Notes under the pieces: model-generated
The model's input: the letters and a program-made list of their open reading frames with translations, nothing else
Database searches by the model: none
What the model was told of the DNA's origin: nothing
Position numbers and translations under genes: made by a program
NCBI RefSeq assembly: GCF_014137975.1
Contig: NZ_JACGWZ010000002.1
Location: forward strand, 372,001-436,000
Direction: 5' to 3'
From: Halosaccharopolyspora lacisalsi
Lineage (GTDB): Bacteria > Actinomycetota > Actinomycetes > Mycobacteriales > Pseudonocardiaceae
DNA: 64,000 nt
Shown here: piece by piece, positions 1-64,000 of the stretch
Layout: every line of letters begins with the position of its first letter
Position numbering within the stretch: the stretch's first letter is position 1

Positions 1-570
1 CCGCCCGCGGACCTCACGGTCGATGCTGAGGGGGTCACCGGTCCGGACGGGTGGTATCGGTCGCTGGAGCTGGCGCTGCCCGGCCAGGTCAACCGACTCA
101 ACGCCACCTTCGCGCTGGCCGCCGCGCTCGTGCTGGGAGGCGACCCCGACACGGCGTTGCGACGTATCCGGGACATCGACCAGGCCAACGGCCGCTACGG
201 CACGGTGTCGCTGGGCGGGCGGATCGTGCGGTTGCTGCTGGCGAAGAACCCCGCGAGCTGGCTGGAGATGCTCGATCTGGTTTCGGCGCACCGGCATCCG
301 CTGATTCTGGTGGTCAACAGCAGGGAGGCCGACGGTTTCGACGTTTCCTGGCTGTGGGACATCGACTTCGAGTGCCTCGACGGCCGCGAGGTCGTGGTCG
401 CGGGCGACCGAGCGCGGGACCTGGCGGTGCGGCTGCGATACGCCGAAGTCTCCTGCGAGGTCGCCGGGAGCGTGGAGGACGCGCTGACCCGGCTGCCGGG
501 GGAGTGTCCCGACGTCCTTGCCAATTACACGGCCTTTCGTGACCTCTCGGCGAAGAGTGCGGCACCATGA
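1..570 (+). CDS. murT: Lipid II isoglutaminyl synthase, MurT subunit, 3' part (5' end outside window)
   Basis: C-terminal part of a Mur-ligase-like protein, open from base 1, ending in the DUF1727-type region seen in MurT. MurT activates the alpha-carboxyl of the lipid II stem D-glutamate with ATP, and its partner GatD supplies ammonia, giving isoglutamine in the cytoplasmic precursor. The stop codon overlaps the start of the next gene (ATGA, 567-570), and that gene is the amidotransferase partner, so the pairing supports the call. The ATP-binding centre lies upstream of the window and cannot be checked here. Confidence 0.85.
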   Translation, partial: PPADLTVDAEGVTGPDGWYRSLELALPGQVNRLNATFALAAALVLGGDPDTALRRIRDIDQANGRYGTVSLGGRIVRLLLAKNPASWLEMLDLVSAHRHPLILVVNSREADGFDVSWLWDIDFECLDGREVVVAGDRARDLAVRLRYAEVSCEVAGSVEDALTRLPGECPDVLANYTAFRDLSAKSAAP

Positions 571-1316
571 CGAAGGAATCGGTTCTGCGAATCGCGCTGG
601 TCCTGCCGGACCTGTTGGGAACCTACGGTGACCGGGGCAACGCCCTCGTGCTGGCCAAGCGGTCGAGCTGGCGCGGTACCCCCGCTGAGATCGTGACCGT
701 GCTGTCCTCCTCCGAGGCGGTCCCCGACTCCTGCGACATCTATCTCGTCGGTGGGGGCGAGGACGTCGCTCAGCACGCCGCGGTGCGGTTCCTGCGTGAC
801 GGGGGGCTACGGCGAGCCACGCAGGCGGGTGCACCGGTGCTCGGGATCTGCGGGGGACTCCAAGTACTGGGTACGGGGTTTCGCACCGGTGACGGCTCGT
901 ATCACGAGGGACTGGGGCTCATCGACGTCGTCACCGAACCGGGCGCTTCCCGAGCGATCGGTGAGGTGGTCACCGAGTCCTCGGTCGACGGGATCGGGGT
1001 ACTGACCGGGTTCGAGAACCACCTCGGTCGGAGCAGGATCGCCGAGGGGGTTCAGCCGCTCGGTCAGGTGGTGCACGGCATCGGCAACGGTTACGACGCG
1101 GTGGAGGGCGCGGTCAGCGGGCACGTCGTGTGCACTTATCTGCACGGCCCGGTACTGGCCCGGAACCCGGTGCTGGCCGACACCATGCTGGAGTGGGCGG
1201 TGGGGCGGCCACTGGAGCCGCTGCCCGAGATCGACGAGATCGAGGAACTGCGTGCCGAGCGGACGAACCGGATCAAGTTCCGCTCGAGGCATCCGAACGC
1301 TCAGCGGAGTCAGTGA
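567..1316 (+). CDS. gatD: Lipid II isoglutaminyl synthase, glutamine amidotransferase subunit GatD
   Basis: 249-residue class I glutamine amidotransferase of the CobB/CobQ type. The nucleophile motif GICGGLQVLG puts the cysteine at about residue 95, and a later LHGP motif supplies histidine at about 193, matching the Cys/His spacing known for GatD. It hydrolyses glutamine and passes ammonia to MurT for amidation of lipid II. It is translationally coupled to murT by a 4-base overlap. Its 3' end overlaps the convergent MurJ-like gene by 7 bases (1310-1316). Confidence 0.9.
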   Translation: MTKESVLRIALVLPDLLGTYGDRGNALVLAKRSSWRGTPAEIVTVLSSSEAVPDSCDIYLVGGGEDVAQHAAVRFLRDGGLRRATQAGAPVLGICGGLQVLGTGFRTGDGSYHEGLGLIDVVTEPGASRAIGEVVTESSVDGIGVLTGFENHLGRSRIAEGVQPLGQVVHGIGNGYDAVEGAVSGHVVCTYLHGPVLARNPVLADTMLEWAVGRPLEPLPEIDEIEELRAERTNRIKFRSRHPNAQRSQ

Positions 1317-2944
1317 CGACCGAGCAGCCGTCGCAGGCGTGTGGTCACCGGGGCCAGCTCGGGAACGCGGAACAGGATCAGCATCCCGAAGCTGACCAGC
1401 AGGACCACAGCGGAGCACACCCCGAGGGACAGCCAGGCTTGCGGGACGGCCCCCAGCGGACCGGTCAGGGCAAGCATCCCTTGCAGCGCTCCGAGCGCCG
1501 CGACGCAGCCGAGGACCGTGGCCAGCAGCGCGGTACCGAAACTGAGCACGATCCGCTTCGTCTGCAGGTGCCCCAGCCGCACGCGCAACCAGACCTGGCC
1601 GATGATCGCGCCGAGGAAAAAGCTCAGCGACATCGCGACCGCGACGCCGATGACCAGGTCCTCGGGGCGCAGCACGGCCAGAAAGCCGTAGCACAGCACG
1701 ATCCGGAAAATCACCATGATCATGTTGATCGCGGTGGGAGTGCGGGCGTCCTTCATGGCGTAGAAGGCACGCAGTTGCAGCATCGTGATCGCGAAGGGCA
1801 CGATTCCGAGCGCACAGAAGCCCAGCGTGGTTCCCAGTCGTTCCGCGGTGGCCACGTCACCCTGTCCGAGGGAGAAGAAGGCCACGCCGATGGCCCCACC
1901 CGCTGTCAACATCAGTGCGCTGACGGGCATGAGCATGACCGTGCTCACCCGTGTTCCCAGTGAAAGGTCACTGACGAAACCCTCGGTGTCCTGTTCGGCG
2001 GCGGACCGGCTGATCCGGGGCATCAGCGCGGTCAGCAGTGACACGCCGAGCACTCCGTAGGGCACCTGGGACAGCAGCCAGGCGTAGTGGAAGGTGGACA
2101 CGCTGCCGACCGTGCCCTGGCCGGCGACTCGAATGACCACGACCATGCCGATTTGACTGATCACGGTGTAGCCCACGACCCACAGGGCCAACGAACCGAA
2201 CTCGGCCAGCCGGTGGTCCCATCCCCAGCGCCAGCGGAACCGGAAGCCCGTGCGCCGCAGCGAGACCACCATGGTCGCGCTTTGCGCGGTGATCCCCAGC
2301 GCGGTGCCGATGCCCAGGATCAACAGCTTGACCTCGCCCATGTGCACCGGGTTCGTCGAGATCTCGCCCGGCACCAGGGCATAGGTGACGACCGTGGCGA
2401 TGACAACGACATTGTTCATCACAGGAGCCCACGCGGGAGGACCGAACACCTGACGCACGTTGAGCACGGCCGCCAGCAGGGCCGACAGGCCGTAGAAGAT
2501 GATGCCCGGCAGCAGCAGATAGGCGAAGGCCGTGGTCAACTCGGCGTTGGCGCGGGTGTGGGGACCGAGGTAGAGCGCGGTCAGCAGTGGCGCGGCCGCC
2601 ACGGCCAGCGCGGTGGCCATGACCAGCAGCACGCAGCCCATGGTGATCATCCACTGCGCGTAGGCCTCACCGTGCTCCCGGCCTTCCTGCTGCGCCCGGA
2701 CGAGCAGGGGAACCGCGACACTGGTCAGCACCCCGCCGAGGAGCAGTTCGTTGACCACGGTCGGCAGCGTGTTGGCCACCGTGTAGGAGTCGTTGATCAC
2801 TCCGAGTCCGAGGACGGTGACCAGCAGGATCTTGGCCAACAATCCGCTGACGCGACTGACGCCGGTGGCCACGGCCATCGTCCCGCTGGCCCTGCCCAGT
2901 GACGGAGCCCGGGACCGCGACGGTGTGCTGGCCTGATCAACCAC
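1310..2944 (-). CDS. MurJ/MviN-type lipid II flippase-like membrane protein
   Basis: Polytopic membrane protein of the MOP/MviN family, with many hydrophobic segments along its whole length. The start of the core is typical of MurJ (ASGTMAVATGVSRVSGLL). The family moves lipid II across the membrane for peptidoglycan synthesis, which fits the murT-gatD neighbours. The frame stays open to GTG 3085, but that would overlap the divergent gene at 3076. I chose GTG 2944, which gives 544 residues and leaves a 130-base divergent promoter region. No clear ribosome binding site marks either start. Several MurJ-like paralogs are common in actinomycetes, so this may not be the main flippase. Confidence 0.8.
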   Translation of the reverse strand: MVDQASTPSRSRAPSLGRASGTMAVATGVSRVSGLLAKILLVTVLGLGVINDSYTVANTLPTVVNELLLGGVLTSVAVPLLVRAQQEGREHGEAYAQWMITMGCVLLVMATALAVAAAPLLTALYLGPHTRANAELTTAFAYLLLPGIIFYGLSALLAAVLNVRQVFGPPAWAPVMNNVVVIATVVTYALVPGEISTNPVHMGEVKLLILGIGTALGITAQSATMVVSLRRTGFRFRWRWGWDHRLAEFGSLALWVVGYTVISQIGMVVVIRVAGQGTVGSVSTFHYAWLLSQVPYGVLGVSLLTALMPRISRSAAEQDTEGFVSDLSLGTRVSTVMLMPVSALMLTAGGAIGVAFFSLGQGDVATAERLGTTLGFCALGIVPFAITMLQLRAFYAMKDARTPTAINMIMVIFRIVLCYGFLAVLRPEDLVIGVAVAMSLSFFLGAIIGQVWLRVRLGHLQTKRIVLSFGTALLATVLGCVAALGALQGMLALTGPLGAVPQAWLSLGVCSAVVLLVSFGMLILFRVPELAPVTTRLRRLLGRH

Positions 2945-3075
2945 GTGTCGACGGTAACGGAGAATCGCCCGTCGCGTCCGGTGGAACACCACGGGCCACT
3001 TCCGTCCTGCGCGCGCACCCCGTGACGCGCACACTGGCCTCTCGGGTTGGTGAGCCGCGAGGATCAGGGGGAAAC

Positions 3076-3507
3076 GTGGCGTCAACGAGCAATGACGAGC
3101 GCGTCGAGGACTTCCCGGGCGGGATCGTGGTGGTGCGGCGGTGGGTCTATCGAGCCGTCGACTGCGCCATCGGTTCGGTCGACGGTTTTCTCTACGGGCT
3201 CGCCCGAGTCGCCGAGTCGCGCTCCGCGCCGAACACGGCTCCGACGTATGCCTCGGGGGCGCTCAGTCCGGCCAACCTGGGGCCGTGGTTGGCCTTCGAC
3301 ATCCCACCGCTGTCGCGGTACTGGTCTTCGGAGGTGCTCTCGCGGCTGGCCACCGCCGGTTCCTCGGATCTGGTGGCCTGGGACGTGTACGGCTACGAGT
3401 GGGGGATCGAGAAGCTCCGCAGTGAGGTCAACGGATTCGTCGACACCGCGTTGAGCTCGATACCCGAACCACGCCGGGCGCACCGGAACGGCCGGAGACG
3501 GCGGTAG
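3076..3507 (+). CDS. Conserved-looking hypothetical protein, 143 residues
   Basis: Starts at GTG 3076 behind a purine-rich AGGGGGAAA. It has no recognised domain, no clear transmembrane segment and a very basic tail (RNGRRRR). The central part is rich in Trp and Tyr (GPWLAFDIPPLSRYWSS and WDVYGYEWG), which looks like a small folded domain. It diverges from the flippase gene and converges on the K+ uptake genes. I do not recognise the function. Confidence 0.6.
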   Translation: MASTSNDERVEDFPGGIVVVRRWVYRAVDCAIGSVDGFLYGLARVAESRSAPNTAPTYASGALSPANLGPWLAFDIPPLSRYWSSEVLSRLATAGSSDLVAWDVYGYEWGIEKLRSEVNGFVDTALSSIPEPRRAHRNGRRRR

Positions 3508-3558
3508 AGCCGCCCCGGCGGGGCCCGAAACAGCGCGGGTGGGCGGTTCGGCACCGAC

Positions 3559-4233
3559 TCAGGTGAGGTCGGCGAAGCGTTCCACGTCGTGGGAGCGGCC
3601 GGAGACGATGAGGATGTCACCGCGCTCCAGCACGGTGTCCTGGGTGGCGTAGGTGAACCCCTCGTTGGGCCGCTTGATGCCGACCACGGTGACGCCGTAC
3701 TTGCTGCGCACCTTGGTCTCGCCGAGGGAGTGTCCCACGGCCGCGCCCGGAGCGCGGGTCTTGACCAGCGCGTAGTCGTCCTCGAACTCGATGTAGTCCA
3801 GCATCCGCCCGGTGACCAGGTGCGCCACCCGCTCGCCCATGTCGTGTTCGGGCAGTACGACGCGGTGGGCACCGACCCGCTCCAGGATCCGCCCGTGCTG
3901 GCGACTGACGGCCTTGGCCCAGATGTGCGGGATCTCGAAGTCGGAGAGCACGGAGGTGGTCAGGATACTGGCCTCGAGGTCGTCACCGATGGCCACGACG
4001 GCACGCTGGAACTCGGGCACGTCGAGCTGACGCAGCACTTCGGGATCGGTGCTGTCGGCGACAGCGGCATGAGTGACCGCGTCGGAAAACTGCTGCACGA
4101 GGAGCGGCCGGTTGTCCAGCGCCAGCACTTCCGACCCGCGCTCGACCAGCTCCAGTGCGAGGGAGCTGCCGAAACGTCCCAGCCCGATGACCACCGCACG
4201 CGATGCGGGGCCCTTGTGGTTGCTCTTAGCCAA
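3559..4233 (-). CDS. Potassium uptake regulatory subunit, TrkA/KtrA family
   Basis: 224 residues with the two-domain RCK layout. An N-terminal Rossmann fold shows VVIGLGRFGSSLALEL near residues 14-29 and an Asp at the end of the second strand (LALDN). A C-terminal TrkA-C domain ends in ERGDILIVSGRSHDVERF. Such proteins bind NAD(H) or adenine nucleotides in the cytoplasm and gate the membrane subunit. The start overlaps the end of the upstream ktrB-like gene by 8 bases (4226-4233), so the two are one operon. Confidence 0.9.
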   Translation of the reverse strand: MAKSNHKGPASRAVVIGLGRFGSSLALELVERGSEVLALDNRPLLVQQFSDAVTHAAVADSTDPEVLRQLDVPEFQRAVVAIGDDLEASILTTSVLSDFEIPHIWAKAVSRQHGRILERVGAHRVVLPEHDMGERVAHLVTGRMLDYIEFEDDYALVKTRAPGAAVGHSLGETKVRSKYGVTVVGIKRPNEGFTYATQDTVLERGDILIVSGRSHDVERFADLT

Positions 4234-5623
4234 CGATGGGTCGCTCCTCCGGGAAATCGTAGCGTCGCCCGCGTTCTCGCAGCGCGAGCGCGGAAGCCAG
4301 GGTGATCGGCCCCAGTCTGCCCGCGAACATCAACAGCACCAGGACGAGTTGTCCCGCCTGCGGAAGCTGGCTGGTGATGCCGGTGGACAGTCCGACCGTA
4401 CCGAAGGCCGAGACCGATTCGAACAGGACCGCGTCGAGTCGGAACGGGCTGAGCACCATCAACGCCAGTGCCGCCACGAACACCAGGCCGCCACCGACCA
4501 GGACCACGGTCAGCGCCTGGCGGTGCACGACCACCGGGAGCTTGCGCCCCAGGATGTGCACGTTCGTCTCCCCCCGGACCTCGGTGAGGATGACGAAGGC
4601 CAGCAGGGCGAAGGTGGTCACCTTGATACCGCCAGCGGTGCCCGCGCTTCCTCCGCCGATGAACATCAACACGTCGGTGACCAGCATCGTGGCGGGATGC
4701 AGTTCCCCGACGTCGACGCTGTTGAAGCCCGCCGTGCGGGGAGCGAGACCGTGGAAGAATCCGGCCAGCAGCTTTCCGGGCACCCCGAACCGCCCGAGCG
4801 TGCCCGGGTTGTTCCACTCGAACGACAGGAAGGCCGCCACGCCGATCACGGCGAGCGTGGCGTAGGTGCCCAGGGTCACTCGTGCGTGCAGCGACCAGTA
4901 CCGGCGCTGGTGCCGCAGCCGTCGCCCGATCTCGAACAGGACGGGAAACCCCAGGCCACCGATCACGAACGCGATGACCATGGGCAGACAGATCCACGGA
5001 TCGGTGGCGAAACGCACGAGGCTGTCGGAGTACAGCGAGAACCCGGCGTTGTTGAACGCCGAGACCGCGTGAAACAGGCCGAGGTAGGCGGCATGCTGGA
5101 GCGACTCACCATAGCCGAGGGTGAAACGCGTGGTCAGCACTGTCGTCGTCACCAGTTCCACGATCAGGCTGACGGTGATGACCCCGGCGACGACCGAGCG
5201 GATGTCGCCGAGTCCGAGGCTCTTGGTCTCGGTCTGGGCGGTACGTCGCATCCGCAACCCGAATCGACGTGCCACCAGCATCCCCAGCATCGAGGCCAGC
5301 GTCATGATCCCGAAGCCACCGATCTGGATCATACCGAGCACGACGCTTTCCCCGAACGTCGACCAGTGCCCCGGCGTGTCGACGACGACCAGCCCGGTCA
5401 CGCACACGGCAGAGGTGGCGGTGAACAGAGCGTTGACCCAGTGGGTGACGGTGCCGGTCTCGCTGGAGATCGGCAGCATCAGCAGCACGGTTCCCACCGC
5501 GATCGCCAAGGCGAAGCCCGCCACGACCATCTGCGCGGGGTGCTTGCTGTCGGGAAGCAACCGGCGGGATCGTCGAGCTATGCGTCGTAGCCAGGCCGCT
5601 CCGCGAGCTACCGGGCTACTCAT
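4226..5623 (-). CDS. Potassium uptake membrane subunit, TrkH/KtrB family
   Basis: 465-residue polytopic membrane protein with the four pseudo-repeated pore regions of the Trk/Ktr/HKT superfamily. The visible pore segments are TSAVCVTGL, VSAFNNAGFS, GGSAGTAGGIK and SAFGTVGLSTG, each holding the selectivity-filter glycine. It imports K+, probably coupled to Na+ or H+, and pairs with the RCK subunit encoded just downstream. The length is normal for KtrB. Potassium uptake is consistent with a salt-tolerant lifestyle, but this pair alone does not show it. Confidence 0.9.
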   Translation of the reverse strand: MSSPVARGAAWLRRIARRSRRLLPDSKHPAQMVVAGFALAIAVGTVLLMLPISSETGTVTHWVNALFTATSAVCVTGLVVVDTPGHWSTFGESVVLGMIQIGGFGIMTLASMLGMLVARRFGLRMRRTAQTETKSLGLGDIRSVVAGVITVSLIVELVTTTVLTTRFTLGYGESLQHAAYLGLFHAVSAFNNAGFSLYSDSLVRFATDPWICLPMVIAFVIGGLGFPVLFEIGRRLRHQRRYWSLHARVTLGTYATLAVIGVAAFLSFEWNNPGTLGRFGVPGKLLAGFFHGLAPRTAGFNSVDVGELHPATMLVTDVLMFIGGGSAGTAGGIKVTTFALLAFVILTEVRGETNVHILGRKLPVVVHRQALTVVLVGGGLVFVAALALMVLSPFRLDAVLFESVSAFGTVGLSTGITSQLPQAGQLVLVLLMFAGRLGPITLASALALRERGRRYDFPEERPIVG

Positions 5624-6030
5624 GCTGGGGCGCCTTCAGGCGGGGTTCGATTCGTGCCAACACCAAGAGGGGGAGGCTACTGCCACCGCGGTGTCCGCCG
5701 GTCGGCGCCCCACCGTTCGATGTGCGTCCTGTGGCGGCGGCCACGCACACCCGACCTGGGACGATCGACGAGGTACTGCTCCCCGAGCTGAGGCTGTGGC
5801 TCCTGTCCGCACCCTGACCTGACCTTGTCCGGTTGGCTGGCGATGATGGGCGACGGTTGTCGGATCTCGATCCGCTTGTCCGGGCCGACGAGTGGATTCA
5901 TCGCCGATGATGCCGGAGCACGGAGGAAACCGCCAGTAGTCGTACCGGGCCGTCCGGCGGATGCTCAGGTGCTACGGAACGGACGGCCGGTACGAGTCGT
6001 GCGTACGGACCGTCCGTTCCGCTGCGGACG
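5624..6030. other. Intergenic stretch with no supported gene
   Basis: About 400 bases between the start of the ktrB-like gene and the end of the acyl-CoA dehydrogenase gene, both on the minus strand. It should hold the promoter of the K+ uptake operon, but I could not pick out -35 and -10 boxes. The end next to the dehydrogenase gene carries the hairpin listed separately. Short open frames here have no ribosome binding site and no family resemblance. Confidence 0.5.
5976..6020 (-). terminator. Hairpin terminator after the acyl-CoA dehydrogenase gene
   Basis: Perfect 11-base arms, GGAACGGACGG (5976-5986) and CCGTCCGTTCC (6010-6020), with an inner 5-base stem GTACG/CGTAC. It lies 11 bases beyond the stop of the minus-strand gene. 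There is no T tract, as is usual for high-GC actinomycetes. Confidence 0.65.
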
Positions 6031-7185
6031 TCACTTGAGCAGGCTGCGGGCCATGACCATGCGCTGGATCTGGTTGGTGCCCTCGTAGATCTGGGTGATC
6101 TTGGCGTCGCGCATCATGCGCTCCACCGGGAAGTCACGGGTGTATCCCGCCCCGCCGAACAGCTGCACCGCGTTGGTGGTGACCTCCATGGCCACGTCCG
6201 AGGCATAGCACTTGGCCGCGGCCGAGATGAAGCCGAGGTTGCCCTCGCCGCGCTCGGCGCGTGCCGCCGAGACGTAGACCATGTGCCGCGCGGCCTCGAC
6301 CTTCATGGCCATGTCGGCGAGCATGAACTGCACGCCCTGGAAGTCGGCGATGGGCGTGTCGAACTGCTTGCGCTCCTTGACGTAGTCGGTGGCGGCGTCG
6401 AGGGCGCCCTGGGCGATACCGAGCGCCTGGGCACCGATGGTGGGCCGGGTGTGGTCGAGAGTGCGCAGCGCCGTTTTGAACCCGGTTCCGGGTTCACCGA
6501 TGATGCGGTCGCCGGGGATGGTGCAGTCCGTGAAGTGGATCTCGGCCGTGGGTGATCCCTTGATCCCCAGCTTCTTCTCCTTGCCACCGACCTCGAAGCC
6601 CGGGTCGTCGGCGTGGACGACGAAGGCGCTGATCCCGTTGGGGCCCTTGTCGGGATCGGTCACGGCCATGACCGTGTACCAGCTGGACTCACCACCGTTG
6701 GTGATCCAGCACTTGGTGCCGTTGAGGACCCAGTCGTCGCCGTCGCGGTGGGCGCGGGTTTTCATGTTCGCCGCGTCGGAACCGGCCTCGCGCTCGGACA
6801 GCGCGTAGGAGGCGGTGGTTTCCCCGGAGGCGATCGATCCCAGGACCTGCTGCTTGATCTCCTCCGAACCCGACAGCAGGATCGGCATGGTGCCGAGCTT
6901 GTTGACCGCCGGAATCAGCGAGGAGGAGGCGCACACCCGCGCGACCTCCTCGATCACGATGCAGGTCGAGACCGAGTCGGCGCCTTCGCCGCCGTAGGCC
7001 TCGGGGACGTGGACGGCCGCGAATCCCGCGCCGCTCAGCGCGTCGAACGCCTCGCGCGGGTATCGTTCCTGCTCGTCGCACTCGGCGGCGTACGGGGCGA
7101 TTTCCTTTTCGGCCAGCGCCCGTACCGCCTCACGCAGGTCGTTGTGCTCGTCGGCCAACCGGTAGAGCTCGAAGTCGGGGTTCAC
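6031..7185 (-). CDS. Acyl-CoA dehydrogenase
   Basis: 384-residue FAD-dependent acyl-CoA dehydrogenase, the first step of beta-oxidation of fatty or branched short-chain acyl-CoA. FAD-binding segments are TASYALSEREAGSD and CWITNGG, and the C-terminal QIYEGTNQIQRM carries the catalytic-base glutamate of the family. The frame is open further upstream, but two adjacent GTG codons at 7188 and 7185 follow AATGGGAGA. GTG 7185 has the better spacing and gives the usual family length. A TetR gene diverges from it at 7292 and is a likely regulator. Confidence 0.9.
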   Translation of the reverse strand: MNPDFELYRLADEHNDLREAVRALAEKEIAPYAAECDEQERYPREAFDALSGAGFAAVHVPEAYGGEGADSVSTCIVIEEVARVCASSSLIPAVNKLGTMPILLSGSEEIKQQVLGSIASGETTASYALSEREAGSDAANMKTRAHRDGDDWVLNGTKCWITNGGESSWYTVMAVTDPDKGPNGISAFVVHADDPGFEVGGKEKKLGIKGSPTAEIHFTDCTIPGDRIIGEPGTGFKTALRTLDHTRPTIGAQALGIAQGALDAATDYVKERKQFDTPIADFQGVQFMLADMAMKVEAARHMVYVSAARAERGEGNLGFISAAAKCYASDVAMEVTTNAVQLFGGAGYTRDFPVERMMRDAKITQIYEGTNQIQRMVMARSLLK

Positions 7186-7291
7186 CACACGTCTCCCATT
7201 CACAGGTTCGAACGCCGCGATCGGCTTGCGGCGCGAAAATCCTAGCGGCACTCCGTGCCACAGGTAAACCCGGCCTGCTACCTTGCCGGGC

Positions 7292-8023
7292 ATGACCGAG
7301 GCAGCTGCGTCCACCCCGAAACCGCGCGTGGGTCGGACCGCCGACGGGCGCAGGAAGTTGCGAAGTGCGCTCGCGGTGGCAGCACTGGACCTGTTCGCCG
7401 CTCAGGGCTACGAGGCCACCACCGTCGAAGAGATCGTCGATGTTGTCGGTGTCGGCCGCCGCACGTTCTTCCGCTACTTCCCCTCGAAGGAGGCGGTGGT
7501 CTTTCCCGACCACCGGGAACGCGTGACCGAGGTGGTCGAGCTGTTGGAGGCCGCCGACGAGACCGAAGCACCGCTGGCGGCGGTGGGGCGTACCGCCGAA
7601 CTGGTGCTCGAGATGTATCTCGCCGAACCGGAAATCTCGCTGAAGCGCTTCGAACTCACTCGTCAGGTGCCTTCGCTGCGGGACACCGAGATCGCGAGTA
7701 TCGACCGCTATCAGCGTGTCTTCGCCCGTTACCTGCGTCATCGCTATGCCGGCCAGGCCGACGGGGAACTTCGCGCGGCGGTGGCCGCGTCGGCCGTGGT
7801 GGCCGCGCACAACCACGTACTGCGCGAGTGGCTCAGAAGCGGGGGAGTCACGGATGCCCGAACGGAGCTGCGCCAGGCGCTGCGGTTCGTCACCGACACG
7901 GTCGGTACCGCTGCCGGCTCCGACTCCGAGCACGTCGTCGTCAGCGTGGTGCGTACCGAAGCCTCTCCGGCGACTGTGAGTTCGCGGATCGAGGGCGTCC
8001 TCCGGGAGCTCTCGGACGAATGA
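7292..8023 (+). CDS. TetR/AcrR family transcriptional regulator
   Basis: About 243 residues. The N-terminal helix-turn-helix is clear: LDLFAAQGYEATTVEEIVDVVGVGRRTFFRYFPSKEAVVF spans roughly residues 33-72 and ends in the classic recognition helix and FxYF motif. The C-terminal ligand domain is not assignable. It diverges from the acyl-CoA dehydrogenase gene, which suggests control of acyl-CoA metabolism. The intergenic GGCAC-TCC-GTGCC (7247-7259) is a weak operator candidate. ATG 7292 is preferred over the in-frame TTG at 7283. Confidence 0.85.
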   Translation: MTEAAASTPKPRVGRTADGRRKLRSALAVAALDLFAAQGYEATTVEEIVDVVGVGRRTFFRYFPSKEAVVFPDHRERVTEVVELLEAADETEAPLAAVGRTAELVLEMYLAEPEISLKRFELTRQVPSLRDTEIASIDRYQRVFARYLRHRYAGQADGELRAAVAASAVVAAHNHVLREWLRSGGVTDARTELRQALRFVTDTVGTAAGSDSEHVVVSVVRTEASPATVSSRIEGVLRELSDE

Positions 8024-8160
8024 CGACCAGTAATGGCACCGAGTGCCTAATCTGGTCCGAGTCCCGGTGGTCGGCCGTGCCGGGTGTGCGGCCCGAGGCG
8101 CCAGCGGTCGTGTGCTCTCCGAGCGCACTCCCTGGGCGGATCAGGATATTTTTAGCTCTG

Positions 8161-8184
8161 TTGTTTCAGTGTAAAATGAAATAA
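8161..8184. repeat. AT-rich repeat with inverted arms GTTTCA/TGAAAT, copy 1
   Basis: TTGTTTCAGTG followed by TAAAATGAAATAA, inside an AT-rich island of about 70 bases in otherwise GC-rich DNA. It lies between the converging ends of two TetR genes. The same unit recurs at 11106-11129. It could be a regulator site or the edge of an old insertion. Confidence 0.5.
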
Positions 8185-8229
8185 GCACACTGATGCACGA
8201 ATAACCACGACATGCGGAAAACGTCGAAA

Positions 8230-8838
8230 CTAGGACATGACCGCAGGGGCGCGGTGCTCGTCGATGAGGCTGTGCGCCATCGTGCGGGCGCGGCGGGCGG
8301 CGATGGTGTCGCCTTCGGCGGCGGCGACGATGGAACCCTTCATGAGAATGTGCCAGGAGTGGGCGAAGTCCTGCGGCGCTGTCAGGCCGGCTCTGTCGGC
8401 CAGGTCGCGCACGATGACGCGAATGTTGTCCAGGTACTGCGCACTCGCTTGCCCCAGGGGATGCTCGGACCCGTGGCCGTGCATTTCCAGCAGTACGTTG
8501 ATGAACGAGCAGCCCTCGAAATCGGTGCGGTGGAACCACTCGTCGAAGACGTCGAAGATGGCCAGGAGCTGCTCGGTCGGGGTGTCACCGCGACGAAGAG
8601 CCTCGGCCTCGATGAAGTCGTGGGTCCAGCGTTGCTCGCGTTCGGCCAGGAAGGCCAGCACCAGATCGGTCTTGGCGGGGAAGTGGCGATACAGCGTGGC
8701 CTTGGCCACCCCGGAGCGGGTGATGACCTCGTTGATGCCGACGCTGCCCACGCCGTGCTGGGCGAACAGGTCGTAGGCGGTCTCCAGGATGCGTTCCCGC
8801 GGAGCGTCGCGGGTGGCAGCCTCGTGGCTGGTCGTCAT
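8230..8838 (-). CDS. TetR/AcrR family transcriptional regulator
   Basis: About 202 residues from ATG 8838; the frame extends three codons further. The helix-turn-helix shows YDLFAQHGVGSVGINEVI followed by SGVAKATLYRHFPAKTDLV. The C-terminal part (WFHRTDFEGCSFINVLLE) resembles the common TetR_C group that often represses small-molecule or oxidoreductase genes. A perfect 9+2+9 palindrome 64 bases upstream is a convincing operator, so autoregulation and control of the divergent STAS gene are likely. Confidence 0.88.
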   Translation of the reverse strand: MTTSHEAATRDAPRERILETAYDLFAQHGVGSVGINEVITRSGVAKATLYRHFPAKTDLVLAFLAEREQRWTHDFIEAEALRRGDTPTEQLLAIFDVFDEWFHRTDFEGCSFINVLLEMHGHGSEHPLGQASAQYLDNIRVIVRDLADRAGLTAPQDFAHSWHILMKGSIVAAAEGDTIAARRARTMAHSLIDEHRAPAVMS

Positions 8839-8901
8839 GCACTTCACCGTAGTACTGGGTCAAGGGGGCGAAACCACTGCTGAAATCCAGCCTACTCCTG
8901 T

Positions 8902-8921
8902 GAGACAGACCTGTCTGTCTC
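8902..8921. promoter_or_regulatory. TetR-type operator palindrome
   Basis: GAGACAGAC-CT-GTCTGTCTC is a perfect inverted repeat with 9-base arms. The AGACAG/CTGTCT core is the form many TetR repressors bind. It sits between the minus-strand TetR gene (start 8838) and the plus-strand STAS gene (start 9035). Confidence 0.75.
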
Positions 8922-9034
8922 GCGTAGATTCGGCATTGGCTAGTTAAGCAAGCAGCTGGCAGTGCCCCTGATCGGGGGTGACCTCGCGTGTTCGGCGAGA
9001 TGCGTGCCCCTTTTTCCCAGAACGGGAGCTGTGC

Positions 9035-9556
9035 ATGCTTTTCCACCTTCGTGCTCCGGTTGCCGACAGCGAGCTCATCTCGTTTTCCGCTGACGCCGCG
9101 GGAGGACCGTCGGGCGCTTCGGACTCGGTAACGGAGGGGGCACCGTTGCGGTTGAGCCTGAGCTGTACCGATCCGCAGGTGGTGGTGCTCAGCGCAGCCG
9201 GGGACGTGGATCTCGCCACGACGCCGCGGTTGAGCCGGCTGCTGTGGCCGCGACTGTGGTCAACGCCGGCCGCGGTCATCGTCGATCTCAGCCGGGTGCG
9301 GTTTCTCGGTCTCGCCGGTGTGGAGCTGTTGGCTCGTGCGCACGCCTACGCCGACCACCGCGGCATCGCGTTCAGCGTCGTGACCAGCACCCGTGCCGTC
9401 GACCGCGCGCTGATCGCCGGTGGACTCCGGGCCGGTCCGCCGTGCTTTGCCACGTCGACCGCCGCGCGCGGGGCGGCCGGGGCCACGGACGGCACCGACC
9501 ACGAGTATCCGGTGGCCCGGAACGGGCAGGTCCGGTCGGTCGTGACGCAGCCATGA
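9035..9556 (+). CDS. STAS-domain protein, anti-sigma-factor-antagonist type
   Basis: 173 residues from ATG 9035, with GGGAG six bases upstream. The STAS fold covers about residues 38-130 (LRLSLSC through DRALIAGGL). The usual DSSG phosphoserine site of SpoIIAA proteins reads LGLAG here (about residues 91-95), so switching by an anti-sigma kinase is unlikely or works differently. The N-terminal 30 and C-terminal 40 residues look disordered. The stop overlaps an in-frame ATG that could extend the next small gene. The partner is unknown. Confidence 0.8.
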   Translation: MLFHLRAPVADSELISFSADAAGGPSGASDSVTEGAPLRLSLSCTDPQVVVLSAAGDVDLATTPRLSRLLWPRLWSTPAAVIVDLSRVRFLGLAGVELLARAHAYADHRGIAFSVVTSTRAVDRALIAGGLRAGPPCFATSTAARGAAGATDGTDHEYPVARNGQVRSVVTQP

Positions 9557-9642
9557 GCAGTCCCGCGGCCTCTCCCGGCGGTTCGGACCGTGGACCGGGA
9601 TCAGTTCCGGGAACGGTCGTCACCATAAGGAACGGACCTCTG

Positions 9643-9831
9643 ATGTCATCCACCCATTCACCGCTGGTCGCTGCCGGGTACGAGGTCGCGTCGACCACGC
9701 CGTCCTCGGAGGGCTGCCAGGTGTGCGGCCACTTCGCCCTGACCGAGGACACCTCGCACGAATTCGCCCATCGGCCGATCAACCGCCTGATCTGCCAAGT
9801 GTGTGGCGCCCACCGCGTAACGAACGTCTGA
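9643..9831 (+). CDS. Small zinc-ribbon protein
   Basis: 62 residues with two CxxC knuckles, CQVCG near residue 25 and CQVCG near residue 51, spaced like a zinc ribbon and ending shortly after. ATG 9643 lies behind AAGGA. An alternative in-frame ATG at 9553 overlaps the STAS stop (ATGA) and would add a low-complexity Gly/Pro/Ser leader. The tight linkage to the STAS gene suggests co-transcription. The function is unknown; zinc binding is inferred from the cysteines alone. Confidence 0.65.
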   Translation: MSSTHSPLVAAGYEVASTTPSSEGCQVCGHFALTEDTSHEFAHRPINRLICQVCGAHRVTNV

Positions 9832-10416
9832 GAGGCCCATGCCGACGAGCTCGTTTCGAAAGCATCGGGTGCAGCGCCGTGGTGGGGTAGCAGGTTCCCC
9901 CCGAGGGGGCTGCGCGGCGGGCCGGTGCCTGCTGGCGGGGAGGGCCCTCGCTCCACGGTGCCACCGACGCGGGGGCGCCCCCAGCCCGCCAACCAGGCTG
10001 CACAACCTGGCTCACGCCCCCCTCACCGGTACCGCGATCGTGCTCACCGCCTGTTCTCCCGAGCACCCGCAGACCCTGCACGAGGGTCTGCGGGTGCGGT
10101 AGCCGGCTCCTGGGCACGGTTTCCCGGCGCCGCTCGCCCCTCAGAGCCTCGCCCTGCTCGGCATGGGCTTCGGCACCGTCGTCGGCGTCGACACCAGCCG
10201 GAGACGGTGACCGTCAACGATCTCGTCTACACCCGCACCGCCGAAGGGGGCAGTTGCACAAAAGCAGCTGCCCAAAGCTGCGCATCGCACCCGACGCGCT
10301 TGCCGAATCCGACGGCGTGTGGTCGACCGTCGCCGTTTCCCGCCTGTGAACCAGTACGCCGTCCACCGAGGGTTCACCGAGCGGGAACAGTCGTATCCCG
10401 GTACTTCCTTCATCGT
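9832..10416. other. Intergenic stretch, probably degraded
   Basis: 585 bases without a gene I can support. The long plus-strand open frame that crosses it has no start site and no family resemblance, and its composition is very rich in Arg and Pro. The only strong structure is the terminator hairpin at 10063-10097. The adjoining YqeY gene is broken, so this may be decayed coding sequence. Confidence 0.5.
10063..10097 (+). terminator. Strong hairpin, perfect 15-base stem
   Basis: GCACCCGCAGACCCT (10063-10077), loop GCACG, then the exact complement (10083-10097). It would end transcription of the STAS/zinc-ribbon unit, about 230 bases after its last stop. The symmetry would let it work in both directions. 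Confidence 0.75.
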
Positions 10417-10791
10417 TCACTCGTCGATCGGTTGCCGCTCTGGGGGCAGGTGCCGACTGAGCACGTCAGCCTCGGACCGGAGGCGTCGCGCGATGTCGCG
10501 ACGGTCGTTCTGCTCGTGCTCGCTCGCAGCGTTCGACCGCTCGTGCACTTCTGTCTCGACGATCGCGCGCAGATCGGCCTCGGTCAGGTGACGACGTTCC
10601 ACTTCTGCGGCACCCGGGCCGGCGACCGATCCTGCGATGCGCTCGCTCTCGGAGGTTCTCGCCCCAGATGGCCCCTCGGAGGGGCTTCAGCGTTCTCGAC
10701 GGCCGTTCAGCGTCGAGCGGAGAGCGGCGATGGCGACGCGGTCTCGAACCTTGAGAGCTGCCGTCAGCTCGCGACGCAGGTCGGTACGCAC
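10417..10791 (-). pseudogene. GatB/YqeY-domain protein, frameshifted
   Basis: From GTG 10791 the frame reads RTDLRRELTAALKVRDRVAI then AALRSTLN, a clear YqeY N-terminus, and hits TGA at about 10692. One extra G in the run at 10701-10704 explains this: without it the neighbouring frame continues as NAVENAEAPP, the family's conserved segment. The first frame resumes after about 10650 with AAEVERRHLTEADLRAIVE and runs to the family's usual end. Two compensating shifts or a small rearrangement therefore split the gene. YqeY proteins resemble the tRNA-binding tail of GatB; their role is not settled. Decay or sequencing error are both possible. Confidence 0.75.
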
Positions 10792-10869
10792 GTTTCAGGG
10801 CGCTAACTCGGTCCGGAGGGACCGGGCAACGGGTCTCTCGGAGCTGCCGTGCCGGTGAAGCATCACCGG

Positions 10870-11007
10870 TCAGTCGTAGCCTCGGATCAGGTGGCTCTCG
10901 TCGCCGTCGTCGTGGGGCACGGGTGTAGCCGTAACGTCTGATGTCCCGGGGGAGGGCTCGGCAGCGGCTCCGACGGGGCCGGGGCGATGGGGCGCGTCCT
11001 GGTGCAT
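10870..11007 (-). CDS. Small protein, 45 residues, unknown
   Basis: ATG 11007 follows CCAGGAGAACCCC, a near-ideal ribosome binding site, and the frame runs 45 codons to TGA. The peptide starts MHQDAPHRPG, has a Pro/Ala/Thr-rich middle, an acidic DDGDE stretch and ends LIRGYD. It has no cysteine and no membrane segment. A leader-like, disordered small protein or a precursor peptide are both possible; no modifying enzyme is nearby. Its upstream region carries the AT-rich GTTTCAGT repeats, which may be its control region. Confidence 0.5.
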   Translation of the reverse strand: MHQDAPHRPGPVGAAAEPSPGTSDVTATPVPHDDGDESHLIRGYD

Positions 11008-11085
11008 GGGGTTCTCCTGGGGTCAGTACGGTGCCGTGTTCGATGATGCACGTCACACCTCTATGTCGCATTCCCGCCTTCGAGT

Positions 11086-11127
11086 GTTTCAGTTTATTGC
11101 CATAGTTGTTTCAGTATTGAATGAAAC
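11086..11127. repeat. AT-rich repeats GTTTCAGT, copies 2 and 3
   Basis: GTTTCAGT occurs at 11086-11093 and 11108-11115, exactly 22 bases apart (two helical turns). The second, with TGAAAC at 11122-11127, forms an inverted repeat like the unit at 8161-8184. It lies about 80-120 bases upstream of the 45-residue gene on the minus strand, so activator or repressor sites are plausible. Confidence 0.5.
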
Positions 11128-11184
11128 TAAATCACAACAAAAACCAAAAAGCAAGGACACGCAGCAAGCACGGAGAAAAAGAGC

Positions 11185-12762
11185 TCAGCTAGCCGGAATC
11201 AGCCTGCTGCCGTGGCGGCCACCCAGGTGGACGCCGTTCTCGACGACGGTGCGTCCCGCCTGGCACACCCAGGGAATGCCGTGGGGCGGGTGGGCCGGGT
11301 CCTGGTAGTCGCCGACATCGGTGATGGTGGCGGGGTCGAACGCGACCAGGTCGGCGATGTAGCCGGGGGCGATGCGTCCTCGTGCAGGGATGCGGAACTC
11401 GTGGGCGGGGAGCGCGGTCATGCGGCGGACGGCTTCGGGGAGGTCGAGGATGCCGCGGTCGCGGCTGTAGCGGCCGAGCAGCCGGGGGAAGGTGCCGAAG
11501 AGGCGAGGGTGGGGCTTTCCTCCGGTACCGGGGGGCAGACCGTCGGATCCGATCATGGTGTGGTTGTCTGTCAGTGCGGCTTCGAGGTCGTGTTCGTGCA
11601 TGGAGAAGTGCACCATGGAGGCTCGTAGCTTCTCGCGCACCAGTATCTCGATCAGTGCGTCGACGGGTTCGACACCGCGTTCCTCGGCGACGTGGGCCAG
11701 TGTGCGTCCTTCGTCGGCGTGGCTGGCCGTGGTGGCGACGAGCACGTGGTCCCAGCCACCGCCGTGGTGCTGCCAGCCCGGGCGTCCGGCGGCGAACGCT
11801 TCGGCGAGTTCGTCGCGTCCGGTGGAGCTGGTCAGGCGATTCAGCAGGGTTCGCTCGTCACCGGCCAGGAACTCCGCCGGCAGGGCGGCCGTGAGCACGG
11901 TCGAGGAGGCGGTGTAGGGGTAGACGTCCTGGGCGATCCGGTGGCCGTCGGCGCGGGCCGCGTTGATCTTCTCGAGGGCGTGGGGCACGGTTCCCCAGTT
12001 ACCGGGGCCGGCGGCCTTGAGGTGTGACAGGTGGGTGCGTCCGGCGACGGCACCGATGCGCAGTGCCTCGGTGATCGAGTCCAGCAGTGCCGAGCCCTCG
12101 TCGCGCATGTGCGTGACGTAGATGCCGCCGCCGCCGAGGACTTCGGCCAGTGTGCTGAGTTCTTCGGTGCGCGCGAAGAGGGCGGGCGGGTAGATCAGTC
12201 CGCTGGACAGGCCGAAGGCGCCGGCGGTCATGGCTTCGTCGAGTCCGGCGCGCATGGTTCGCTCGGCCTGGTCGTCGGGGGTGTGTTCGGACATGCCCAT
12301 CGCCGCCACGCGCAGGGTGCTGTGGCCGACCAGGGGGCAGTGGTTGGTGACGTATCCGGCGTGGTCGGTGGTGGTGAGCAGGTCGGCGAAGCCGGACCAG
12401 GTGAATTCGAGTGGGGGGAAGAGGCGTTCGGTCAGTGCCGACGGCGCGTGGTCGTTGCTGGTGGGGGCGAGGCTGAAGCCGCAGTTGCCGACGACTTCGG
12501 TGGTGACGCCTTGCAGGATCTTGGTCGTGTCGTCGTGGGTGAGCAGGGGTGCGTTGTCGGCGTGGGAGTGCACGTCGATGAAGCCGGGTGCCAGGACGAG
12601 TCCGGTCAGGTCGCGGGAGGGGAGGGCGTCCGGGGGGATGGTGCCGGGGGTTTCCACGGCGGTGATGCGGCCGTCCTCGACGAGGACGTCGGCGGCGCGC
12701 AGGGGTGTTGCCGTGCCGTCCGCGAGGTGTGCTCCGGTCAGCAGCATGGTGGGGGTGTTCAC
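11185..12762 (-). CDS. N-acyl-D-amino-acid deacylase (D-aminoacylase family)
   Basis: 525-residue amidohydrolase-fold enzyme that removes the acyl group from N-acyl-D-amino acids using zinc. Metal-site signatures are present: FIDVHSHAD (HxH, about residue 65), VTTEVVGNCGFSLAP with the family cysteine, THMRDEGS, RTHLSHLKAAG, and IGSDGLPP near the C-terminus. GTG 12762 is the start, behind an AGGAAGGCAGG region. It diverges from the lipoate-ligase-like gene and stands alone. The substrate side chain cannot be read from sequence. Confidence 0.9.
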   Translation of the reverse strand: MNTPTMLLTGAHLADGTATPLRAADVLVEDGRITAVETPGTIPPDALPSRDLTGLVLAPGFIDVHSHADNAPLLTHDDTTKILQGVTTEVVGNCGFSLAPTSNDHAPSALTERLFPPLEFTWSGFADLLTTTDHAGYVTNHCPLVGHSTLRVAAMGMSEHTPDDQAERTMRAGLDEAMTAGAFGLSSGLIYPPALFARTEELSTLAEVLGGGGIYVTHMRDEGSALLDSITEALRIGAVAGRTHLSHLKAAGPGNWGTVPHALEKINAARADGHRIAQDVYPYTASSTVLTAALPAEFLAGDERTLLNRLTSSTGRDELAEAFAAGRPGWQHHGGGWDHVLVATTASHADEGRTLAHVAEERGVEPVDALIEILVREKLRASMVHFSMHEHDLEAALTDNHTMIGSDGLPPGTGGKPHPRLFGTFPRLLGRYSRDRGILDLPEAVRRMTALPAHEFRIPARGRIAPGYIADLVAFDPATITDVGDYQDPAHPPHGIPWVCQAGRTVVENGVHLGGRHGSRLIPAS

Positions 12763-12928
12763 GGGTGGCCTGCCTTCCTGCGGCGCTGGTGGTGGGGATC
12801 ATCCTGCCGGAGGAGGGGTGGTGCAGCGAGGGGCACAGGTGTCCGGGATGCGGACGGGGTGTTCGGGTGGGTCTGGCATGGTGCTTCGGGCAAGGGCGTC
12901 GGTGCCGGGTCGTCAGGTGGGGTGTGCG

Positions 12929-13978
12929 GTGCACGGTGAGTACAAGGTTCCGGGTGGCAAGCTGGTTGTCGTCGACGTGGACGTGGTCGAGGACCGCTTG
13001 AGTCGGGTGCGGTTGAGTGGGGATTTCTTCCTCGAGCCCGATGAGGCGTTGGAGGACATCAACCGGGCGTTGCAGGGTGCCGGGGTGGATGCCGGCTCGG
13101 AGACGTTGGCTCGGTTGATCGAGCGGGAGCTGTCCTCGGACGTGCGGATGGTGGGTTTTGGTCCCGAGGCGGTGGCCATCGCGGTTCGTCGGGCGGTGAG
13201 TCGGGCCACGGGGTGGCGTGATCACCAGTGGCGGTTGATTCGGGACGAGCCGCAGTCGCCGTTGAATCACATGGCGTTGGACGAGGTGTTGGGGGAGGAG
13301 GTCGCCGCGGGGCGGCGGTCTCCGACGTTGCGGTTCTGGGAGTGGTCGGCGCCGTCGGTGATCATCGGTAGTTTCCAGTCGGTGGGCAACGAGGTCGACG
13401 CCGAGGGGGCTCGGGAGCACGGGGTCGAGGTCGTGCGTCGGATCACCGGTGGTGGTGCGATGTTCGTCGAGCCGGGCAACACGATCACTTACTCGTTGTA
13501 CGCTCCGAGTTCGTTGGTGGCGGGGATGTCGTTCGCGGACTCCTACGCCTTTCTCGACGACTGGGTGTTGGACATGTTGGGGGAGTTGGGGCTCAACGTG
13601 TGGTATCAGCCGCTCAACGACATCACCTCGGACGGCGGCAAGATCGGTGGTGCCGCGCAGAAGCGGGTGGCTTCCGGGGCGGTGGTGCATCACGTGACGA
13701 TGTCCTACGACGTCGACGTGGACAAGTTGGAGCGGGTGCTGCGCGTCGGTGAGGAGAAGGTCTCGGACAAGGGGGTGTCCAGCTCCGGTAAGCGGGTCGA
13801 TCCGTTGCGCAGGCAGACCGGCATGGCGCGGCAGAGCATCATCGACACGCTGGTTGAGGGGTTCCGTCGTCGTTACGGTTTGGTCGACGACGAGGTCACC
13901 GTGGCCGAGGCGCGGCGGATGCGGGAGTTGATCGAGGCCAAGTTCGCGACATCGGAGTGGACGCACCGGGTGCCCTGA
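12929..13978 (+). CDS. Lipoate--protein ligase A family protein
   Basis: 349 residues. The N-terminal 90 residues (HGEYKVPGGKLVVVDVDV onward) match the accessory lipoate-ligase domain, here placed before the catalytic BPL/LPL domain. The catalytic domain shows VVRRITGGGAMFVEPGNTI and GGKIGGAAQKR, whose lysine binds the lipoyl-adenylate. The protein should attach lipoate or octanoate to dehydrogenase E2 or GcvH. GTG 12929 is chosen because the family starts at this point; an ATG at 12878 would add 17 residues without similarity. Confidence 0.85.
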   Translation: MHGEYKVPGGKLVVVDVDVVEDRLSRVRLSGDFFLEPDEALEDINRALQGAGVDAGSETLARLIERELSSDVRMVGFGPEAVAIAVRRAVSRATGWRDHQWRLIRDEPQSPLNHMALDEVLGEEVAAGRRSPTLRFWEWSAPSVIIGSFQSVGNEVDAEGAREHGVEVVRRITGGGAMFVEPGNTITYSLYAPSSLVAGMSFADSYAFLDDWVLDMLGELGLNVWYQPLNDITSDGGKIGGAAQKRVASGAVVHHVTMSYDVDVDKLERVLRVGEEKVSDKGVSSSGKRVDPLRRQTGMARQSIIDTLVEGFRRRYGLVDDEVTVAEARRMRELIEAKFATSEWTHRVP

Positions 13979-14009
13979 GCGCGGTTCGTCCCTGTGTGGG
14001 GGTGTCGTG

Positions 14010-14234
14010 TCAGGTCAGGAGTTCGGGCACGCCGGGTGTGGTGCGTCGGCGGCGGAGCCAGACCTTGCGGGTTCCGTCGGAGTAGAGCAGTACTCGGGAC
14101 AGTTCCCAGCCGGCGAATTCGGCGTGGATGGTCAGTTGGGTCGCCGCGCTGATCCGGGTGATGCCGGGGGGTAGGCGCAGCGCCCGGTAGTCCCAGTGCT
14201 GGTCGTGGTCCTGTTCGTGTGTTGTTTCGGTCAC
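14010..14234 (-). CDS. DUF5703 family small protein
   Basis: 74 residues. The body DYRALRLPPGITRISAATQL followed by HAEFAGWELSRVLLYSDGTR and a KVWLRRR end is the DUF5703 pattern found across actinomycetes. No function is known. Its start overlaps the stop of the upstream lipoprotein gene by four bases, so the two are translationally coupled. Confidence 0.85.
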   Translation of the reverse strand: MTETTHEQDHDQHWDYRALRLPPGITRISAATQLTIHAEFAGWELSRVLLYSDGTRKVWLRRRRTTPGVPELLT

Positions 14235-15226
14235 ATTGACACCACCTGTAGTCCTTGTCCGGTCGCGGAGGCAACGTAGACCGTGCCGGTGGCTGGGTCA
14301 ACGGTCACGGAGTTGGGTTGGCGGACGGTGGGGAGTCGGTGGCGTTCGATCGGTTGGCCCGCGGTGACGTCGTAGGCGACGAGTTCGTTGCTGGCGGTCA
14401 GCGTGGTCCAGGCGAGGTCGGTGGAGGCGTCGTAGGTCAGGCCGTAGGGGTGGCCGTCGACGGGGGATCGCTGCCTCATGATCAGCGGGTCGGTGGAGAA
14501 GGCCATGAGTTCGTTGCCGCGGGTGTCGATGGTCAGGATGCGGCCGAAGCGGTCCTTGACGGCGTGGGTGGAGCCTTCTCCGGCGCGCAGGGCTGCTCCC
14601 TTGTCGCCGGTGTCGATGGTCACGGGGGTCAGTGAGGTGGCCAGGCTGTCGAGTACGAGGACTTCGTCGCCTTGTCGGATGAGGCGGGAGGGTTCCTGGA
14701 ATCCGTCGGCGGTGTGTTGGACCTTGCCGTTGTCGACGGTCACGACGGTGTTGGGCTCGCGCAGGGCCACCACGAGTTCGCCCTGGATCTCGACGGCGTC
14801 GACTGGTCCGCCCGTGACGGGGATGCGGTCGAGGGTGCCTGTGGTGGTGTTGACGCGGACCACGAGGTCGTTGTCGGGGATGGACACCAGCAGTGTGGCT
14901 TTGCCGGTTTTGCGCATGCCGGCGGCGGGTCCGGGCAGTGGGATGGTGCGTGGTGGCTTGTTCGGGGTTCGGGTGTCGAACAGGGTTAGCTTCGGGCGGC
15001 CCGCTCCTGCCAGGGCGAGGGTGTTGGTGGCCGGGTCGAGCACGGTCAGGTCGGCGGGGGGTGCGGGCAGCACGGTGCCGGCAGGGGTGGTGGCCGTGGG
15101 GGGTGAGTCGGCGGGGGTGGCGGGCACGAGTGTGTCGCTGACCCGGAGGTGGCTGCTGCTTTCGCCGGTGCCGCATCCGGTGAGCAAGGCGGTTACGACC
15201 AGGCAGGCGGCGACCAGTCGGCGCAA
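14231..15226 (-). CDS. Secreted lipoprotein with YncE/NHL-like beta-propeller repeats
   Basis: 331 residues. A lipoprotein signal peptide (MRRLVAACLVVTALLTGCGT) puts the acylated cysteine at residue 18. A Pro/Thr-rich linker follows, then repeated 40-45-residue blades with motifs such as LDPATNTLAL, VRVNTTTGTLDRI and VDPATGTVYVASATG. The fold is typical of extracytoplasmic propellers that bind ligands or proteins. It should sit on the outer face of the cell membrane. It is coupled to the DUF5703 gene; no partner gene suggests a specific role. Confidence 0.85.
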   Translation of the reverse strand: MRRLVAACLVVTALLTGCGTGESSSHLRVSDTLVPATPADSPPTATTPAGTVLPAPPADLTVLDPATNTLALAGAGRPKLTLFDTRTPNKPPRTIPLPGPAAGMRKTGKATLLVSIPDNDLVVRVNTTTGTLDRIPVTGGPVDAVEIQGELVVALREPNTVVTVDNGKVQHTADGFQEPSRLIRQGDEVLVLDSLATSLTPVTIDTGDKGAALRAGEGSTHAVKDRFGRILTIDTRGNELMAFSTDPLIMRQRSPVDGHPYGLTYDASTDLAWTTLTASNELVAYDVTAGQPIERHRLPTVRQPNSVTVDPATGTVYVASATGQGLQVVSM

Positions 15227-15374
15227 CGACGACCTCCTTGGGTGTGCCGGGCGGGGTGGTTCGTGCTTGCCGCGCCTCGGGTGGTTGCTTGGCGCATCGG
15301 TGTGTCGCCCACATCGGTGGCCTCGGCGTGACAGTATCTCGCGTGGTTGGACGTGCCTGGACAGGTGGCCCGGG

Positions 15375-16340
15375 TTAGCCGGGGGCGGGGCCGGTGTCGG
15401 TGGTCGCGCTCACGTCGTCGAGGGCGGCTTGGATGGTGGGGGGCAGCACGATGTCCTCGGAGGCCAGTGAGGTCGTGAGTTGGGTGCTGGTGCGGGCTCC
15501 GAGTACGGCCGAGGCCACGCCCGGCCGGTCGCGGACCCAGGCCAGTGCCACGGCCATGGGGGAGGTGCCGAGTCCTTCGGCGGCGGTGAACACGGCTTGC
15601 ACGATTCTGGAGGCGCGTTCGGTGCGGTGGTGGTCGACGTAGTCGGCCAGGTGGGGGTGGGCGCCTCGGGAGTCGGCGGGGGTGGTGGTGCGGTACTTGC
15701 CGGTGAGTACTCCGCGGCCCAGGGGTGCCCATGCCAGCAGGCCGAGGCCGTGGTGGTCGGCGGCGGGCACGATCTCGTGTTCGGCGGTGCGTTCGACGAG
15801 GGAGTACTCGGTTTGCAGTGAGGACAGTGCTGTTCGGGTGGTCCGGCTCAGGGTGGCGGTGGTGGCCAGTTGCCAGCCTGTGTGGTTGGACACGCCGACG
15901 TAGCGGACCTTTCCGCTGTTCACGGCGGTGTCGAGGGCGTCGAGGGTTTCCTGGAGGGGCACCGAGGGGTCCCAGGTGTGGAGTTGCCACAGGTCGATGT
16001 GGTCGACGCGGAGTCGTCGTAGTGATCCGTCCAGGGCGTTGAGGAGTGCGCCGCGGGAGGCGCCGGTGCCGAACGGCCCGTCGTGGCGGTGCGCGCCGGC
16101 TTTGGTCGCCACGATGATGTCGTCGCGGGGGACCACGGTTCCCAGCAGGCCGCCGAGGATGTGTTCGCTGTGGCCGTTCTGGTAGACGTCGGCGGTGTCG
16201 ACGAGGGTGCCGCCGGCGTCGCGGAAGGCGACGAGCTGGTCGGCGGCGTCGTTGGCGTCGGTACCGAGTCCCCAGTTCATGGTTCCGAGGGCGAGTCGAG
16301 ACACGCGGAGGCCGCTGCGGCCGAGCTGTCGTTGTTCCAC
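15375..16340 (-). CDS. Aldo/keto reductase
   Basis: 321-residue NADPH-dependent (beta/alpha)8 oxidoreductase. The catalytic tetrad is visible: Asp and Tyr in VDTADVYQNGHSE, Lys in IIVATKAG, and His in IDLWQLHTWDP. C-terminal cofactor-binding sequence (SAVLGARTSTQL) is also present. It starts with MEQRQLGRSGLRVSRLALG, the standard family opening. Substrates are probably small aldehydes or ketones. It is monocistronic and diverges from uppP. Confidence 0.9.
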   Translation of the reverse strand: MEQRQLGRSGLRVSRLALGTMNWGLGTDANDAADQLVAFRDAGGTLVDTADVYQNGHSEHILGGLLGTVVPRDDIIVATKAGAHRHDGPFGTGASRGALLNALDGSLRRLRVDHIDLWQLHTWDPSVPLQETLDALDTAVNSGKVRYVGVSNHTGWQLATTATLSRTTRTALSSLQTEYSLVERTAEHEIVPAADHHGLGLLAWAPLGRGVLTGKYRTTTPADSRGAHPHLADYVDHHRTERASRIVQAVFTAAEGLGTSPMAVALAWVRDRPGVASAVLGARTSTQLTTSLASEDIVLPPTIQAALDDVSATTDTGPAPG

Positions 16341-16650
16341 GCCCGTCGAGCTTATTCGGTGGATTTCGGCGTTGTCGCGTGCCCGTGCCGATGCGGTGCG
16401 TCGTCGGTGAAAGTGGCGGGGTTCACAGGGGGCGTGGGGGTTCCCGGTCCGGGTGGTGGGTCTTGCCGCGGGGTTTTTTCCGAGGGTGTTCGTCCCGGGT
16501 GACCTGGGTGGTCATGGTCTTGATCGGTGTGGTCGCCCCGGCGGGGTCGGGGTGGTGTGGATGCTGCAGGATTTTTGTCCGGGGGGTGGCAGGGGTGACG
16601 CGTCGTGGGGGTGGGCGCGGGACGGTTTCGATGGTGCTGGAGTGGTTTCG
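16341..16650. other. Divergent intergenic region, no supported gene
   Basis: About 310 bases between the aldo/keto reductase and uppP starts. It must hold promoters for both, but I see no convincing -35/-10 pair. A run of six T at 16475-16480 is the only AT-rich feature. The uppP frame is open through part of this stretch, but the translation is Gly-rich and unlike the family. Confidence 0.4.
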
Positions 16651-17481
16651 TTGACGTGGTTGCAGGCCGTGGTGCTTGCCGTTGTGCAGGGGCTCACCGA
16701 GTTCCTGCCCGTTTCGTCGTCCGGGCATTTGCGCGTCGTGTCGCAGTTGTTCTTCGGGGCGGATGCGGGTGCGTCGTTTACGGCGGTGACTCAGATCGGC
16801 ACCGAACTGGCGGTGGTGGTCTACTTCTTCGGCGACATCGCTCGGTTGGTGGGCGTTTGGTTCCGCGGGATCGTCAGTCACCGGGTTCGGCGCACCCGGG
16901 ATTATCGGTTGGCCTGGTACGTCATCGTCGGCAGCATTCCGATCGGCATTCTGGGGTTTTTGTTCCAGGACTACATTCGGGGTACGCTGCGCAGCTTGTG
17001 GATCACTGCGACCACGCTGATCGTGTTCGGTGTGTTGATGGGGTTGGCCGAGTGGTTCGGGCCGCAGCGGCGTGGTCAGCAGGGACTGCGGTTGCGTGAC
17101 GGTGTGTTGATGGGGTTGGCGCAGTCGTTGGCGCTGGTTCCGGGGGTTTCGCGGTCGGGAGGAACGATCACCGCGGGATTGTCCCTGGGGTTGGATCGGA
17201 CCACGGCGGTGCGGTTTTCGTTTCTGCTGGCGATTCCGGCCGTGTTCGCGGCGGGGCTGATGGAGGTTCCGCACGTGTTCGAGACCGGTGGGCCGGGGTT
17301 GCAGCCGAGTGTTGTCCAGATGGTGGTGGCCACGGTGCTGGCGGGGCTGATCGGGTATGCCTGCATCGCTTGGTTGCTGCGTTACGTGCAGCGCAACAGT
17401 GTGTACTTGTTCGTGTGGTGGCGTGTTCTGGTGGGTGTGGCCGTCTACGCGCTGTTGGGTTTCGGGGTGATGCGGTCCTGA
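16651..17481 (+). CDS. uppP: Undecaprenyl-diphosphatase UppP (BacA family)
   Basis: 276-residue membrane phosphatase that recycles undecaprenyl pyrophosphate for cell wall synthesis; over-expression gives bacitracin resistance in the family. Both signature motifs are intact: [10 protein letters not shown] near residue 18 and [10 protein letters not shown] near residue 166. Eight or so hydrophobic segments fit the family. TTG 16651, nine bases after GGAG, gives the usual opening ([13 protein letters not shown]); GTG 16642 is an alternative start three codons upstream. Confidence 0.92.
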
Positions 17482-17563
17482 TGCCCGGTGGTGGGCGCTG
17501 AGAGTGCGCGTGGGTGGGGGCTGCGGCCGGCCTGGTGTGGTGCGGCCCTTACCCTCGGCGGAC

Positions 17564-18253
17564 GTGGCGACTCTCATTCTGTTGCGGCACGCGCGGTCGG
17601 CGGCCAATGGTTCCGGCATCCTGGCGGGGCGCTCCGGTGGTATCGGGCTCGACGAGATCGGTGCTCGGCAGGTGCGTGATCTGGGCGGGCGAATGTCGCG
17701 GATCCCCCTGTCGGCGCTGGTGTCCTCGCCGCTGCAGCGGTGTCAGGACACCGTGGCCGAGCTGGCCGGTGCGCAGGGGCTGACCGTGACGAGCGACGAG
17801 CGTGTTTCCGAGGTGGATTACGGGGCTTGGACCGGCCGCAAGGTCGAGGACCTGGCCGAGGAGCCGTTGTGGAAGGTGGTGCAGCAGCATCCCTCGGCGG
17901 CGGTGTTTCCCGACGGTGAAGGGCTCGCGCAGATGCAGGCTCGGGCGGTGGCCGCTGTTCGTGCCCATGACGCGCGGGTCACCTCCGAGTACGGTGCGAA
18001 CGCGGTGTGGGCGTTGTGCAGCCACGGTGATGTGATCAAGGCGGTGTTGGCGGACGCGCTCGGTCTGCACCTCGACGGTTTCCAGCGCATCGTGGTGGAG
18101 CCGTGTTCGATCAGTGCCGTGCGCTACACCGACACGCGGCCGTTCGTGCTCGGGATCAATGACACCGGTTCGGACGTTTCGAGGCTGGTTCCGTCGGCCG
18201 ACGACGGCGGTGCCGGTTCCGAGGCCGTCGTCGGTGGTTCGACCGGGCGGTGA
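17564..18253 (+). CDS. Histidine phosphatase family protein (MSMEG_4193-like)
   Basis: 229 residues from GTG 17564. The phosphoacceptor histidine is in LILLRHARSAANGSG (LRHA rather than LRHG), the second histidine is in ALCSHGDVIKA, and the SSPLQRCQDTV segment is typical. The group belongs to the phosphoglycerate-mutase-like superfamily and is found in mycobacteria and relatives; its substrate is not known. The stop overlaps the start of the next gene (GTGA), so the two are coupled. Confidence 0.88.
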   Translation: MATLILLRHARSAANGSGILAGRSGGIGLDEIGARQVRDLGGRMSRIPLSALVSSPLQRCQDTVAELAGAQGLTVTSDERVSEVDYGAWTGRKVEDLAEEPLWKVVQQHPSAAVFPDGEGLAQMQARAVAAVRAHDARVTSEYGANAVWALCSHGDVIKAVLADALGLHLDGFQRIVVEPCSISAVRYTDTRPFVLGINDTGSDVSRLVPSADDGGAGSEAVVGGSTGR

Positions 18254-18699
18254 GGCAGATGGGCGGCTGGCCGGTTTTCGACCTCGCGGACTATTTGGGT
18301 GGTCACTGGCGGCTGGATCGCGGGATTCGCGACGGTGCCGGGGCGGAGCTGGGTACGTTCGCGGGCACGGCCGAGGTCACCGTCGAGGGATCGGTGCTCG
18401 TGTACGACGAGCGGGGCACCCTGGATGTGGGGACCTATCGTGGTCCCGCCCACCGCAGGTTGCGGTATCGGATCACCGGACCCGGGCTGGCCGAGGTGTA
18501 TTTCGACTACGGTGATTTCTTCCACGACCTGGATCTGCGCGAGGGATGGTGGCGGACGCGGCATCCGTGTCGTGAGGATCTGTACCGGGGTGAGTTCCAC
18601 GTGCACGGTCGTCACGAGTGGGAGCAGGCGTGGACGGTGGCGGGGCCGACCAAGAACTACGCGATGACCACGCGGCTACGGCGCGCCGGCGCGCCGTAG
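18250..18699 (+). CDS. DUF6314 family protein
   Basis: 149 residues. The patterns LGGHWRLDRGI, LVYDERGTL, FDYGDFFHDLDL, HPCREDLYRGEF and WTVAGPTKNYAMTT are those of DUF6314, a small beta-barrel-like family of unknown role. It is translated from GTG 18250 overlapping the upstream phosphatase stop, with ATG 18259 as an alternative. The end abuts the agmatine deiminase relic on the opposite strand. Confidence 0.85.
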   Translation: MRQMGGWPVFDLADYLGGHWRLDRGIRDGAGAELGTFAGTAEVTVEGSVLVYDERGTLDVGTYRGPAHRRLRYRITGPGLAEVYFDYGDFFHDLDLREGWWRTRHPCREDLYRGEFHVHGRHEWEQAWTVAGPTKNYAMTTRLRRAGAP

Positions 18700-18700
18700 G

Positions 18701-19345
18701 TCGGTCACGGGCCGGCTGTTGTTGGGTGGCGCAGTGAATTCCTCCGCCGCTTTCGGCCGGGGCGTTGAGTTCCATCGGTATGGCGGTGCGGCCCGGGTGG
18801 AGATCGCGGAGCACCGACAGGGCCCGCTCGTCGGTTCGGCGGTCCCGCAGTGGGGCACGAACACCGCTCGCGTTGGCGACGTAGTAGTTGGCGTGGGAGG
18901 TCAGGAACTCGGGTTCGTGCGTGCCGCTCGTGGCGCGGTCGGCGTCGGGGAGTTCGACGGCGCGCAGAGTTCGGTGGTGATCTCCTGGCGGGGCCGTCCC
19001 GGATCGGGGTTGGCGTTGACCAGCAGGGTGCCTTGCCCGTCGACCTCCGGTGCTCCGCCTTCGGCGACCGTGTTCGGTGCCCCAGTGGTCCAGCGGGCGG
19101 GCGGTCACCCGGGTGTCGGCGCGGTGGGTTCGTTCGCGGCCCCACCCGTTGACGACGAATTCGGTACCGCGGATGTCGTTCTGCCCGATCACGAACGTCG
19201 GTGTCGTGTCCCGGGCGTCCACAGGTCGTCGACGGGGACGTCGATGACGTCGACCGCGGAGCCGCGCAGGCGTTGTGCTTGGCGGGCTTGGTGGGGGCGG
19301 GCGAAGCAGTGCCGGTGTTCGGGCGGGAAGTTCCCCTGTGGTCGT
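18701..19345 (-). pseudogene. Agmatine deiminase (AguA family) relic with several frameshifts
   Basis: Three minus-strand frames together give an agmatine deiminase. Around 19209-19340: VDVIDVPVDDLWT. Around 19090-19222: ARDTTPTFV and EFVVNGWG. Around 18990-19085, in another frame: NTVAEGG, EVDGQGTLLVNANP and GRPRQEI. Around 18710-18890: HANYYVANASG and GGGIHCATQQQP, which carries the catalytic cysteine. The family turns agmatine into N-carbamoylputrescine. At least three shifts and a missing N-terminus make it nonfunctional. It lies next to a GntR-MFS-aldehyde dehydrogenase cluster, which hints at a former agmatine or polyamine pathway. Confidence 0.8.
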
Positions 19346-19432
19346 GTGCGTCGCGCTCGTTTCAGCCGATTCGCGGGCCGCTGTGGCCTCGTGGCAGGAC
19401 GAGGCCGGGCGGTTCGGGGCTTCGCAGTGCGC

Positions 19433-20155
19433 TTACCGCTGTTCACCGTCGGGGTCGAGGAAGGGGCCCGCGGACAGGCCGAGGGCTTGGACGGTGTGGA
19501 CGAGGTGGTCGCGCAGGTGAGTTTTGGCGAGTTCGCCGTCGCCGCTGTGGAGGGCTTGGGCGATGTGGCCGTGCTGGTGGGTCACGGTGTCGCGGCGGGG
19601 TGGTTCGTGGGTGCGGGCGGTGGCGGTGATGCGCAGCTGCCGGTCGCGCAGGGTGCCGTAGAGGTCGGTGACCACGGGGTTGTCGGCGGCTTCGACGAGG
19701 TGGGCGTGGAAGGCCCGGTCGGTCTCGTGCATGTCGGCGTCGGAGAGCTCGTCGGGGTGGCAGGCCGGGTGGGCGGCGAGTTCGCCGCCCAGCTGCCGCA
19801 GGGCCTCGGCCCCGGACGCGGCGAGCTTGTCGATGGCGAAGCTCTCCAGCGCCAACCGCGTCTCCATCAGCGCGCGGGCCTCGGTCGGAGTCACCGGCAC
19901 CACCAGCGCACCCCGCTTGGGGTACAGCCGCAGGAACCCCTCGGCCTGCAGCTGCAGAAACGCCTCCCGCACCGGAGTGCGCGACATGGTCAGGTCCGCG
20001 GCGATCTCCCCCTCGGACAGCAAATGCCCATCGGCGTAGCTGCCATCCAACAGCCCGGCCTTGACGTGGCGGTAAGCCCGATCAGCGGCCGGCTGCTCAA
20101 CGGCTCGACGGGACAGGGCCGCGGATACCGATTCTGACGGTGTTGCGCTCGACAC
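19433..20155 (-). CDS. GntR family regulator, FadR/FCD subfamily
   Basis: 240 residues. The winged helix shows LLSEGEIAADLTMSRTPVREAFLQL and then FLRLYPKRGALVVP. The C-terminal FCD domain carries the likely metal-binding histidines in ETDRAFHAHLVEAADNP and the segment THQHGHIAQALHSGD. Such proteins sense small carboxylates or amino acids. The gene diverges from the MFS transporter, with only 61 bases between the starts and a direct repeat (TGTATCT) in between, so it very likely controls the transporter and the dehydrogenases behind it. Confidence 0.9.
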   Translation of the reverse strand: MSSATPSESVSAALSRRAVEQPAADRAYRHVKAGLLDGSYADGHLLSEGEIAADLTMSRTPVREAFLQLQAEGFLRLYPKRGALVVPVTPTEARALMETRLALESFAIDKLAASGAEALRQLGGELAAHPACHPDELSDADMHETDRAFHAHLVEAADNPVVTDLYGTLRDRQLRITATARTHEPPRRDTVTHQHGHIAQALHSGDGELAKTHLRDHLVHTVQALGLSAGPFLDPDGEQR

Positions 20156-20180
20156 GGATCTATCGTACGTGCCCCCTGCT

Positions 20181-20198
20181 TGTATCTATGCTGTATCT
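20181..20198. promoter_or_regulatory. Direct repeat TGTATCT, candidate GntR site
   Basis: TGTATCT at 20181-20187 and 20192-20198, 11 bases apart (one helical turn), inside the 61-base gap between the divergent GntR and MFS genes. Confidence 0.4.
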
Positions 20199-20216
20199 CA
20201 GCTTGTGGAGGTGGGG

Positions 20217-21494
20217 ATGACGACGACGGTGGCGGAACGCCGACACTTCGGCGGCGAGGGCGTGACCTGGTCGCCGCGCCGAGCCTGGATGATCTGGGGG
20301 CTGGCCGCGCTGTGCTATTTCACGGCCCTGTTCCACCGTGCGAGCCTGGCGGTGGCCGCTCCGGAGGCACTGGACCGGTTCTCGGCGGGACCCGCCGTGC
20401 TGTCGCTGTTCTCGGCGCTGCAACTGGGGGTCTACCTGGCGCTGCAAATCCCCTCGGGAGTGCTGGCCGACCGGCTCGGCCCCCGCACGGTCATCACCGG
20501 AGGGATGCTCGCGCTGGCGGCGGGCTCGACGGTGTTCGGCCTCAGCACCTCCCTGGCCGGCGGTATCACCGGTCGGATGCTCATCGGTTTCGGTGACGCG
20601 TTCCTGTTCACCAACGTCCTGCGGCTGGCCGCCCACTGGTTTCCCGCGAACCGTTTCGGCCGGGTCGCGGCACTGACCGGCCTGATCGGAGGCCTCGGTC
20701 AACTCGTGGCCACCACTCCGCTGAGCGCGGCCCTGCACGAGCTGGGATGGGTCACGACGTTCGTGACAGCGGCGGCGTTGACCGCCGCGCTCGCGGTGCT
20801 GGCGGCGATGATGCTGCGCAACCGGCCCGCCGGTGAGAGCGGGGCTGCCGCCGAGGGGCCACCGGAGCGGATCGGGCGGTTGCTGCGGTCGGTCGTGGCC
20901 CAGCGGGGCACTCAGCACTCGTTCTGGGTGCACTTCGTGCTCATGGCCCAGTTCGTGGCCGTGAGCACGCTGTGGGGCTCGCCGTGGCTGATCCAGGCGC
21001 AGGGGTACAGCTCCGCCGGGGCGGGCACGATGCTGATGCTGTGCGTGGTGGCGTTCCTGGTCGGTTCGTGGCTGTCGGGGCGCTATCTCACCGGGGGAGC
21101 GCACCGACGGGAGAAGGGCACGCTGTGGTTGTCCGTGGCGGTCGCGGCGTCCTGGGCGGTGATGATCGGCTGGCCGGGTCCGTTGCCGTTCGGGGTGCTG
21201 CTGGCGGTACTGGTGACCATCGGGGTCGGCGGGGGCGGCGCCATGCTGGCCTTCGACGGGGCCCGCTCGGCCAACCTCGCCCACCGCTCCGGCACGGCCT
21301 CCGGCGTGGTCAACATGGGCGGGTTCCTGGCCGCGGTGCTCATCCAGGCCGGAGTGGGGGGCGTGCTGAGCGCGCTCGGCCAGCTGCCACCGCAGCAGGC
21401 CTACCGGTGGGCGTTCGTGCCGGTGCTGGTGGTGATCGGCGGCGGTGTCCTCGGCCAGCTGGTGCGACGGACCCGTCCTGTGCCAGGCTCGTGA
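20217..21494 (+). CDS. MFS transporter
   Basis: 425-residue major facilitator with about 12 hydrophobic segments. Between helices 2 and 3 it has GVLADRLGPRTVITGG, close to the family's GxxxDRxGRR motif. ATG 20217 follows TGGAGGTGGGG. The upstream in-frame start would run into the GntR promoter. It leads a probable operon with an aldehyde dehydrogenase and a zinc alcohol dehydrogenase, so it likely imports their substrate or its precursor. Confidence 0.88.
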   Translation: MTTTVAERRHFGGEGVTWSPRRAWMIWGLAALCYFTALFHRASLAVAAPEALDRFSAGPAVLSLFSALQLGVYLALQIPSGVLADRLGPRTVITGGMLALAAGSTVFGLSTSLAGGITGRMLIGFGDAFLFTNVLRLAAHWFPANRFGRVAALTGLIGGLGQLVATTPLSAALHELGWVTTFVTAAALTAALAVLAAMMLRNRPAGESGAAAEGPPERIGRLLRSVVAQRGTQHSFWVHFVLMAQFVAVSTLWGSPWLIQAQGYSSAGAGTMLMLCVVAFLVGSWLSGRYLTGGAHRREKGTLWLSVAVAASWAVMIGWPGPLPFGVLLAVLVTIGVGGGGAMLAFDGARSANLAHRSGTASGVVNMGGFLAAVLIQAGVGGVLSALGQLPPQQAYRWAFVPVLVVIGGGVLGQLVRRTRPVPGS

Positions 21495-21548
21495 ATCGAC
21501 CGACGGTGGTACACCACCGGACGGGCTCGCGAGGTCGAGGAGGTCGGT

Positions 21549-22985
21549 GTGACCACGGCGCTGGCACTGCACAACTTCGTGGGCGGCGCATGGGCACCGA
21601 CCCGGGACGGGCTGACACTGCCGCTGATCGAACCCGGTACCGGGCGGGAGTTCGGCACCGCGGCGCTGACCCGATGGAGTGATGTCGACGAGGTGATGGA
21701 CACGGCGGCTTCGGCCGCCCGGAGCTGGGCCCGCACGACACCACGCCAGCGGCAGCGAGCCCTGCTGCGCATCGCCGACGAGCTCGAGGACCACGCCGCG
21801 GAGTTCACGGCCGCCGAGTGCCGCAACACCGGCAAACCGACCGGCCTCGTCGAACAGGACGAACTTCCCTGGGCGGTGGACCTGCTGAGGTTCTACGGGG
21901 CGGCCGCGCGGTTGCAGGAGGACACCGCGGCCGCCGAGTACCGGCCCGGTCACACCTCGTTCGTGCGGCGGGAACCGATCGGGGTGTGCGCGCAGGTCAC
22001 GTCCTGGACGCATCCGCTGGTGCTGGCCGTGGCCAAGATCGCCCCGGCGTTGGCCGCGGGCAACACGGTGGTGATCAAACCGGCCGAGACCACTCCGGTG
22101 TCGACGTCGATGCTGGTGGAAACCGCCGCGCGGCACCTGCCCGCCGGGGTGTTGAACCTGATCTGCGGGGATCGCGACAGCGGCCGGGCCATGGTCGCCC
22201 ACGAGGCCCCGGGCATGTTCTCGATCACGGGCACGGTGCGTTCCGGTATGGAGGTCGCGGCCGCGGCCGCCGCCGACCTCAAGCGTGCACACCTGCAACT
22301 GGGCAGCAAGGCCGCGGCGGTGGTCTTCGACGACGCCGACGTGCGGCGGGCCGCGCGGTGCATCGCCGCGGCGGCTTTCGGCAACGCCGGGCAGAGCTGC
22401 ACGGCACCGAGCCGGGTGCTGGTCGCCGCGAGCGTGCACGACGAACTGGTCCAAGCCCTGGCTGGGTGGGCGCGCCACATGCGTCCCGGGCCGCCGGGTG
22501 ATTCCGAGGCTGCTTTCGGGCCCCTCAACAGCGCCGGTCAGCTCGACCTGGTGCGGGAGTTCCTCGACCGGCTGCCCCAGCGGGCCCGCATCGCCGCCGG
22601 GGGCCGGCGGTGGGGCGGGGAGGGGTTCTTCCACGAGGCCACGGTGATCGAGGGCATGCGTCACGACGACGAGCTGGTCCGCAACGAAGTACTGGGCCCG
22701 CTGATCACGGTGCAGCGCTTCGACGACGAACAGCAGGCCATCGAGCTGGCCAACGGGGTGCGCTACGGGTTGGTGGCCAGCGTGTGGACGCAGCAGCACG
22801 CCCGTGCGATGCGCATGTCCCAGCGGGTGCAGGCCGGCACGGTGTGGATCAATGCCCACCACCCGATGGCCGCCGAGATGCCCCACAGCGGGTTCAAGCA
22901 CTCGGCCTCGGGGCGCGATCTCGGTCGTGCCGGGCTGGAGGAGTACAGCCGCGTCAAGCACGTCATGTCCTTCACCGACGAATGA
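21549..22985 (+). CDS. Aldehyde dehydrogenase family protein with altered active site
   Basis: 478 residues, NAD(P)-dependent aldehyde dehydrogenase superfamily, closest in layout to aminobutyraldehyde/betaine-aldehyde types. The nucleophile is present (FGNAGQSCTAPSR, Cys284). Two other catalytic positions differ: the oxyanion asparagine of the usual WNxP motif is Thr in TSWTHP (154), and the general-base glutamate of ELGGK is Gln in LQLGSK (250). The protein may hydrolyse or oxidise a special substrate, or be inactive. GTG 21549 follows CGAGGAGGTCGGT. It lies between an MFS transporter and a zinc alcohol dehydrogenase in one direction. Confidence 0.85.
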   Translation: MTTALALHNFVGGAWAPTRDGLTLPLIEPGTGREFGTAALTRWSDVDEVMDTAASAARSWARTTPRQRQRALLRIADELEDHAAEFTAAECRNTGKPTGLVEQDELPWAVDLLRFYGAAARLQEDTAAAEYRPGHTSFVRREPIGVCAQVTSWTHPLVLAVAKIAPALAAGNTVVIKPAETTPVSTSMLVETAARHLPAGVLNLICGDRDSGRAMVAHEAPGMFSITGTVRSGMEVAAAAAADLKRAHLQLGSKAAAVVFDDADVRRAARCIAAAAFGNAGQSCTAPSRVLVAASVHDELVQALAGWARHMRPGPPGDSEAAFGPLNSAGQLDLVREFLDRLPQRARIAAGGRRWGGEGFFHEATVIEGMRHDDELVRNEVLGPLITVQRFDDEQQAIELANGVRYGLVASVWTQQHARAMRMSQRVQAGTVWINAHHPMAAEMPHSGFKHSASGRDLGRAGLEEYSRVKHVMSFTDE

Positions 22986-23065
22986 GGACCCGTGCGGTTC
23001 CCCTCGAAGTCGAGGGTGCGAGAGACTCTCGGCGACGTCACGGCTACCAGGAGGGAGTTCATCCG

Positions 23066-24118
23066 GTGACAGCGTCCTCCCACGACCGGATCCCCGACAC
23101 GATGCGGACCAGTGTGCTCTCGGCTCCCGGCGAGATCGCGGTCCACCACCGCCCCACCCCCGAACCCGGTGCCGGGCAGGTACTGGTGCGCGTCGACTCG
23201 GTGGGGGTGTGCGGGTCCGATGTGCACTATTACGAGCACGGTCGGGTGGGCCCGTTCGTGGTGACCGCCCCACTGGTGCTGGGTCACGAGGCCGGAGGCC
23301 GGATCGTGTCCACCGGCCCCGACGTGGACGCCGATCGGGTGGGCCAACGGGTCGCGCTGGAACCCGGCGTGCCGTGCAGGCGCTGTGACCAGTGCAAGAC
23401 CGGGCGCTATCACCTGTGCCCGGACATGCGGTTCTTCGCCACCCCGCCGGTGGACGGGGCCTTCTGCGAGTACGTGGTGCTCGACGAGGACTTCGCCCAC
23501 CCGGTGCCGCCGGAGATCTCCGAGGACGCGGCGGGACTGATCGAGCCGCTGTCGGTGGCGGTGTGGGCGTGTTCGAAGGCCCGGATCGGGGCGGCCACCC
23601 GCGTGCTCATCTCCGGTGCCGGACCGATCGGCGTGCTGACGGTGCAGGTGGCACGGGCCTTCGGGGCCACCGAGATCACCGTGGTCGAACCGTCCGAGCC
23701 GCGACGGGACGCGGCCACCCGCTTCGGCGCCACCAGCACCGTCGACCCGACCGAGCGGGAGCCGACCGAGGTCGTCGACGGTGTCGACGCCTTCCTCGAC
23801 TGCTCGGGAGCGGCCCCGGCCATTCGGGCGGGCATCCCCGCGGTGCGTCCCGCCGGGCGAGTGGTTCTGGTGGGAATGGGAGCCGACGAGATCACCCTGC
23901 CGATGGTGGTGCTGCAAACCAGGGAAGTGGAGGTGACCGGGACCTTCCGCTACGCCAACACGTGGCCGACGGCGATCGCCCTGGCCGCTTCCGGCCGCGT
24001 GGAGCTGGACGCGCTGGTCACCGGCCGGTACCGGCTGGAGGACGCGGAGCAGGCGCTGACGGCCAACACCGATCCGCACAGCATCAAACCCGTGGTGCGA
24101 CCCGGCCAGCGGGACTGA
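23066..24118 (+). CDS. Zinc-dependent alcohol/polyol dehydrogenase (MDR family)
   Basis: 350 residues. The catalytic zinc site shows VGVCGSDVHYYEHG and GHEAGG, and the structural zinc cysteines are in CRRCDQCKTGRYHLC. The Rossmann motif is SGAGPIGVLTVQVARAFGA, and the segment IEPLSVAVWA is typical of sorbitol/xylitol-type enzymes. GTG 23066 lies eight bases after AGGAGGGAG. It is the last gene of the MFS-aldehyde dehydrogenase unit, so alcohol to aldehyde to acid is the likely chemistry. The stop codon abuts the convergent LysR stop. Confidence 0.88.
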   Translation: MTASSHDRIPDTMRTSVLSAPGEIAVHHRPTPEPGAGQVLVRVDSVGVCGSDVHYYEHGRVGPFVVTAPLVLGHEAGGRIVSTGPDVDADRVGQRVALEPGVPCRRCDQCKTGRYHLCPDMRFFATPPVDGAFCEYVVLDEDFAHPVPPEISEDAAGLIEPLSVAVWACSKARIGAATRVLISGAGPIGVLTVQVARAFGATEITVVEPSEPRRDAATRFGATSTVDPTEREPTEVVDGVDAFLDCSGAAPAIRAGIPAVRPAGRVVLVGMGADEITLPMVVLQTREVEVTGTFRYANTWPTAIALAASGRVELDALVTGRYRLEDAEQALTANTDPHSIKPVVRPGQRD

Positions 24119-25009
24119 TCAGGAACGCACGGCGATCGCCAGCAGCGCGGCCGCCGGTCCGGTCAGCCGGTGGCCCGCCCGCCACACGGCGTGCAGGGGG
24201 CGGCGCAGGTCGAGGTCGACGTCGACCTCGACCATGCGTGCCTCGGCGAGGTCGGTGGCCACGGCCAGCACGCTCAGCACCGCCGGTCCCGCCCCTGCGA
24301 CCACGGAGTTGCGCACGGCCGTGGTGGAGTGCAGTTCCAGCAGGGGAGCCACGGGGTCGCTCCCGCGGTAGGACAGCGCCTGGTACAGCGTTTCGCGGGT
24401 GCCCGAGCCCCGCTCGCGCACGATCAGCGGGGTCGCGGCCAGTTCGGTGACGCTCAGGCTGCGGCGCAGCTGTGCCCAGGGGTGTTCGGGTGGGACCACG
24501 ACGACCATGCGGTCCCCGGTGACGTAGCGGCGGGACACCCCCTCGGGTACCGAGGGGGTTTCGATGAATCCGAGGTCGCACTGGCCGTGGCGGACCCGGT
24601 CGCAGACCGAGACCGAGTTGCCGACGTCGAGTTCGAGGTGCGCCTCGGGCAGGGTCGTGCGCAGGGTGCTGATCCACGCCGGGGCGAGGTAGTCGGCCAC
24701 GGTCATGCTCGCCGCCACGCGCAGGTGGACCTCGTGGCGGGCGCGCAGGGCGCGGGCCCCGTCGAGGAGGCCGTCGAGGTGGGTCAGGACCTGCCCGGAC
24801 CAGTCGCGGACCATCGCCCCGGCCGGGGTCAGGGTGCACCCCTGGCGGGTGCGTTCGAGCAGGGTCAGGCCGAGTTGGCGTTCCAGGCTGGACAGCCGTT
24901 TGCTCGCCGAAGGCTGACTGACCCGCAGCTCGGCCGCGGCGGCACCGAGACTGCCGAGGTCACCCACCAGGACCAGCAGCCGTAATGATTCCGTGTCGGG
25001 TGCGGTCAT
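24119..25009 (-). CDS. LysR family transcriptional regulator
   Basis: 296 residues from ATG 25009. The N-terminal winged helix-turn-helix reads LGSLGAAAAELRVSQPSASKRLSSLERQLGLTLLERT, and a periplasmic-binding-like effector domain follows from about residue 88 (EVHLRVAASMTVADYLAP). It is convergent with the alcohol dehydrogenase gene with no gap: TGA and TCA form TGATCA at 24116-24121. The target is not clear. The divergent methyltransferase gene at 25146 is the classic position for a LysR target. Confidence 0.88.
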   Translation of the reverse strand: MTAPDTESLRLLVLVGDLGSLGAAAAELRVSQPSASKRLSSLERQLGLTLLERTRQGCTLTPAGAMVRDWSGQVLTHLDGLLDGARALRARHEVHLRVAASMTVADYLAPAWISTLRTTLPEAHLELDVGNSVSVCDRVRHGQCDLGFIETPSVPEGVSRRYVTGDRMVVVVPPEHPWAQLRRSLSVTELAATPLIVRERGSGTRETLYQALSYRGSDPVAPLLELHSTTAVRNSVVAGAGPAVLSVLAVATDLAEARMVEVDVDLDLRRPLHAVWRAGHRLTGPAAALLAIAVRS

Positions 25010-25145
25010 GCACCGAGCATAGGTGCCCCGGCCGGCAGCCCCGCCCCGGTGGCCTGAGACACACGCCCCTTGATGTCGAGTTAAGTCGAAGTTCGAGACT
25101 CCTCGGGCAAGCGCGGACACCACCGAGACGCAGTCGGAGACGACC

Positions 25146-25778
25146 ATGGACAGCACCGTTGACCTCGCCACGTTCGACTCGGCCTACGAGAACCGTTCCG
25201 CGCCGTGGGTGATCGACCAGAACCAGCCCGCGATCGTCGAGCTGGAGCGTGCCGGCTGGATCCGCGGCGCCGTGCTCGACGCGGGATGCGGCAGCGGCGA
25301 GCACACGATTCACCTGACCGAGCTCGGCTACGACGTCGAAGGGGTGGACCTGTCCGAACGCGCGCTCGAACAGGCACGCGCGAATGCCTCCGCGCGAGGT
25401 GTCCCGGCCCGTTTCGCCGTCGCCGACGCGCTGGACCTGGGGGCGCGGCCCCGTTACGACACGGTCCTCGACAGCGCCCTGTTCCACGTGTTCGGCGCCA
25501 CCGACCGCCCGGCCTACGCGCGCAGCCTGCACGCCGCCTGCCGCCCGGGTGCTCTCGTGCACGTGCTCGCCCTCTCCGACACCCAGGCGGCGACCGGGCC
25601 CCGCATCAGCGACACCGCGATCCGAGGGGCCTTCGGGAACGGCTGGGACATCGAGGACCTGAGCCCCCACCGCTACCGGGGCATCGTCCGGTATCCCGAG
25701 GACGCCGATCGGCTCGGCGTCGCCATCGGTGAACCCGCCGACACGGCGGCGTGGTTGGCCCGAATCCGGCGGCTCTGA
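25146..25778 (+). CDS. Class I SAM-dependent methyltransferase
   Basis: 210 residues. SAM motif I is VLDAGCGSGEHTIHL (residues 40-54), the acidic residue after strand 2 is in VEGVDLSERAL, motif IV is YDTVLDSALFHVF. The short N-terminus and the loop DSALFHVFG resemble TehB/thiopurine-type methyltransferases acting on small molecules. It starts at ATG 25146 and is divergent from the LysR gene. The substrate is unknown. Confidence 0.85.
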   Translation: MDSTVDLATFDSAYENRSAPWVIDQNQPAIVELERAGWIRGAVLDAGCGSGEHTIHLTELGYDVEGVDLSERALEQARANASARGVPARFAVADALDLGARPRYDTVLDSALFHVFGATDRPAYARSLHAACRPGALVHVLALSDTQAATGPRISDTAIRGAFGNGWDIEDLSPHRYRGIVRYPEDADRLGVAIGEPADTAAWLARIRRL

Positions 25779-25872
25779 AGCGACATCGCCGCACGGTGTC
25801 ATGCCGTGACGTTATGACCTCCTGCGCGGATCACGGCTACGCACGGGCGCGGGATTTCGTGATGCTGACCCG

Positions 25873-26877
25873 GTGACCCCCACCGAACACAGCGCACCGA
25901 CGCCACCCGCCCCCGTGCTGTGGCCGGGACTGGTGATCACCGGTGCCGCGATCGTCGTGGCATTGGTGATCGCCGAGCTGATCGCGGCCGTCAGCGCCCT
26001 GACCGTGGCGGTCGTGCTCGGCATCGTGGTCGGCAACGTCGTGCGGTTGCCCGAGTCCGCTGGGCCCGGCTTGGCCTGGGCGATGCGCAGGCTGCTGCGC
26101 GCCGGTGTCGTCCTGCTGGGGCTGCGGTTGGCGGTGGGCCAACTCGTCGGGCTCGGGATCGGCACGATCGCGGCGGTGCTGATCCTGGTGACCGTGACCT
26201 TCCTCGGAACGGTGGGACTGGGGCGGCTGCTCGGCGCCTCGCGGGGACTGTCGATGCTGGTGGCGACCGGGTTCTCCGTCTGCGGGGCCTCGGCGATCGC
26301 GGCGATGGACGGCGTGATCGACCGTGACGACGAGGACGTGGCCACCTCGATCGCCATGGTAACGATCTTCGGGACGGCGGCGATGCTGGTGCTGCCCGTG
26401 GTCGGCACCGGACTGGGGCTCTCGGACCCGCAGCTGGGCCGCATCGCCGGGGGCAGCGTGCACGAGGTCGCCCAGGTCGTCGCGGCGGCGTCCCCGGCCG
26501 GTGCGGCGGCGGTGGCCGTCGCCGTGGTGGTCAAGCTCAGCCGGGTGGTCCTGCTGGCACCGCTGGTGATGCTGGTCAGCCTGGCCGAACGACGCCGGAC
26601 CGGCGCCACGGGCGAGCGCCCACCGGTCCTGCCGCTGTTCGTGGTCGGATTCCTGACCGCGGTGGCGGTGCGCAGCACCGGGCTGCTGCCCGAGGTGGTG
26701 CTGGCCGGGGCCGAACAGGTGACCACCCTGCTGCTGGCGGGAGCACTGTTCGGACTCGGCACCTCGGTACGGGTGCGGGCGTTGCTCCGCACCGGGCCGA
26801 AGGCCTTCGTCCTGGGCCTGTGCTCGACGGTGCTGGTCACCGCCACGACCGTCGCCACCATGTTCACGCTCGCGTGA
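25873..26877 (+). CDS. YeiH family (UPF0324) putative sulfate exporter membrane protein
   Basis: 334 residues with about ten hydrophobic segments. The family hallmark GFSVCGASAIAAMDGVI lies near residue 135, and GGSVHEVAQVVAA near residue 196. The start is GTG 25873, with a short Pro-rich leader. YeiH-like proteins are annotated as putative sulfate or sulfonate exporters; the evidence for that role is limited in general. It appears to be monocistronic. Confidence 0.88.
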   Translation: MTPTEHSAPTPPAPVLWPGLVITGAAIVVALVIAELIAAVSALTVAVVLGIVVGNVVRLPESAGPGLAWAMRRLLRAGVVLLGLRLAVGQLVGLGIGTIAAVLILVTVTFLGTVGLGRLLGASRGLSMLVATGFSVCGASAIAAMDGVIDRDDEDVATSIAMVTIFGTAAMLVLPVVGTGLGLSDPQLGRIAGGSVHEVAQVVAAASPAGAAAVAVAVVVKLSRVVLLAPLVMLVSLAERRRTGATGERPPVLPLFVVGFLTAVAVRSTGLLPEVVLAGAEQVTTLLLAGALFGLGTSVRVRALLRTGPKAFVLGLCSTVLVTATTVATMFTLA

Positions 26878-27118
26878 GCAGCCACCTTCCTCGACGCCGA
26901 CGAGGTCACCGCCGGGAATACCGGTTCGGGCGCGTACTCGTTCTTGCGAGTTCTGTCCGCTGACAACGGCAGAGCCGATACGGACAACTCATCAAACCGG
27001 TCGTCCTCCCCGGCCCTCACGAGCTACGATGTCCGATCATGACCGAGCTCGACTTCGCGCGGCGCACACGGTGGTCCTGCGACACCGCCCCAACCTCGAG
27101 GTGATGACCCGGCTCGGC

Positions 27119-27970
27119 TCAGTCGGGCCGGGTGGCCACGCCGCACCAGGCCAGCCCGCGGGCCTGCGCCTCCTCCTCGGACAGGGGCTCGTCCGGCACG
27201 TCGGGGCGCCAGTCCGGTAGATGCACCATCCCCGGTGACAGCAGCGGCCACGGGCCGAACCACCGGGCCAGTTCGGCCCGGTCCCGCAACCACAGCGGGT
27301 TCGACGTGTCCTGGTAGGACGCAGCGCCCCCGCGCATCTGCTCCTGCTGCTCGGGGGTGGCATCGTCGCAGGCGATGTGGGACAACCCCAGCCAACTCCC
27401 GGCGACGAGCCGATCGCGGTAGCGGTCCAGCACTCCGGGCACGTCGGCCTCGTCGCCGAGGAAGTGACCCAGAGCGATCAGTAACAGGCAGACCGGCTGA
27501 TCGAAGTCGATCAGCCGTCGGGTCTCCGGGGACTCCAGGACCGCCGACGGGGCCAAGAAGTCCTGCTGGACGATACCGGCCCAACCGGTGGCCTCCTCCT
27601 GCTGCAACAGCATCCTCGAGTGGGCGGCGGCGACCGGCTCGTAGTCGACGTAGACCACCCGCGCGTCCGCGCCGTGCTGGCGCACGATCTCGTGGACGTT
27701 GCCCACAGCCGGGATCCCGCTGCCGATGTCGAGGAACTGGCGAATCCCGGAATCCAGAGCCGCCCGCACGAGTCGCCCCAGAAACGCGCGATTGCTCCGG
27801 GCGAGCGCCTTGATCGGCGGTAGCATCGTTTCGATGCGGGCGCCGAACTCCCGGTCGATGGCCCAATTGTGGGCTCCACCGAGGTACCAGTCGTAGATGC
27901 GGGCCGCGCTCGGACGCGACAGGTCCACCCCGGGGAACCGGGCCGCGTCCCCCTCGGTCTCGGTGCTCAT
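27119..27970 (-). CDS. SAM-dependent methyltransferase, DUF574 family
   Basis: 283 residues from ATG 27970. It has the actinobacterial DUF574 pattern: PSAARIYDWYLGGAHNWAIDRE, then FLDIGSGIPAVGNVHEI as the SAM-binding motif, VVYVDYEPVAAAHSR, and a C-terminal end at CGVATRP. The family is expanded in actinomycetes and its substrates are unknown. The gene is alone, with about 240 bases on its downstream side and 160 upstream that hold no supported gene. Confidence 0.88.
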   Translation of the reverse strand: MSTETEGDAARFPGVDLSRPSAARIYDWYLGGAHNWAIDREFGARIETMLPPIKALARSNRAFLGRLVRAALDSGIRQFLDIGSGIPAVGNVHEIVRQHGADARVVYVDYEPVAAAHSRMLLQQEEATGWAGIVQQDFLAPSAVLESPETRRLIDFDQPVCLLLIALGHFLGDEADVPGVLDRYRDRLVAGSWLGLSHIACDDATPEQQEQMRGGAASYQDTSNPLWLRDRAELARWFGPWPLLSPGMVHLPDWRPDVPDEPLSEEEAQARGLAWCGVATRPD

Positions 27971-28130
27971 CGGCAGACTCCTTACACGACAGTGATCCGG
28001 CGAGCACTCTAGTGTGATCACCCGTGCCCGTACAGGACGTGTGCACATACGCTCGGTTGCCGCGAACACTGTCCGGGCGCTGTGCGCGCCCCGGCGCACA
28101 CGGGTGAGCAGGTGTGACACCGGCTCGCCA

Positions 28131-28604
28131 CTACGGGTCCGGCAGGGGAACGGACAGGCCGGTCTTGATCGCCTCGAGCGCGGGCAGGGTGTCGTAGCGG
28201 CGCACGTTCTCGTCGTCCATGAACAGCCGGTCCGACAACGCGCGGCATTCGGCGAGGCTCTCGGTGACCAGCACGACGACGTAGTCCCACTGCCCGGCCA
28301 GGTCGTAGCACTGCTGCACGCGGGGCTCGACCAGCATGCGCGCGCGGAACGCGGCGTGGTGCTGCGCGGACTCGCGGTCGAGCGTGACCAGGACCACGGC
28401 CAGCGTGGTGGGCCCGAGTGCGCTCGGGTCGAGCACGGCGACCTCGCGGGTGATGACTCCGGCAGCGCGGTAACCGCGGAGTCGACGTTGGACCGCGCTG
28501 GGGGAGAGCCCGACCTCGTCACCGAGATCGCGCAGCGTGCGTCCGGCGTCCTCCTGGACGAGCCGCAGCAGCCGGTGATCGAGGGAATCCGGAACGGAGG
28601 GCAC
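28131..28604 (-). CDS. Lrp/AsnC family transcriptional regulator
   Basis: 157 residues from GTG 28604. The helix-turn-helix is LDHRLLRLVQEDAGRTLRDLGDEVGLSPSAVQRRLRGYRAAGVI, and the ligand-binding RAM/ACT-like domain follows (LAVVLVTLDRES to the end). It is divergent from a PLP enzyme and an NAD(P) oxidoreductase, so it probably responds to an amino acid these enzymes use. Repeats in the promoter gap are listed separately. Confidence 0.9.
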   Translation of the reverse strand: MPSVPDSLDHRLLRLVQEDAGRTLRDLGDEVGLSPSAVQRRLRGYRAAGVITREVAVLDPSALGPTTLAVVLVTLDRESAQHHAAFRARMLVEPRVQQCYDLAGQWDYVVVLVTESLAECRALSDRLFMDDENVRRYDTLPALEAIKTGLSVPLPDP

Positions 28605-28606
28605 GC

Positions 28607-28639
28607 AACGATTTTGCGCAGCAGCGGCACGATTTTCAA
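28607..28639. promoter_or_regulatory. Direct repeats ACGATTTT in the Lrp promoter gap
   Basis: ACGATTTT occurs at about 28608 and again about 22 bases later, in front of the divergent Lrp gene (start 28604) and PLP-enzyme gene (start 28698). Two helical turns and AT-rich halves suit Lrp-type binding. Confidence 0.4.
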
Positions 28640-28697
28640 TCGCGATCACCGCCCGCCGCTCTACCGTGGGGACGATCCCGATCCGGAAGGCACGCAC

Positions 28698-29405
28698 ATG
28701 CACGATCTGGGCCTCGATCTCACCCGGATCGAGCAAGCCTCGAGTCTGATCGATCCGGTGTTCGTCGACACGCCGCAGTTCGTCGACGAGCAGCTCTGCG
28801 TCGCGCTCGGCAGACGAGTGATGGTCAAGATCGAAACCCTGAATCCGCTGCGCAGCTTCAAGGGCCGCGGCATCGACCTGCTCGCCCGCGAGTTCGCGCC
28901 GGGCACCCGCCTGGTGTGCGAGTCGACCGGCAACTTCGGCCGGGCCGTCGGCTACGCGGCAGCCAGGCACGGCCTGAGCGCGGAGATGTTCGTTCCCGCG
29001 GGCATCAGCCCGGTGAAACTGGCCAGGATGGCTTCCCTCGGCGTGCGCGTGCACGAGGCCAGCGAAGGCCGAGCCGAACAAGCCGCTCGTGCCTACGCCG
29101 CCACGTGCGAGGACAGCGTCTTCGTCGAGGGCGTCGCGATCAGTGCGCCGATCCCGGAATCGGTGGCCCGCATGCTCCTGCTGGTCGACGACGTGGTGGT
29201 CGTGGACGACGCGGACACCCTTGCAGCGATGTGCACCGCGCTGGCGACCCTCGGGGTGCTGCCGGAACCCGCGGGCGCGGCCGATCTCGCCGCCATCGCC
29301 ACGCACGACGTGCCGGACGAGGTGCTGGCGACCGCTGTTATCGGGCCAAACGTCGCAACCGCCCTGTTCGGCGACGTCCTGACCGTCACGGAGGTAAGCC
29401 ATTGA
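28698..29405 (+). CDS. PLP-dependent threonine dehydratase-like protein with internal deletion
   Basis: 235 residues, against about 310-320 for the family. The N-terminal half is normal: the PLP lysine lies in LRSFKGRG (about residue 55) and CESTGNFGRAVGYAA follows. After SVFVE at about residue 148 the sequence jumps to GVAISAPIPESVARM, which in intact relatives comes some 70-80 residues later. The missing part holds the glycine-rich loop that grips the PLP phosphate. The frame is kept. Activity is doubtful. It overlaps the next gene by four bases and is divergent from the Lrp gene. Confidence 0.75.
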   Translation: MHDLGLDLTRIEQASSLIDPVFVDTPQFVDEQLCVALGRRVMVKIETLNPLRSFKGRGIDLLAREFAPGTRLVCESTGNFGRAVGYAAARHGLSAEMFVPAGISPVKLARMASLGVRVHEASEGRAEQAARAYAATCEDSVFVEGVAISAPIPESVARMLLLVDDVVVVDDADTLAAMCTALATLGVLPEPAGAADLAAIATHDVPDEVLATAVIGPNVATALFGDVLTVTEVSH

Positions 29406-30463
29406 GCACGGTGCTGATCATCGGTGTAGGTGACATCGGCGAGCGGATCGCCGACGGACTGGCCGCCGGTAGCCGGGTGCGGCGTCTGCTGCTGGCGGGC
29501 CGCTCGGCGGCCGGCGATTCCGTGGCGGCGACCGTGGCCAGCGCCCGCGACTGCCTGGTCGAGCCGGCCCGGCTGGATGCCTCCCGACAGAACGAGGTGG
29601 CCGAACTGCTGGCTGCCACCCGACCCGACCTGGTCGTGCACTGCGCCTCGCTGCGCGGCCCCTGGACGATGTCCGGCCGCACCGATCCCGCGGCTCGTGC
29701 TGTCGCCGCCGCCGGTCTCGGTGTGCGGCTGCCCTATCAGCTCCCGCTGATCCTGTCGGTCATGCGAGCCGCCCGCCAGGCCGGCTACACCGGGCCGGTG
29801 GCGAACCTGTCGTTTCCGGACGTGACCGGCCCGGTCCTGGCCCGCCTCGGCCTACCCCCCACCGTCGGCCTGGGCAACGCCGCCAAGATGCAGCTGCGGG
29901 TCCGCGCCGCGCTGCGCGCCGCGCACCCGGACCGGCCCATGCCGCTGATCCGCGTGCTCGGCCACCACGCCCAGGTCTTCGACGTCATGCAAGCCCGCCC
30001 ACCCGCCGACCCGGAACAGCGCTGCCGGGTCTACCTCGGCGAGCACGGGCAGCGGAGCGATTCGCTGGCCTACCGGGCGCCCGCGCTGGCACCCGGACCG
30101 CGCTACAACACCGTCACCGCAGCCGCAGCCATCCCCGTCCTGGAAGCACTCCTGCCCGGCGCGGGTCCGCTGCGCCATTCCACCGCCGCACCGGCAGGCC
30201 TGCCCGGCGGCTACCCGGTCCGCATCGTCGACGGCTCCGTCGCCCTGGACCTGCCGCCCGGGCTCTCCGAGGCCGAGGCGGTCGCGGTCAACGAGCGCAT
30301 GGCCGCCGGCGACGGCATCGACAGCATCGACGACGACGGCACCGTGCACCTCACCCCGGCCAGCCAGAAAGCCGTCGCCGACATCGCACCGGAGCTGGCC
30401 GGACCCGTCGCCATCGACGACCTCGCGACCCGGGCGGCACGCCTCGACTCCGTACTCACCTGA
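29402..30463 (+). CDS. NAD(P)-binding Rossmann-fold protein, saccharopine dehydrogenase-like
   Basis: 353 residues from TTG 29402, which overlaps the preceding stop (TTGA). The N-terminus is a dinucleotide-binding fold: STVLIIGVGDIGERIADGLA, an arginine after strand 2 (LLLAGRSA), and the DLVVHCASLRGPW segment of the saccharopine-dehydrogenase-type superfamily. The C-terminal 200 residues are not assignable. Coupling to the PLP enzyme and to Lrp suggests amino-acid metabolism; the substrate is unknown. Confidence 0.7.
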   Translation: MSTVLIIGVGDIGERIADGLAAGSRVRRLLLAGRSAAGDSVAATVASARDCLVEPARLDASRQNEVAELLAATRPDLVVHCASLRGPWTMSGRTDPAARAVAAAGLGVRLPYQLPLILSVMRAARQAGYTGPVANLSFPDVTGPVLARLGLPPTVGLGNAAKMQLRVRAALRAAHPDRPMPLIRVLGHHAQVFDVMQARPPADPEQRCRVYLGEHGQRSDSLAYRAPALAPGPRYNTVTAAAAIPVLEALLPGAGPLRHSTAAPAGLPGGYPVRIVDGSVALDLPPGLSEAEAVAVNERMAAGDGIDSIDDDGTVHLTPASQKAVADIAPELAGPVAIDDLATRAARLDSVLT

Positions 30464-30711
30464 CCAGCACCCCAGGCCCGGTGCCGAGAGGTCTCGAATT
30501 CCTGGTTGCCGTGCGTGGTCGAGCAGGCTCGCCGTGTCATGTGCGTGCCGGGCGAGGAGGCGATGTGACCGCTGAAGTCGGTGAGCTCGACGCCGCGCTC
30601 GCCTGCCCGTGCTCGACGAAGGACCCACCCGCTCAGGCGTGATCGCGAAGGTGATGCGCCGGCGAATCGGTCGGCATCGTCGGGCGGGGAAACCGGTACC
30701 GGCACCATCCG

Positions 30712-31509
30712 TCAGTGATCCCCGGGGGCACGCCCAGCGCTCCGGTCGCCTCCGGTCATCCGTTCGATCACGCGGGTGATGTGGTCGACGCAAGGGCGCA
30801 CGTCCGCGAGGAGGTCCTGCCAGTGCTCCTCCTGCTCTCCGCGGTGGACGGCCCGCGCGCGGTCCAGCACGGGTCGGTGCTCGGCGGGGAGCCGCCCCAG
30901 TGCCCAGTCGGCCGCCGCCTCCTTGGAACTGATCGTTCCGGTGGTCAGAGTCGTCCAGATGCGGGCGAGCGTGAGGACGACATTGCGCGTGTCCGAGGCG
31001 AGCTCGGCACGCAGGTCCGGCACGCCGGCAACGAGCGCGCGCTCGAGATCCTGCCAGGGGACGGGATCGAGCACGTCCTCCGGCAGGGGACCGACCAGCG
31101 GGCTGCTGTGCTGCCGCACCATCGTGAGCAGTAGCGCCAGATCCGGATCTCTCGTCGGCGTCGGGGTATCACCGCGCACGAGCTCGTCCCGCAGCCATTC
31201 GCCGTACTGGAACTCACAGCGCGGCGGGTACCGCCACGGGCGGACATCGGACTCCACGACGAGCGTCAGCTCGATGGGCCGGGCCGCGCCGCGCCGCGGG
31301 TACGCACCGGAGACACTCAGCAGACCATCGACGAGTGCTCGCCGTTGCCGGGGTGCCGTGCGCCGCCGCGCCACGACCAACACGTCGACATCGCTGTGCG
31401 GGCCCAACCCGCCCTGCACGGCCGACCCGTACAGATACGCCCCCACGATCTCCGCACCGAGCACGTCGCGCACGACGCGCACGCTGTCCTCGTCCTGACG
31501 CACCAACAC
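30712..31509 (-). CDS. Aminoglycoside nucleotidyltransferase, AadA/ANT(9)-like
   Basis: 265 residues. The nucleotidyltransferase signature GSAVQGGLGPHSDVDVLVV spans about residues 28-46, with the metal-binding Asp pair in SDVDVLV. The middle segment (LTLVVESDVRPWRYPPRCEFQYGEW) and the C-terminal helical domain with TLARIW and SSKEAAADWAL match AadA-type enzymes that adenylylate spectinomycin or streptomycin. GTG 31509 follows GGAG. Actual resistance is not shown by sequence. Chromosomal copies are common in actinomycetes. Confidence 0.85.
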   Translation of the reverse strand: MLVRQDEDSVRVVRDVLGAEIVGAYLYGSAVQGGLGPHSDVDVLVVARRRTAPRQRRALVDGLLSVSGAYPRRGAARPIELTLVVESDVRPWRYPPRCEFQYGEWLRDELVRGDTPTPTRDPDLALLLTMVRQHSSPLVGPLPEDVLDPVPWQDLERALVAGVPDLRAELASDTRNVVLTLARIWTTLTTGTISSKEAAADWALGRLPAEHRPVLDRARAVHRGEQEEHWQDLLADVRPCVDHITRVIERMTGGDRSAGRAPGDH

Positions 31510-31609
31510 GCTCCTTCACCCCACACGGACGGATGACCACTGCCACGTAAGCGGTGGTCGCGCGAAATCGGCTTGCCGGTACGAGGTGGCCCGCTCGTAG
31601 GATTCCGGC

Positions 31610-31945
31610 ATGAGCGGCACCAGCAGCGTCACCGAGCTGGTCGAGGACAACCGACGACACTGGGACGAGCGGGTTCCGATCAACACCGCGAGCTCGTTCT
31701 ACGATCTCGACGGATTTCGCACCGGTGCCGAGGACCTCGACCAGTTCCAACTCGACGAACTCGGCGACGTCATCAGCGCCGTCGCCGGATCCGGACTGCG
31801 GATCGAGTTCGTCCACGAACACGACACGATCCCGTTCCCGCGTTACGGCGCGCTCGTCACTGACGGTACGCGCTTCCACTACCTCGACCACTCCGCACGC
31901 CTGCCACTGATGTACTCGCTGGCCGCCACCGCTCCCGCCCGGTAG
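31610..31945 (+). pseudogene. Class I SAM methyltransferase remnant with internal in-frame deletion
   Basis: 111 residues. The N-terminus (VEDNRRHWDERVPINTASSF to LDELGDV) and the C-terminus (SGLRIEFVHEHDTIPFPRYG to LPLMYSLAA) are those of a common 260-280-residue actinobacterial methyltransferase. The roughly 140-160 residues between them, including the whole SAM-binding core, are absent. The junction keeps the frame near residue 60. I call it a remnant; a small protein could still be made. Confidence 0.7.
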
Positions 31946-32130
31946 AGCCCCGAACGAGCCCGCCACGAAGTCGAACGGGCGAGAGGTCTCGTGATCGGCA
32001 GCATCAGCCTGCTCGGGCCAGCGGCTGATGGCGCTGTCGAGGTCGGCTACGTCGCCGTGGCTTCGCGGCGCGATGACAACCCGATACCGCACCAGCCGTA
32101 GTCCCCACCGGGGTACGGCGAGGCACCAGT

Positions 32131-32167
32131 GGTCCGAGCGTCCGCGCTCAGCGCGGACGCTCGGACC
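32131..32167 (-). terminator. Hairpin terminator after ohr
   Basis: GGTCCGAGCGTCCGCGC (32131-32147), loop TCA, then its exact complement (32151-32167): a perfect 17-base stem, 24 bases beyond the ohr stop on the minus strand. Confidence 0.8.
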
Positions 32168-32191
32168 CACCGACGTCCTCCGCTGCGGTTG

Positions 32192-32613
32192 TCAGGCGAC
32201 CTGCAGGTCGATGTCGACGTTGCCGCGGACGGCGTTGGAGTACGGGCAGGTCCGATCTGCTTGTTCGACCAGCTGTTGGGCCTGTTCGTGGCCGAGTCCG
32301 GGCAGGGAGACGGTCATGCTCACGTTCAGGCCGTAGCCACCGTGCGCGTCGGGCCCGATGCTGACCCCGGTGGTCACCGACGAACCCGAGATGTCGACCT
32401 TGGGCCGGCGGGCCACGAGTTGCAGGGCGCTGTGGAAGCAGGCGGAGTAGCCGGTGGCGAACAGCTGTTCCGAGCTGGTCGCCGCGCCGCCGGGACCGCC
32501 GAGTTCCTTCGGCACCGCCAGGTCGAGGTCGAGCACCCCGTCCGAGGACCACCAGGTGTGCCCCCGCTTCCGGCGCCGGTGGCGGTCGCTTCTGCCGTGT
32601 AGAGCGCTGTCAT
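32192..32613 (-). pseudogene. ohr: Organic hydroperoxide resistance protein Ohr, single-base frameshift
   Basis: ATG 32613 follows GAGGAGATCTC and opens with MTALYTAEATATGAGSGG; the rest of Ohr continues in the next frame from HTWWSSDGVLDLDLAVPKEL. The shift is at a run of five G (minus strand, about 32560); six G would join the frames into a normal 140-residue protein. Both redox cysteines are present (GYSACFHSAL and ADRTCPYSNA). Ohr reduces organic peroxides. Slippage at the G run, decay or sequencing error are all possible. A TetR gene lies upstream on the same strand. Confidence 0.8.
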
Positions 32614-32735
32614 GAGATCTCCTCGCTCGTTCGGTGCGGGCTTTCCTGCGGTGCCGTACAGGCGCGTCGCCGGCCCGGCCGGAGTTGGGCCGTGCCCGGG
32701 GCAGCCGGACGAGCATCTCGCCGGTGTTCGTCGGA

Positions 32736-33293
32736 TCAGTGGCCTCGGGCCGGCATCCCCGGCAGCCCGGCCAGGAAGGACTCGGTCGCGGGGCCGAGCA
32801 ACCGCCTGGCGTCCGGATGCGATTCCAGTCCGACGACCAGTGCGATCGAGATGTCGGCGGCGTCCGCGGGGGCGATCCCGGTCAGCCCGGCGTCGGTGAA
32901 CACGTCGGTGAGCAGGTGTTTGAGCCGGGTGGTGAAGTCGGCGCAGATGTCGCCGTAGAGGCGGGCCTTGGCGTCGAGCAGCTCCGCGGCGTGCGCGGAG
33001 TCCCCGGCGAGGTCCAGGACGAGGTCCAGCTTGGCGGTCAGGACGCCGTGCACGCGCTCGGCCGGGTCCCGGTCGGTGGCGGCCACCTCGGCGGCTTGCG
33101 CGAGCGTCCGGTGGTGCAGGCGCTCGACAAGCCGCCGCACGGCGTCGTCCTTGCTGCGGACGTACTGGTAGACCGCTGACCTGGACACGCCCACGGTGGT
33201 GGCGATGTCGTCCATGGTGGTGCGCCGGATGCCGTAACGGGTGAGGCACTCGTAGGTGGCATCCAGAATCTCGGTCAGCCGGTCGCTTGCCAC
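32736..33293 (-). CDS. TetR/AcrR family transcriptional regulator
   Basis: 185 residues from GTG 33293. The DNA-binding region is LTRYGIRRTTMDDIATTVGVSRSAVYQYVRSKDDAVRRL, a clear TetR helix-turn-helix. It starts two bases after the stop of the Hsp31-type gene, so the two form one operon. The perfect 20-base palindrome in front of that operon (34060-34079) is its likely operator, giving autorepression. Confidence 0.88.
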   Translation of the reverse strand: MASDRLTEILDATYECLTRYGIRRTTMDDIATTVGVSRSAVYQYVRSKDDAVRRLVERLHHRTLAQAAEVAATDRDPAERVHGVLTAKLDLVLDLAGDSAHAAELLDAKARLYGDICADFTTRLKHLLTDVFTDAGLTGIAPADAADISIALVVGLESHPDARRLLGPATESFLAGLPGMPARGH

Positions 33294-33295
33294 GG

Positions 33296-33988
33296 TCAGC
33301 CCAGTGCCTTGACGACCTCGGCGGCCAGCGGAGCCGACGAGGCGGGGTTCTGCCCGGTGTACAAGTTGCGGTCGACGACCACGTTCGGCGCCCACGGCTG
33401 CCCCTCGGAGAACTCGGCCCCCAGGGCGATCAGCCGGTCCTGCAGCAGCCACCGAGCCTTGTCGGCCAGTCCGGCCTGGGACTCCTCGGTGTTGGTGAAC
33501 CCGGTCACCCGGTAGCCGGCGAACGGAGAGCCCTCGCCGGTGTCGGTGGCCAGCAGCGCGGCGGGGGCGTGGCAGACCACGGCCAGCGGCTTTCCGGAGG
33601 CCAGGGTATCGGTGAGCAGCCGCGCCGAGTCGCCGTTGACCGCCAGGTCCTCCATCGGGCCGTGGCCGCCGGGGTAGAACACCGCCGCGTAGTCGGCCGA
33701 GTTGACCTCTTCCACCTTGACGGGGTCGTGCAGCTCGGTGGCCGAGTTCAGCACGGAGATGACCTCGTCGGCACCGTCCTGGCCACCGTTGACCTCCGGG
33801 GCGAGGCTGCCCTTGTCGACTGTGGGCACGACACCACCGGGGGTGGCCACCACGATCTCGTGCCCGGCGGCGGTGAACGCCTGGTACGGCGCCGTGAACT
33901 CCTCGCCCCAGTAGCCGGTCGGGTGCTGGGTGCCGTCCGCCAGCGTCCAGTAGTCGACGCCGGTCATCACGAACAGGATCTTGGCCAT
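33296..33988 (-). CDS. DJ-1/PfpI family protein, Hsp31/glyoxalase III type
   Basis: 230 residues, class I glutamine-amidotransferase-like fold. The nucleophile elbow is LAVVCHAPAALL (Cys139, His140), with an acidic residue before YPGGHGPMEDL at about 107-115. The opening (TGVDYWTLADGTQHPTGYW) is that of Hsp31-like chaperones/glyoxalase III, which detoxify methylglyoxal without glutathione. It is the first gene of an operon with the TetR gene and has a palindromic operator upstream. Induction by reactive aldehydes is a reasonable guess. Confidence 0.88.
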   Translation of the reverse strand: MAKILFVMTGVDYWTLADGTQHPTGYWGEEFTAPYQAFTAAGHEIVVATPGGVVPTVDKGSLAPEVNGGQDGADEVISVLNSATELHDPVKVEEVNSADYAAVFYPGGHGPMEDLAVNGDSARLLTDTLASGKPLAVVCHAPAALLATDTGEGSPFAGYRVTGFTNTEESQAGLADKARWLLQDRLIALGAEFSEGQPWAPNVVVDRNLYTGQNPASSAPLAAEVVKALG

Positions 33989-34059
33989 GAGGGACTCACC
34001 CTTTTCGGAACGGCCGCCTCACGGGGTGCGGCACTTGGCGAACTGACAATCTACATGCA

Positions 34060-34079
34060 ATCTGTCAGATCTGACAGAT
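34060..34079. promoter_or_regulatory. Perfect 20-base palindrome upstream of the Hsp31-TetR operon
   Basis: ATCTGTCAGA-TCTGACAGAT, self-complementary over all 20 bases, 72 bases upstream of the Hsp31-type start. The form fits a TetR dimer site. Confidence 0.75.
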
Positions 34080-34135
34080 GCAACTGTAGTCTCGCCCCCC
34101 ACGGGACCGTCAATGGGGCCTGCCTCTCATGGATT

Positions 34136-35347
34136 TCAGTCGTGCTGGGCGGAGAACGGTCCGCCGCTGCCGAAGGCCAGCTCGGTGAAGCGGTCGCCGA
34201 TGCGGCGGTGCGCGGCGGGGTCCGGGTGGAGCCGATCGGGCAGCGGCAGCTCGGCGAAGTCCGCCTCGCCGTAGAGGTCGCAGCCGTCGAGATAGGACAG
34301 AGTGGGGTCATCGGCGGCCCGCTGCTCGACGACGCGGGCCAGTTCCTCCCGGATGACGCTCAGCGTCAGCTTCCCGGCGGCGCGTTCGGCGGGGTCTCCG
34401 GTGGCCCGGAACCGCAGCTGCCCGTCGCCGAAGTCCACGGCTCCGGGGCCGGGGGTGTCCTCGTGGATGGGGCAGTACAGGGGCGAGACGACCAGCAGCG
34501 GCGTGGTGGGATGGCCCTCGCGGATGGTGTCGAGGAAACCGTGCACGGCCGGGCCGAAGGCGCGCAGCCGCATCAGGTCGGCGTTGACCAGGTTGATGCC
34601 GATCTTGACGCTGATCAGGTCCGCGGGGGCGTCCCGCACGGCGCGGGCGGTGAACGGGTCGAGCAGCGCGCTGCCGCCGAATCCGAGGTTGACCAGTTCC
34701 ACCCCACCGGAGGAAGCGGCCAACCCCGGCCAGGTCGTGGACGGGCTCGCCGCGTTCGAACCGTGACTGATCGAGCTGCCGTGGTGGACCCACACCCGAC
34801 GGTCCCCACGCGGTGCGGCCTCGACGGGAGCGTCAGTGCGCAGCGCGACCAGCTCGGTGATCTCGGTGTGCGGCAGCCAGATCTCGACGTCCTTGACGCG
34901 GGCGGCCAGCTCGGCGAACCGGACCGTGCCGACCGGGCCAGGTTGGGTTTCGGCGCCCCCGGTGGCCATGTCCAGCAGCAGGACCTTGCCGCCGGTCGTG
35001 CCGGACTGCCCGGCGAGTTCGCCGTCGACGAGCAGGTCGTACACGCCGTCCGGGCGGGGCGGGATGTCCCGGTAGCCCACCTTGGTGCGCAGCGTGTCCA
35101 GCTCGACGGCCGTGGCCCGGGTGCGAAACACCAGCCGCACGCCGGAGGGTTGGGACTCGGCCATGGCCAACTGCCCGTCGGGGCACTGCGCGCGAGCCCG
35201 GGCGGGCAGCCGGTGCGGCAGCACGCCGTGCTCGGTGCGCTCCAGTTCGAGCGCGCCGCGCAGGAGGTCTTCGGTGATGGGCGTGGAGATCCACTCCGTC
35301 GCCCGGGGCGTGGTGGAGTCGGGGATGCTTTCGTGCTGATGGTTCAC
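34136..35347 (-). CDS. SGNH/GDSL hydrolase family protein
   Basis: 403 residues. The C-terminal half is an SGNH hydrolase: the nucleophile block is HHGSSISHGSNA (about residue 193), a NLGFGGSALL block follows, and DRLHPDPAAHR supplies the Asp-His pair. The N-terminal 180 residues look like a beta-rich accessory domain (carbohydrate-esterase-like), with VYDLLVDGELAGQ and VEIWLPHT. There is no signal peptide. It probably deacylates a carbohydrate or small ester in the cytoplasm. Confidence 0.85.
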   Translation of the reverse strand: MNHQHESIPDSTTPRATEWISTPITEDLLRGALELERTEHGVLPHRLPARARAQCPDGQLAMAESQPSGVRLVFRTRATAVELDTLRTKVGYRDIPPRPDGVYDLLVDGELAGQSGTTGGKVLLLDMATGGAETQPGPVGTVRFAELAARVKDVEIWLPHTEITELVALRTDAPVEAAPRGDRRVWVHHGSSISHGSNAASPSTTWPGLAASSGGVELVNLGFGGSALLDPFTARAVRDAPADLISVKIGINLVNADLMRLRAFGPAVHGFLDTIREGHPTTPLLVVSPLYCPIHEDTPGPGAVDFGDGQLRFRATGDPAERAAGKLTLSVIREELARVVEQRAADDPTLSYLDGCDLYGEADFAELPLPDRLHPDPAAHRRIGDRFTELAFGSGGPFSAQHD

Positions 35348-35412
35348 AAGCCCAGCCTGTCAACCGGATTCGGTGATCCGCACATCCTTTTCCCGGCCCA
35401 CACCCCGTGCCG

Positions 35413-35441
35413 CCACGCCCACTCGACTGTCGTGGGCGTGG
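35413..35441. other. Hairpin overlapping the 42-base palindrome
   Basis: CCACGCCCAC (35413-35422) pairs with GTGGGCGTGG (35432-35441) around a nine-base loop. It shares bases 35436-35441 with the larger palindrome, so the two structures exclude each other in one RNA. Confidence 0.5.
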
Positions 35442-35477
35442 TGGTGCGGGGGCTGCGCAGCCCCCGCACCACCACGC
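35436..35477. terminator. Perfect 42-base palindrome, likely bidirectional terminator
   Basis: Two exactly complementary 21-base arms, 35436-35456 and 35457-35477, beginning GCGTGGTGGTG and ending CACCACCACGC, with no spacer. It stands about 90 bases from the start of the GDSL gene and 54 bases beyond the end of the DUF2599 gene, which it would terminate. Confidence 0.7.
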
Positions 35478-35531
35478 TTCGGGGTCGAACCCGGTGGTTA
35501 CCGCGACCGGCCGGCGGCAAGTCCTACCGGG

Positions 35532-36061
35532 TCAGGAGGAGGATCCGCCGTCACCGTGGCCCCAGTTGCACTTGTGCTGGCGCACGTTGTTCCACCAGTC
35601 GCCGTTGGGTTCCCGGTCGGACTCCAGAGTCCAGGCCGGATCGTTACCGGTGAAGTTGCCCAGGGCATGGCAATCGAACTGATGGCGCAGCGTCTTCGGG
35701 TTCGGGAAGGTCACACAGTTCCGCAGATCGCTCCGGGCCGGATTGACCGGTGGCTTGGGCCCCTTGATCTCTGGCACCAGATTGACCTTGAACATGCCGC
35801 CGTCCGAGTTCGGGTCACGCTCGCTTTTTTGATCAAGAGGCTGCCGCGGGAACGCCGGCCCTGGTTCGGTGGCAGCCGAGTGGCCTCCGCTCCCACCGCT
35901 TCCGGGCCCGTACCGGCCGTGGGCTCGGCCGGCTGGGCCACGGCCGGTCCCGCCCCCAGCGAGGAGGCGACCAGGGCGGTGCTCGCGACCAGCGCGAACC
36001 GTCTGACAGGGCTGGTGGCGGTCGCGTGCGTACTCCTCTCGCCTCCGTTCCCAGCAGACAC
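35532..36061 (-). pseudogene. Secreted DUF2599-like protein, single-base frameshift
   Basis: The N-terminal frame from GTG 36061 has a signal peptide (RRFALVASTALVASSLG, then AVA-Q cleavage). At AAAAAA on the minus strand (about 35825-35832) the coding frame changes; seven A would join it to SERDPNSDGGMFKVNLVP and the rest. The C-terminal part (RHQFDCHALGNF, WTLESDREPN, VRQHKCNW) is DUF2599-like with two cysteines. The role of DUF2599 proteins is unknown. The start is uncertain, since no ATG or clear ribosome binding site is visible. Homopolymer error or real decay are both possible. Confidence 0.65.
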
Positions 36062-36173
36062 AGCGTCGTTCGCTGTTGCGGTTCACGGTGCCGCAGAACC
36101 GATCCCTGTTCGGTGGGTTCGACGACGTATCACTCGAGCGAGGGACGATCTGATCGCGAACAGCATCGCCGCC

Positions 36174-36509
36174 TCAGGACTCCGGCCTGCCGTGGCCGCG
36201 GGGTGGCGGGATCTCGGTACGGCCGGTCGCGGTGTCGTGCCGCACGCGCGGAGCCGCGGGAAACACCCGGTCCCGAGGCAGCCGGTCACGGAACTGATGA
36301 CGGATGAGCTCGGCATCGGACACGGTCCAGGTCACCACGATCTCGCCATCGCGAAGACCTCCGCCGGTCTGGTCCAGCCAGCGGACCGCGTGGCGCACCA
36401 CCAACGCGTGCCGGGCCTCTCGCTCGGCCAGTTGGGCAGCGATGGCACACAGGTGCCGCCAGCGCTCGGGGTCGAAGTGGTCGGTGTGGACAGTGGTCTG
36501 CACGGACAT
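36174..36509 (-). CDS. Hypothetical protein, 111 residues
   Basis: ATG 36509 follows CGGGAG. The body (FDPERWRHLCAIAAQLAERE then ARHALVVRHAVRWL and GEIVVTWTVSD) is helix followed by strand, with a disordered Pro/Arg-rich tail. I recognise no family. It lies between the frameshifted DUF2599 gene and the SLATT relic, all on the minus strand, so it may belong to the same decaying block. Confidence 0.5.
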   Translation of the reverse strand: MSVQTTVHTDHFDPERWRHLCAIAAQLAEREARHALVVRHAVRWLDQTGGGLRDGEIVVTWTVSDAELIRHQFRDRLPRDRVFPAAPRVRHDTATGRTEIPPPRGHGRPES

Positions 36510-36849
36510 TCGGCACTCCCGGTGATCAGACGACCACGTCCAAGTGAAACCGAGGTCGAGCACGCGGGAATACCGACAAATGGGCCCGATCCCGAGCGAA
36601 CGCGGGACCGGCGGAGTGAAGGTGATACCCGAGGTCGGCTCAACCTGGTGCAGGTCCACGAGGTCTGACGGATTCCGGGAACTCGGTGGCTCCGGTCAGC
36701 GCGGCTGTGGCTCTCTTCTCGTACCCGTGGTGTGGGGATGTCCGAACGACAGGCGGTCCGGTGAGGTCGCTGCTCGGGGAAGCGCGATGCCGAGGTGGGA
36801 CCCGGAAGTGCCGGGTCACTCGTCGTGTGACGAACACCAGGTGCTGTGC
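36510..36849. other. Intergenic stretch between small gene and SLATT relic
   Basis: About 340 bases. The minus-strand frame that follows the SLATT core stays open here but no longer resembles the family. No hairpin or promoter was identified. It probably includes the decayed 3' end of the SLATT gene. Confidence 0.4.
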
Positions 36850-37400
36850 TCACGACTGATCGCAGCGCTGGAGCCTGCTCCCGGGGCAGGGAGAGATCGT
36901 GGCTGGCAACGATGTAGGCCTGCGAGACGGTGGTGTGCTGCAGGGCCGCCGACCAGGCGACGAACGCGACCACGGTGGTGGCGATGATTCCGGCGGGGTC
37001 GAAGGAGACCACTCCGAACGCCTTGGTCAGCGCTTCCACCACGCCGGCGATCTCGAACAGCAGCACCAGTGTCTGGTAGCGACGGGCTCGACGTCGGTGG
37101 AACAGTGCCTTGTTCGCGTACCAGCCTGCTGGTCGGTGATCCGCCCGGTCAGGTAGCTGCGCCTGCGGTCCGGTCGGCAGCGCGCAGCTCGCGCATGTGT
37201 GCACTGAGCGCGGGTGCTCCGGTCGGCACCAGTCGCGAAGTCGGGAGATCACGTTGCAGGGCGGCCAGCCGCTCGGTGAATACCCGGTCGGCCTCGATCG
37301 ACGACAGGGACAGCGGAGTGAAATGCGGCTGCTCGGTCTGTTCACCCTCCTGCTGGGCGGGATCTTCGGGATGCGCGTGCTGGTGGGAGGCGGGGGTCGG
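36850..37400 (-). pseudogene. SLATT/DUF4231-domain membrane protein relic
   Basis: One minus-strand frame gives TEQPHFTPLSLSSIEADRVF and FTERLAALQRDLPTSRLVPT up to MRELRAADR. A second gives RRRSYLTGRITDQQAG. A third gives GWYANKALFHRRRARRYQTL and two hydrophobic helices (LVLLFEIAGVVEAL and GIIATTVVAFVAWSA), then QAYIVASHDLSL. Together they form a DUF4231/SLATT protein with two transmembrane helices, split by at least two frameshifts. SLATT proteins have been proposed as pore-forming effectors in bacterial conflict systems. No partner gene is intact here. Ends are approximate. Confidence 0.65.
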
Positions 37401-37638
37401 CCGGTTTCGCTCGACCGTTCCCAGGTGGTCCGGTTGTTCGGCGGTTGGGAACGCGTGGTCGCTACCGCTCCCGCCGGGCTGATCGACTCGGGTGCTGTGA
37501 CGGTCTCGACCGCGCGACGGTGAAGGGAATCAGCTACTTCGACATCGGGGTCCCGAGGTATCCGTGCCGATGCGCCGCGGACGGATCAACGTGCCCCGCC
37601 GACCAGCCACGACCGCCGCGTCGGCGACCGGGCCGCGC

Positions 37639-38262
37639 TTACGACTCGTCGGTGACCAGCGGTACGAATCCGACCGAACTCAGTGTTTCCCGGCGGCCGT
37701 GGCGCAGCCGGACGAGGTCACCGAGACCGCCGTGCCCCACCGGGCACACCAGCGTGCCGTCCGGACCGAGCTGCTCCAGCAGGGGCTGGGGGATCTCCTC
37801 GGCCATGGCGGTCACCGAGATCCCGTCGAACGGGGCGCGGTCGGGTGCCCCCCGGGCACCGTCTCCGTGGCGGACCTCGACGTTGTCGTAGTCCAGCTCC
37901 GCCAGCGTTCGTCGGGCTCCTTCGGCGAGGTCGGCATGGCGCTCGACGCTGGTCACCCGGCGGCAGCACCGTGCCAGGACCGCGGCGGCGTAGCCGCTGC
38001 CCGTGCCGATCTCCAGCACGTTCTCGGTCCCCGAAGGATCCAGCGCCTCTGCCATCAACGCCACGATCCAGGGCACCGAAATCGTCTGTCCCGAGCCGAT
38101 GGGCAGCGGCTGGTCGGTGTAGGCCTCGGGGACCAGCTCGGGGTCGACGAATCGTTGCCGGGGCACCTCGGCCATGGCCTCGAGCACGTACCGGTTGCTG
38201 ATGCCGCCCCGGCGCAGGGAATCGACCATGTCGGATCGCCGCGCCCGCTCGTCGCCCGCCAT
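37639..38262 (-). CDS. Protein-L-isoaspartate O-methyltransferase-like
   Basis: 207 residues. The Pcm pattern is clear: VPRQRFVDPELVPEAYTDQP, GSGQTISVPWIVALM, then SAM motif I VLEIGTGSGYAAAVLAR at about residues 82-98 and VTSVERHADLA. Such enzymes methylate isoaspartyl residues in damaged proteins using SAM; actinomycetes have several paralogs, some acting on peptides. The C-terminal region is shorter and simpler than in the larger actinobacterial forms. It appears to be monocistronic. Confidence 0.85.
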   Translation of the reverse strand: MAGDERARRSDMVDSLRRGGISNRYVLEAMAEVPRQRFVDPELVPEAYTDQPLPIGSGQTISVPWIVALMAEALDPSGTENVLEIGTGSGYAAAVLARCCRRVTSVERHADLAEGARRTLAELDYDNVEVRHGDGARGAPDRAPFDGISVTAMAEEIPQPLLEQLGPDGTLVCPVGHGGLGDLVRLRHGRRETLSSVGFVPLVTDES

Positions 38263-38343
38263 CGTGGCCTCCCCTCGCGTGCTCTCGGAAATACCCCGGG
38301 TCGTCGACGGTAGTCGCAGCCGGGCTGCTGGGCATCTCCCGCG

Positions 38344-38844
38344 CTACGTCGAGGTGTCGTCGATCCGGGACTCCATCACCTCGGCGAAACGGGTCAGCGC
38401 ATCGACGACGCGTTCGCGATCCTGCCCGAGGCCGGCCAGCAGTCTCGCGTGGGCTTCGAGCTCGCGGGGGAACAGGTCGTCGATGACGTCCTGACCGGTG
38501 CCGGTCATGCTGATCAGTGCGGCGCGTCGGTCCGCGGGGTTGACCGAACGCGTGATGAGATCGCGTTTTTCCAGCTTGCCCAGGGTTTTGCTGACTCCCG
38601 CCCGGGACATGCCGAGGCGGGAGGCGAGGTGGTGGGCGGTGACCGGTTCCGCGTTGTAGCGCAGCGGCACGAGCAACTCCACCTCGGCCGCGGTCAGTGC
38701 CGCACCGTCGTAGAGCGGCTCCACCGCCCGGTCGAGCAGGGCTGTGATGCGCTTGACCAGCGCCACGACTTCCATGGGGGAGGTGTCCAGTCCGGGGTGG
38801 TGCTCACCCCAGAGCTGCTGGGTGCGTGACTGAAGAGGGAGCAT
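38344..38844 (-). CDS. MarR family transcriptional regulator
   Basis: About 166 residues from ATG 38844, with AGAGGGAG shortly upstream; GTG 38853 is an alternative. The winged helix has LTAAEVELLVPLRYN, HHLASRLGMSRAGVSKTLGKLEKRDLI and the wing NPADRRAALISMTG. It is divergent from a thioredoxin-reductase-like gene with an AT-rich gap, and so probably controls that gene. Confidence 0.88.
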   Translation of the reverse strand: MLPLQSRTQQLWGEHHPGLDTSPMEVVALVKRITALLDRAVEPLYDGAALTAAEVELLVPLRYNAEPVTAHHLASRLGMSRAGVSKTLGKLEKRDLITRSVNPADRRAALISMTGTGQDVIDDLFPRELEAHARLLAGLGQDRERVVDALTRFAEVMESRIDDTST

Positions 38845-38855
38845 GATCACCAATT

Positions 38856-38880
38856 TTGTTAACTAGCGAACTACTTGTTA
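38856..38880. promoter_or_regulatory. AT-rich repeats in the MarR promoter, candidate operator
   Basis: TTGTTA at 38856-38861 and 38875-38880, with AACTA twice between them (38861-38865 and 38869-38873). It lies just upstream of the MarR start and on the divergent side of the reductase gene. Confidence 0.4.
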
Positions 38881-39001
38881 CTTTTTCAGCGTAGCCCACT
38901 GTCCGGTCGGGACGAACGAGAGCCTCACCGAAAACACCCGCGTTCGCCCCGACAGACAGCAGCGCCCGTCGACGGCGGGCACGACTGTGGAGGTCATCGA
39001 C

Positions 39002-39940
39002 ATGGAATACGACGCGATAGTGGTCGGGGGCGGTGCGGCCGGGCTGGCCGCCGCGACGATGTTGGCCCGCTCCCGCCGTCGGGTGGTGGTGGTCGATGCC
39101 GGCGAACCTCGCAATGCTCCGTCCGCACACCTGCACGGTTTTCTGTCCCGGGACGGATCGTCACCGTCCGAGCTGCTCGCGGCCGGTCGACGCGAGGTGA
39201 CCGGCTACGGCGGACAACTGCTCCAGGACCGGGTGCGCGACATCGGGCACATCGACGAGCACGGCTACCTCGTGCGCTTGGACGGTGGAGGCGAGCTGAC
39301 CACACGCGGGGTGCTGGTGGCCACTGGGCTGCGCGACGTGCTCCCCGACATCCCCGGTGTGCGCGAGCGGTGGGGAAACGACGTGCTGCACTGCCCGTAC
39401 TGCCACGGATACGAGGTGCGCGACGCGCCGATCGCGGTGGTGGGCGGCGACAATCGACCGTTCACCCTGCACCAGGCGTCGCTGGTGCGGCAGTGGTCGG
39501 ACGACGTGGTGTTCTTCCCGCACACGATCACCCTGACCGAGGAGGAACGGGAGCGGTTGCTCGCCCGCGGGATCCACATCGTCGACGGTGACGTGGCGCG
39601 GGTGGCCACCGACGGAGGCCGACTGTCCGGGGTGGAATGCGCCGACGGTCGGGTGGTGCGGCGGGAGGCGGTGTTCGTGGGTCCCCGCTTCGTGCCGCAC
39701 GACGAACTCCTCACCGGCCTGGGGTGCGCGCTCGGCGACGACGGGTGGGTGGTCACCGACACCACGGGCCGCACCAGCGTGGACGGGATATGGGCGGCCG
39801 GCAACGTCGTGGACTCACCGGCCCAATTGAGCAACGCCGCCGGTGCGGGATCGACCGCCGCCACAGCGCTCAACCACCGTTTGCTGGCCGACGACGTCGA
39901 ACGAGCCCTCACCGACCACCGCGCGGCGCACCTCGGCTGA
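39002..39940 (+). CDS. FAD/NAD(P)-dependent oxidoreductase, thioredoxin reductase-like
   Basis: 312 residues from ATG 39002, behind TGGAGG; the frame is open five codons further. It has the FAD-binding GxGxxG motif (DAIVVGGGAAGLAAATML), the redox pair CPYC in DVLHCPYCHGYEVRD (about residues 130-133), an NAD(P) motif PIAVVGGDN (GGDN instead of GGGxS), and the C-terminal FAD motif DGIWAAGNV. It could be a thioredoxin-reductase relative or a small-molecule dithiol oxidase. It is divergent from MarR. Confidence 0.85.
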   Translation: MEYDAIVVGGGAAGLAAATMLARSRRRVVVVDAGEPRNAPSAHLHGFLSRDGSSPSELLAAGRREVTGYGGQLLQDRVRDIGHIDEHGYLVRLDGGGELTTRGVLVATGLRDVLPDIPGVRERWGNDVLHCPYCHGYEVRDAPIAVVGGDNRPFTLHQASLVRQWSDDVVFFPHTITLTEEERERLLARGIHIVDGDVARVATDGGRLSGVECADGRVVRREAVFVGPRFVPHDELLTGLGCALGDDGWVVTDTTGRTSVDGIWAAGNVVDSPAQLSNAAGAGSTAATALNHRLLADDVERALTDHRAAHLG

Positions 39941-39965
39941 CCGTGAGAGTGGTGGCGAAGCGGTT

Positions 39966-41408
39966 TCAGACGGTCGCGGCGGGACGGTTCCAGGGGCGGG
40001 CCCGTTCGAAAGCGCGGGCGGCCCTCAGGACGCGGGCGTCGCTGTGGCGGGGTCCCACGATCTGGAGACCGACCGGGAGACCGTCGGACGTGAAACCGCA
40101 GGGCACACTGGCGGCCGGTTGCTGGGTCATGTTGAACGGATAGCTCAGCGGAGTCCAGCCGGTCCAGCGTGGCGTGGTGGATCCGGCCGGTACTTCCGCG
40201 TCGGCTTCGAAGGCCGGGATCGGCACGGTGGGGGTCAGCAGCAGGTCGTAGGTCTCGTGGAAGGCCCCCATGCGCTGGCCGAGCTTCATGCGGGTGTCGG
40301 TGGCCTCCAGGTAGTCCTGAGCGGAGTAGTCCAGACCTTGACGGCAGACCTGGGCCAGGCCGGGGTCCAGCAGCTCCCGTTGGGCGTCGGTGAGGTGGTC
40401 GGTGGATTTGGCGGCACCGGAAAACCACAGCACGTGGAAGTCCTCGACAGGATCGTCGAAACCGGGGTCGGCCCGCTCCACGCTCGCCCCCGCCTCCTCG
40501 AAGGCCCGCACCGCCTCGGCGACGATCTCGGCGATCTCGCTGTCCACGGTGGCGAAACCGAGGTCGGGACTGTAGGCCAGCCGCAGGCCGCGCACCCCGG
40601 CGTCGAGACCCTCCACGAAGGATCCGCTCGGGGGCGGCAGGGCCGACCAGTCCCGACTGTCGGGTTCGCACAGCACGTCCATCATCAGGGCGGTCTCGGT
40701 CACCGTGGTCGTCATCGGACCCGCGTGCGCCAAAGTGCCGAACGGACTGGCGGGATAGTGCGGAATGCGGCCGTAGGTGGGCTTGAGGGTGCAGATCCCG
40801 CAGAACGCGGCGGGAATGCGCACCGATCCGCCTCCGTCGGTGCCGATGGCCAGCGGGGCCATCCCGAGCGCGACGGCCGCGGCCGCACCGCCGCTGGACC
40901 CACCGGCGGTGCGGGTGGTCTCCCACGGGTTGCGGGTGGCACCGGTCAGCGGGCTGTCGGTCACGCCCTTCCACGCCAGTTCCGGGGTGGTGGTCTTGCC
41001 GACGAAGACCGCGTTGTGCTCACGCATCCGTGCCACGGCGGGAGCGTCGACGGTCCAGGACTGGTCGGGGCACACGGTGCGGGACCCGCGCAGGGTGGGC
41101 CAGTCCCGGGTGAGGAAGATGTCCTTGATCGAGGTCGGAACCCCGTCGAGGCGCCCGACCGACTGTCCGCGCTGCCACCGCCGCTCGGAGTCCCGTGCCT
41201 GCAGCAGGGCGTGCTCGCCGTCGACGAGGCAGAAGGCGTTGACGGCCGGATCGGCCTCGGCGATGCGCTCCAGCGTGGCCTCGGTGGCCTCCACCGGGGA
41301 CAGCTGCCCGGACGCGAAGGCCTCCAGCATCTCCGTGGCGGTCAGGTCCGCGGCCGACGGTGTCGTGACCGGGGTGGGGGTGGTGCTCGGTGCCGTGGTC
41401 TCGCTCAT
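39966..41408 (-). CDS. Amidase (amidase-signature family)
   Basis: 480 residues from ATG 41408. The Ser-cisSer-Lys triad is visible: Lys in [11 protein letters not shown], cis-Ser in [16 protein letters not shown], nucleophile Ser in [16 protein letters not shown]. It should hydrolyse a carboxamide to acid and ammonia in the cytoplasm. It lacks a GatA context (no gatB or gatC nearby), so it is catabolic rather than for tRNA. The start overlaps the stop of the D-2-hydroxyacid dehydrogenase gene (TGATG), so the two share the GntR-operator promoter. Confidence 0.88.
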
Positions 41409-42388
41409 CAGATGCTCTCCGATCCACTGACGTAGCCGCGATGTTTGTCCACGACGTTGCGCAGCCGGTCGTCGGCGGCGTAGCCGGCCAGGTTCGTCGT
41501 GAACAGGGCGACCAGCTCCTCGGTCCACCCGAGCGTGTCGCCGGACATGTGCGGGGAGACGAGCACGTTGTCCATCTCCCACAGGGGGGAATCCTCGGGG
41601 AGCGGTTCGACGTCGAAGACGTCCAGGGCCGCTCCGGCGATGGTGCCGGCGACCAGGGCCTCGACGAGGTCTTCCTGAACGACCAGCTGGCCGCGCCCGA
41701 CGTTGATCAACCGAGCACTCGGCCGGAAACGCGCCAGCATCTCGGCATCGATCATCCCGCGGGTGCTCTCGGTCAGGGGAGCGGCCAGCACCACGTAGTC
41801 GAACTCGCCGACGACCTCGTGCAGCGCCTCGGAGGCGTGCACGTAGCCGAAGTCGGGGTCCTCGGCGCGGCTGGTGCGTCCGGCTCCGACCACCGACAGC
41901 CCCGCCGCCGACAACTGGGTGGCGATGGCCCGCCCGATCGGACCGGTGCCGACCACGAGCGCCTTCTTGCCCTCGATGCGCTCGGTCTCGCGGTGCTGCC
42001 AGCGCTTGTGGTCCTGCAGCCGCACGCTGGTGTGCAGGTCCTTGGCCAGGGCCAGCACGGTGGTCAGCACGTACTCGGCCATGGGGCGGTCGAAGATGCC
42101 GCGGGAGTTGGTCACCACGACTTCGGAGTCCCGCAGCGCGTCGAACAGCAGCCGATCCACTCCGGCGCTGGCGACGTGGATCCAGCGCAGCTCGTCGGCG
42201 GCGGAGAAGGCCTCGCTCACGGCCTCGGACAGGAAGTGCCAGACGAACAGCACGTCGGCACCGCCAAGTGACTCGGCGAGCGTGTCCTCGGTGGCGTAGC
42301 GCACGGTGGCCAGCCGCTCGACGTCGGTCATCGCGGGCGGGTGGTTTCCATCGTGCAGGACCACGACGGTGGGAGAGCTCGCGTTCAT
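41408..42388 (-). CDS. D-2-hydroxyacid dehydrogenase family protein
   Basis: 326 residues from ATG 42388, behind AAGGCAGG. The NAD-binding motif is [15 protein letters not shown], the substrate-binding/catalytic residues are Arg in [11 protein letters not shown], Glu in [12 protein letters not shown] and His in VSPHMSGDT. It interconverts 2-oxoacids and D-2-hydroxyacids. It is the first gene of the left arm of the GntR-controlled cluster; the operator at 42479-42492 lies 91 bases upstream. Confidence 0.88.
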
Positions 42389-42453
42389 GCCTGCCTTCGC
42401 GTTCGCGGGAGCGTGTTCGGTGGTGCGGACGACGACGCCGGTGGCCCGGGGTA

Positions 42454-42481
42454 TTGACACGCTACGAAGCACTCGTAGGAT
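42454..42481 (+). promoter_or_regulatory. Consensus-like promoter of the DUF3830 operon
   Basis: TTGACA (42454-42459), 16-base spacer, TAGGAT (42476-42481) on the plus strand, about 80 bases before the DUF3830 start. The -10 box runs into the GntR operator, so bound regulator would block polymerase. Confidence 0.6.
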
Positions 42482-42492
42482 TGTCAACAATC
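42479..42492. promoter_or_regulatory. GntR operator copy 1, GATTGTCAACAATC
   Basis: Inverted repeat GATTGT-CA-ACAATC between the divergent D-2-hydroxyacid dehydrogenase and DUF3830 genes. The core TTGTCAACAA contains GT and AC at the positions usual for FadR-type GntR sites. Near-identical copies lie at 43889 and 47767. Confidence 0.8.
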
Positions 42493-42562
42493 AGCCGACC
42501 CGGCCGCGTCCGGCCGGTGTGGCGGTACTTCTGTCTCCGCGTCGAAACGGACACCCTCACCG

Positions 42563-43057
42563 ATGACCAGGTACTTGTCGATCACGTTGCAGCACCGTGA
42601 CGTGACGTGCGTGGCCGAACTGCTGGACAAGGACGCCCCCCGAACCTGCGAGGCGGTCTGGCAGGGGCTTCCCCAGGCCGGCCCGGTCCACCACGCCAAA
42701 TACGCGCGCAACGAGGTCTACACGATGGTGCCCCGCTTCGCGGGCGCCGAACCCGGCCAGGAGAACCCGACGGTGACCCCGATCCCCGGTGACCTCGTGT
42801 ACTTCTCCTTCGACGGGGGGATGCTCGACCGCGAGTTCAAGGAGGAGAAGGACCTCCAGGACCTGTCGGGCGTCATCGATCTGGCGATGTTCTACGGCCG
42901 CAACAACCTGCTGATCAACGGTGACGTCGGGTGGGTGCCCGGCAACGTCTACGGCGCGGTGGTGGAGAACCTGGCGGCCTTCGCCGAGGCCTGCCACGAC
43001 GTGTGGCGCAGCGGCAGCGTCGGGGAACGTCTGATCTACCAGCGGCACTCGGGCTAG
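42563..43057 (+). CDS. DUF3830 family protein (cyclophilin-like fold)
   Basis: 164 residues. The order TCEAVWQGLPQAGPVHHAKYARNEVYTM, PGDLVYFSFDGGML, GVIDLAMFYGRNNLLIN and GWVPGNVYGAVVE is the DUF3830 pattern. The family is predicted to have a cyclophilin-like barrel and is often encoded beside racemase-like proteins, amidases and dehydrogenases. No reaction has been assigned to my knowledge. It is the first gene of the right arm, 15 bases before the racemase-like gene. Confidence 0.85.
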   Translation: MTRYLSITLQHRDVTCVAELLDKDAPRTCEAVWQGLPQAGPVHHAKYARNEVYTMVPRFAGAEPGQENPTVTPIPGDLVYFSFDGGMLDREFKEEKDLQDLSGVIDLAMFYGRNNLLINGDVGWVPGNVYGAVVENLAAFAEACHDVWRSGSVGERLIYQRHSG

Positions 43058-43072
43058 GCGAGGGAAAGGAGG

Positions 43073-43831
43073 ATGCCACCCGAAGGACTGGACACGGTGT
43101 GGGGACCCGAACCCCAACGGGGCGTGGGAGTGGTCGCCCCCTTCGACCTGGGACTGGACCGGGAACTGTGGCGATGGGTGCCCGGCAACGTCTCGCTGTA
43201 CCTGACCCGCACGGCGTTCGTGCCGGTGCCGGTCACCGTGGAGATGGCCTCGATGATCAGCGATGAGGCCTCCGTGCACGGTGCCACCCGTGACCTGCTG
43301 GCACCCGAACCGGAGGTGGTCGCCTACGCGTGCTCCTCGGGGAGCTTCGTCCACGGCGCCACCGGGGAGCTCGGGCTGCGCCGGGTGATGCGCGACGCGG
43401 GAGCCCCCGCCGCGGTGACCTCGTCCGGGGCGTTGGCGGAGGCGTTGGAGGTGCTGGGGGTGAGCCGGCTGGCGATCGCGACCCCCTACGTGGCCGCGGT
43501 GACCGAGTGCCTGCACGGTTTCCTGGGCGAGTACGGCGTGGAGGTGGTCTCCAGCGTGGGGCTGGGTCTGCTCGGCCAGATCTGGAAGGTCACCTACAAC
43601 CAGGTGGTCGACATCGTGCGCTCGGCCGACCGCGTCGAGGCCGAGGCCATGTTCATCAGCTGCACGAACCTGCCCACCTACGACATCATCGCCTCTTTGG
43701 AACAGGAGCTGGGCAAGCCCGTGCTCACGGCCAACCAGGTCACCATCTGGGCGGCCCTGCGCCGCATGGGGGTCACGGCCGTGGCGCCGGACCAGGCGTT
43801 GATCCGGGCGCTGCCCGCTTCCGCGGCGTAG
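43073..43831 (+). CDS. Asp/Glu racemase superfamily protein, maleate isomerase-like, two-cysteine form
   Basis: 252 residues. Two pseudo-symmetric halves carry the catalytic cysteines of the Asp/Glu racemase, maleate isomerase and arylmalonate decarboxylase superfamily: Cys87 in AYACSSGSFVHG and Cys197 in FISCTNLPTYD. The ending GKPVLTANQVTIW is typical of the maleate isomerase and EutA branch. The reaction may be a racemisation or cis-trans isomerisation of a dicarboxylate. AAGGAGG touches ATG 43073 directly, so the true start could be GTG 43097. It is co-transcribed with DUF3830. Confidence 0.85.
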   Translation: MPPEGLDTVWGPEPQRGVGVVAPFDLGLDRELWRWVPGNVSLYLTRTAFVPVPVTVEMASMISDEASVHGATRDLLAPEPEVVAYACSSGSFVHGATGELGLRRVMRDAGAPAAVTSSGALAEALEVLGVSRLAIATPYVAAVTECLHGFLGEYGVEVVSSVGLGLLGQIWKVTYNQVVDIVRSADRVEAEAMFISCTNLPTYDIIASLEQELGKPVLTANQVTIWAALRRMGVTAVAPDQALIRALPASAA

Positions 43832-43888
43832 GACTCACCGATTACGAAAAAGTGTCGCCCTTTCGGGTGTGCGGTCTACAGCGGGTAA

Positions 43889-43902
43889 CATTGTCAACAA
43901 TC
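43889..43902. promoter_or_regulatory. GntR operator copy 2, CATTGTCAACAATC
   Basis: Differs from copy 1 only in its first base. It lies 64 bases upstream of the second racemase-like gene (start 43966), which leads the transcript that includes the GntR gene itself, so autoregulation is expected. Confidence 0.8.
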
Positions 43903-43965
43903 GACCACCCGCGTGGCGAGGGCCGCGTCCCCACCGGGGCGGACCAGGCGACAAGGAGGACACCC

Positions 43966-44742
43966 GTGGCACACACTGCGGGAATGCTTTACCCGGGGTA
44001 CAGCGCCGAGGACGACTATCCCACTCTCGAAGGCCTGCTCGGGGAAGGCGTCCGGCTGCCCCTGGTGCACACCCTCATGCGGCATGACGCCCACCGCGAG
44101 GACGCGCTGCTCGACGTCGGCGGCTCCGACGTGCTGGCCACCGGCGCCCGCCGACTGCTCGACCACGGCGTCGACTCGGTGGTATGGGCCTGCACCAGCG
44201 GAAGTTTCGTCTTCGGCTGGCACGGAGCCCAACAGCAGATCCGGCAGCTGCGGGACGTCACCGGAACGGCGAGCTCGAGCACCTCGTTCGCGTTCGTGCA
44301 TGCCGCGGCCTCCCTCGGCCTCACCCGGGTCGCCGTGGCCGCGACCTACCCCGACGACATCGCCGAGCGCTTCGCCGGGTTCCTGCGCACCGCCGACATC
44401 GAGGTCCTGAGCCTGGCCAGCCGCGGCGTGGTCACCGCCGCCGAAGTGGGCACCCTCGGCCGTGAACAGGTGCTGGAGTTCGCGGCCGCCCACGACCACC
44501 CCCGGGCCCAAGCGCTGCTGATGCCCGACACCGCCCTGCACACGGCGGCCTGGCTCGACGATCTCGAAGCCCGGTTGGGCAAGCCCGTGCTCACGGCCAA
44601 CCAGGTCAGCGCCTGGGAAGGCCTGCGCCTGGCCGGCCACGTCGAGACGCACTCCGGCCTGGGCGCCCTGTTCAGCCGGGGTGGTCACGTCGAGGTCGAA
44701 GCGGTCGAGACCGGAACCCTCGCGGACTCAAGGAGATGGTGA
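43966..44742 (+). CDS. Asp/Glu racemase superfamily protein, single-cysteine form
   Basis: 258 residues from GTG 43966, behind AAGGAGGA. It is a paralog of the preceding protein: VWACTSGSFVFGWHG keeps the first cysteine (Cys76) and GKPVLTANQVSAW the C-terminal motif. The position of the second cysteine is Asp188 (LLMPDTALHTAAW). One-cysteine members of this superfamily, such as arylmalonate decarboxylase, do different chemistry, though there the retained cysteine is the other one. It could act as a decarboxylase, hydrolase or partner subunit. It sits four bases before the GntR gene. Confidence 0.85.
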   Translation: MAHTAGMLYPGYSAEDDYPTLEGLLGEGVRLPLVHTLMRHDAHREDALLDVGGSDVLATGARRLLDHGVDSVVWACTSGSFVFGWHGAQQQIRQLRDVTGTASSSTSFAFVHAAASLGLTRVAVAATYPDDIAERFAGFLRTADIEVLSLASRGVVTAAEVGTLGREQVLEFAAAHDHPRAQALLMPDTALHTAAWLDDLEARLGKPVLTANQVSAWEGLRLAGHVETHSGLGALFSRGGHVEVEAVETGTLADSRRW

Positions 44743-44745
44743 ACC

Positions 44746-45435
44746 GTGCTCGGAATCGAGGAGCACAACCACCCCGGCGAACTGGAGCCGGTACAGCGCA
44801 AGTCCACGGCCGCGATCGTGGCCGACCAGCTGCGCTCGGCGATCATGTTCGGTTCGCTGCCCCCGGGCAGTCAGATGGGCGAGGCCGAACTGGCCACGCG
44901 CCTGGGCGTGAGCCGGGGACCCCTGCGGGAGGCCATGCAACGGCTGGTTCAGGAAGGACTGCTGCACAGCGAGCCGCACCGGGGTCTGTTCGTGGCCACG
45001 CTCGACGCCGCCGACGTCCGCGACCTCTACACCGCCCGCCTGGCGGTGGAGAGGTCGGCCTGCGAGCAGATCGTGCGGCACCACCGCGTCGAGGCGGTTG
45101 CCGAGCTCTCGGCCGCGCAGGCACGGATGGTTTCGGCGGCGAGCAAGGGTGACCGCGTCGAGCTCACCGACGCCGACCAGGAGTTCCACGAGACCCTGGT
45201 GCGGGTCTCGCGCAGTCCCCGGCTGCAGCGCATGGCCCAGACGCTGCTGGTGGAAAAGCGGATGTGCCTGACGGCGTTGCAGGACAAGTATCCGGCCGAC
45301 AAGCAGGCCCTGGTCGACGAGCACCGGGGACTCGTCGACGCCATCGAGGCCGGTGACGAGCAGCTCCTGCTGGCACGGTTGACCGAGCACATGAACGACG
45401 CGCTGGACCGGCTCAACGGATCGCTGCCCCGGTGA
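44746..45435 (+). CDS. GntR family regulator, FadR/FCD subfamily, regulator of the cluster
   Basis: 229 residues from GTG 44746, with AAGGAGATGG upstream. The winged helix shows MGEAELATRLGVSRGPLREAMQRLVQEGLL and then PHRGLFVATL. The FCD domain has the metal-site residues in DADQEFHETLVRVSRSPRL and VDEHRGLVDAIEAGD. It probably binds the TTGTCAACAA sites at 42479, 43889 and 47767 and releases them when a cluster substrate is present. Confidence 0.9.
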   Translation: MLGIEEHNHPGELEPVQRKSTAAIVADQLRSAIMFGSLPPGSQMGEAELATRLGVSRGPLREAMQRLVQEGLLHSEPHRGLFVATLDAADVRDLYTARLAVERSACEQIVRHHRVEAVAELSAAQARMVSAASKGDRVELTDADQEFHETLVRVSRSPRLQRMAQTLLVEKRMCLTALQDKYPADKQALVDEHRGLVDAIEAGDEQLLLARLTEHMNDALDRLNGSLPR

Positions 45436-46060
45436 GGCGGGATACATTTCGGACGGTCCCCACGTCGGCACCGTCACCTCGTCACCGACCGAGAGCCTGC
45501 CCGCGCCGGTGACGACGATGTTCGGCCGGAAGCGACTCGCGGGAAGTGGCACGGACCCGGTGGCGAGCCTGCGGTTGAGCGAGTCCAGGGAGGACTCCGA
45601 CAGGAGGTGTATCGGGCAGCTGTCGGCGTAGCCGGACCGTCCCGGCGTGTGGCCGCCGGTGATCCGGTCGTGCTCCGGTGGGACTCGGACCAGTCTGCTC
45701 CCGGCTCCGAGGGTCCGCGAAAGCCACTCGGCCACCACATCACCTTGGTCGATCCCCCGGTAGGCAGTACCGAACGGAGTGACGCCCCGACGGGGCCCGG
45801 TGGTGTCGACATCGACCTCGACCGAGCCGGTGCCGGGGGCGCCGAGGACGAGCCGGGTGCCCTCGGCGTCGATGTCGGGACGGATCGACGCCATCCGTGG
45901 ATGCGTGCGCTGCGTCCGGTGGGCGCCGTCCTGGCCGATCACCATGAAACTGCGGTCGTGTTCGAGCCCGGTCGTCGTCACCGTGGAGGTGGTCACCGCG
46001 ACCCCGGCACATCCCTTGACGGGTAGCAGACCAGATCGGCGACGCGCGGTGCGGGCCCTC
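45436..46060 (-). pseudogene. MOSC-domain protein, frameshifted and 3'-truncated
   Basis: The minus strand reads RVADLVCYP, then after a missing G at about 46022 VKGCAGVAVTTSTVTTTGLE and HDRSFMVIGQDGAHRTQRTH. The MOSC N-terminal domain continues through PPEHDRITGG and YADSCPIHLLSESSL to RFRPNIVVTGAGR. The last 60-100 residues, including the usual MOSC cysteine region, are absent at the GntR end, and no start codon is visible. MOSC proteins bind molybdenum cofactor or activated sulfur. Gene loss here does not affect the regulon genes. Confidence 0.7.
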
Positions 46061-46170
46061 GCGGTGGCTCCGCGGCCGGGGACGGTTCATCTCGCCGTGC
46101 GGCAGCGTACGAAACGGCGCGGACAGTGGTCAACGCTGCCGGGCCCCGAGTCGGGGCCGCGGCGTGCCGA

Positions 46171-46204
46171 CGGTGTGGTCTCGCCGCGCGGCGAGACCAC
46201 ACCG
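46171..46204 (-). terminator. Perfect hairpin after the aldehyde dehydrogenase gene
   Basis: GGTGTGGTCTCGCCGC (46172-46187) directly followed by its complement (46188-46203), with one further C-G pair outside. It lies 15 bases beyond the stop of the minus-strand gene. Confidence 0.75.
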
Positions 46205-46218
46205 GAACGGTGGAAGCC

Positions 46219-47697
46219 TCACAGACCGCCGACGGCGACGTACTTGGTTTCCAGGAACTCCTCGATGCCGATCTTGCCGCCCTCGCGTCCCAGACCGGAT
46301 TGCTTGACCCCGCCGAACGGGGCGGCCGCGTTGGAGACCACACCCTGGTTGAGCCCGACCATGCCGGTGTCCAACGCCTCCGAGATCCGCAGCCCGCGTT
46401 GCAGGTCCCGGGTGTAGAGGTAGCTGACCAGGCCGTACTCGGTGTCGTTGGCCTCGGCGACCACGGAGGACTCGTCGGTGAAGGTGGCGATCGGTGCCAC
46501 GGGCCCGAAGATCTCCTCGCGCCGCAGCCGGGCGTCGGTGGGCACCTCGGTCAGCACCGTGGGCTGGTAGAAGTGCCCCCGGGTGTCGTCGCGCTCGCCG
46601 CCGAGGACGACCTTGGCGCCGCGTTCGACGGCGTCGGTGACCAGTTCGTCGACCTTGTCCAACTGGCGGGCGTCGATCAGCGGGCCGACCTCGATCTCGT
46701 CGCTGACGCCCCGGCCGATGCGCAGTGCGCTCATCCGCTCGGCCAACCGCCGGGAGAACTCCTCGGCCACGTCGGCGTGGACGTAGAAACGGTTGGCCGC
46801 GGTGCAGGCCTCGCCGACGTTGCGCATCTTGGCCAGCATCGCCCCATCCACGGCCGCATCCAGGTCGGCGTCGTCGAACACCAGGAACGGGGCGTTGCCC
46901 CCCAGTTCCATGGACGTCTTCAGGACCTGCTCGGCGGACTGCTCGATGAGCGTGCGGCCGACGGCCGTGGAACCGGTGAACGTGAGCTTGCGGGCACGTC
47001 CGTCGCGCAGCATCGGCTCGGTGACCTGACCGGCGCTGCTGGTGGTGACGACGTTGAGGACCCCGTCGGGCAGGCCGGCCTCCTCGAGGATGGCCGCCAG
47101 CGCCAGCATCGACAGCGGGGTCTGCTGGGCGGGCTTGACGACCATGGTGCAGCCCGCCGCGATCGCGGGCCCGATCTTGCGGGTGCCCATGGCCATCGGG
47201 AAGTTCCACGGAGTGATCAGCACCGCGGGCCCGACCGGCTGGCGCATCACCAGAAAGCGGCCGGTACCACTGGGTGAGACCGCGTAGTCACCGTCGATGC
47301 GCACGGCTTCCTCGGAGAACCAGCGGAAGAACTCGGCGGCGTAGGTGATTTCGGCGCGGGACTCGGCCAGCGGCTTGCCCATCTCCAGGGTCATCAGCAG
47401 CGCGAGGTCCTCGTGGCGCTGTGTGATCAGTTCGAACGCCCGCCGCAGGATTTCCCCGCGCGCCCGCGGGGGGTGCTGTGCCCAGCTGTGCTGGGCGTCG
47501 TCGGCGGCGGCCAGCGCGGCCAGCCCGTCGTTGGCGGTGGCATCGGCGACCGCGCACAGCCGCTGCCGGTTCGAGGGGTCCTCGACGTCGTAGGTGCTGT
47601 CCGTCTCGGCGGCACACCACTTCCCACCGATCAGTAGCTGCTTGGGCACGGCCTGAACGACGGTGTCTTCGCCGGAGAGTTGTTCGGGGGAGTTCAT
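46219..47697 (-). CDS. NAD(P)-dependent succinate-semialdehyde dehydrogenase-type enzyme
   Basis: 492 residues from ATG 47697. All catalytic motifs are intact: PWNFPMAMGTRKIGPAIAAG, ELGGNAPFLVFDDADLDAA with the general-base Glu, and GEACTAANRFYVH with the nucleophile Cys. The layout matches GabD-like enzymes that oxidise succinate semialdehyde or a related semialdehyde to the acid. It is divergent from a class III aminotransferase with GntR operator copy 3 between them, and the two enzymes make a transaminase-plus-dehydrogenase pair as in GABA breakdown. Confidence 0.9.
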   Translation of the reverse strand: MNSPEQLSGEDTVVQAVPKQLLIGGKWCAAETDSTYDVEDPSNRQRLCAVADATANDGLAALAAADDAQHSWAQHPPRARGEILRRAFELITQRHEDLALLMTLEMGKPLAESRAEITYAAEFFRWFSEEAVRIDGDYAVSPSGTGRFLVMRQPVGPAVLITPWNFPMAMGTRKIGPAIAAGCTMVVKPAQQTPLSMLALAAILEEAGLPDGVLNVVTTSSAGQVTEPMLRDGRARKLTFTGSTAVGRTLIEQSAEQVLKTSMELGGNAPFLVFDDADLDAAVDGAMLAKMRNVGEACTAANRFYVHADVAEEFSRRLAERMSALRIGRGVSDEIEVGPLIDARQLDKVDELVTDAVERGAKVVLGGERDDTRGHFYQPTVLTEVPTDARLRREEIFGPVAPIATFTDESSVVAEANDTEYGLVSYLYTRDLQRGLRISEALDTGMVGLNQGVVSNAAAPFGGVKQSGLGREGGKIGIEEFLETKYVAVGGL

Positions 47698-47766
47698 GGT
47701 CGGTATCGCCCCTTTCGGGGGTCGGCGGTGGACACGGCGCGACTGTGATGGTTGCATGTCCGCAGA

Positions 47767-47780
47767 GATTGTCAACAATC
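47767..47780. promoter_or_regulatory. GntR operator copy 3, GATTGTCAACAATC
   Basis: Identical over 14 bases to copy 1. It lies between the semialdehyde dehydrogenase (start 47697, minus) and the aminotransferase (start 47828, plus), placed to control both. Confidence 0.85.
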
Positions 47781-47827
47781 ATACAGTTCGTGTCGCCGGT
47801 TCCGTGCGGCACGGTTGGGAGCCGATC

Positions 47828-49078
47828 ATGGCCGAACTTTCCCCGGCCCTCAAACAAGCCACCCCGGTCGTGGCTGCCCGAGGCGAAGGGGTCCACCTCT
47901 ACGACGAGGACGACCGGCCCTACCTCGATTTCACGGCCGGGATCGGCGTCACCAGCACCGGCCACTGCCACCCCAGAGTGGTGGAAGCGGCCCAACGCCA
48001 GGTGGGCACCCTCATCCACGGCCAGTACACGACCGTGATGCACCGTCCGCTGCTGGAACTGACCGAACGACTCGGCGAGGTGCTGCCGACCGGACTGGAC
48101 CGGATGTTCTACCTCAACTCCGGCAGCGAAGCCGTCGAGGCCTCCGTGCGGCTGGCCCGGCAGGCCACCGGTCGTTCCAGCATCATCGCCTTCCAAGGAG
48201 GGTTCCACGGCCGCACCATGGGTGCGGGCGCGTTGACCACGTCGGGAACCAAGGTCCGCGCCGGCATCGGGCCGATGATGCCGGGGGTGACGTTCTCCCC
48301 CTTCCCCGAGTCCTACCGGCACGGCTGGTCCCAGGAGGAAGCCGTGCGTTTCGCGCTGGCCGAACTCGACCACGTGCTGGCCACCACGTGCGCCCCGGCC
48401 GACGCCGCCGCGTTCATCGTCGAACCCGTCCTCGGCGAGGGCGGCTACGTGCCGGCGCCACCGGAGTTCCTCGCCGGGTTGCGGGAACGCGCCGACCGGC
48501 ACGGGATCCTGCTCATCGCCGACGAGGTCCAGACCGGCGTGGGCCGCACCGGCCGGTTCTGGGGCCTCGACCACGCCGAGGTCGCCCCCGACGTGCTCAT
48601 CACCGCCAAGGGCCTGGCCAGCGGCTTCCCCCTGTCGGGGATCGCGGCCTCCCAGCAGCTGATGTCGCGGGCATGGCCCGGGTCCCAGGGCGGGACCTAC
48701 GGCGGCAACGCCGTGGCCGCCGCGGCCGCGATCGCCACGCTCGACGTCATCGCCGAGGAAGGCCTCGTCGACAACGCCGCCGAACAGGGCCTGCGCCTGC
48801 AGGAGGGACTGCGCAAGGTCGCCGCCGGACACCCCGCCATCGGTGACGTGCGCGGTCGCGGGCTGATGATCGGCAACGAGTTCACCACCGCCGACGGGCA
48901 GCCGGACACGGCCACCGCATCCCGCGCGCACCAGGCCGCCGCCGAGCGCGGTCTGCTGCTGCTGACCTGTGGCCCCCACGGCAACATCGTGCGCATGATC
49001 CCCCCACTGGTGGTCACGGCCGACCAGGTCGACGAGGCCGTGACGCTGTGGGAGCAGGCCGTGACCGCAGCCACCTGA
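47828..49078 (+). CDS. Class III aminotransferase (4-aminobutyrate/acetylornithine type)
   Basis: 416 residues. PLP-binding segments are FYLNSGSEAVEASVRLAR, FQGGFHGRTMGAGALT, EPVLGEGGY, LIADEVQTGVGRTG and the Schiff-base lysine in LITAKGLASGFPLSG (about residue 262). It transfers the terminal amino group of an omega-amino acid, giving a semialdehyde for the divergent dehydrogenase. ATG 47828 has GGGAG five bases upstream. An in-frame start further upstream would cover the operator and is less likely. Confidence 0.9.
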   Translation: MAELSPALKQATPVVAARGEGVHLYDEDDRPYLDFTAGIGVTSTGHCHPRVVEAAQRQVGTLIHGQYTTVMHRPLLELTERLGEVLPTGLDRMFYLNSGSEAVEASVRLARQATGRSSIIAFQGGFHGRTMGAGALTTSGTKVRAGIGPMMPGVTFSPFPESYRHGWSQEEAVRFALAELDHVLATTCAPADAAAFIVEPVLGEGGYVPAPPEFLAGLRERADRHGILLIADEVQTGVGRTGRFWGLDHAEVAPDVLITAKGLASGFPLSGIAASQQLMSRAWPGSQGGTYGGNAVAAAAAIATLDVIAEEGLVDNAAEQGLRLQEGLRKVAAGHPAIGDVRGRGLMIGNEFTTADGQPDTATASRAHQAAAERGLLLLTCGPHGNIVRMIPPLVVTADQVDEAVTLWEQAVTAAT

Positions 49079-49181
49079 CCCGCGGGCAGGCGCGGCTACC
49101 CGGGGGCGCGCCCCGCGGTGACGCGCCGCGCGGCGTGGCATCGCGATGCGCGGTCTCACCGTGATCGTGCAGGGTGGGCCG

Positions 49182-50405
49182 ATGACCCTGCTCCTGGTAT
49201 TCGGTCTGTCCCTGCTGGTGTCGGTACTGGTCTCGGGGCTGGCCGCGCGCACGATACTGTCCACCTCGCTGCTGTTCCTGCTGGCCGGCGCGGTGGTCGG
49301 CGGTGGCGGCCTGGGCCTGGTCCCGCTGACCCCGGACAGCCCGATCGTCTCGACAGCCGCCGACATCGCCCTGTTCACGGTGCTGTTCACCGACGGCACC
49401 AAGCTGCGGCTGCTGTCGGGCACGGGCACCACCTGGAAGACCCCCGCCCGCGCCCTGGGCTTCGGGATGCCGCTGAGCTTCGGGTTGGTCACGCTGCTGA
49501 CGCACACCCTGACCGACCTGGACTGGACCGCCTCCGCGCTGGTCGGCGCGGTACTGGCTCCCACCGACCCGGTCTTCGCCTCGGCGATCGTGGGACGCAA
49601 GGACGTGCCGGACCGGCTGCGCCGGCTGCTGTCGGTGGAAAGCGGCCTCAACGACGGGCTGGCCCTGCCCGTGGTGCTGATCCTGCTGGCCAGCACCGGC
49701 CACACCGTGGCGGGGGAGGCGACCTCGGTGCCGATGGTGCTGCTCGAGCTGGCCGGGGGACTGGTACTGGGGGTACTCGCCCCGCTGGTGGCCGGAGGGC
49801 TGGTTCGGCTTCCCCGGCTCGGTGCCACCCCCCGGTTGCAGCCGCTGGGGCCGCTGGCCGTCGGTGTCGCGATCTACGCGGCCAGCGACCTCACCCACGT
49901 CAACTCCTACCTCGCCGCGTTCGTAGGCGGGGCCGTGCTGGCCGGCATGAGCCCCCGTTCCCAGCAGGCCTTCGAACAACTCGGTGATCAGCTGTCCGAA
50001 CTGGCCAAGTTCGCCGCCCTGCTGGTGTTCGGGGCCCTGCTGACCCCGACCCTGTTCGGCGACGTGGCGATCACCGGCTACGTCGTGGCGGTGCTGACGC
50101 TGATCCTGGTGCGCCCGGTGAGCCTGGGCGTGTCCCTGCTGGGCAGCGCGCTCCGGCGGCGCGAACTGCTGGCCGCGTCCTGGTTCGGGCCGAAGGGCTT
50201 CGCCTCGGTGGTCTACGGACTCCACGTGCTGCACTCAGGGACCCCGCAGGCCGAGCAGGTCTACCAGCTGGTGGCGGTGACCATCGCCCTGTCGATCGCG
50301 GCGCACAGCAGCAGCGACGTCCCCGTCGCACGCCTGTTCCACGTGGAGGACGTCGCCAACGTTCCCCCCAAGGACTCGTCGGAGTCGAACGACGACCGTG
50401 CGTGA
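49182..50405 (+). CDS. CPA1-type Na+/H+ antiporter
   Basis: About 407 residues from ATG 49182; ATG 49146 is an in-frame alternative. It has 11-12 hydrophobic segments, and the ion-binding region SALVGAVLAPTDPVFASAIV followed by RLLSVESGLNDGLALPVVL is the CPA1 signature with the paired acidic residues. It exports Na+ in exchange for H+, consistent with a salt-tolerant host. It follows the aminotransferase by about 100 bases and could be read through from it; a metabolic link is not evident. Confidence 0.88.
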   Translation: MTLLLVFGLSLLVSVLVSGLAARTILSTSLLFLLAGAVVGGGGLGLVPLTPDSPIVSTAADIALFTVLFTDGTKLRLLSGTGTTWKTPARALGFGMPLSFGLVTLLTHTLTDLDWTASALVGAVLAPTDPVFASAIVGRKDVPDRLRRLLSVESGLNDGLALPVVLILLASTGHTVAGEATSVPMVLLELAGGLVLGVLAPLVAGGLVRLPRLGATPRLQPLGPLAVGVAIYAASDLTHVNSYLAAFVGGAVLAGMSPRSQQAFEQLGDQLSELAKFAALLVFGALLTPTLFGDVAITGYVVAVLTLILVRPVSLGVSLLGSALRRRELLAASWFGPKGFASVVYGLHVLHSGTPQAEQVYQLVAVTIALSIAAHSSSDVPVARLFHVEDVANVPPKDSSESNDDRA

Positions 50406-50543
50406 CTTTCACGCCATGAGCTGCTCCGATGGTGGCAATGTCGACAGGGTGGGCGACGCGCCCCCGGGTTTCTGGGATGCTGCGCACAGCAGGACCGGTA
50501 CGGCAGGCGTACCGGAACGTCGATTCCGTGGGTGTGAAGGGTC

Positions 50544-51713
50544 ATGAGCGACTGGTCAGCGGGTGAATCCGCTCGGCGGAGACGGCCACGATCGGGCCGG
50601 CAAAGCCACGGTGGTGGCTACGACTACTATCGGGGCTCGTCTTCCACCGCCCCGACCACACCGCAACGCTCCGTGGCCTCACCCGACGAGCACGCCGGTC
50701 GGCGCCGGGACCGTCCCTCCACCGGGGAGCCCCCGCGCTCCGGGTCTTCCGGGCGCAAGAAGAAGCGCCGATGGCCGCGCCGTATCGGCATCGCGCTGGC
50801 AGTGGTGCTGCTGCTGGTGACCGGTCTGGTGATCTACACCGACACCTCCCTGCAACGCACACCGGCTCTGGCCGACTATCCGGGACGGGTGGCCGACACC
50901 CCCGGCACGAACTGGCTGCTGGTGGGGTCGGACAGCCGCCAGGGCCTGGACCCCGCCCGCAGGGAGGAACTCTCCGCCGGAGATGCCGGGGGACGCCGCA
51001 CGGACACGATGATGCTGGTCCACATCCCCGCCGGCGGGGGCCAGCCGTCGCTGATCAGCCTGCCCCGCGACTCCTGGGTTCCCATCCCCGGGCACGGATC
51101 CAACAAGCTCAACGCGGCGTTCTCCTTCGGCGGGCCACGACTGCTCGCGCGAACCGTGGAAACGGTCACCGGGGTGCACCTCGACCACTACGCCGAGATC
51201 GGCCTGGGTGGTTTCGCCGGCCTCGTCGACGCCGTCAGCGGCGTCGAGATGTGCCTGGACGAGCCGCTGCGCGACCCCAAGGCGGGCTTGAACCTCTCCG
51301 CCGGGTGCCAACAGCTCGACGGTGCCCAAGCGCTCGGGTTCGTGCGCACCCGCGCCTTCGCCGAAGGTGACCTGCAGCGGATCGAGAACCAACGCAAGTT
51401 TCTGGGAGCACTGGTCGACAAGGCCTCCAGCCCGGCCACCCTGCTCAACCCGTTCCGACTGTTCCCCCTGATCACAGCAGCCGGGGAGACGTTCCTCGTC
51501 GACAGCAGCGACCACGTCTGGAACCTGGCGTGGCTGGCGATGGCCATGGGAGACATCAGCGGCAAGCAGGGCGTGACCACCACGGTGCCCATCGCCCGGT
51601 TCATCACCGTCGACGGCCAGTCGGCGATCAAGTGGAACACCGACCAGGCACTGCGCATGTTCGAGGCCATCGCCCAGGACGAGCCCATCCCCCCGGAGGT
51701 GCTGCCGGACTGA
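50544..51713 (+). CDS. LCP family protein (LytR-CpsA-Psr)
   Basis: 389 residues. A disordered, basic N-terminal cytoplasmic tail of about 78 residues ends in RKKKRRWPRR, one transmembrane helix follows (IGIALAVVLLLVTGLVIYT), then the extracytoplasmic LCP domain: NWLLVGSDSR, RRTDTMMLVHIP, SLPRDSWVPIPG, NKLNAAFSFGG and VRTRAFAEGDLQRIENQRKFL. LCP enzymes join wall polymers such as arabinogalactan or teichoic acid to peptidoglycan. It appears to be monocistronic. Confidence 0.92.
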   Translation: MSDWSAGESARRRRPRSGRQSHGGGYDYYRGSSSTAPTTPQRSVASPDEHAGRRRDRPSTGEPPRSGSSGRKKKRRWPRRIGIALAVVLLLVTGLVIYTDTSLQRTPALADYPGRVADTPGTNWLLVGSDSRQGLDPARREELSAGDAGGRRTDTMMLVHIPAGGGQPSLISLPRDSWVPIPGHGSNKLNAAFSFGGPRLLARTVETVTGVHLDHYAEIGLGGFAGLVDAVSGVEMCLDEPLRDPKAGLNLSAGCQQLDGAQALGFVRTRAFAEGDLQRIENQRKFLGALVDKASSPATLLNPFRLFPLITAAGETFLVDSSDHVWNLAWLAMAMGDISGKQGVTTTVPIARFITVDGQSAIKWNTDQALRMFEAIAQDEPIPPEVLPD

Positions 51714-51796
51714 CCCCGGGGGGCGGCCGCGTGAGCTGTACCTCTCGGCGGGATCGTGATTGGATATTCGCGCCGCCGTGGGGTACTGGTCGGGGG

Positions 51797-53530
51797 ATGA
51801 GTGAACGCACAGGCAACGACCGAGGCCGGCAGGGCCGCGGTGGTCCGAAGCAGGGCCCCGGAAAGCGCGACGCGGCCGGCCTGGCCCAGCAACTGCGGGG
51901 CATGCACGGATCCAGCTACGGCCGGTACAAGTCACTGACGGGAACCTGGTCCTTCGAGGGCTTCACTCTGGACGTGCAGAAGGTCCAGCCCGATCCCTAC
52001 GCGCCGGCCAGCCGGTGCGAGGTGCGGGTCGACCCGGCCACGGCGGGATTCCCCACCGGCCTGTGGTCCAACCCGGTGCGGGCGCGCGCCCTGGCCGGCA
52101 TCCTGGTCCGCACCGCCTACCGCAGACTCAAAGACAGCAAGCTGCGCGTGGACGCCGGTTACCAGCAGGTCCTGGACCGCAGCTCCTGCCAGGTCGTCGA
52201 CGGCACCGTGGTGCTGCGGCTGGGCATCGACATGCCCGGCAAGGGCCGCACGATCGACGGCAAACAAGCCGAACAGGCCCTGTGCCGGGAACTGCCCGAG
52301 ACCGTGGAGGCCGCCCTGCGCTGGTCCACCGCCGACCAGCGCCGCGTCCGGGAGTTCGTGGACTCCGTCGAGGACACCGACGCGCTCCGCCGCGCCCTTC
52401 CCGAGCACGGACTCGTCGCCTTCGTCGCGGACGGCTCCGTCCTGCCACGCCGCAGCGGCGTCGACGACCGCCCCCTCAGCGACGGGTTGCCGTTCACCAC
52501 CCCCGAGTCGCTGCGAGTCGACATCGACCTGCCCCACCGGGGCCGGGTCAGCGGCATGGGCGTGCCCGAGGGCATCAGCCTCATCGTCGGCGGAGGGTTC
52601 CACGGCAAGTCGACACTGCTGCGCGCCCTGGAAAACGGCATCTACGACCACATCCCCGGCGACGGGCGGGAACTGGTGGTCTGCCGTGACGACACGGTCA
52701 AGGTCCGCGCCGAGGACGGGCGCCGGGTGCACCGCGTGGACGTGAGCCCCTTCGTCAGCCACCTGCCCACCGGAACCGACACCAGCGACTTCTCCACCGA
52801 CAACGCCTCGGGCTCGACGTCGCAGGCCGCTTCCCTCGTCGAATCGGTCGAAGCCGGCGCCAGCGTGCTGCTGCTGGACGAGGACACCGCCGCGACCAAC
52901 CTGATGATCCGCGACGCCCGGATGCAGTCGCTGGTGGCCAAGGAATCCGAACCCCTGACCCCCTTCCTGGACCTCATCCGGCCCCTGCACGACCAGCAGG
53001 GCGTGTCCACCATCATGGTCATGGGCGGCTCCGGGGACTACATGGACGTCGCCGACCGGGTGCTGATGATGGACGCCTACCGCGCCCACGAGGTCACCGA
53101 TCAGGCCCGCGCCCTGGCCCAGCGCCCCACCGGACGCCACGCCGAGGCCACCGACTTCCCCGCACCCCGCCAGCGCGTGCCGGGACCCCGCTCGATCGAG
53201 ACCGAACGCCCCAAGGTGCGCTCGCGGGGCACCGACGCCCTGACCCTGGGCGAGTCCACGGTCGAACTCCGGGCCGTGGAGCAGCTCGTCGACCCGAGTC
53301 AGGTCACCGGCATCGGCCTGGCCCTGGTCACCTGCACCCGTTCCGGCCTGCTCGACGGGCGACGCACCGTCGCCGAGATCCTGCAGGCCTTCGACGCCGA
53401 AGTCGCCAAGCGCGGCATCGCCGCCGTCGACGACCGCTACGTGGGCGATTTCGCCGTGCCCCGTCGCTTCGAGCTCGCCGCAGCCCTCAACCGGTTGCGC
53501 AGCCTGCGCGTGGTGTCCTTCCGCTCCTGA
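51797..53530 (+). CDS. Predicted ABC-class ATPase (PF09818-like)
   Basis: 577 residues from ATG 51797, with GGGGG upstream. It is a single soluble protein with an N-terminal domain of about 240 residues, a P-loop GGGFHGKSTLLRALENGIY near residue 260, a Q/ABC-like signature region DNASGSTSQAASLVESVEAG, Walker B SVLLLDEDTAATNLMIRD, and a C-terminal cap. No transporter domain is present. The family is widespread, and its role is not established; possible nucleic-acid or RNA-linked function is only a guess. A hairpin follows the stop. Confidence 0.88.
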   Translation: MSERTGNDRGRQGRGGPKQGPGKRDAAGLAQQLRGMHGSSYGRYKSLTGTWSFEGFTLDVQKVQPDPYAPASRCEVRVDPATAGFPTGLWSNPVRARALAGILVRTAYRRLKDSKLRVDAGYQQVLDRSSCQVVDGTVVLRLGIDMPGKGRTIDGKQAEQALCRELPETVEAALRWSTADQRRVREFVDSVEDTDALRRALPEHGLVAFVADGSVLPRRSGVDDRPLSDGLPFTTPESLRVDIDLPHRGRVSGMGVPEGISLIVGGGFHGKSTLLRALENGIYDHIPGDGRELVVCRDDTVKVRAEDGRRVHRVDVSPFVSHLPTGTDTSDFSTDNASGSTSQAASLVESVEAGASVLLLDEDTAATNLMIRDARMQSLVAKESEPLTPFLDLIRPLHDQQGVSTIMVMGGSGDYMDVADRVLMMDAYRAHEVTDQARALAQRPTGRHAEATDFPAPRQRVPGPRSIETERPKVRSRGTDALTLGESTVELRAVEQLVDPSQVTGIGLALVTCTRSGLLDGRRTVAEILQAFDAEVAKRGIAAVDDRYVGDFAVPRRFELAAALNRLRSLRVVSFRS

Positions 53531-53542
53531 AGCGAGGCCACG

Positions 53543-53580
53543 CGGTGGTTTGTCCGACGGCCGCGTCGGGCAGACCACCG
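53543..53580 (+). terminator. Hairpin terminator after the ABC-class ATPase gene
   Basis: Sixteen-base arms, 53543-53558 and 53565-53580, starting CGGTGGT and ending ACCACCG, with two G-U pairs and a GGCCGC loop. It starts 12 bases after the stop. Confidence 0.7.
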
Positions 53581-53612
53581 ACGAGGCCACTCGCGACGAA
53601 GGAGACCCGGCC

Positions 53613-54278
53613 ATGGCGAGTCCCACACAGTCCGACCAGCTCGCGGACGGCTTCACCGACCGGCAACACGCGGGTCGAGTGCTGGCCGAACACCTGCCGA
53701 CCGATCTGCGCGATCCCGTGGTGTTCGGCCTCGCCCGCGGGGGAGTACCCGTGGCCGCCGAGGTGGCCCGGGCGCTCGGCGCGCGGCTGCGCGTCAGCGT
53801 GGCCCGCAAGATCGGGGCCCCCGGGCAACCCGAGCTGGCCCTGGGCGCGGTCACCGCCGAGGGCCCGGCCACCTACGACTCCCGACTGCTGACGGCCTTC
53901 CACACCAGCGCCGAGCAACTCGAGGACGAGTGCTCCCGCGAACGCGACGAAGCCCGCCGCCGCGAACAGCTCTACCAACAGGGCCCTCCGATCTCCCTGA
54001 CCGGACGCGACGTCGTCCTCGTCGACGACGGGCTGGCCACCGGCGCCACCGCCCGAGCCGCACTGCGCGGGGTGCGCCAGTCCGAACCCCGGGGGCTCTT
54101 CCTGGCCGTGCCCGTGGGGGCCCCGGGCGCGGTGCGGGCCCTCCAGGAGGAGGCCGACTCGGTGATCTGCGTGCTCCAGCCGAGTTCGTTCCACGCGGTG
54201 GGGCAGTGGTACCGCCGGTTCTCACCCACCACCGACGAGGAGATCCTGAACCTGCTGCAGGAGTTCCCCTCCGACTGA
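53613..54278 (+). CDS. Phosphoribosyltransferase family protein
   Basis: 221 residues from ATG 53613, behind GAAGGAGA. The PRPP-binding loop is DVVLVDDGLATGATARAAL (about residues 132-150). The N-terminus (VVFGLARGGVPVAAEVARAL, VARKIGAPGQPELALGAV) is the erythromycin-esterase-linked or stand-alone PRTase type common in actinomycetes. The base or target is unknown. It stands after a terminator and about 150 bases before the dioxygenase gene. Confidence 0.88.
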   Translation: MASPTQSDQLADGFTDRQHAGRVLAEHLPTDLRDPVVFGLARGGVPVAAEVARALGARLRVSVARKIGAPGQPELALGAVTAEGPATYDSRLLTAFHTSAEQLEDECSRERDEARRREQLYQQGPPISLTGRDVVLVDDGLATGATARAALRGVRQSEPRGLFLAVPVGAPGAVRALQEEADSVICVLQPSSFHAVGQWYRRFSPTTDEEILNLLQEFPSD

Positions 54279-54426
54279 CCATCGCGGTCACGCGTGCACG
54301 ACACCGGCCAGGACCCGGTGCCGGCATGACGAGATGCGCCAGCCCCACCGATGGGCAACCCTGGAAACGCCCCACCGCTTCGCTGCTGGCCCGCAGGCAC
54401 TCGACCCCCAGGGAGACCACCCGATC

Positions 54427-55416
54427 ATGCCAAGCGCGCCCGCCGGGTTGCACCACGTGACCGCCATCGCCACCGACCCCCAACGCAACGCCGACTTCTA
54501 CCACGCCGTGCTGGGACTGCGGCTGGTCAAAACGACCGTCAACTTCGACGCCCCGGACACCTACCACCTCTACTTCGGTGACGAGAGCGGCCAACCCGGC
54601 ACGCTGATCACCTTCTTCCCGTGGCCCTCCGCACCACGAGGCCGTCGCGGCGCGGGGCAAACCACCACGGTGGCGTTCTCGGTCCCCCAGGGATCCCTGG
54701 GATGGTGGCAGCACCACCTGCGTGAACTCGCCACCCACGTGGGCGCGCCAGCCACACGCGGCGACGAGGAAACCCTGACGGTGTACGACCCCGACGGGCT
54801 GGCCCTCGAACTCGTCACCCAACCCGAATCCGACCCGCGTCCACCCTGGAACCAGGGCCCGATCCCCCCGGAACACGCCATCCGCGGACTGCATTCGGTC
54901 ACCCTGACCGAGGTCAGTCACGAGCACACCGCCGAGCTGTTCACCGACACGCTCGGGTTTCGCCTGCTCCACGAATCCAGCGCCCGCTTCCGCTTCACCA
55001 CCGGCCACGGTGGTTCCGGTGCGATGGTGGACCTGCTGTGCAGCCCGGAAGCCCCGCAAGGACTGGTGGCCGCAGGAACGGTCCACCACATCGCCTGGCG
55101 CACCCCCGACGAGACCCAGCAGACGTCCTGGCGCACCACCCTCGTCGACCGGGGCCTCAACGTCACCCCCATCCTGGATCGCCGCTACTTCCAGTCGATC
55201 TACTTCCGCGAACCGGGCGGGGTGCTGCTGGAAATCGCCACCGACTCGCCCGGATTCACCGTCGACGAGCCACTGATGGAACTGGGACGAGCCCTGAAAC
55301 TGCCCCCCTGGTTGGAACCCACCCGCGCCGAGATCGAACGCGAGCTGCCCACGCTGCGCGTACCGGGACCCGACGAGGACGTCACCGTCGCGGACACGAC
55401 CCGGCAACGAGGATGA
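54427..55416 (+). CDS. VOC family ring-cleaving dioxygenase, MhqO-like
   Basis: 329 residues with two glyoxalase/VOC modules. Module 1 starts GLHHVTAIATDPQRNADFYHAVLGLRLVKTTVNFD; module 2 has GLHSVTLTEVSHEHTAELF, VHHIAWRTPDET and SIYFREPGGVLLEIA. The metal ligands are probably His in the second-module motifs and Glu in LLEIA. Relatives act on hydroquinones and other quinol-type toxicants. ATG 54427 lies behind AGGGAG. It is followed after 51 bases by the DUF5996 gene. Confidence 0.88.
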   Translation: MPSAPAGLHHVTAIATDPQRNADFYHAVLGLRLVKTTVNFDAPDTYHLYFGDESGQPGTLITFFPWPSAPRGRRGAGQTTTVAFSVPQGSLGWWQHHLRELATHVGAPATRGDEETLTVYDPDGLALELVTQPESDPRPPWNQGPIPPEHAIRGLHSVTLTEVSHEHTAELFTDTLGFRLLHESSARFRFTTGHGGSGAMVDLLCSPEAPQGLVAAGTVHHIAWRTPDETQQTSWRTTLVDRGLNVTPILDRRYFQSIYFREPGGVLLEIATDSPGFTVDEPLMELGRALKLPPWLEPTRAEIERELPTLRVPGPDEDVTVADTTRQRG

Positions 55417-55467
55417 TCCGCGGCATGCGACACCGATCCGGCCGAAAGCACCCGGAGGTCCTGTCCG

Positions 55468-56400
55468 ATGACCCGCGCCGAAACCCGAACCGGAACCTCG
55501 CCCACCTGGCCGGCCCTGCGGGTGGCCGAGTGGACCGACACCCGGGACACGCTGCACATGTGGACCCAGATCGTGGGCAAGATCCGGCTGGCCCGAGCAC
55601 CGATGCTCAACCACTGGTGGCAGGTTCCGCTGTACGTCTCCGCCCGGGGGATGACCACGTCGGCGATCCCCCACGACGGCCGCGTGTTCGACATCGAATT
55701 CGACTTCTGCGACCACCTGCTGCGGATCCGCTCCAGCGACGGCGACCAGCGGCACGTGCGCCTGGAACCGAAGCCGGTCGCGGAGTTCCACGCCGAGACC
55801 ATGGCCGCCCTCCACACGCTCGACCTGGACGTGTCGATCTGGACCGTGCCCCGCGAGGTCGAACGCGCCGTCCCGTTCGACCAGGACACCGAGCACGCCT
55901 CCTACGTTCCCGAGCACGCCCACCTGTTCTGGAAGCAACTGGTGGCCGCCCACCGGGTCATGAGCCGGTTTCGGTCCCGGTTCGTCGGTAAGGCCAGCCC
56001 GGTGCACTTCTTCTGGGGCGCCATGGACCTGGCCTGCACCCGCTTCTCCGGGCGCACCGCTCCACCACACCCCGGGGGTGTTCCCAACTGCGGCGACTGG
56101 GTCATGGTCGAGGGCTACTCCCACGAACTCTCCAGCTGCGGATTCTGGCCCGGCGGTGACGGTGAGGGCGTGTTCTACTCCTACGCCTATCCCGAGCCGG
56201 ACGGATTCGCCACCCACCCCGTCGGCCCGTCCGGTGCTTTCCACGACCCCGATCTGGGCGAGTTCCTGCTGCCCTACGAGGCCGTGCGCACCGCGGTCGA
56301 TCCCGAACGGGCCCTGCTGGAATTCCTGCAAACCAGTTACGAGGCCGCCGCCGACAACGCCGCCTGGGACCGCCACGCACTCGAGGGCATCTCCCGCTAG
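55468..56400 (+). CDS. DUF5996 family protein
   Basis: 310 residues. Typical DUF5996 motifs are WTDTRDTLHMWTQIVGKIRL, LNHWWQVPLYVSARGMTT, FDIEFDFCDHLLRI and FFWGAMDLACTRFSGRTAPPHP. The protein is soluble and has no predicted catalytic motif that I recognise. The function is unknown. Its position 51 bases after the dioxygenase gene suggests a shared transcript. Confidence 0.88.
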   Translation: MTRAETRTGTSPTWPALRVAEWTDTRDTLHMWTQIVGKIRLARAPMLNHWWQVPLYVSARGMTTSAIPHDGRVFDIEFDFCDHLLRIRSSDGDQRHVRLEPKPVAEFHAETMAALHTLDLDVSIWTVPREVERAVPFDQDTEHASYVPEHAHLFWKQLVAAHRVMSRFRSRFVGKASPVHFFWGAMDLACTRFSGRTAPPHPGGVPNCGDWVMVEGYSHELSSCGFWPGGDGEGVFYSYAYPEPDGFATHPVGPSGAFHDPDLGEFLLPYEAVRTAVDPERALLEFLQTSYEAAADNAAWDRHALEGISR

Positions 56401-56490
56401 ATCGGTCCGCGCCCCCGAAAGCGCACTGTGAGCGATCCTGCCGCAGGTGTGCACCGCCGGGTCCGGCCAGGCCGGGTAGCCTGCCGGAGC

Positions 56491-57933
56491 ATGGCACGGG
56501 ATGCGCGCGGAGGCACCGCGCAGAACGAGGACTTCGCGTCCTGGTACACCGAGCTGGTGTTCAAGGCCGGTCTGGTCGACCGGGGGCCGGCGAAAGGCAC
56601 CATGGTGATCCGGCCGTACGGATACCGGCTCTGGGAACTGCTCCAGGAGGAGCTGGACCGCCGGATCAAGGACACCGGTCACGAGAACGCCTCCTTCCCG
56701 CTGCTGATCCCGGAGAGCTACCTTTCCCGGGAGGCCGAGCACGTCGAGGGCTTCTCCCCGGAACTGGCCGTGGTGACCCACGCCGGGGGCAAGGAACTCG
56801 ACGAGCCGCTCGTGGTCCGGCCGACGTCGGAGACCGTGATCGGCGAGATGATGTCGAAGTGGGTCGCCTCCCACCGCGACCTGCCGCTGCTGCTCAACCA
56901 GTGGGCCAACGTGGTGCGCTGGGAGATGCGCCCGCGGATGTTCCTGCGCACCACCGAGTTCCTCTGGCAGGAGGGACACACCGCGCACGCCGACGCCGAC
57001 AGCGCCATGCGCGAGACGACGTGGGCGCTGGAGATGTACTCGCAAGTCGCCCGCGACATCGCCGCGATGCCGGTCATCGCGGGCGAGAAGACGGCGGGCG
57101 AGCGGTTCGCCGGCGCGGCGAGCACCTTCACCATCGAGGGCATGATGGGCGACGGCCGCGCGCTGCAGGCGGGCACGTCGCACTACATGGCCACGAACTT
57201 CGCCGAGGCGTTCGGCATCACCTACGCCGGTGAGGACGGCGGGTCGACCCTGTGCCACACCACGTCCTGGGGCATGAGCACCCGCATGGTCGGCGGTGTG
57301 GTGCTGACCCACGGCGACGACCGGGGCCTCGTGCTCCCGCCCCGGCTGGCTCCCCACCAGGTGGTCGTCGTCCCGATCGGCAAGGGTGACGCGCTCGCCC
57401 GCGTCGAGCGGGAGGCCGGAGATCTCGCCGAGCGGCTGCGGCGGGCGGGCGTCCGCACGCACGTGGACACCCGCCCGCAGGTGTCTCCCGGCTTCAAGTT
57501 CAACGACTGGGAGCTCAAGGGCGTACCGATCCGCCTCGAACTCGGCCCGCGCGATCTCGACAGCGGTACGGGGGTGCTGGTGCGCCGGGTCGGGGATGAG
57601 GGCAAGGAGACGGTTCCGCTGGAGACCCTGCCCGAGCGGGTACCGGCCGTCCTCGACGAGTTCCAGGCGTTCCTGCTCCGGCGCGCGACCCGGTTCCGCG
57701 ACGCGCACACGGTCACCGTGGACGAGTGGACCTCCTTCGCCGAAGCGGTCTCCACCGGCTGGGCGCGGGCGTTCCACTGCGGCAACGCCGCGTGCGAGGA
57801 CGACATCAAGGCGCACACCGCCGCCACACCACGGTGCGTTCCGCTCGACGCCGACGCCGAGTCCGGCGCGTGCGTCCGGTGCGGCGCGGCGGCGGACTAC
57901 GACAAGCGGGTCGTCTTCGGGCGGGCCTACTAG
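56491..57933 (+). CDS. proS: Prolyl-tRNA synthetase, archaeal/eukaryal type
   Basis: 480 residues. The class II core is clear: PYGYRLWELLQEELDRRIKD, LVVRPTSETVIGEMMSKW, RWEMRPRMFLRTTEFLWQEG (motif 2), and GVVLTHGDDRGLVLPPRLAP (motif 3). The anticodon-binding domain and the C-terminal zinc-binding tail (FHCGNAACEDDIK and CVRCGAA) follow; the long insertion of bacterial-type ProRS is missing. This is the ProS type 3 form. It charges tRNA-Pro. Whether the genome also has a bacterial-type copy cannot be seen here. Confidence 0.92.
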   Translation: MARDARGGTAQNEDFASWYTELVFKAGLVDRGPAKGTMVIRPYGYRLWELLQEELDRRIKDTGHENASFPLLIPESYLSREAEHVEGFSPELAVVTHAGGKELDEPLVVRPTSETVIGEMMSKWVASHRDLPLLLNQWANVVRWEMRPRMFLRTTEFLWQEGHTAHADADSAMRETTWALEMYSQVARDIAAMPVIAGEKTAGERFAGAASTFTIEGMMGDGRALQAGTSHYMATNFAEAFGITYAGEDGGSTLCHTTSWGMSTRMVGGVVLTHGDDRGLVLPPRLAPHQVVVVPIGKGDALARVEREAGDLAERLRRAGVRTHVDTRPQVSPGFKFNDWELKGVPIRLELGPRDLDSGTGVLVRRVGDEGKETVPLETLPERVPAVLDEFQAFLLRRATRFRDAHTVTVDEWTSFAEAVSTGWARAFHCGNAACEDDIKAHTAATPRCVPLDADAESGACVRCGAAADYDKRVVFGRAY

Positions 57934-58098
57934 GAACGGTCTCCGCACGCGGGGGCCAACGGCTTCTCCGGCCACGGCACTCGGTGTGCTCGCGACGGCC
58001 AAGACCTCACCCGGACAGCGGATTTCCCACGCCCGTTGGGGTGGTTTCTTGAGCGGGAAGGTGAAAATCACTCGGCGCATACGGTTAAGTGAGAGGCT

Positions 58099-58500
58099 AT
58101 GGTTGCCGGAGGCTTCGATCGCACATCCGTCCCCCCTCACCACTGCCGGCGGGAAAGCGCCCGACGCGATGCGCAGCCCGGCACCGATGGCGAGCACACC
58201 GTCTCCGTCGACCTCGCCACCGAGCTCGGACGGGCCAGCACCCGGTTGGCGACGCGACTGGCCGACCCCGCCCTCGTCCACACGATCGGCGACCTCGAAG
58301 CCATCACCGACGGTTTCGCCACCACCGTGGGCGGCCTCGCCGAAGGCGTGACCGCCATGGCCGCCTGGATGCGCACCGCCGGCCACGGCGGCACCCTGTC
58401 CGGGCACACCAGCGTGGTGGCCGATCGGCTCGCCCACGCCGGAGACGAACTCGACCGCCTCAGGCAGGCAGTGGCCCAGGCCGCGTCCCCGGAGAACTGA
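58099..58500 (+). CDS. Hypothetical protein, 133 residues
   Basis: ATG 58099 follows GTGAGAGG. The last 95 residues (LGRASTRLATRLADPALVHT, then LEAITDGFATTVGGLAEGV, MAAWMRTAG, LAHAGDELDRLRQAVAQAA) form several amphipathic helices, likely a helical bundle or WXG-like dimer. The first 35 residues are low complexity, and the real start may lie downstream at a rarer codon. I do not recognise a family. It stands between proS and the ClpC-like gene. Confidence 0.55.
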   Translation: MVAGGFDRTSVPPHHCRRESARRDAQPGTDGEHTVSVDLATELGRASTRLATRLADPALVHTIGDLEAITDGFATTVGGLAEGVTAMAAWMRTAGHGGTLSGHTSVVADRLAHAGDELDRLRQAVAQAASPEN

Positions 58501-58855
58501 GGCGTGAAACCGCCGCCGCCGGCTCCGGTGTGGATCACCGTGTCGAGTGCGCCGCCCGGAGTCGGTCGCGGCGGCGGCGCGTTGTTATGATCAAGCTGGC
58601 CCGAGACGGGCCCGGGTGCCGAGTCGGGCACTGCACTGGCGAGCGGGCACCCCGTGTCGACCCCCGGGTGGCCACGCCCGCGAATCGGGAACCCTCCGTC
58701 GGTGGCAAGGCCGCCGAGCGGGATCCCCGTCCTCGGCGGTGGGGACGAACTCGACGTCAGTATCCTGCTGACAAGCGCGTCGAACCGAGACGCAGCCGTG
58801 TCGGCGGTGTGCTCGCGACGTCGTTGTCGAAGTGGTGCTGTGGAGGTACGCAGAG
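58501..58855. other. Intergenic region before the ClpC-like gene
   Basis: 355 bases. Nothing with gene character was found. It should contain the promoter of the ClpC-like gene. I could not find a HAIR (GTTTCGACNNNNNCGAAAC-like) or CIRCE element that would tie it to the usual heat-shock regulators. Confidence 0.4.
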
Positions 58856-61243
58856 GTGAACGGGGGCAGTAGCGGGGACGCGTCCGCCGCCTTCGACTCG
58901 CTGCTCAGCGACCTGGACCGGGCCCGCACCGACACGAACACCGAGTCCGGACTGTCCCTGGGCAACCTGCTCGACGAACAGGCCCACGGCACCGTGTCCC
59001 GGGCCATCCGTGCCACCGTGGACTGGGGCAGCGGTGAACTCGACAGCACCCACCTGCTGTGGGCGATGACCCAGGCCGCCGCGACAGCGCGGGTGCTGGC
59101 CGATTCCGGCGTGCACGTCGACTCCCTGGCCCAACGACTCCGCGACGCCGCGAGCACCCGCGAGGCCGTGCTCGGCGGGCCCGGACACCACCAGAAACCC
59201 ACCCTCTCCGGCGCGGCACGACGCGCCCTGCTGCGAGCGCACCACCAGGCACTGACCGAAGGCGCCGACGCCGTCCGAGCACGCCACCTCCTGCTCGGCC
59301 TGGCCACCGACGCCGACTCGGTGGCGGGCAGAGCCCTGGCCCGAGCCATCGAACAGGGCGACCAGGGCAGCGACACCGCCCCGGAGTTCCCGGAGACCCC
59401 GGCGAGCACCACCCCCAAACTCGACGAGTTCGGCATGGACATGACCGAACTCGCCCGCGCCGGCGAGTTCGACCCCGTCATCGGCCGCGGCGAGCAGATC
59501 GACCAGGCCATCGAGGTGCTGGGGCGCCGGGCCAAGAACAACCCGGTCCTCATCGGCGACCCCGGCGTGGGCAAGACGGCGGTCGTGGAAGGACTCGCCC
59601 AACGCATCATCGGCCGGCAGGTCCCCACCCCGCTGGCGGGCAAACGCGTGATCGCCCTGGACGTGGCCGGCATGATCGCCGGATCGAAGTACCGCGGCGA
59701 GTTCGAACAACGCTTCCAGGACGTGATGGGCGAGCTGCGCCGACACCGCGACGAGGTGGTGGTCTTCGTCGACGAGATCCACAGCCTCGTCGGCGCGGGC
59801 GGCGGCGATGGCACCATGGACGCGGGCACGATGCTCAAACCCGCCCTGGCCCGCGGCGAAGTGCACCTGATCGGGGCCACCACCGTCGAGGAGTACCGCC
59901 GCCACGTCGAAAAAGACCCCGCCCTGGAACGCCGATTCCAACCGATCCTGGTGCCGGAGCCCTCGGTGTCGGACACGATCACGGTGCTGCACGGCCTGTG
60001 CGACCGGTACCAACGCCACCACCAGGTGCGGATCAGCGAACAAGCCCTGTCGGCGGCGGCGAACCTGTCCCAGCGCTACCTCACCGACCGGTTCCTCCCG
60101 GACAAAGCGGTGGACCTGGTGGACCAGGCGTGCGCCCGAGTGCGCTTCCGCCGCGGCGGCTCGGCCGAGCACCCCGAAAAACCCACCCGGCTGGTCGTCG
60201 AACCCGACGACGTCGCCGACGTGGTCTCCCGCCGCACCGGCATCCCGGTGGCCGACCTGACCGCCGTGGAACGCAACCGCCTGCTGGACCTGGAACGCCA
60301 ACTGGCCAAACGGGTCATCGGCCAGGAGGCGGCGGTGCGCTCGGTGGCCGAAGCCGTGCGCCGGGCCCGCGCCGGCCTGGCTGACCCGGAGCGCCCCGTC
60401 GGCAGCTTCCTGTTCCTCGGCCCCACCGGCGTGGGCAAGACCGAACTGGCCCGCGCCCTGGCCCACGCCCTGTTCAGCGACGCCGACCGGATGGTGCGCC
60501 TGGACATGGGCGAGTTCCAGGAAAAGCACACGGTCTCCCGCCTGATCGGGGCACCCCCCGGCTACGTCGGCTACGGCGAGGCGGGCCAGCTCACCGACAA
60601 GGTCCGGCGGCAACCGTATTCGGTCGTGCTGCTCGACGAGGTGGAAAAGGCCCACCCGGACGTGTTCAACACCCTGCTGCAGCTGTTGGACGCGGGCCGA
60701 CTGACCGACGCGCAGGGCCGCCTGGTCGACTTCCGCAACACCGTGGTGATCATGACGTCGAACATCGGGGCCGACCGCGTCCTGAACACCGGCGCCACCA
60801 GCGACCAGGCCGCCGTCGAAGTCCTCGACCAGCTGCGAGCCCACTTCCGCCCCGAGTTCATCAACCGCATCGACGACGTGATCGTCTTCCACGCCCTGGG
60901 CTCGGCCGAGCTCCGCGAGATCGCCTCGCTCCTGCTGCGCCGCACCGACGACCAGCTGCTGGCCAAGGGAGTGCACCTGGAAGTCACCGACGCCGCCCTG
61001 AGCTGGTTGGCCGAACGCGGCCACGAACCCGAGTTCGGCGCGCGACCGCTGCGGCGGGTGATCCAACGGGAACTGGACAACCACCTGGCCGCCCTGGTGC
61101 TCGACGGGTCGGCCACCGACGGACACCGCGTCGTCGTGGACGTCGACGACGACGCGCTCTCCTTCGACATCCGGGCCACCGGCCACACCGTCGCGACCGG
61201 CCGCCACGCAGCCCCCCAGCACCCCCACAGCATCCCCGGCTGA
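58856..61243 (+). CDS. ClpC-like AAA+ chaperone ATPase
   Basis: 795 residues from GTG 58856, nine bases after GGAGG. Double-ring Clp/Hsp100 layout: an N-terminal Clp_N-like repeat domain (about 30-170), D1 with Walker A GDPGVGKTAVVEG and Walker B VVFVDEIHSLVG, a short middle region (VERNRLLDLERQLAKRVIGQ), and D2 with Walker A GPTGVGKTELARA and Walker B VVLLDEVEKAHPDVFN. A D2-small domain (RPEFINRIDDVIVF, RPLRRVIQRELDN) ends the protein. It is shorter than standard ClpC and has little room for a UVR motif, so it may be a ClpC paralog rather than the essential copy. Confidence 0.9.
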   Translation: MNGGSSGDASAAFDSLLSDLDRARTDTNTESGLSLGNLLDEQAHGTVSRAIRATVDWGSGELDSTHLLWAMTQAAATARVLADSGVHVDSLAQRLRDAASTREAVLGGPGHHQKPTLSGAARRALLRAHHQALTEGADAVRARHLLLGLATDADSVAGRALARAIEQGDQGSDTAPEFPETPASTTPKLDEFGMDMTELARAGEFDPVIGRGEQIDQAIEVLGRRAKNNPVLIGDPGVGKTAVVEGLAQRIIGRQVPTPLAGKRVIALDVAGMIAGSKYRGEFEQRFQDVMGELRRHRDEVVVFVDEIHSLVGAGGGDGTMDAGTMLKPALARGEVHLIGATTVEEYRRHVEKDPALERRFQPILVPEPSVSDTITVLHGLCDRYQRHHQVRISEQALSAAANLSQRYLTDRFLPDKAVDLVDQACARVRFRRGGSAEHPEKPTRLVVEPDDVADVVSRRTGIPVADLTAVERNRLLDLERQLAKRVIGQEAAVRSVAEAVRRARAGLADPERPVGSFLFLGPTGVGKTELARALAHALFSDADRMVRLDMGEFQEKHTVSRLIGAPPGYVGYGEAGQLTDKVRRQPYSVVLLDEVEKAHPDVFNTLLQLLDAGRLTDAQGRLVDFRNTVVIMTSNIGADRVLNTGATSDQAAVEVLDQLRAHFRPEFINRIDDVIVFHALGSAELREIASLLLRRTDDQLLAKGVHLEVTDAALSWLAERGHEPEFGARPLRRVIQRELDNHLAALVLDGSATDGHRVVVDVDDDALSFDIRATGHTVATGRHAAPQHPHSIPG

Positions 61244-61332
61244 ACAACCGCCCGCCGCGCCCGGCCGAACTCGCCCAGTACGCTCTCCCGCCGGGAGAAG
61301 TCCTCGGCCACGGCACAGCCACGGAGGTACCG

Positions 61333-62166
61333 ATGCAACAACCCGGATACGGATGGGTGTCGCTGACCACCGACTACGGACACCAGGACGGCTTCGTGGC
61401 CGCCTGCCACGGCGTTCTCGCCCGCATCGCCCCCCACGCCCGCACCCTGGACGTCACCCACACCGTGCCCGCCCAGGCGATCACGGTCGCCGCCACCGTC
61501 CTCGCCCACACCGTGAACTACCTCCCCGAAGCGGTGCACCTGGTCGTCGTCGACCCCGGAGTGGGCACCGACCGTCGCGGCGTGGTCGTCGACACCGACC
61601 GCGGAACCCTGGTCGGGCCGGACAACGGCGTGCTGATCCCCGCCGCCGACGCGTTGGGAGGCGCCCGCGCGGCCTTCGAGCTGACCGACTCCCGCTGGTG
61701 GCTGCCCGCGGTCTCGCGCACCTTCCACGGTCGGGACATCTTCGCGCCGGTGGCCGCCTGGCTGGCACGAGGCACCGACCCCGCCGAGACCGGACCACCC
61801 CTGGACCTCGACGAACTCCGCCGCCCACCCGAACCCCACCGCCACGTCGACGGCGACAGCGTGCACGCCGAAGTGATCACCATCGACCACTTCGGCAACC
61901 TCCAACTCGCCGTCGACGCCGCCGACGTGCGATGGCCGGTGGGGCAGTGGTTGCACATCCACACCGACCAGGCCGTGATCCGAGCACAGCGGGTGGCCAC
62001 CTTCGCCGACGTCGCCGACCAGCAACCACTGGTCCTGGCCGACTCGGCCGGAGCGCTGGCCGTGGCCGTCAACGGCGGCTCCGCCGCCGAAAAGCTGGCC
62101 ACCGGCCGAGGCCGGATCCTGCGCATCGAACCAGCCGAACCCCCGACCGAACCCCAAGGAGCATGA
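61333..62166 (+). CDS. SAM hydroxide adenosyltransferase (DUF62 family)
   Basis: 277 residues. The family pattern is clear: WVSLTTDYGHQDGFVAACHG, LDVTHTVPAQAITVAA, VVVDPGVGTDRRGVVVDT, GPDNGVL, TFHGRDIFAPVAAWLA and VITIDHFGNLQLAVD. The Asp, Arg and His of the water-activating triad lie in VVVDPGVGTDRR and TFHGRDIF. The family splits SAM to adenosine and methionine; halogenases such as SalL and fluorinase are relatives. Here the water-using DUF62 type is expected. It is coupled to the small membrane gene. Confidence 0.88.
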   Translation: MQQPGYGWVSLTTDYGHQDGFVAACHGVLARIAPHARTLDVTHTVPAQAITVAATVLAHTVNYLPEAVHLVVVDPGVGTDRRGVVVDTDRGTLVGPDNGVLIPAADALGGARAAFELTDSRWWLPAVSRTFHGRDIFAPVAAWLARGTDPAETGPPLDLDELRRPPEPHRHVDGDSVHAEVITIDHFGNLQLAVDAADVRWPVGQWLHIHTDQAVIRAQRVATFADVADQQPLVLADSAGALAVAVNGGSAAEKLATGRGRILRIEPAEPPTEPQGA

Positions 62167-62167
62167 C

Positions 62168-62356
62168 GTGACCCCTCGCCACCTGACCATCCTGGCCGTC
62201 CGCACCGCGGTGTTCGTGATCGTGGCCCTGACCGTGGCCGTGATCAGCGGCTGGTCCCCCTTCGCGATCACGGCGGTGGCCCTGACCAGCGGAGCACTGG
62301 CGATCCAACTCGGCGGACTGATCTGGATGCGCCGCACCCACCGCGCCGAGCAGTAG
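62168..62356 (+). CDS. Small membrane protein, 62 residues
   Basis: GTG 62168 begins one base after the stop of the SAM hydrolase gene. Two hydrophobic segments (AVFVIVALTVAVISGW and FAITAVALTSGALAIQLGGLIW) are joined by a short SPF turn and end in RRTHRAEQ, so both termini are probably cytoplasmic. No function is known. Tight coupling to the SAM hydrolase is the only clue. Confidence 0.65.
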   Translation: MTPRHLTILAVRTAVFVIVALTVAVISGWSPFAITAVALTSGALAIQLGGLIWMRRTHRAEQ

Positions 62357-62441
62357 CGCCCCACCGCGGCGGAGATCGTTTCGACGACGCCCGACATGGG
62401 TAATCCCCCCATGTCACCGCGAAGAGAGGACGATCAGGCGC

Positions 62442-64000
62442 ATGACACAGCAGGGGTCTCTGGCACGCAAACTCATCGCCTCCCACTTGGTCGACGGCGA
62501 CATGACACCGGGTTCGGAAGTCGCGATCTCCATCGACCAGACCCTGACCCAGGACGCCACCGGCACCCTGGTGATGCAGGAACTGGAAGCGCTCGGGCTG
62601 CGCCGAGCCCGCACCGAAGCCAGCGTGCAGTACGTCGATCACAACCTGCTGCAAACCGACGAGAAAAACGCCGAAGACCACACGTTCCTGCGCTCGGCCG
62701 CCCAACGCTACGGCCTGTGGTTCTCCAAACCCGGCAACGGCGTGTCCCACCCCACCCACATGCAGCGCTTCGGCATCCCCGGCAAGACGATGGTCGGCTC
62801 GGACTCGCACACCTGCGCGGCAGGCTCCCTGGGCATGCTGGCCATCGGAGTCGGCGGCCTCGAAGTCGCCATGGCCATCGCCGGCGAACCCCTGCGCGTG
62901 CGGATGCCCGAAATCTGGGGAGTGCGCCTGACCGGGTCACTGCCCGACTGGGTCTCGGCCAAGGACGTCATCCTGGAGATGCTCCGGCGCCACAGCGTCA
63001 AGGGCGGCACCAACCGCATCATCGAGTACCACGGCCCCGGCCTGGACGAACTCACGGCCATGGACCGCCACGTCATCGCCAACATGGGCGCCGAACTCGG
63101 CGCGACCACCACCGTGTTCCCCGCCGACGACGCCGTCCGCGACTTCCTGCGCGCCGAAGGACGCGAACAGGACTTCGTACCCCTGGCCGCCGACACCGAC
63201 GCCGTCTACGACACCACCGACGAGATCGACCTCTCCGGTCTCGTGCCCCTGATCGCCCAACCCTCCTCCCCGGACAAGGTCGTTCCCGTCAGCGAGGTCG
63301 CCGGCACGGAGGTGAGCCAGACCGTGATCGGCTCCTCGGCCAACCCCGGACTCCGCGACTTCGCCGTCGCCGCCGCCATGGGCCGCGGACGCCAGACCAG
63401 CGACGAGGTCAGCTTCGACGTGAACCCGACCTCGCGGGAGATCCTGGAAGACCTCACCCGCATGGGAGCCACCTTCGACCTGATCTCAGCGGGAGGGCGC
63501 ATCCACCAAGCCGGCTGCATGGGCTGCATCGGCATGGGACAGGCCCCCGCCGTCGGGCAGAACTCCCTGCGCACCTTCCCCCGCAACTTCCCGGGACGCT
63601 CGGGCACCCCCGAGGACTCGGTATGGCTGTGCTCACCGGAAACCGCCACGGCCTCGGCACTGACCGGCGTGATCACCGACCCGCGGCAGTGGGCCGCCGA
63701 CCACGACGTGGCCTTCCCGAAACTGGCCCTGCCCGAGAACGCCTCGGTCAACACCTCGATGCTCATGGCCCCCCTCCCGGAAGACCAGGCACGGGAGACC
63801 GAACCCGTCAAGGGCCCCAACATCTCGGCGCTCCCGGAATTCACGGCCCTGCCCGACCAGCTCCAGCTGCCCGTCCTGCTCACCACCGGCGACAACGTCT
63901 CCACCGACGAAATCTCCCCGGCCGGTGCCCGCGCCCTCCCGCTGCGCTCCAACATCCCGGCCCTGGCCGAATTCACCTTCACCCGACTCGACGAAACCTA
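62442..64000 (+). CDS. Aconitate hydratase, Aquifex type, 5' part (runs off the window)
   Basis: 519 codons are present of about 640-650 expected. It is open from ATG 62442 to the window end. [4Fe-4S] ligand motifs are intact: GSDSHTCAAGSLGMLAIGVGG and HQAGCMGCIGMGQAP; the swivel-domain sequence TTGDNVSTDEISPAGA appears near the cut end. It isomerises citrate to isocitrate in the TCA cycle. The opening (SLARKLIASHLVDGDMTPGS) matches the shorter, Aquifex-type aconitase rather than AcnA of about 900 residues. A conventional acnA elsewhere is possible. Confidence 0.88.
   Translation, partial: MTQQGSLARKLIASHLVDGDMTPGSEVAISIDQTLTQDATGTLVMQELEALGLRRARTEASVQYVDHNLLQTDEKNAEDHTFLRSAAQRYGLWFSKPGNGVSHPTHMQRFGIPGKTMVGSDSHTCAAGSLGMLAIGVGGLEVAMAIAGEPLRVRMPEIWGVRLTGSLPDWVSAKDVILEMLRRHSVKGGTNRIIEYHGPGLDELTAMDRHVIANMGAELGATTTVFPADDAVRDFLRAEGREQDFVPLAADTDAVYDTTDEIDLSGLVPLIAQPSSPDKVVPVSEVAGTEVSQTVIGSSANPGLRDFAVAAAMGRGRQTSDEVSFDVNPTSREILEDLTRMGATFDLISAGGRIHQAGCMGCIGMGQAPAVGQNSLRTFPRNFPGRSGTPEDSVWLCSPETATASALTGVITDPRQWAADHDVAFPKLALPENASVNTSMLMAPLPEDQARETEPVKGPNISALPEFTALPDQLQLPVLLTTGDNVSTDEISPAGARALPLRSNIPALAEFTFTRLDET

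Follow-up and report, generated by a model that had tools for sequence, protein, structure and literature searches.

A Cys/Asp protein of the Asp/Glu racemase superfamily and its two-cysteine paralogue in a conserved, candidate (hydroxy)ectoine regulon of actinobacteria

Members of the Asp/Glu racemase superfamily differ in the residues they carry at two catalytic positions. Natural arylmalonate decarboxylase has Gly74 and Cys188, and the features by which this enzyme is recognised are Gly74, Cys188 and Gly189 together with a dioxyanion hole formed by Thr75, Ser76 and Tyr126 (PMC4996985). Its engineered G74C/C188S variant (structure 3ixl), with a single cysteine at position 74, is described in PMC12576825 as still decarboxylating, with inverted product stereochemistry and, before further changes were made, 20,000-fold more slowly. 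In maleate isomerase, a covalent succinylcysteine intermediate is present in a C194S mutant, as the title of structure 2xed states. According to PMC10156859, two cysteines go along with reversible reactions and unequal ("unbalanced") pairs with one-way reactions. The E. coli L-Asp/Glu-specific racemase EcL-DER (Thr83/Cys197) is cited as such an unequal pair in PMC12661438, which also describes the two-cysteine OpaE as nearly one-way, so that the balance of the pair is not the sole cause of direction.

One member of the superfamily, EutA, is linked to the breakdown of (hydroxy)ectoine, where it has been proposed to act either as a racemase, inverting the hydroxyl group of hydroxyectoine ahead of EutB/EutC, or as part of EutABC after ring opening (PMC5924519, PMC13188858). 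The Eut/Doe clusters outlined in PMC5924519 comprise a GntR-superfamily regulator, an aminotransferase and a succinate-semialdehyde-dehydrogenase (SSADH)-like dehydrogenase, and some of them carry EutA or a hydroxyacid dehydrogenase. Actinobacteria account for a large share of the known ectoine synthases (PMC5924519). A doeBDAC cluster has been noted in Tsukamurella (PMC7192451), and the actinomycete clusters in a 2026 survey are only provisional ones based on EutD/EutB (PMC13188858), the words Streptomyces, Saccharopolyspora, Pseudonocardia and racemase being absent from the main text of that survey.

The locus presented here lies in a stretch of 64,000 nucleotides from Halosaccharopolyspora lacisalsi (contig NZ_JACGWZ010000002.1, positions 372,001 to 436,000), which at its full length we call the window. 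Two genes on its forward strand encode P2, a two-cysteine Amdase/EutA-like protein of 252 aa (43073..43831; Cys87 and Cys197), and P3, an Amdase-family protein of 258 aa with a GTG start (43966..44742; Cys76 and Asp188), as established by translation, Pfam search, alignment and structural modelling. Both exceed the curated cut-off of 25.9 for Pfam Amdase (PF17645), P2 with 92.9 and P3 with 88.1 bits; they are the only two matches in the whole genome and share 36% identity across 163 aligned residues. Their AlphaFold2 models (pLDDT 92.4 and 90.9) display the superfamily fold, maleate isomerase and arylmalonate decarboxylase matching them at Z scores of 31.4-32.4. For P3 the closest chains by structure are tied, namely maleate isomerase 4fq5 (Z 32.4), 3ixl (32.3) and 3dg9 (32.0), and its best match among PDB profiles is 3ixl, the engineered decarboxylase. 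Structure 4ix1 from Rhodococcus opacus is a relative, yet no closer than arylmalonate decarboxylase.

Genomes with P3 were drawn from two sources. In an order sample of 298 genomes, 54 contain P3 at E <= 1e-20, or 53 after leaving out G181 (E 8e-21, 36% identity), and from named genomes, in which 140 relatives were confirmed, the best 80 were taken, which belong mainly to Saccharopolyspora, Actinomadura, Pseudonocardia, Nocardiopsis and Streptomyces. The neighbourhood of P3 is highly conserved among these best 80 of 140 loci. A DUF3830 protein (42563..43057, forward strand, 164 aa; PF12903, 198 bits), related to the solved structure 3kop, is present in 78/80 and P2 likewise in 78/80, and the GntR/FCD regulator that follows P3 (44746..45435, forward strand) in 70/80. 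Divergent from DUF3830, on the reverse strand, are a D-2-hydroxyacid dehydrogenase (41408..42388; 79/80) and an amidase-signature amidase of the PRK06169 group, above the cut-off of that model (39966..41435; 79/80). A second divergent pair consists of an SSADH-like aldehyde dehydrogenase (46219..47757, reverse strand; 24/80) and a class III aminotransferase (47696..49078, forward strand; 60/80), both with provisional starts; the two proteins fall under the curated NCBIfam cut-offs and are as similar to GABA enzymes as to ectoine enzymes. A GntR-superfamily regulator, an aminotransferase and an SSADH-like dehydrogenase are thus shared with the Eut/Doe clusters, and an EutA-like protein and a hydroxyacid dehydrogenase with some of them. 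By contrast, the present locus has no EutD over the cut-off, it contains an additional amidase, DUF3830 and a second, Cys/Asp paralogue, and its regulator is of the GntR/FCD type, unlike the MocR-type EnuR of the Eut/Doe clusters. In addition, the window holds a MOSC-domain coding stretch (45466-45996, reverse strand) that comprises the N-terminal barrel and the beginning of MOSC (profile positions 4-55 of 120) and that, in a scan of that interval only, appears truncated where it runs up against the GntR gene. The reverse strand also encodes, at 36335-37345, a protein whose SLATT_1 two-transmembrane domain is of a type usually tied to defence systems.

Exact copies of the palindrome ATTGTCAACAAT stand at three sites of the window, all of them within or next to promoter regions of the cluster: between the divergent dehydrogenase/amidase and DUF3830/P2 genes (42480..42491), upstream of P3 and the GntR gene (43890..43901), and around the starts of the divergent aldehyde dehydrogenase and aminotransferase genes (47768..47779), where a later aminotransferase start would place it outside the gene. 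With up to two mismatches allowed, the window yields six matches (the three sites on both strands) against 0.43 expected, and none of 100 shuffles reached six, the largest count being four. Throughout the genome of 5.37 Mb, ATTGTCAACAAT is found exactly four times and the reversed-pattern control not once. The fourth site (G000:C2:153723-153734, locus L182) lies ~0.2 kb upstream of a glutamate-dehydrogenase-like gene (170 bits vs a cut-off of 620), which suggests nitrogen recycling within the same regulon. Among the best 80 of 140 named relatives, 72 loci possess the exact core TTGTCAACAA; the GntR gene accompanies it in 70 of these, the other two being cut by a contig edge, and is found in 0 of the 8 loci without the core. 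Since the presence of the gene tracks that of the core, the adjacent GntR protein probably binds the ATTGTCAACAAT site. An earlier note on this DNA had described a paralogous racemase-superfamily pair, one member with Cys87 and Cys197 and the other with Cys76 and Asp188, adjoining DUF3830 and governed by the same operator. The translations, the Pfam scores and models, the DUF3830 match, and the shuffles and genome search for the sites ahead of both genes bear this description out.

The same note considered that P3 had lost its second catalytic cysteine, and named orthologues with Cys188 as the observation that would speak against a meaningful Asp. In an alignment of 110 P3 rows (that of the window and those of 109 further loci, of which 29 belong to the order sample and 80 are named ones, the best 80 of 140), Cys76 is present in 110/110 within the motif W-A-C-T-S-[GA]-S and Asp188 in 110/110 within P-D-T-A, and a cysteine at position 188 in none. 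Similarly, Cys87 and Cys197 of P2 are found in all 103 rows of its alignment, 7 of the 109 loci having yielded no P2 row. Cysteines at both catalytic positions, as in two-cysteine racemases and isomerases, are therefore a property of P2 and not of P3. Twenty further rows of the family comprise 15 Cys/Cys (one locus twice), 2 Cys/Asp, 2 Cys/Glu and 1 Cys/Gly, the two Cys/Asp rows being the P3 orthologue of genome G129 and a Nitratireductor protein. In a tree of 41 of the 84 rows (P3 and P2 rows thinned to every third, all others kept and one duplicate removed), all Cys/acid proteins form one clade of 17 with support of 100/98, in which three distant relatives with Asp or Glu join P3, and outside of which fall both P2 and the EutA of S. 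meliloti; the placement of the Nitratireductor protein is less sure because of its long branch. As Asp188 is invariant and the acid-bearing rows share a clade, the acidic residue at the second position is, on alignment and tree, the mark of an old subfamily, and P2 and P3 are, by the same tree, old and separate subfamilies. The claim of a loss is thereby not upheld, and recent loss or decay of a second cysteine in P3 is ruled out by the Asp in 110/110 rows and by the old acid-bearing clade. Among the Cys/Glu proteins are P3-like paralogues at L174 (4211-4942) and L175 (4072-4809), from two genomes of one genus that both also possess P3. A weak superfamily match at L180 (4865-6730, reverse strand) has Cys/Gly at the two aligned positions and adjoins a Cys/Cys member.

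Profile alignment places Asp188 of P3 on residue 188 of arylmalonate decarboxylase (Cys, or Ser in the mutant) and Cys76 on position 74. In the models, Asp188 is two residues past strand 183-186, just as Cys197 of P2 is two past strand 192-195. Alignment and model topology thus put Asp188 at the catalytic position, and not away from the active site, the other observation that the earlier note had held to be damaging. Thr77, Ser78 and Tyr128 of P3, kept in 39/39 representatives, align with the carboxylate-holding residues Thr75, Ser76 and Tyr126 of the dioxyanion hole, and Glu15-Asp16-Asp17 is likewise kept in 39/39. In P2 the first dioxyanion-hole position varies (Thr in 13/26) and the second is Ser in 25/26.

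The closest known enzymes each differ from P3. EutA (TIGR02990) is the best NCBIfam match of both P2 and P3, and fold, superfamily and an ectoine gene neighbourhood are common to them; however, P2 scores 106.1 and P3 94.5 bits against a cut-off of 318, which the S. meliloti EutA control passes with 462.9, and this EutA is Cys/Cys where P3 is Cys/Asp and branches apart from it. With maleate isomerase P3 has in common the fold (Z 31.9 for 2xed and 32.4 for 4fq5) and, as judged from the superfamily alignment, the first cysteine, but Asp replaces the second cysteine in P3. In EcL-DER, another unbalanced pair of the same superfamily, it is the first position that is changed, and the residue is neutral, whereas in P3 the second is changed and acidic. 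P3 thus fails the tested features of a canonical EutA, of arylmalonate decarboxylase and of a two-cysteine isomerase.

The resemblance to the G74C/C188S mutant, which extends from the fold and the top PDB profile match to the carboxylate-holding Thr, Ser and Tyr and the single cysteine at position 74, raises the question whether P3 is its natural counterpart, i.e. a cofactor-free decarboxylase in which Cys76 alone donates the proton and Asp188 does no more than line the pocket. The mutant does decarboxylate (PMC12576825), and P3 keeps the residues of the dioxyanion hole. Nevertheless, we regard this reading as quite improbable: of Gly74, Cys188 and Gly189 P3 has none (0/3; Cys76, Asp188 and Thr189 instead) and P2 only the Cys188 equivalent (Cys87, Cys197, Thr198), P3 scores 89 against an NCBIfam cut-off of 225, its invariant Glu15-Asp16-Asp17 stands, by residue number only, where decarboxylases have the large-pocket Pro14-Pro15, and position 188 is never neutral in the 110 P3 rows.

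Alternatively, P3 could serve P2 as a partner subunit, either without catalysis of its own or as a half-site, in which case Asp188 would stabilise the assembly. The two genes do travel together: P2 is found in 78/80 loci (best 80 of 140), and a full-length P2-type protein in 53/55 P3 genomes searched, fragments being all that was found in the other two (G037, G227). Yet in the 53 it lies less than 8 kb from P3 in 46 and elsewhere in 7, where the distant gene may be a paralogue; P3 has its own operator in the window; and Cys76, Thr77, Ser78 and Tyr128, which a pseudoenzyme would not need, are kept without exception. A partner role consequently strikes us as decidedly improbable.

The main clue to function is the ectoine context, which was absent from the earlier note. 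Within the 298-genome order sample, ectoine synthase EctC is present in 53/53 P3 genomes vs 50/245 others (Fisher 3e-30, ignoring kinship), and ectoine hydroxylase EctD in 51/53 vs 31/245, the two P3 genomes without an EctD match being G004 and G129. EhuB of the ectoine importer exceeds its cut-off in 36/53 P3 genomes vs 7/245 others (1.9e-26, ignoring kinship). Shared ancestry was handled in these tests by a genus count only, in which 17 genera have both EhuB and P3, 3 P3 only, 6 EhuB only and 51 neither (1.7e-9). Both associations hold within EctC genomes, of which 50 lack P3: EhuB is present/absent in 36/17 genomes with P3 vs 5/45 without (p 8e-10), and EctD in 51/2 vs 31/19 (p 1e-5), kinship again being ignored. 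The window's genome has EctD and two EctC, and no EhuB above the cut-off; among 50 named P3 genomes checked (50 of the 80 loci), 46 have EhuB over the cut-off.

Physical linkage points in the same direction in part of the loci. In 4 of 10 P3 genomes of one genus, ectB-ectC-ectD-DUF3830 run co-directionally beside amidase-dehydrogenase-P2-P3-GntR, with 5.0 to 5.4 kb between P3 and ectC (family names checked in L169). Genes of the ehu importer adjoin the cluster on the DUF3830/amidase side in 8/80 loci (best 80 of 140), all from Streptomyces; four subunits are present in seven of these and three in L111, whose stretch ends there. All four were above the NCBIfam cut-offs in L099, and elsewhere one subunit of L111 was scanned. 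Within ~16 kb, genome G129 combines DUF3830, amidase, dehydrogenase, P2, an EutD homologue (389 bits, under the cut-off of 613), an ArgE/DapE-type deacylase, EhuABCD, P3, GntR, aldehyde dehydrogenase and aminotransferase; the interval from ehuB to P3 contains an operator core, and the importer is 1.1 kb from P3 there and 11 kb in G111. G129 is also the exception among the EhuB loci retrieved from the order sample, 29 of these 30 lacking the exact operator core. The importer is therefore usually outside the regulon, and general control of EhuB loci by the GntR protein is not supported. In Nocardiopsis gilva, ehuABCD adjoins ectD and rises with salt (PMC5884947), so that co-occurrence with the importer can reflect osmoprotection, which the importer may also serve in P3 genomes. 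A similar gene set is found in an alphaproteobacterium, where, on a plasmid of Sinorhizobium sp. CCBAU 05631 (L125), the vicinity of a P2-like protein (40% identity) contains ehuBCDA together with an aldehyde dehydrogenase, a Glu/Leu/Phe/Val dehydrogenase and an aminotransferase that bears the name EctB.

Out of EutB, EutC, EutD and EutE, the ectoine hydrolase EutD was the one sought genome-wide. It is over the cut-off neither in the window's genome (best 157 of 613 bits) nor in any of the 298 sample genomes; weaker matches at E <= 1e-70 occur in three of the latter, of which only G129 has P3. This lack of EutD, together with the GABA/SSADH-like aminotransferase and aldehyde dehydrogenase, would fit a cluster that degrades another amide or amino acid (GABA-like, a lactam, or hydantoin-like), the ectoine link then being due to shared ancestry and lifestyle; a DUF3830 gene of Novosphingobium (27% identity) is accompanied by a dimethylformamidase-like gene as well as SSADH and urea genes. 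No clear substrate emerged from plasmid relatives of DUF3830 and the aminotransferase, for which three of the records retrieved have no annotated features. Against another substrate stand EctC in 53/53 P3 genomes of the sample, the ectB-ectC-ectD-DUF3830 adjacency and the G129 locus, and we hold it to be unlikely, albeit worth keeping in mind.

The reading that we favour, with confidence somewhat above even, is that of an undescribed actinobacterial regulon for (hydroxy)ectoine catabolism in which a reversible isomerase with two cysteines (P2) works beside a one-way Cys/Asp proton-transfer enzyme (P3), and here we infer the substrate, the reaction, its direction and the role of each enzyme. 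P2 would be an epimerase/isomerase resembling EutA. P3 would hold the carboxylate of its substrate, a (hydroxy)ectoine-derived amino or hydroxy acid, by Thr77, Ser78 and Tyr128 and transfer a proton between its two faces, one lined by Cys76 and the opposite one by Asp188, a pair whose "unbalanced" nature would make the step one-way. Conversion of the product towards aspartate would then fall to the amidase, the hydroxyacid dehydrogenase, the aminotransferase and the aldehyde dehydrogenase; the first of these may stand in for the deacetylase, and the last two may have the roles of Atf and Ssd. A more radical version, in which we place little faith, is an EutD-independent pathway for hydroxyectoine/ectoine in which P3, perhaps helped by P2 and DUF3830, would open the ring, a racemase-fold protein then acting as an amidine hydrolase, and so supply the first step, to which the favoured scheme assigns no enzyme; Cys76 would then attack the carbon of the cyclic amidine, with Asp188 either activating water or holding the amidinium.

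The earlier note believed the combination of the pair with DUF3830 to be undescribed. In agreement with this, the literature searched, which covered few subscription papers, contains no mention of DUF3830 and no description that we recognised of the P2/P3 cluster. The breakdown of ectoine in Actinobacteria is barely described, and a widespread, tightly conserved regulon without EutD would be a strong new candidate for it. If the proposed chemistry is correct, the Cys/Asp pair of P3 would be a naturally occurring example of the single-cysteine arrangement engineered in arylmalonate decarboxylase.
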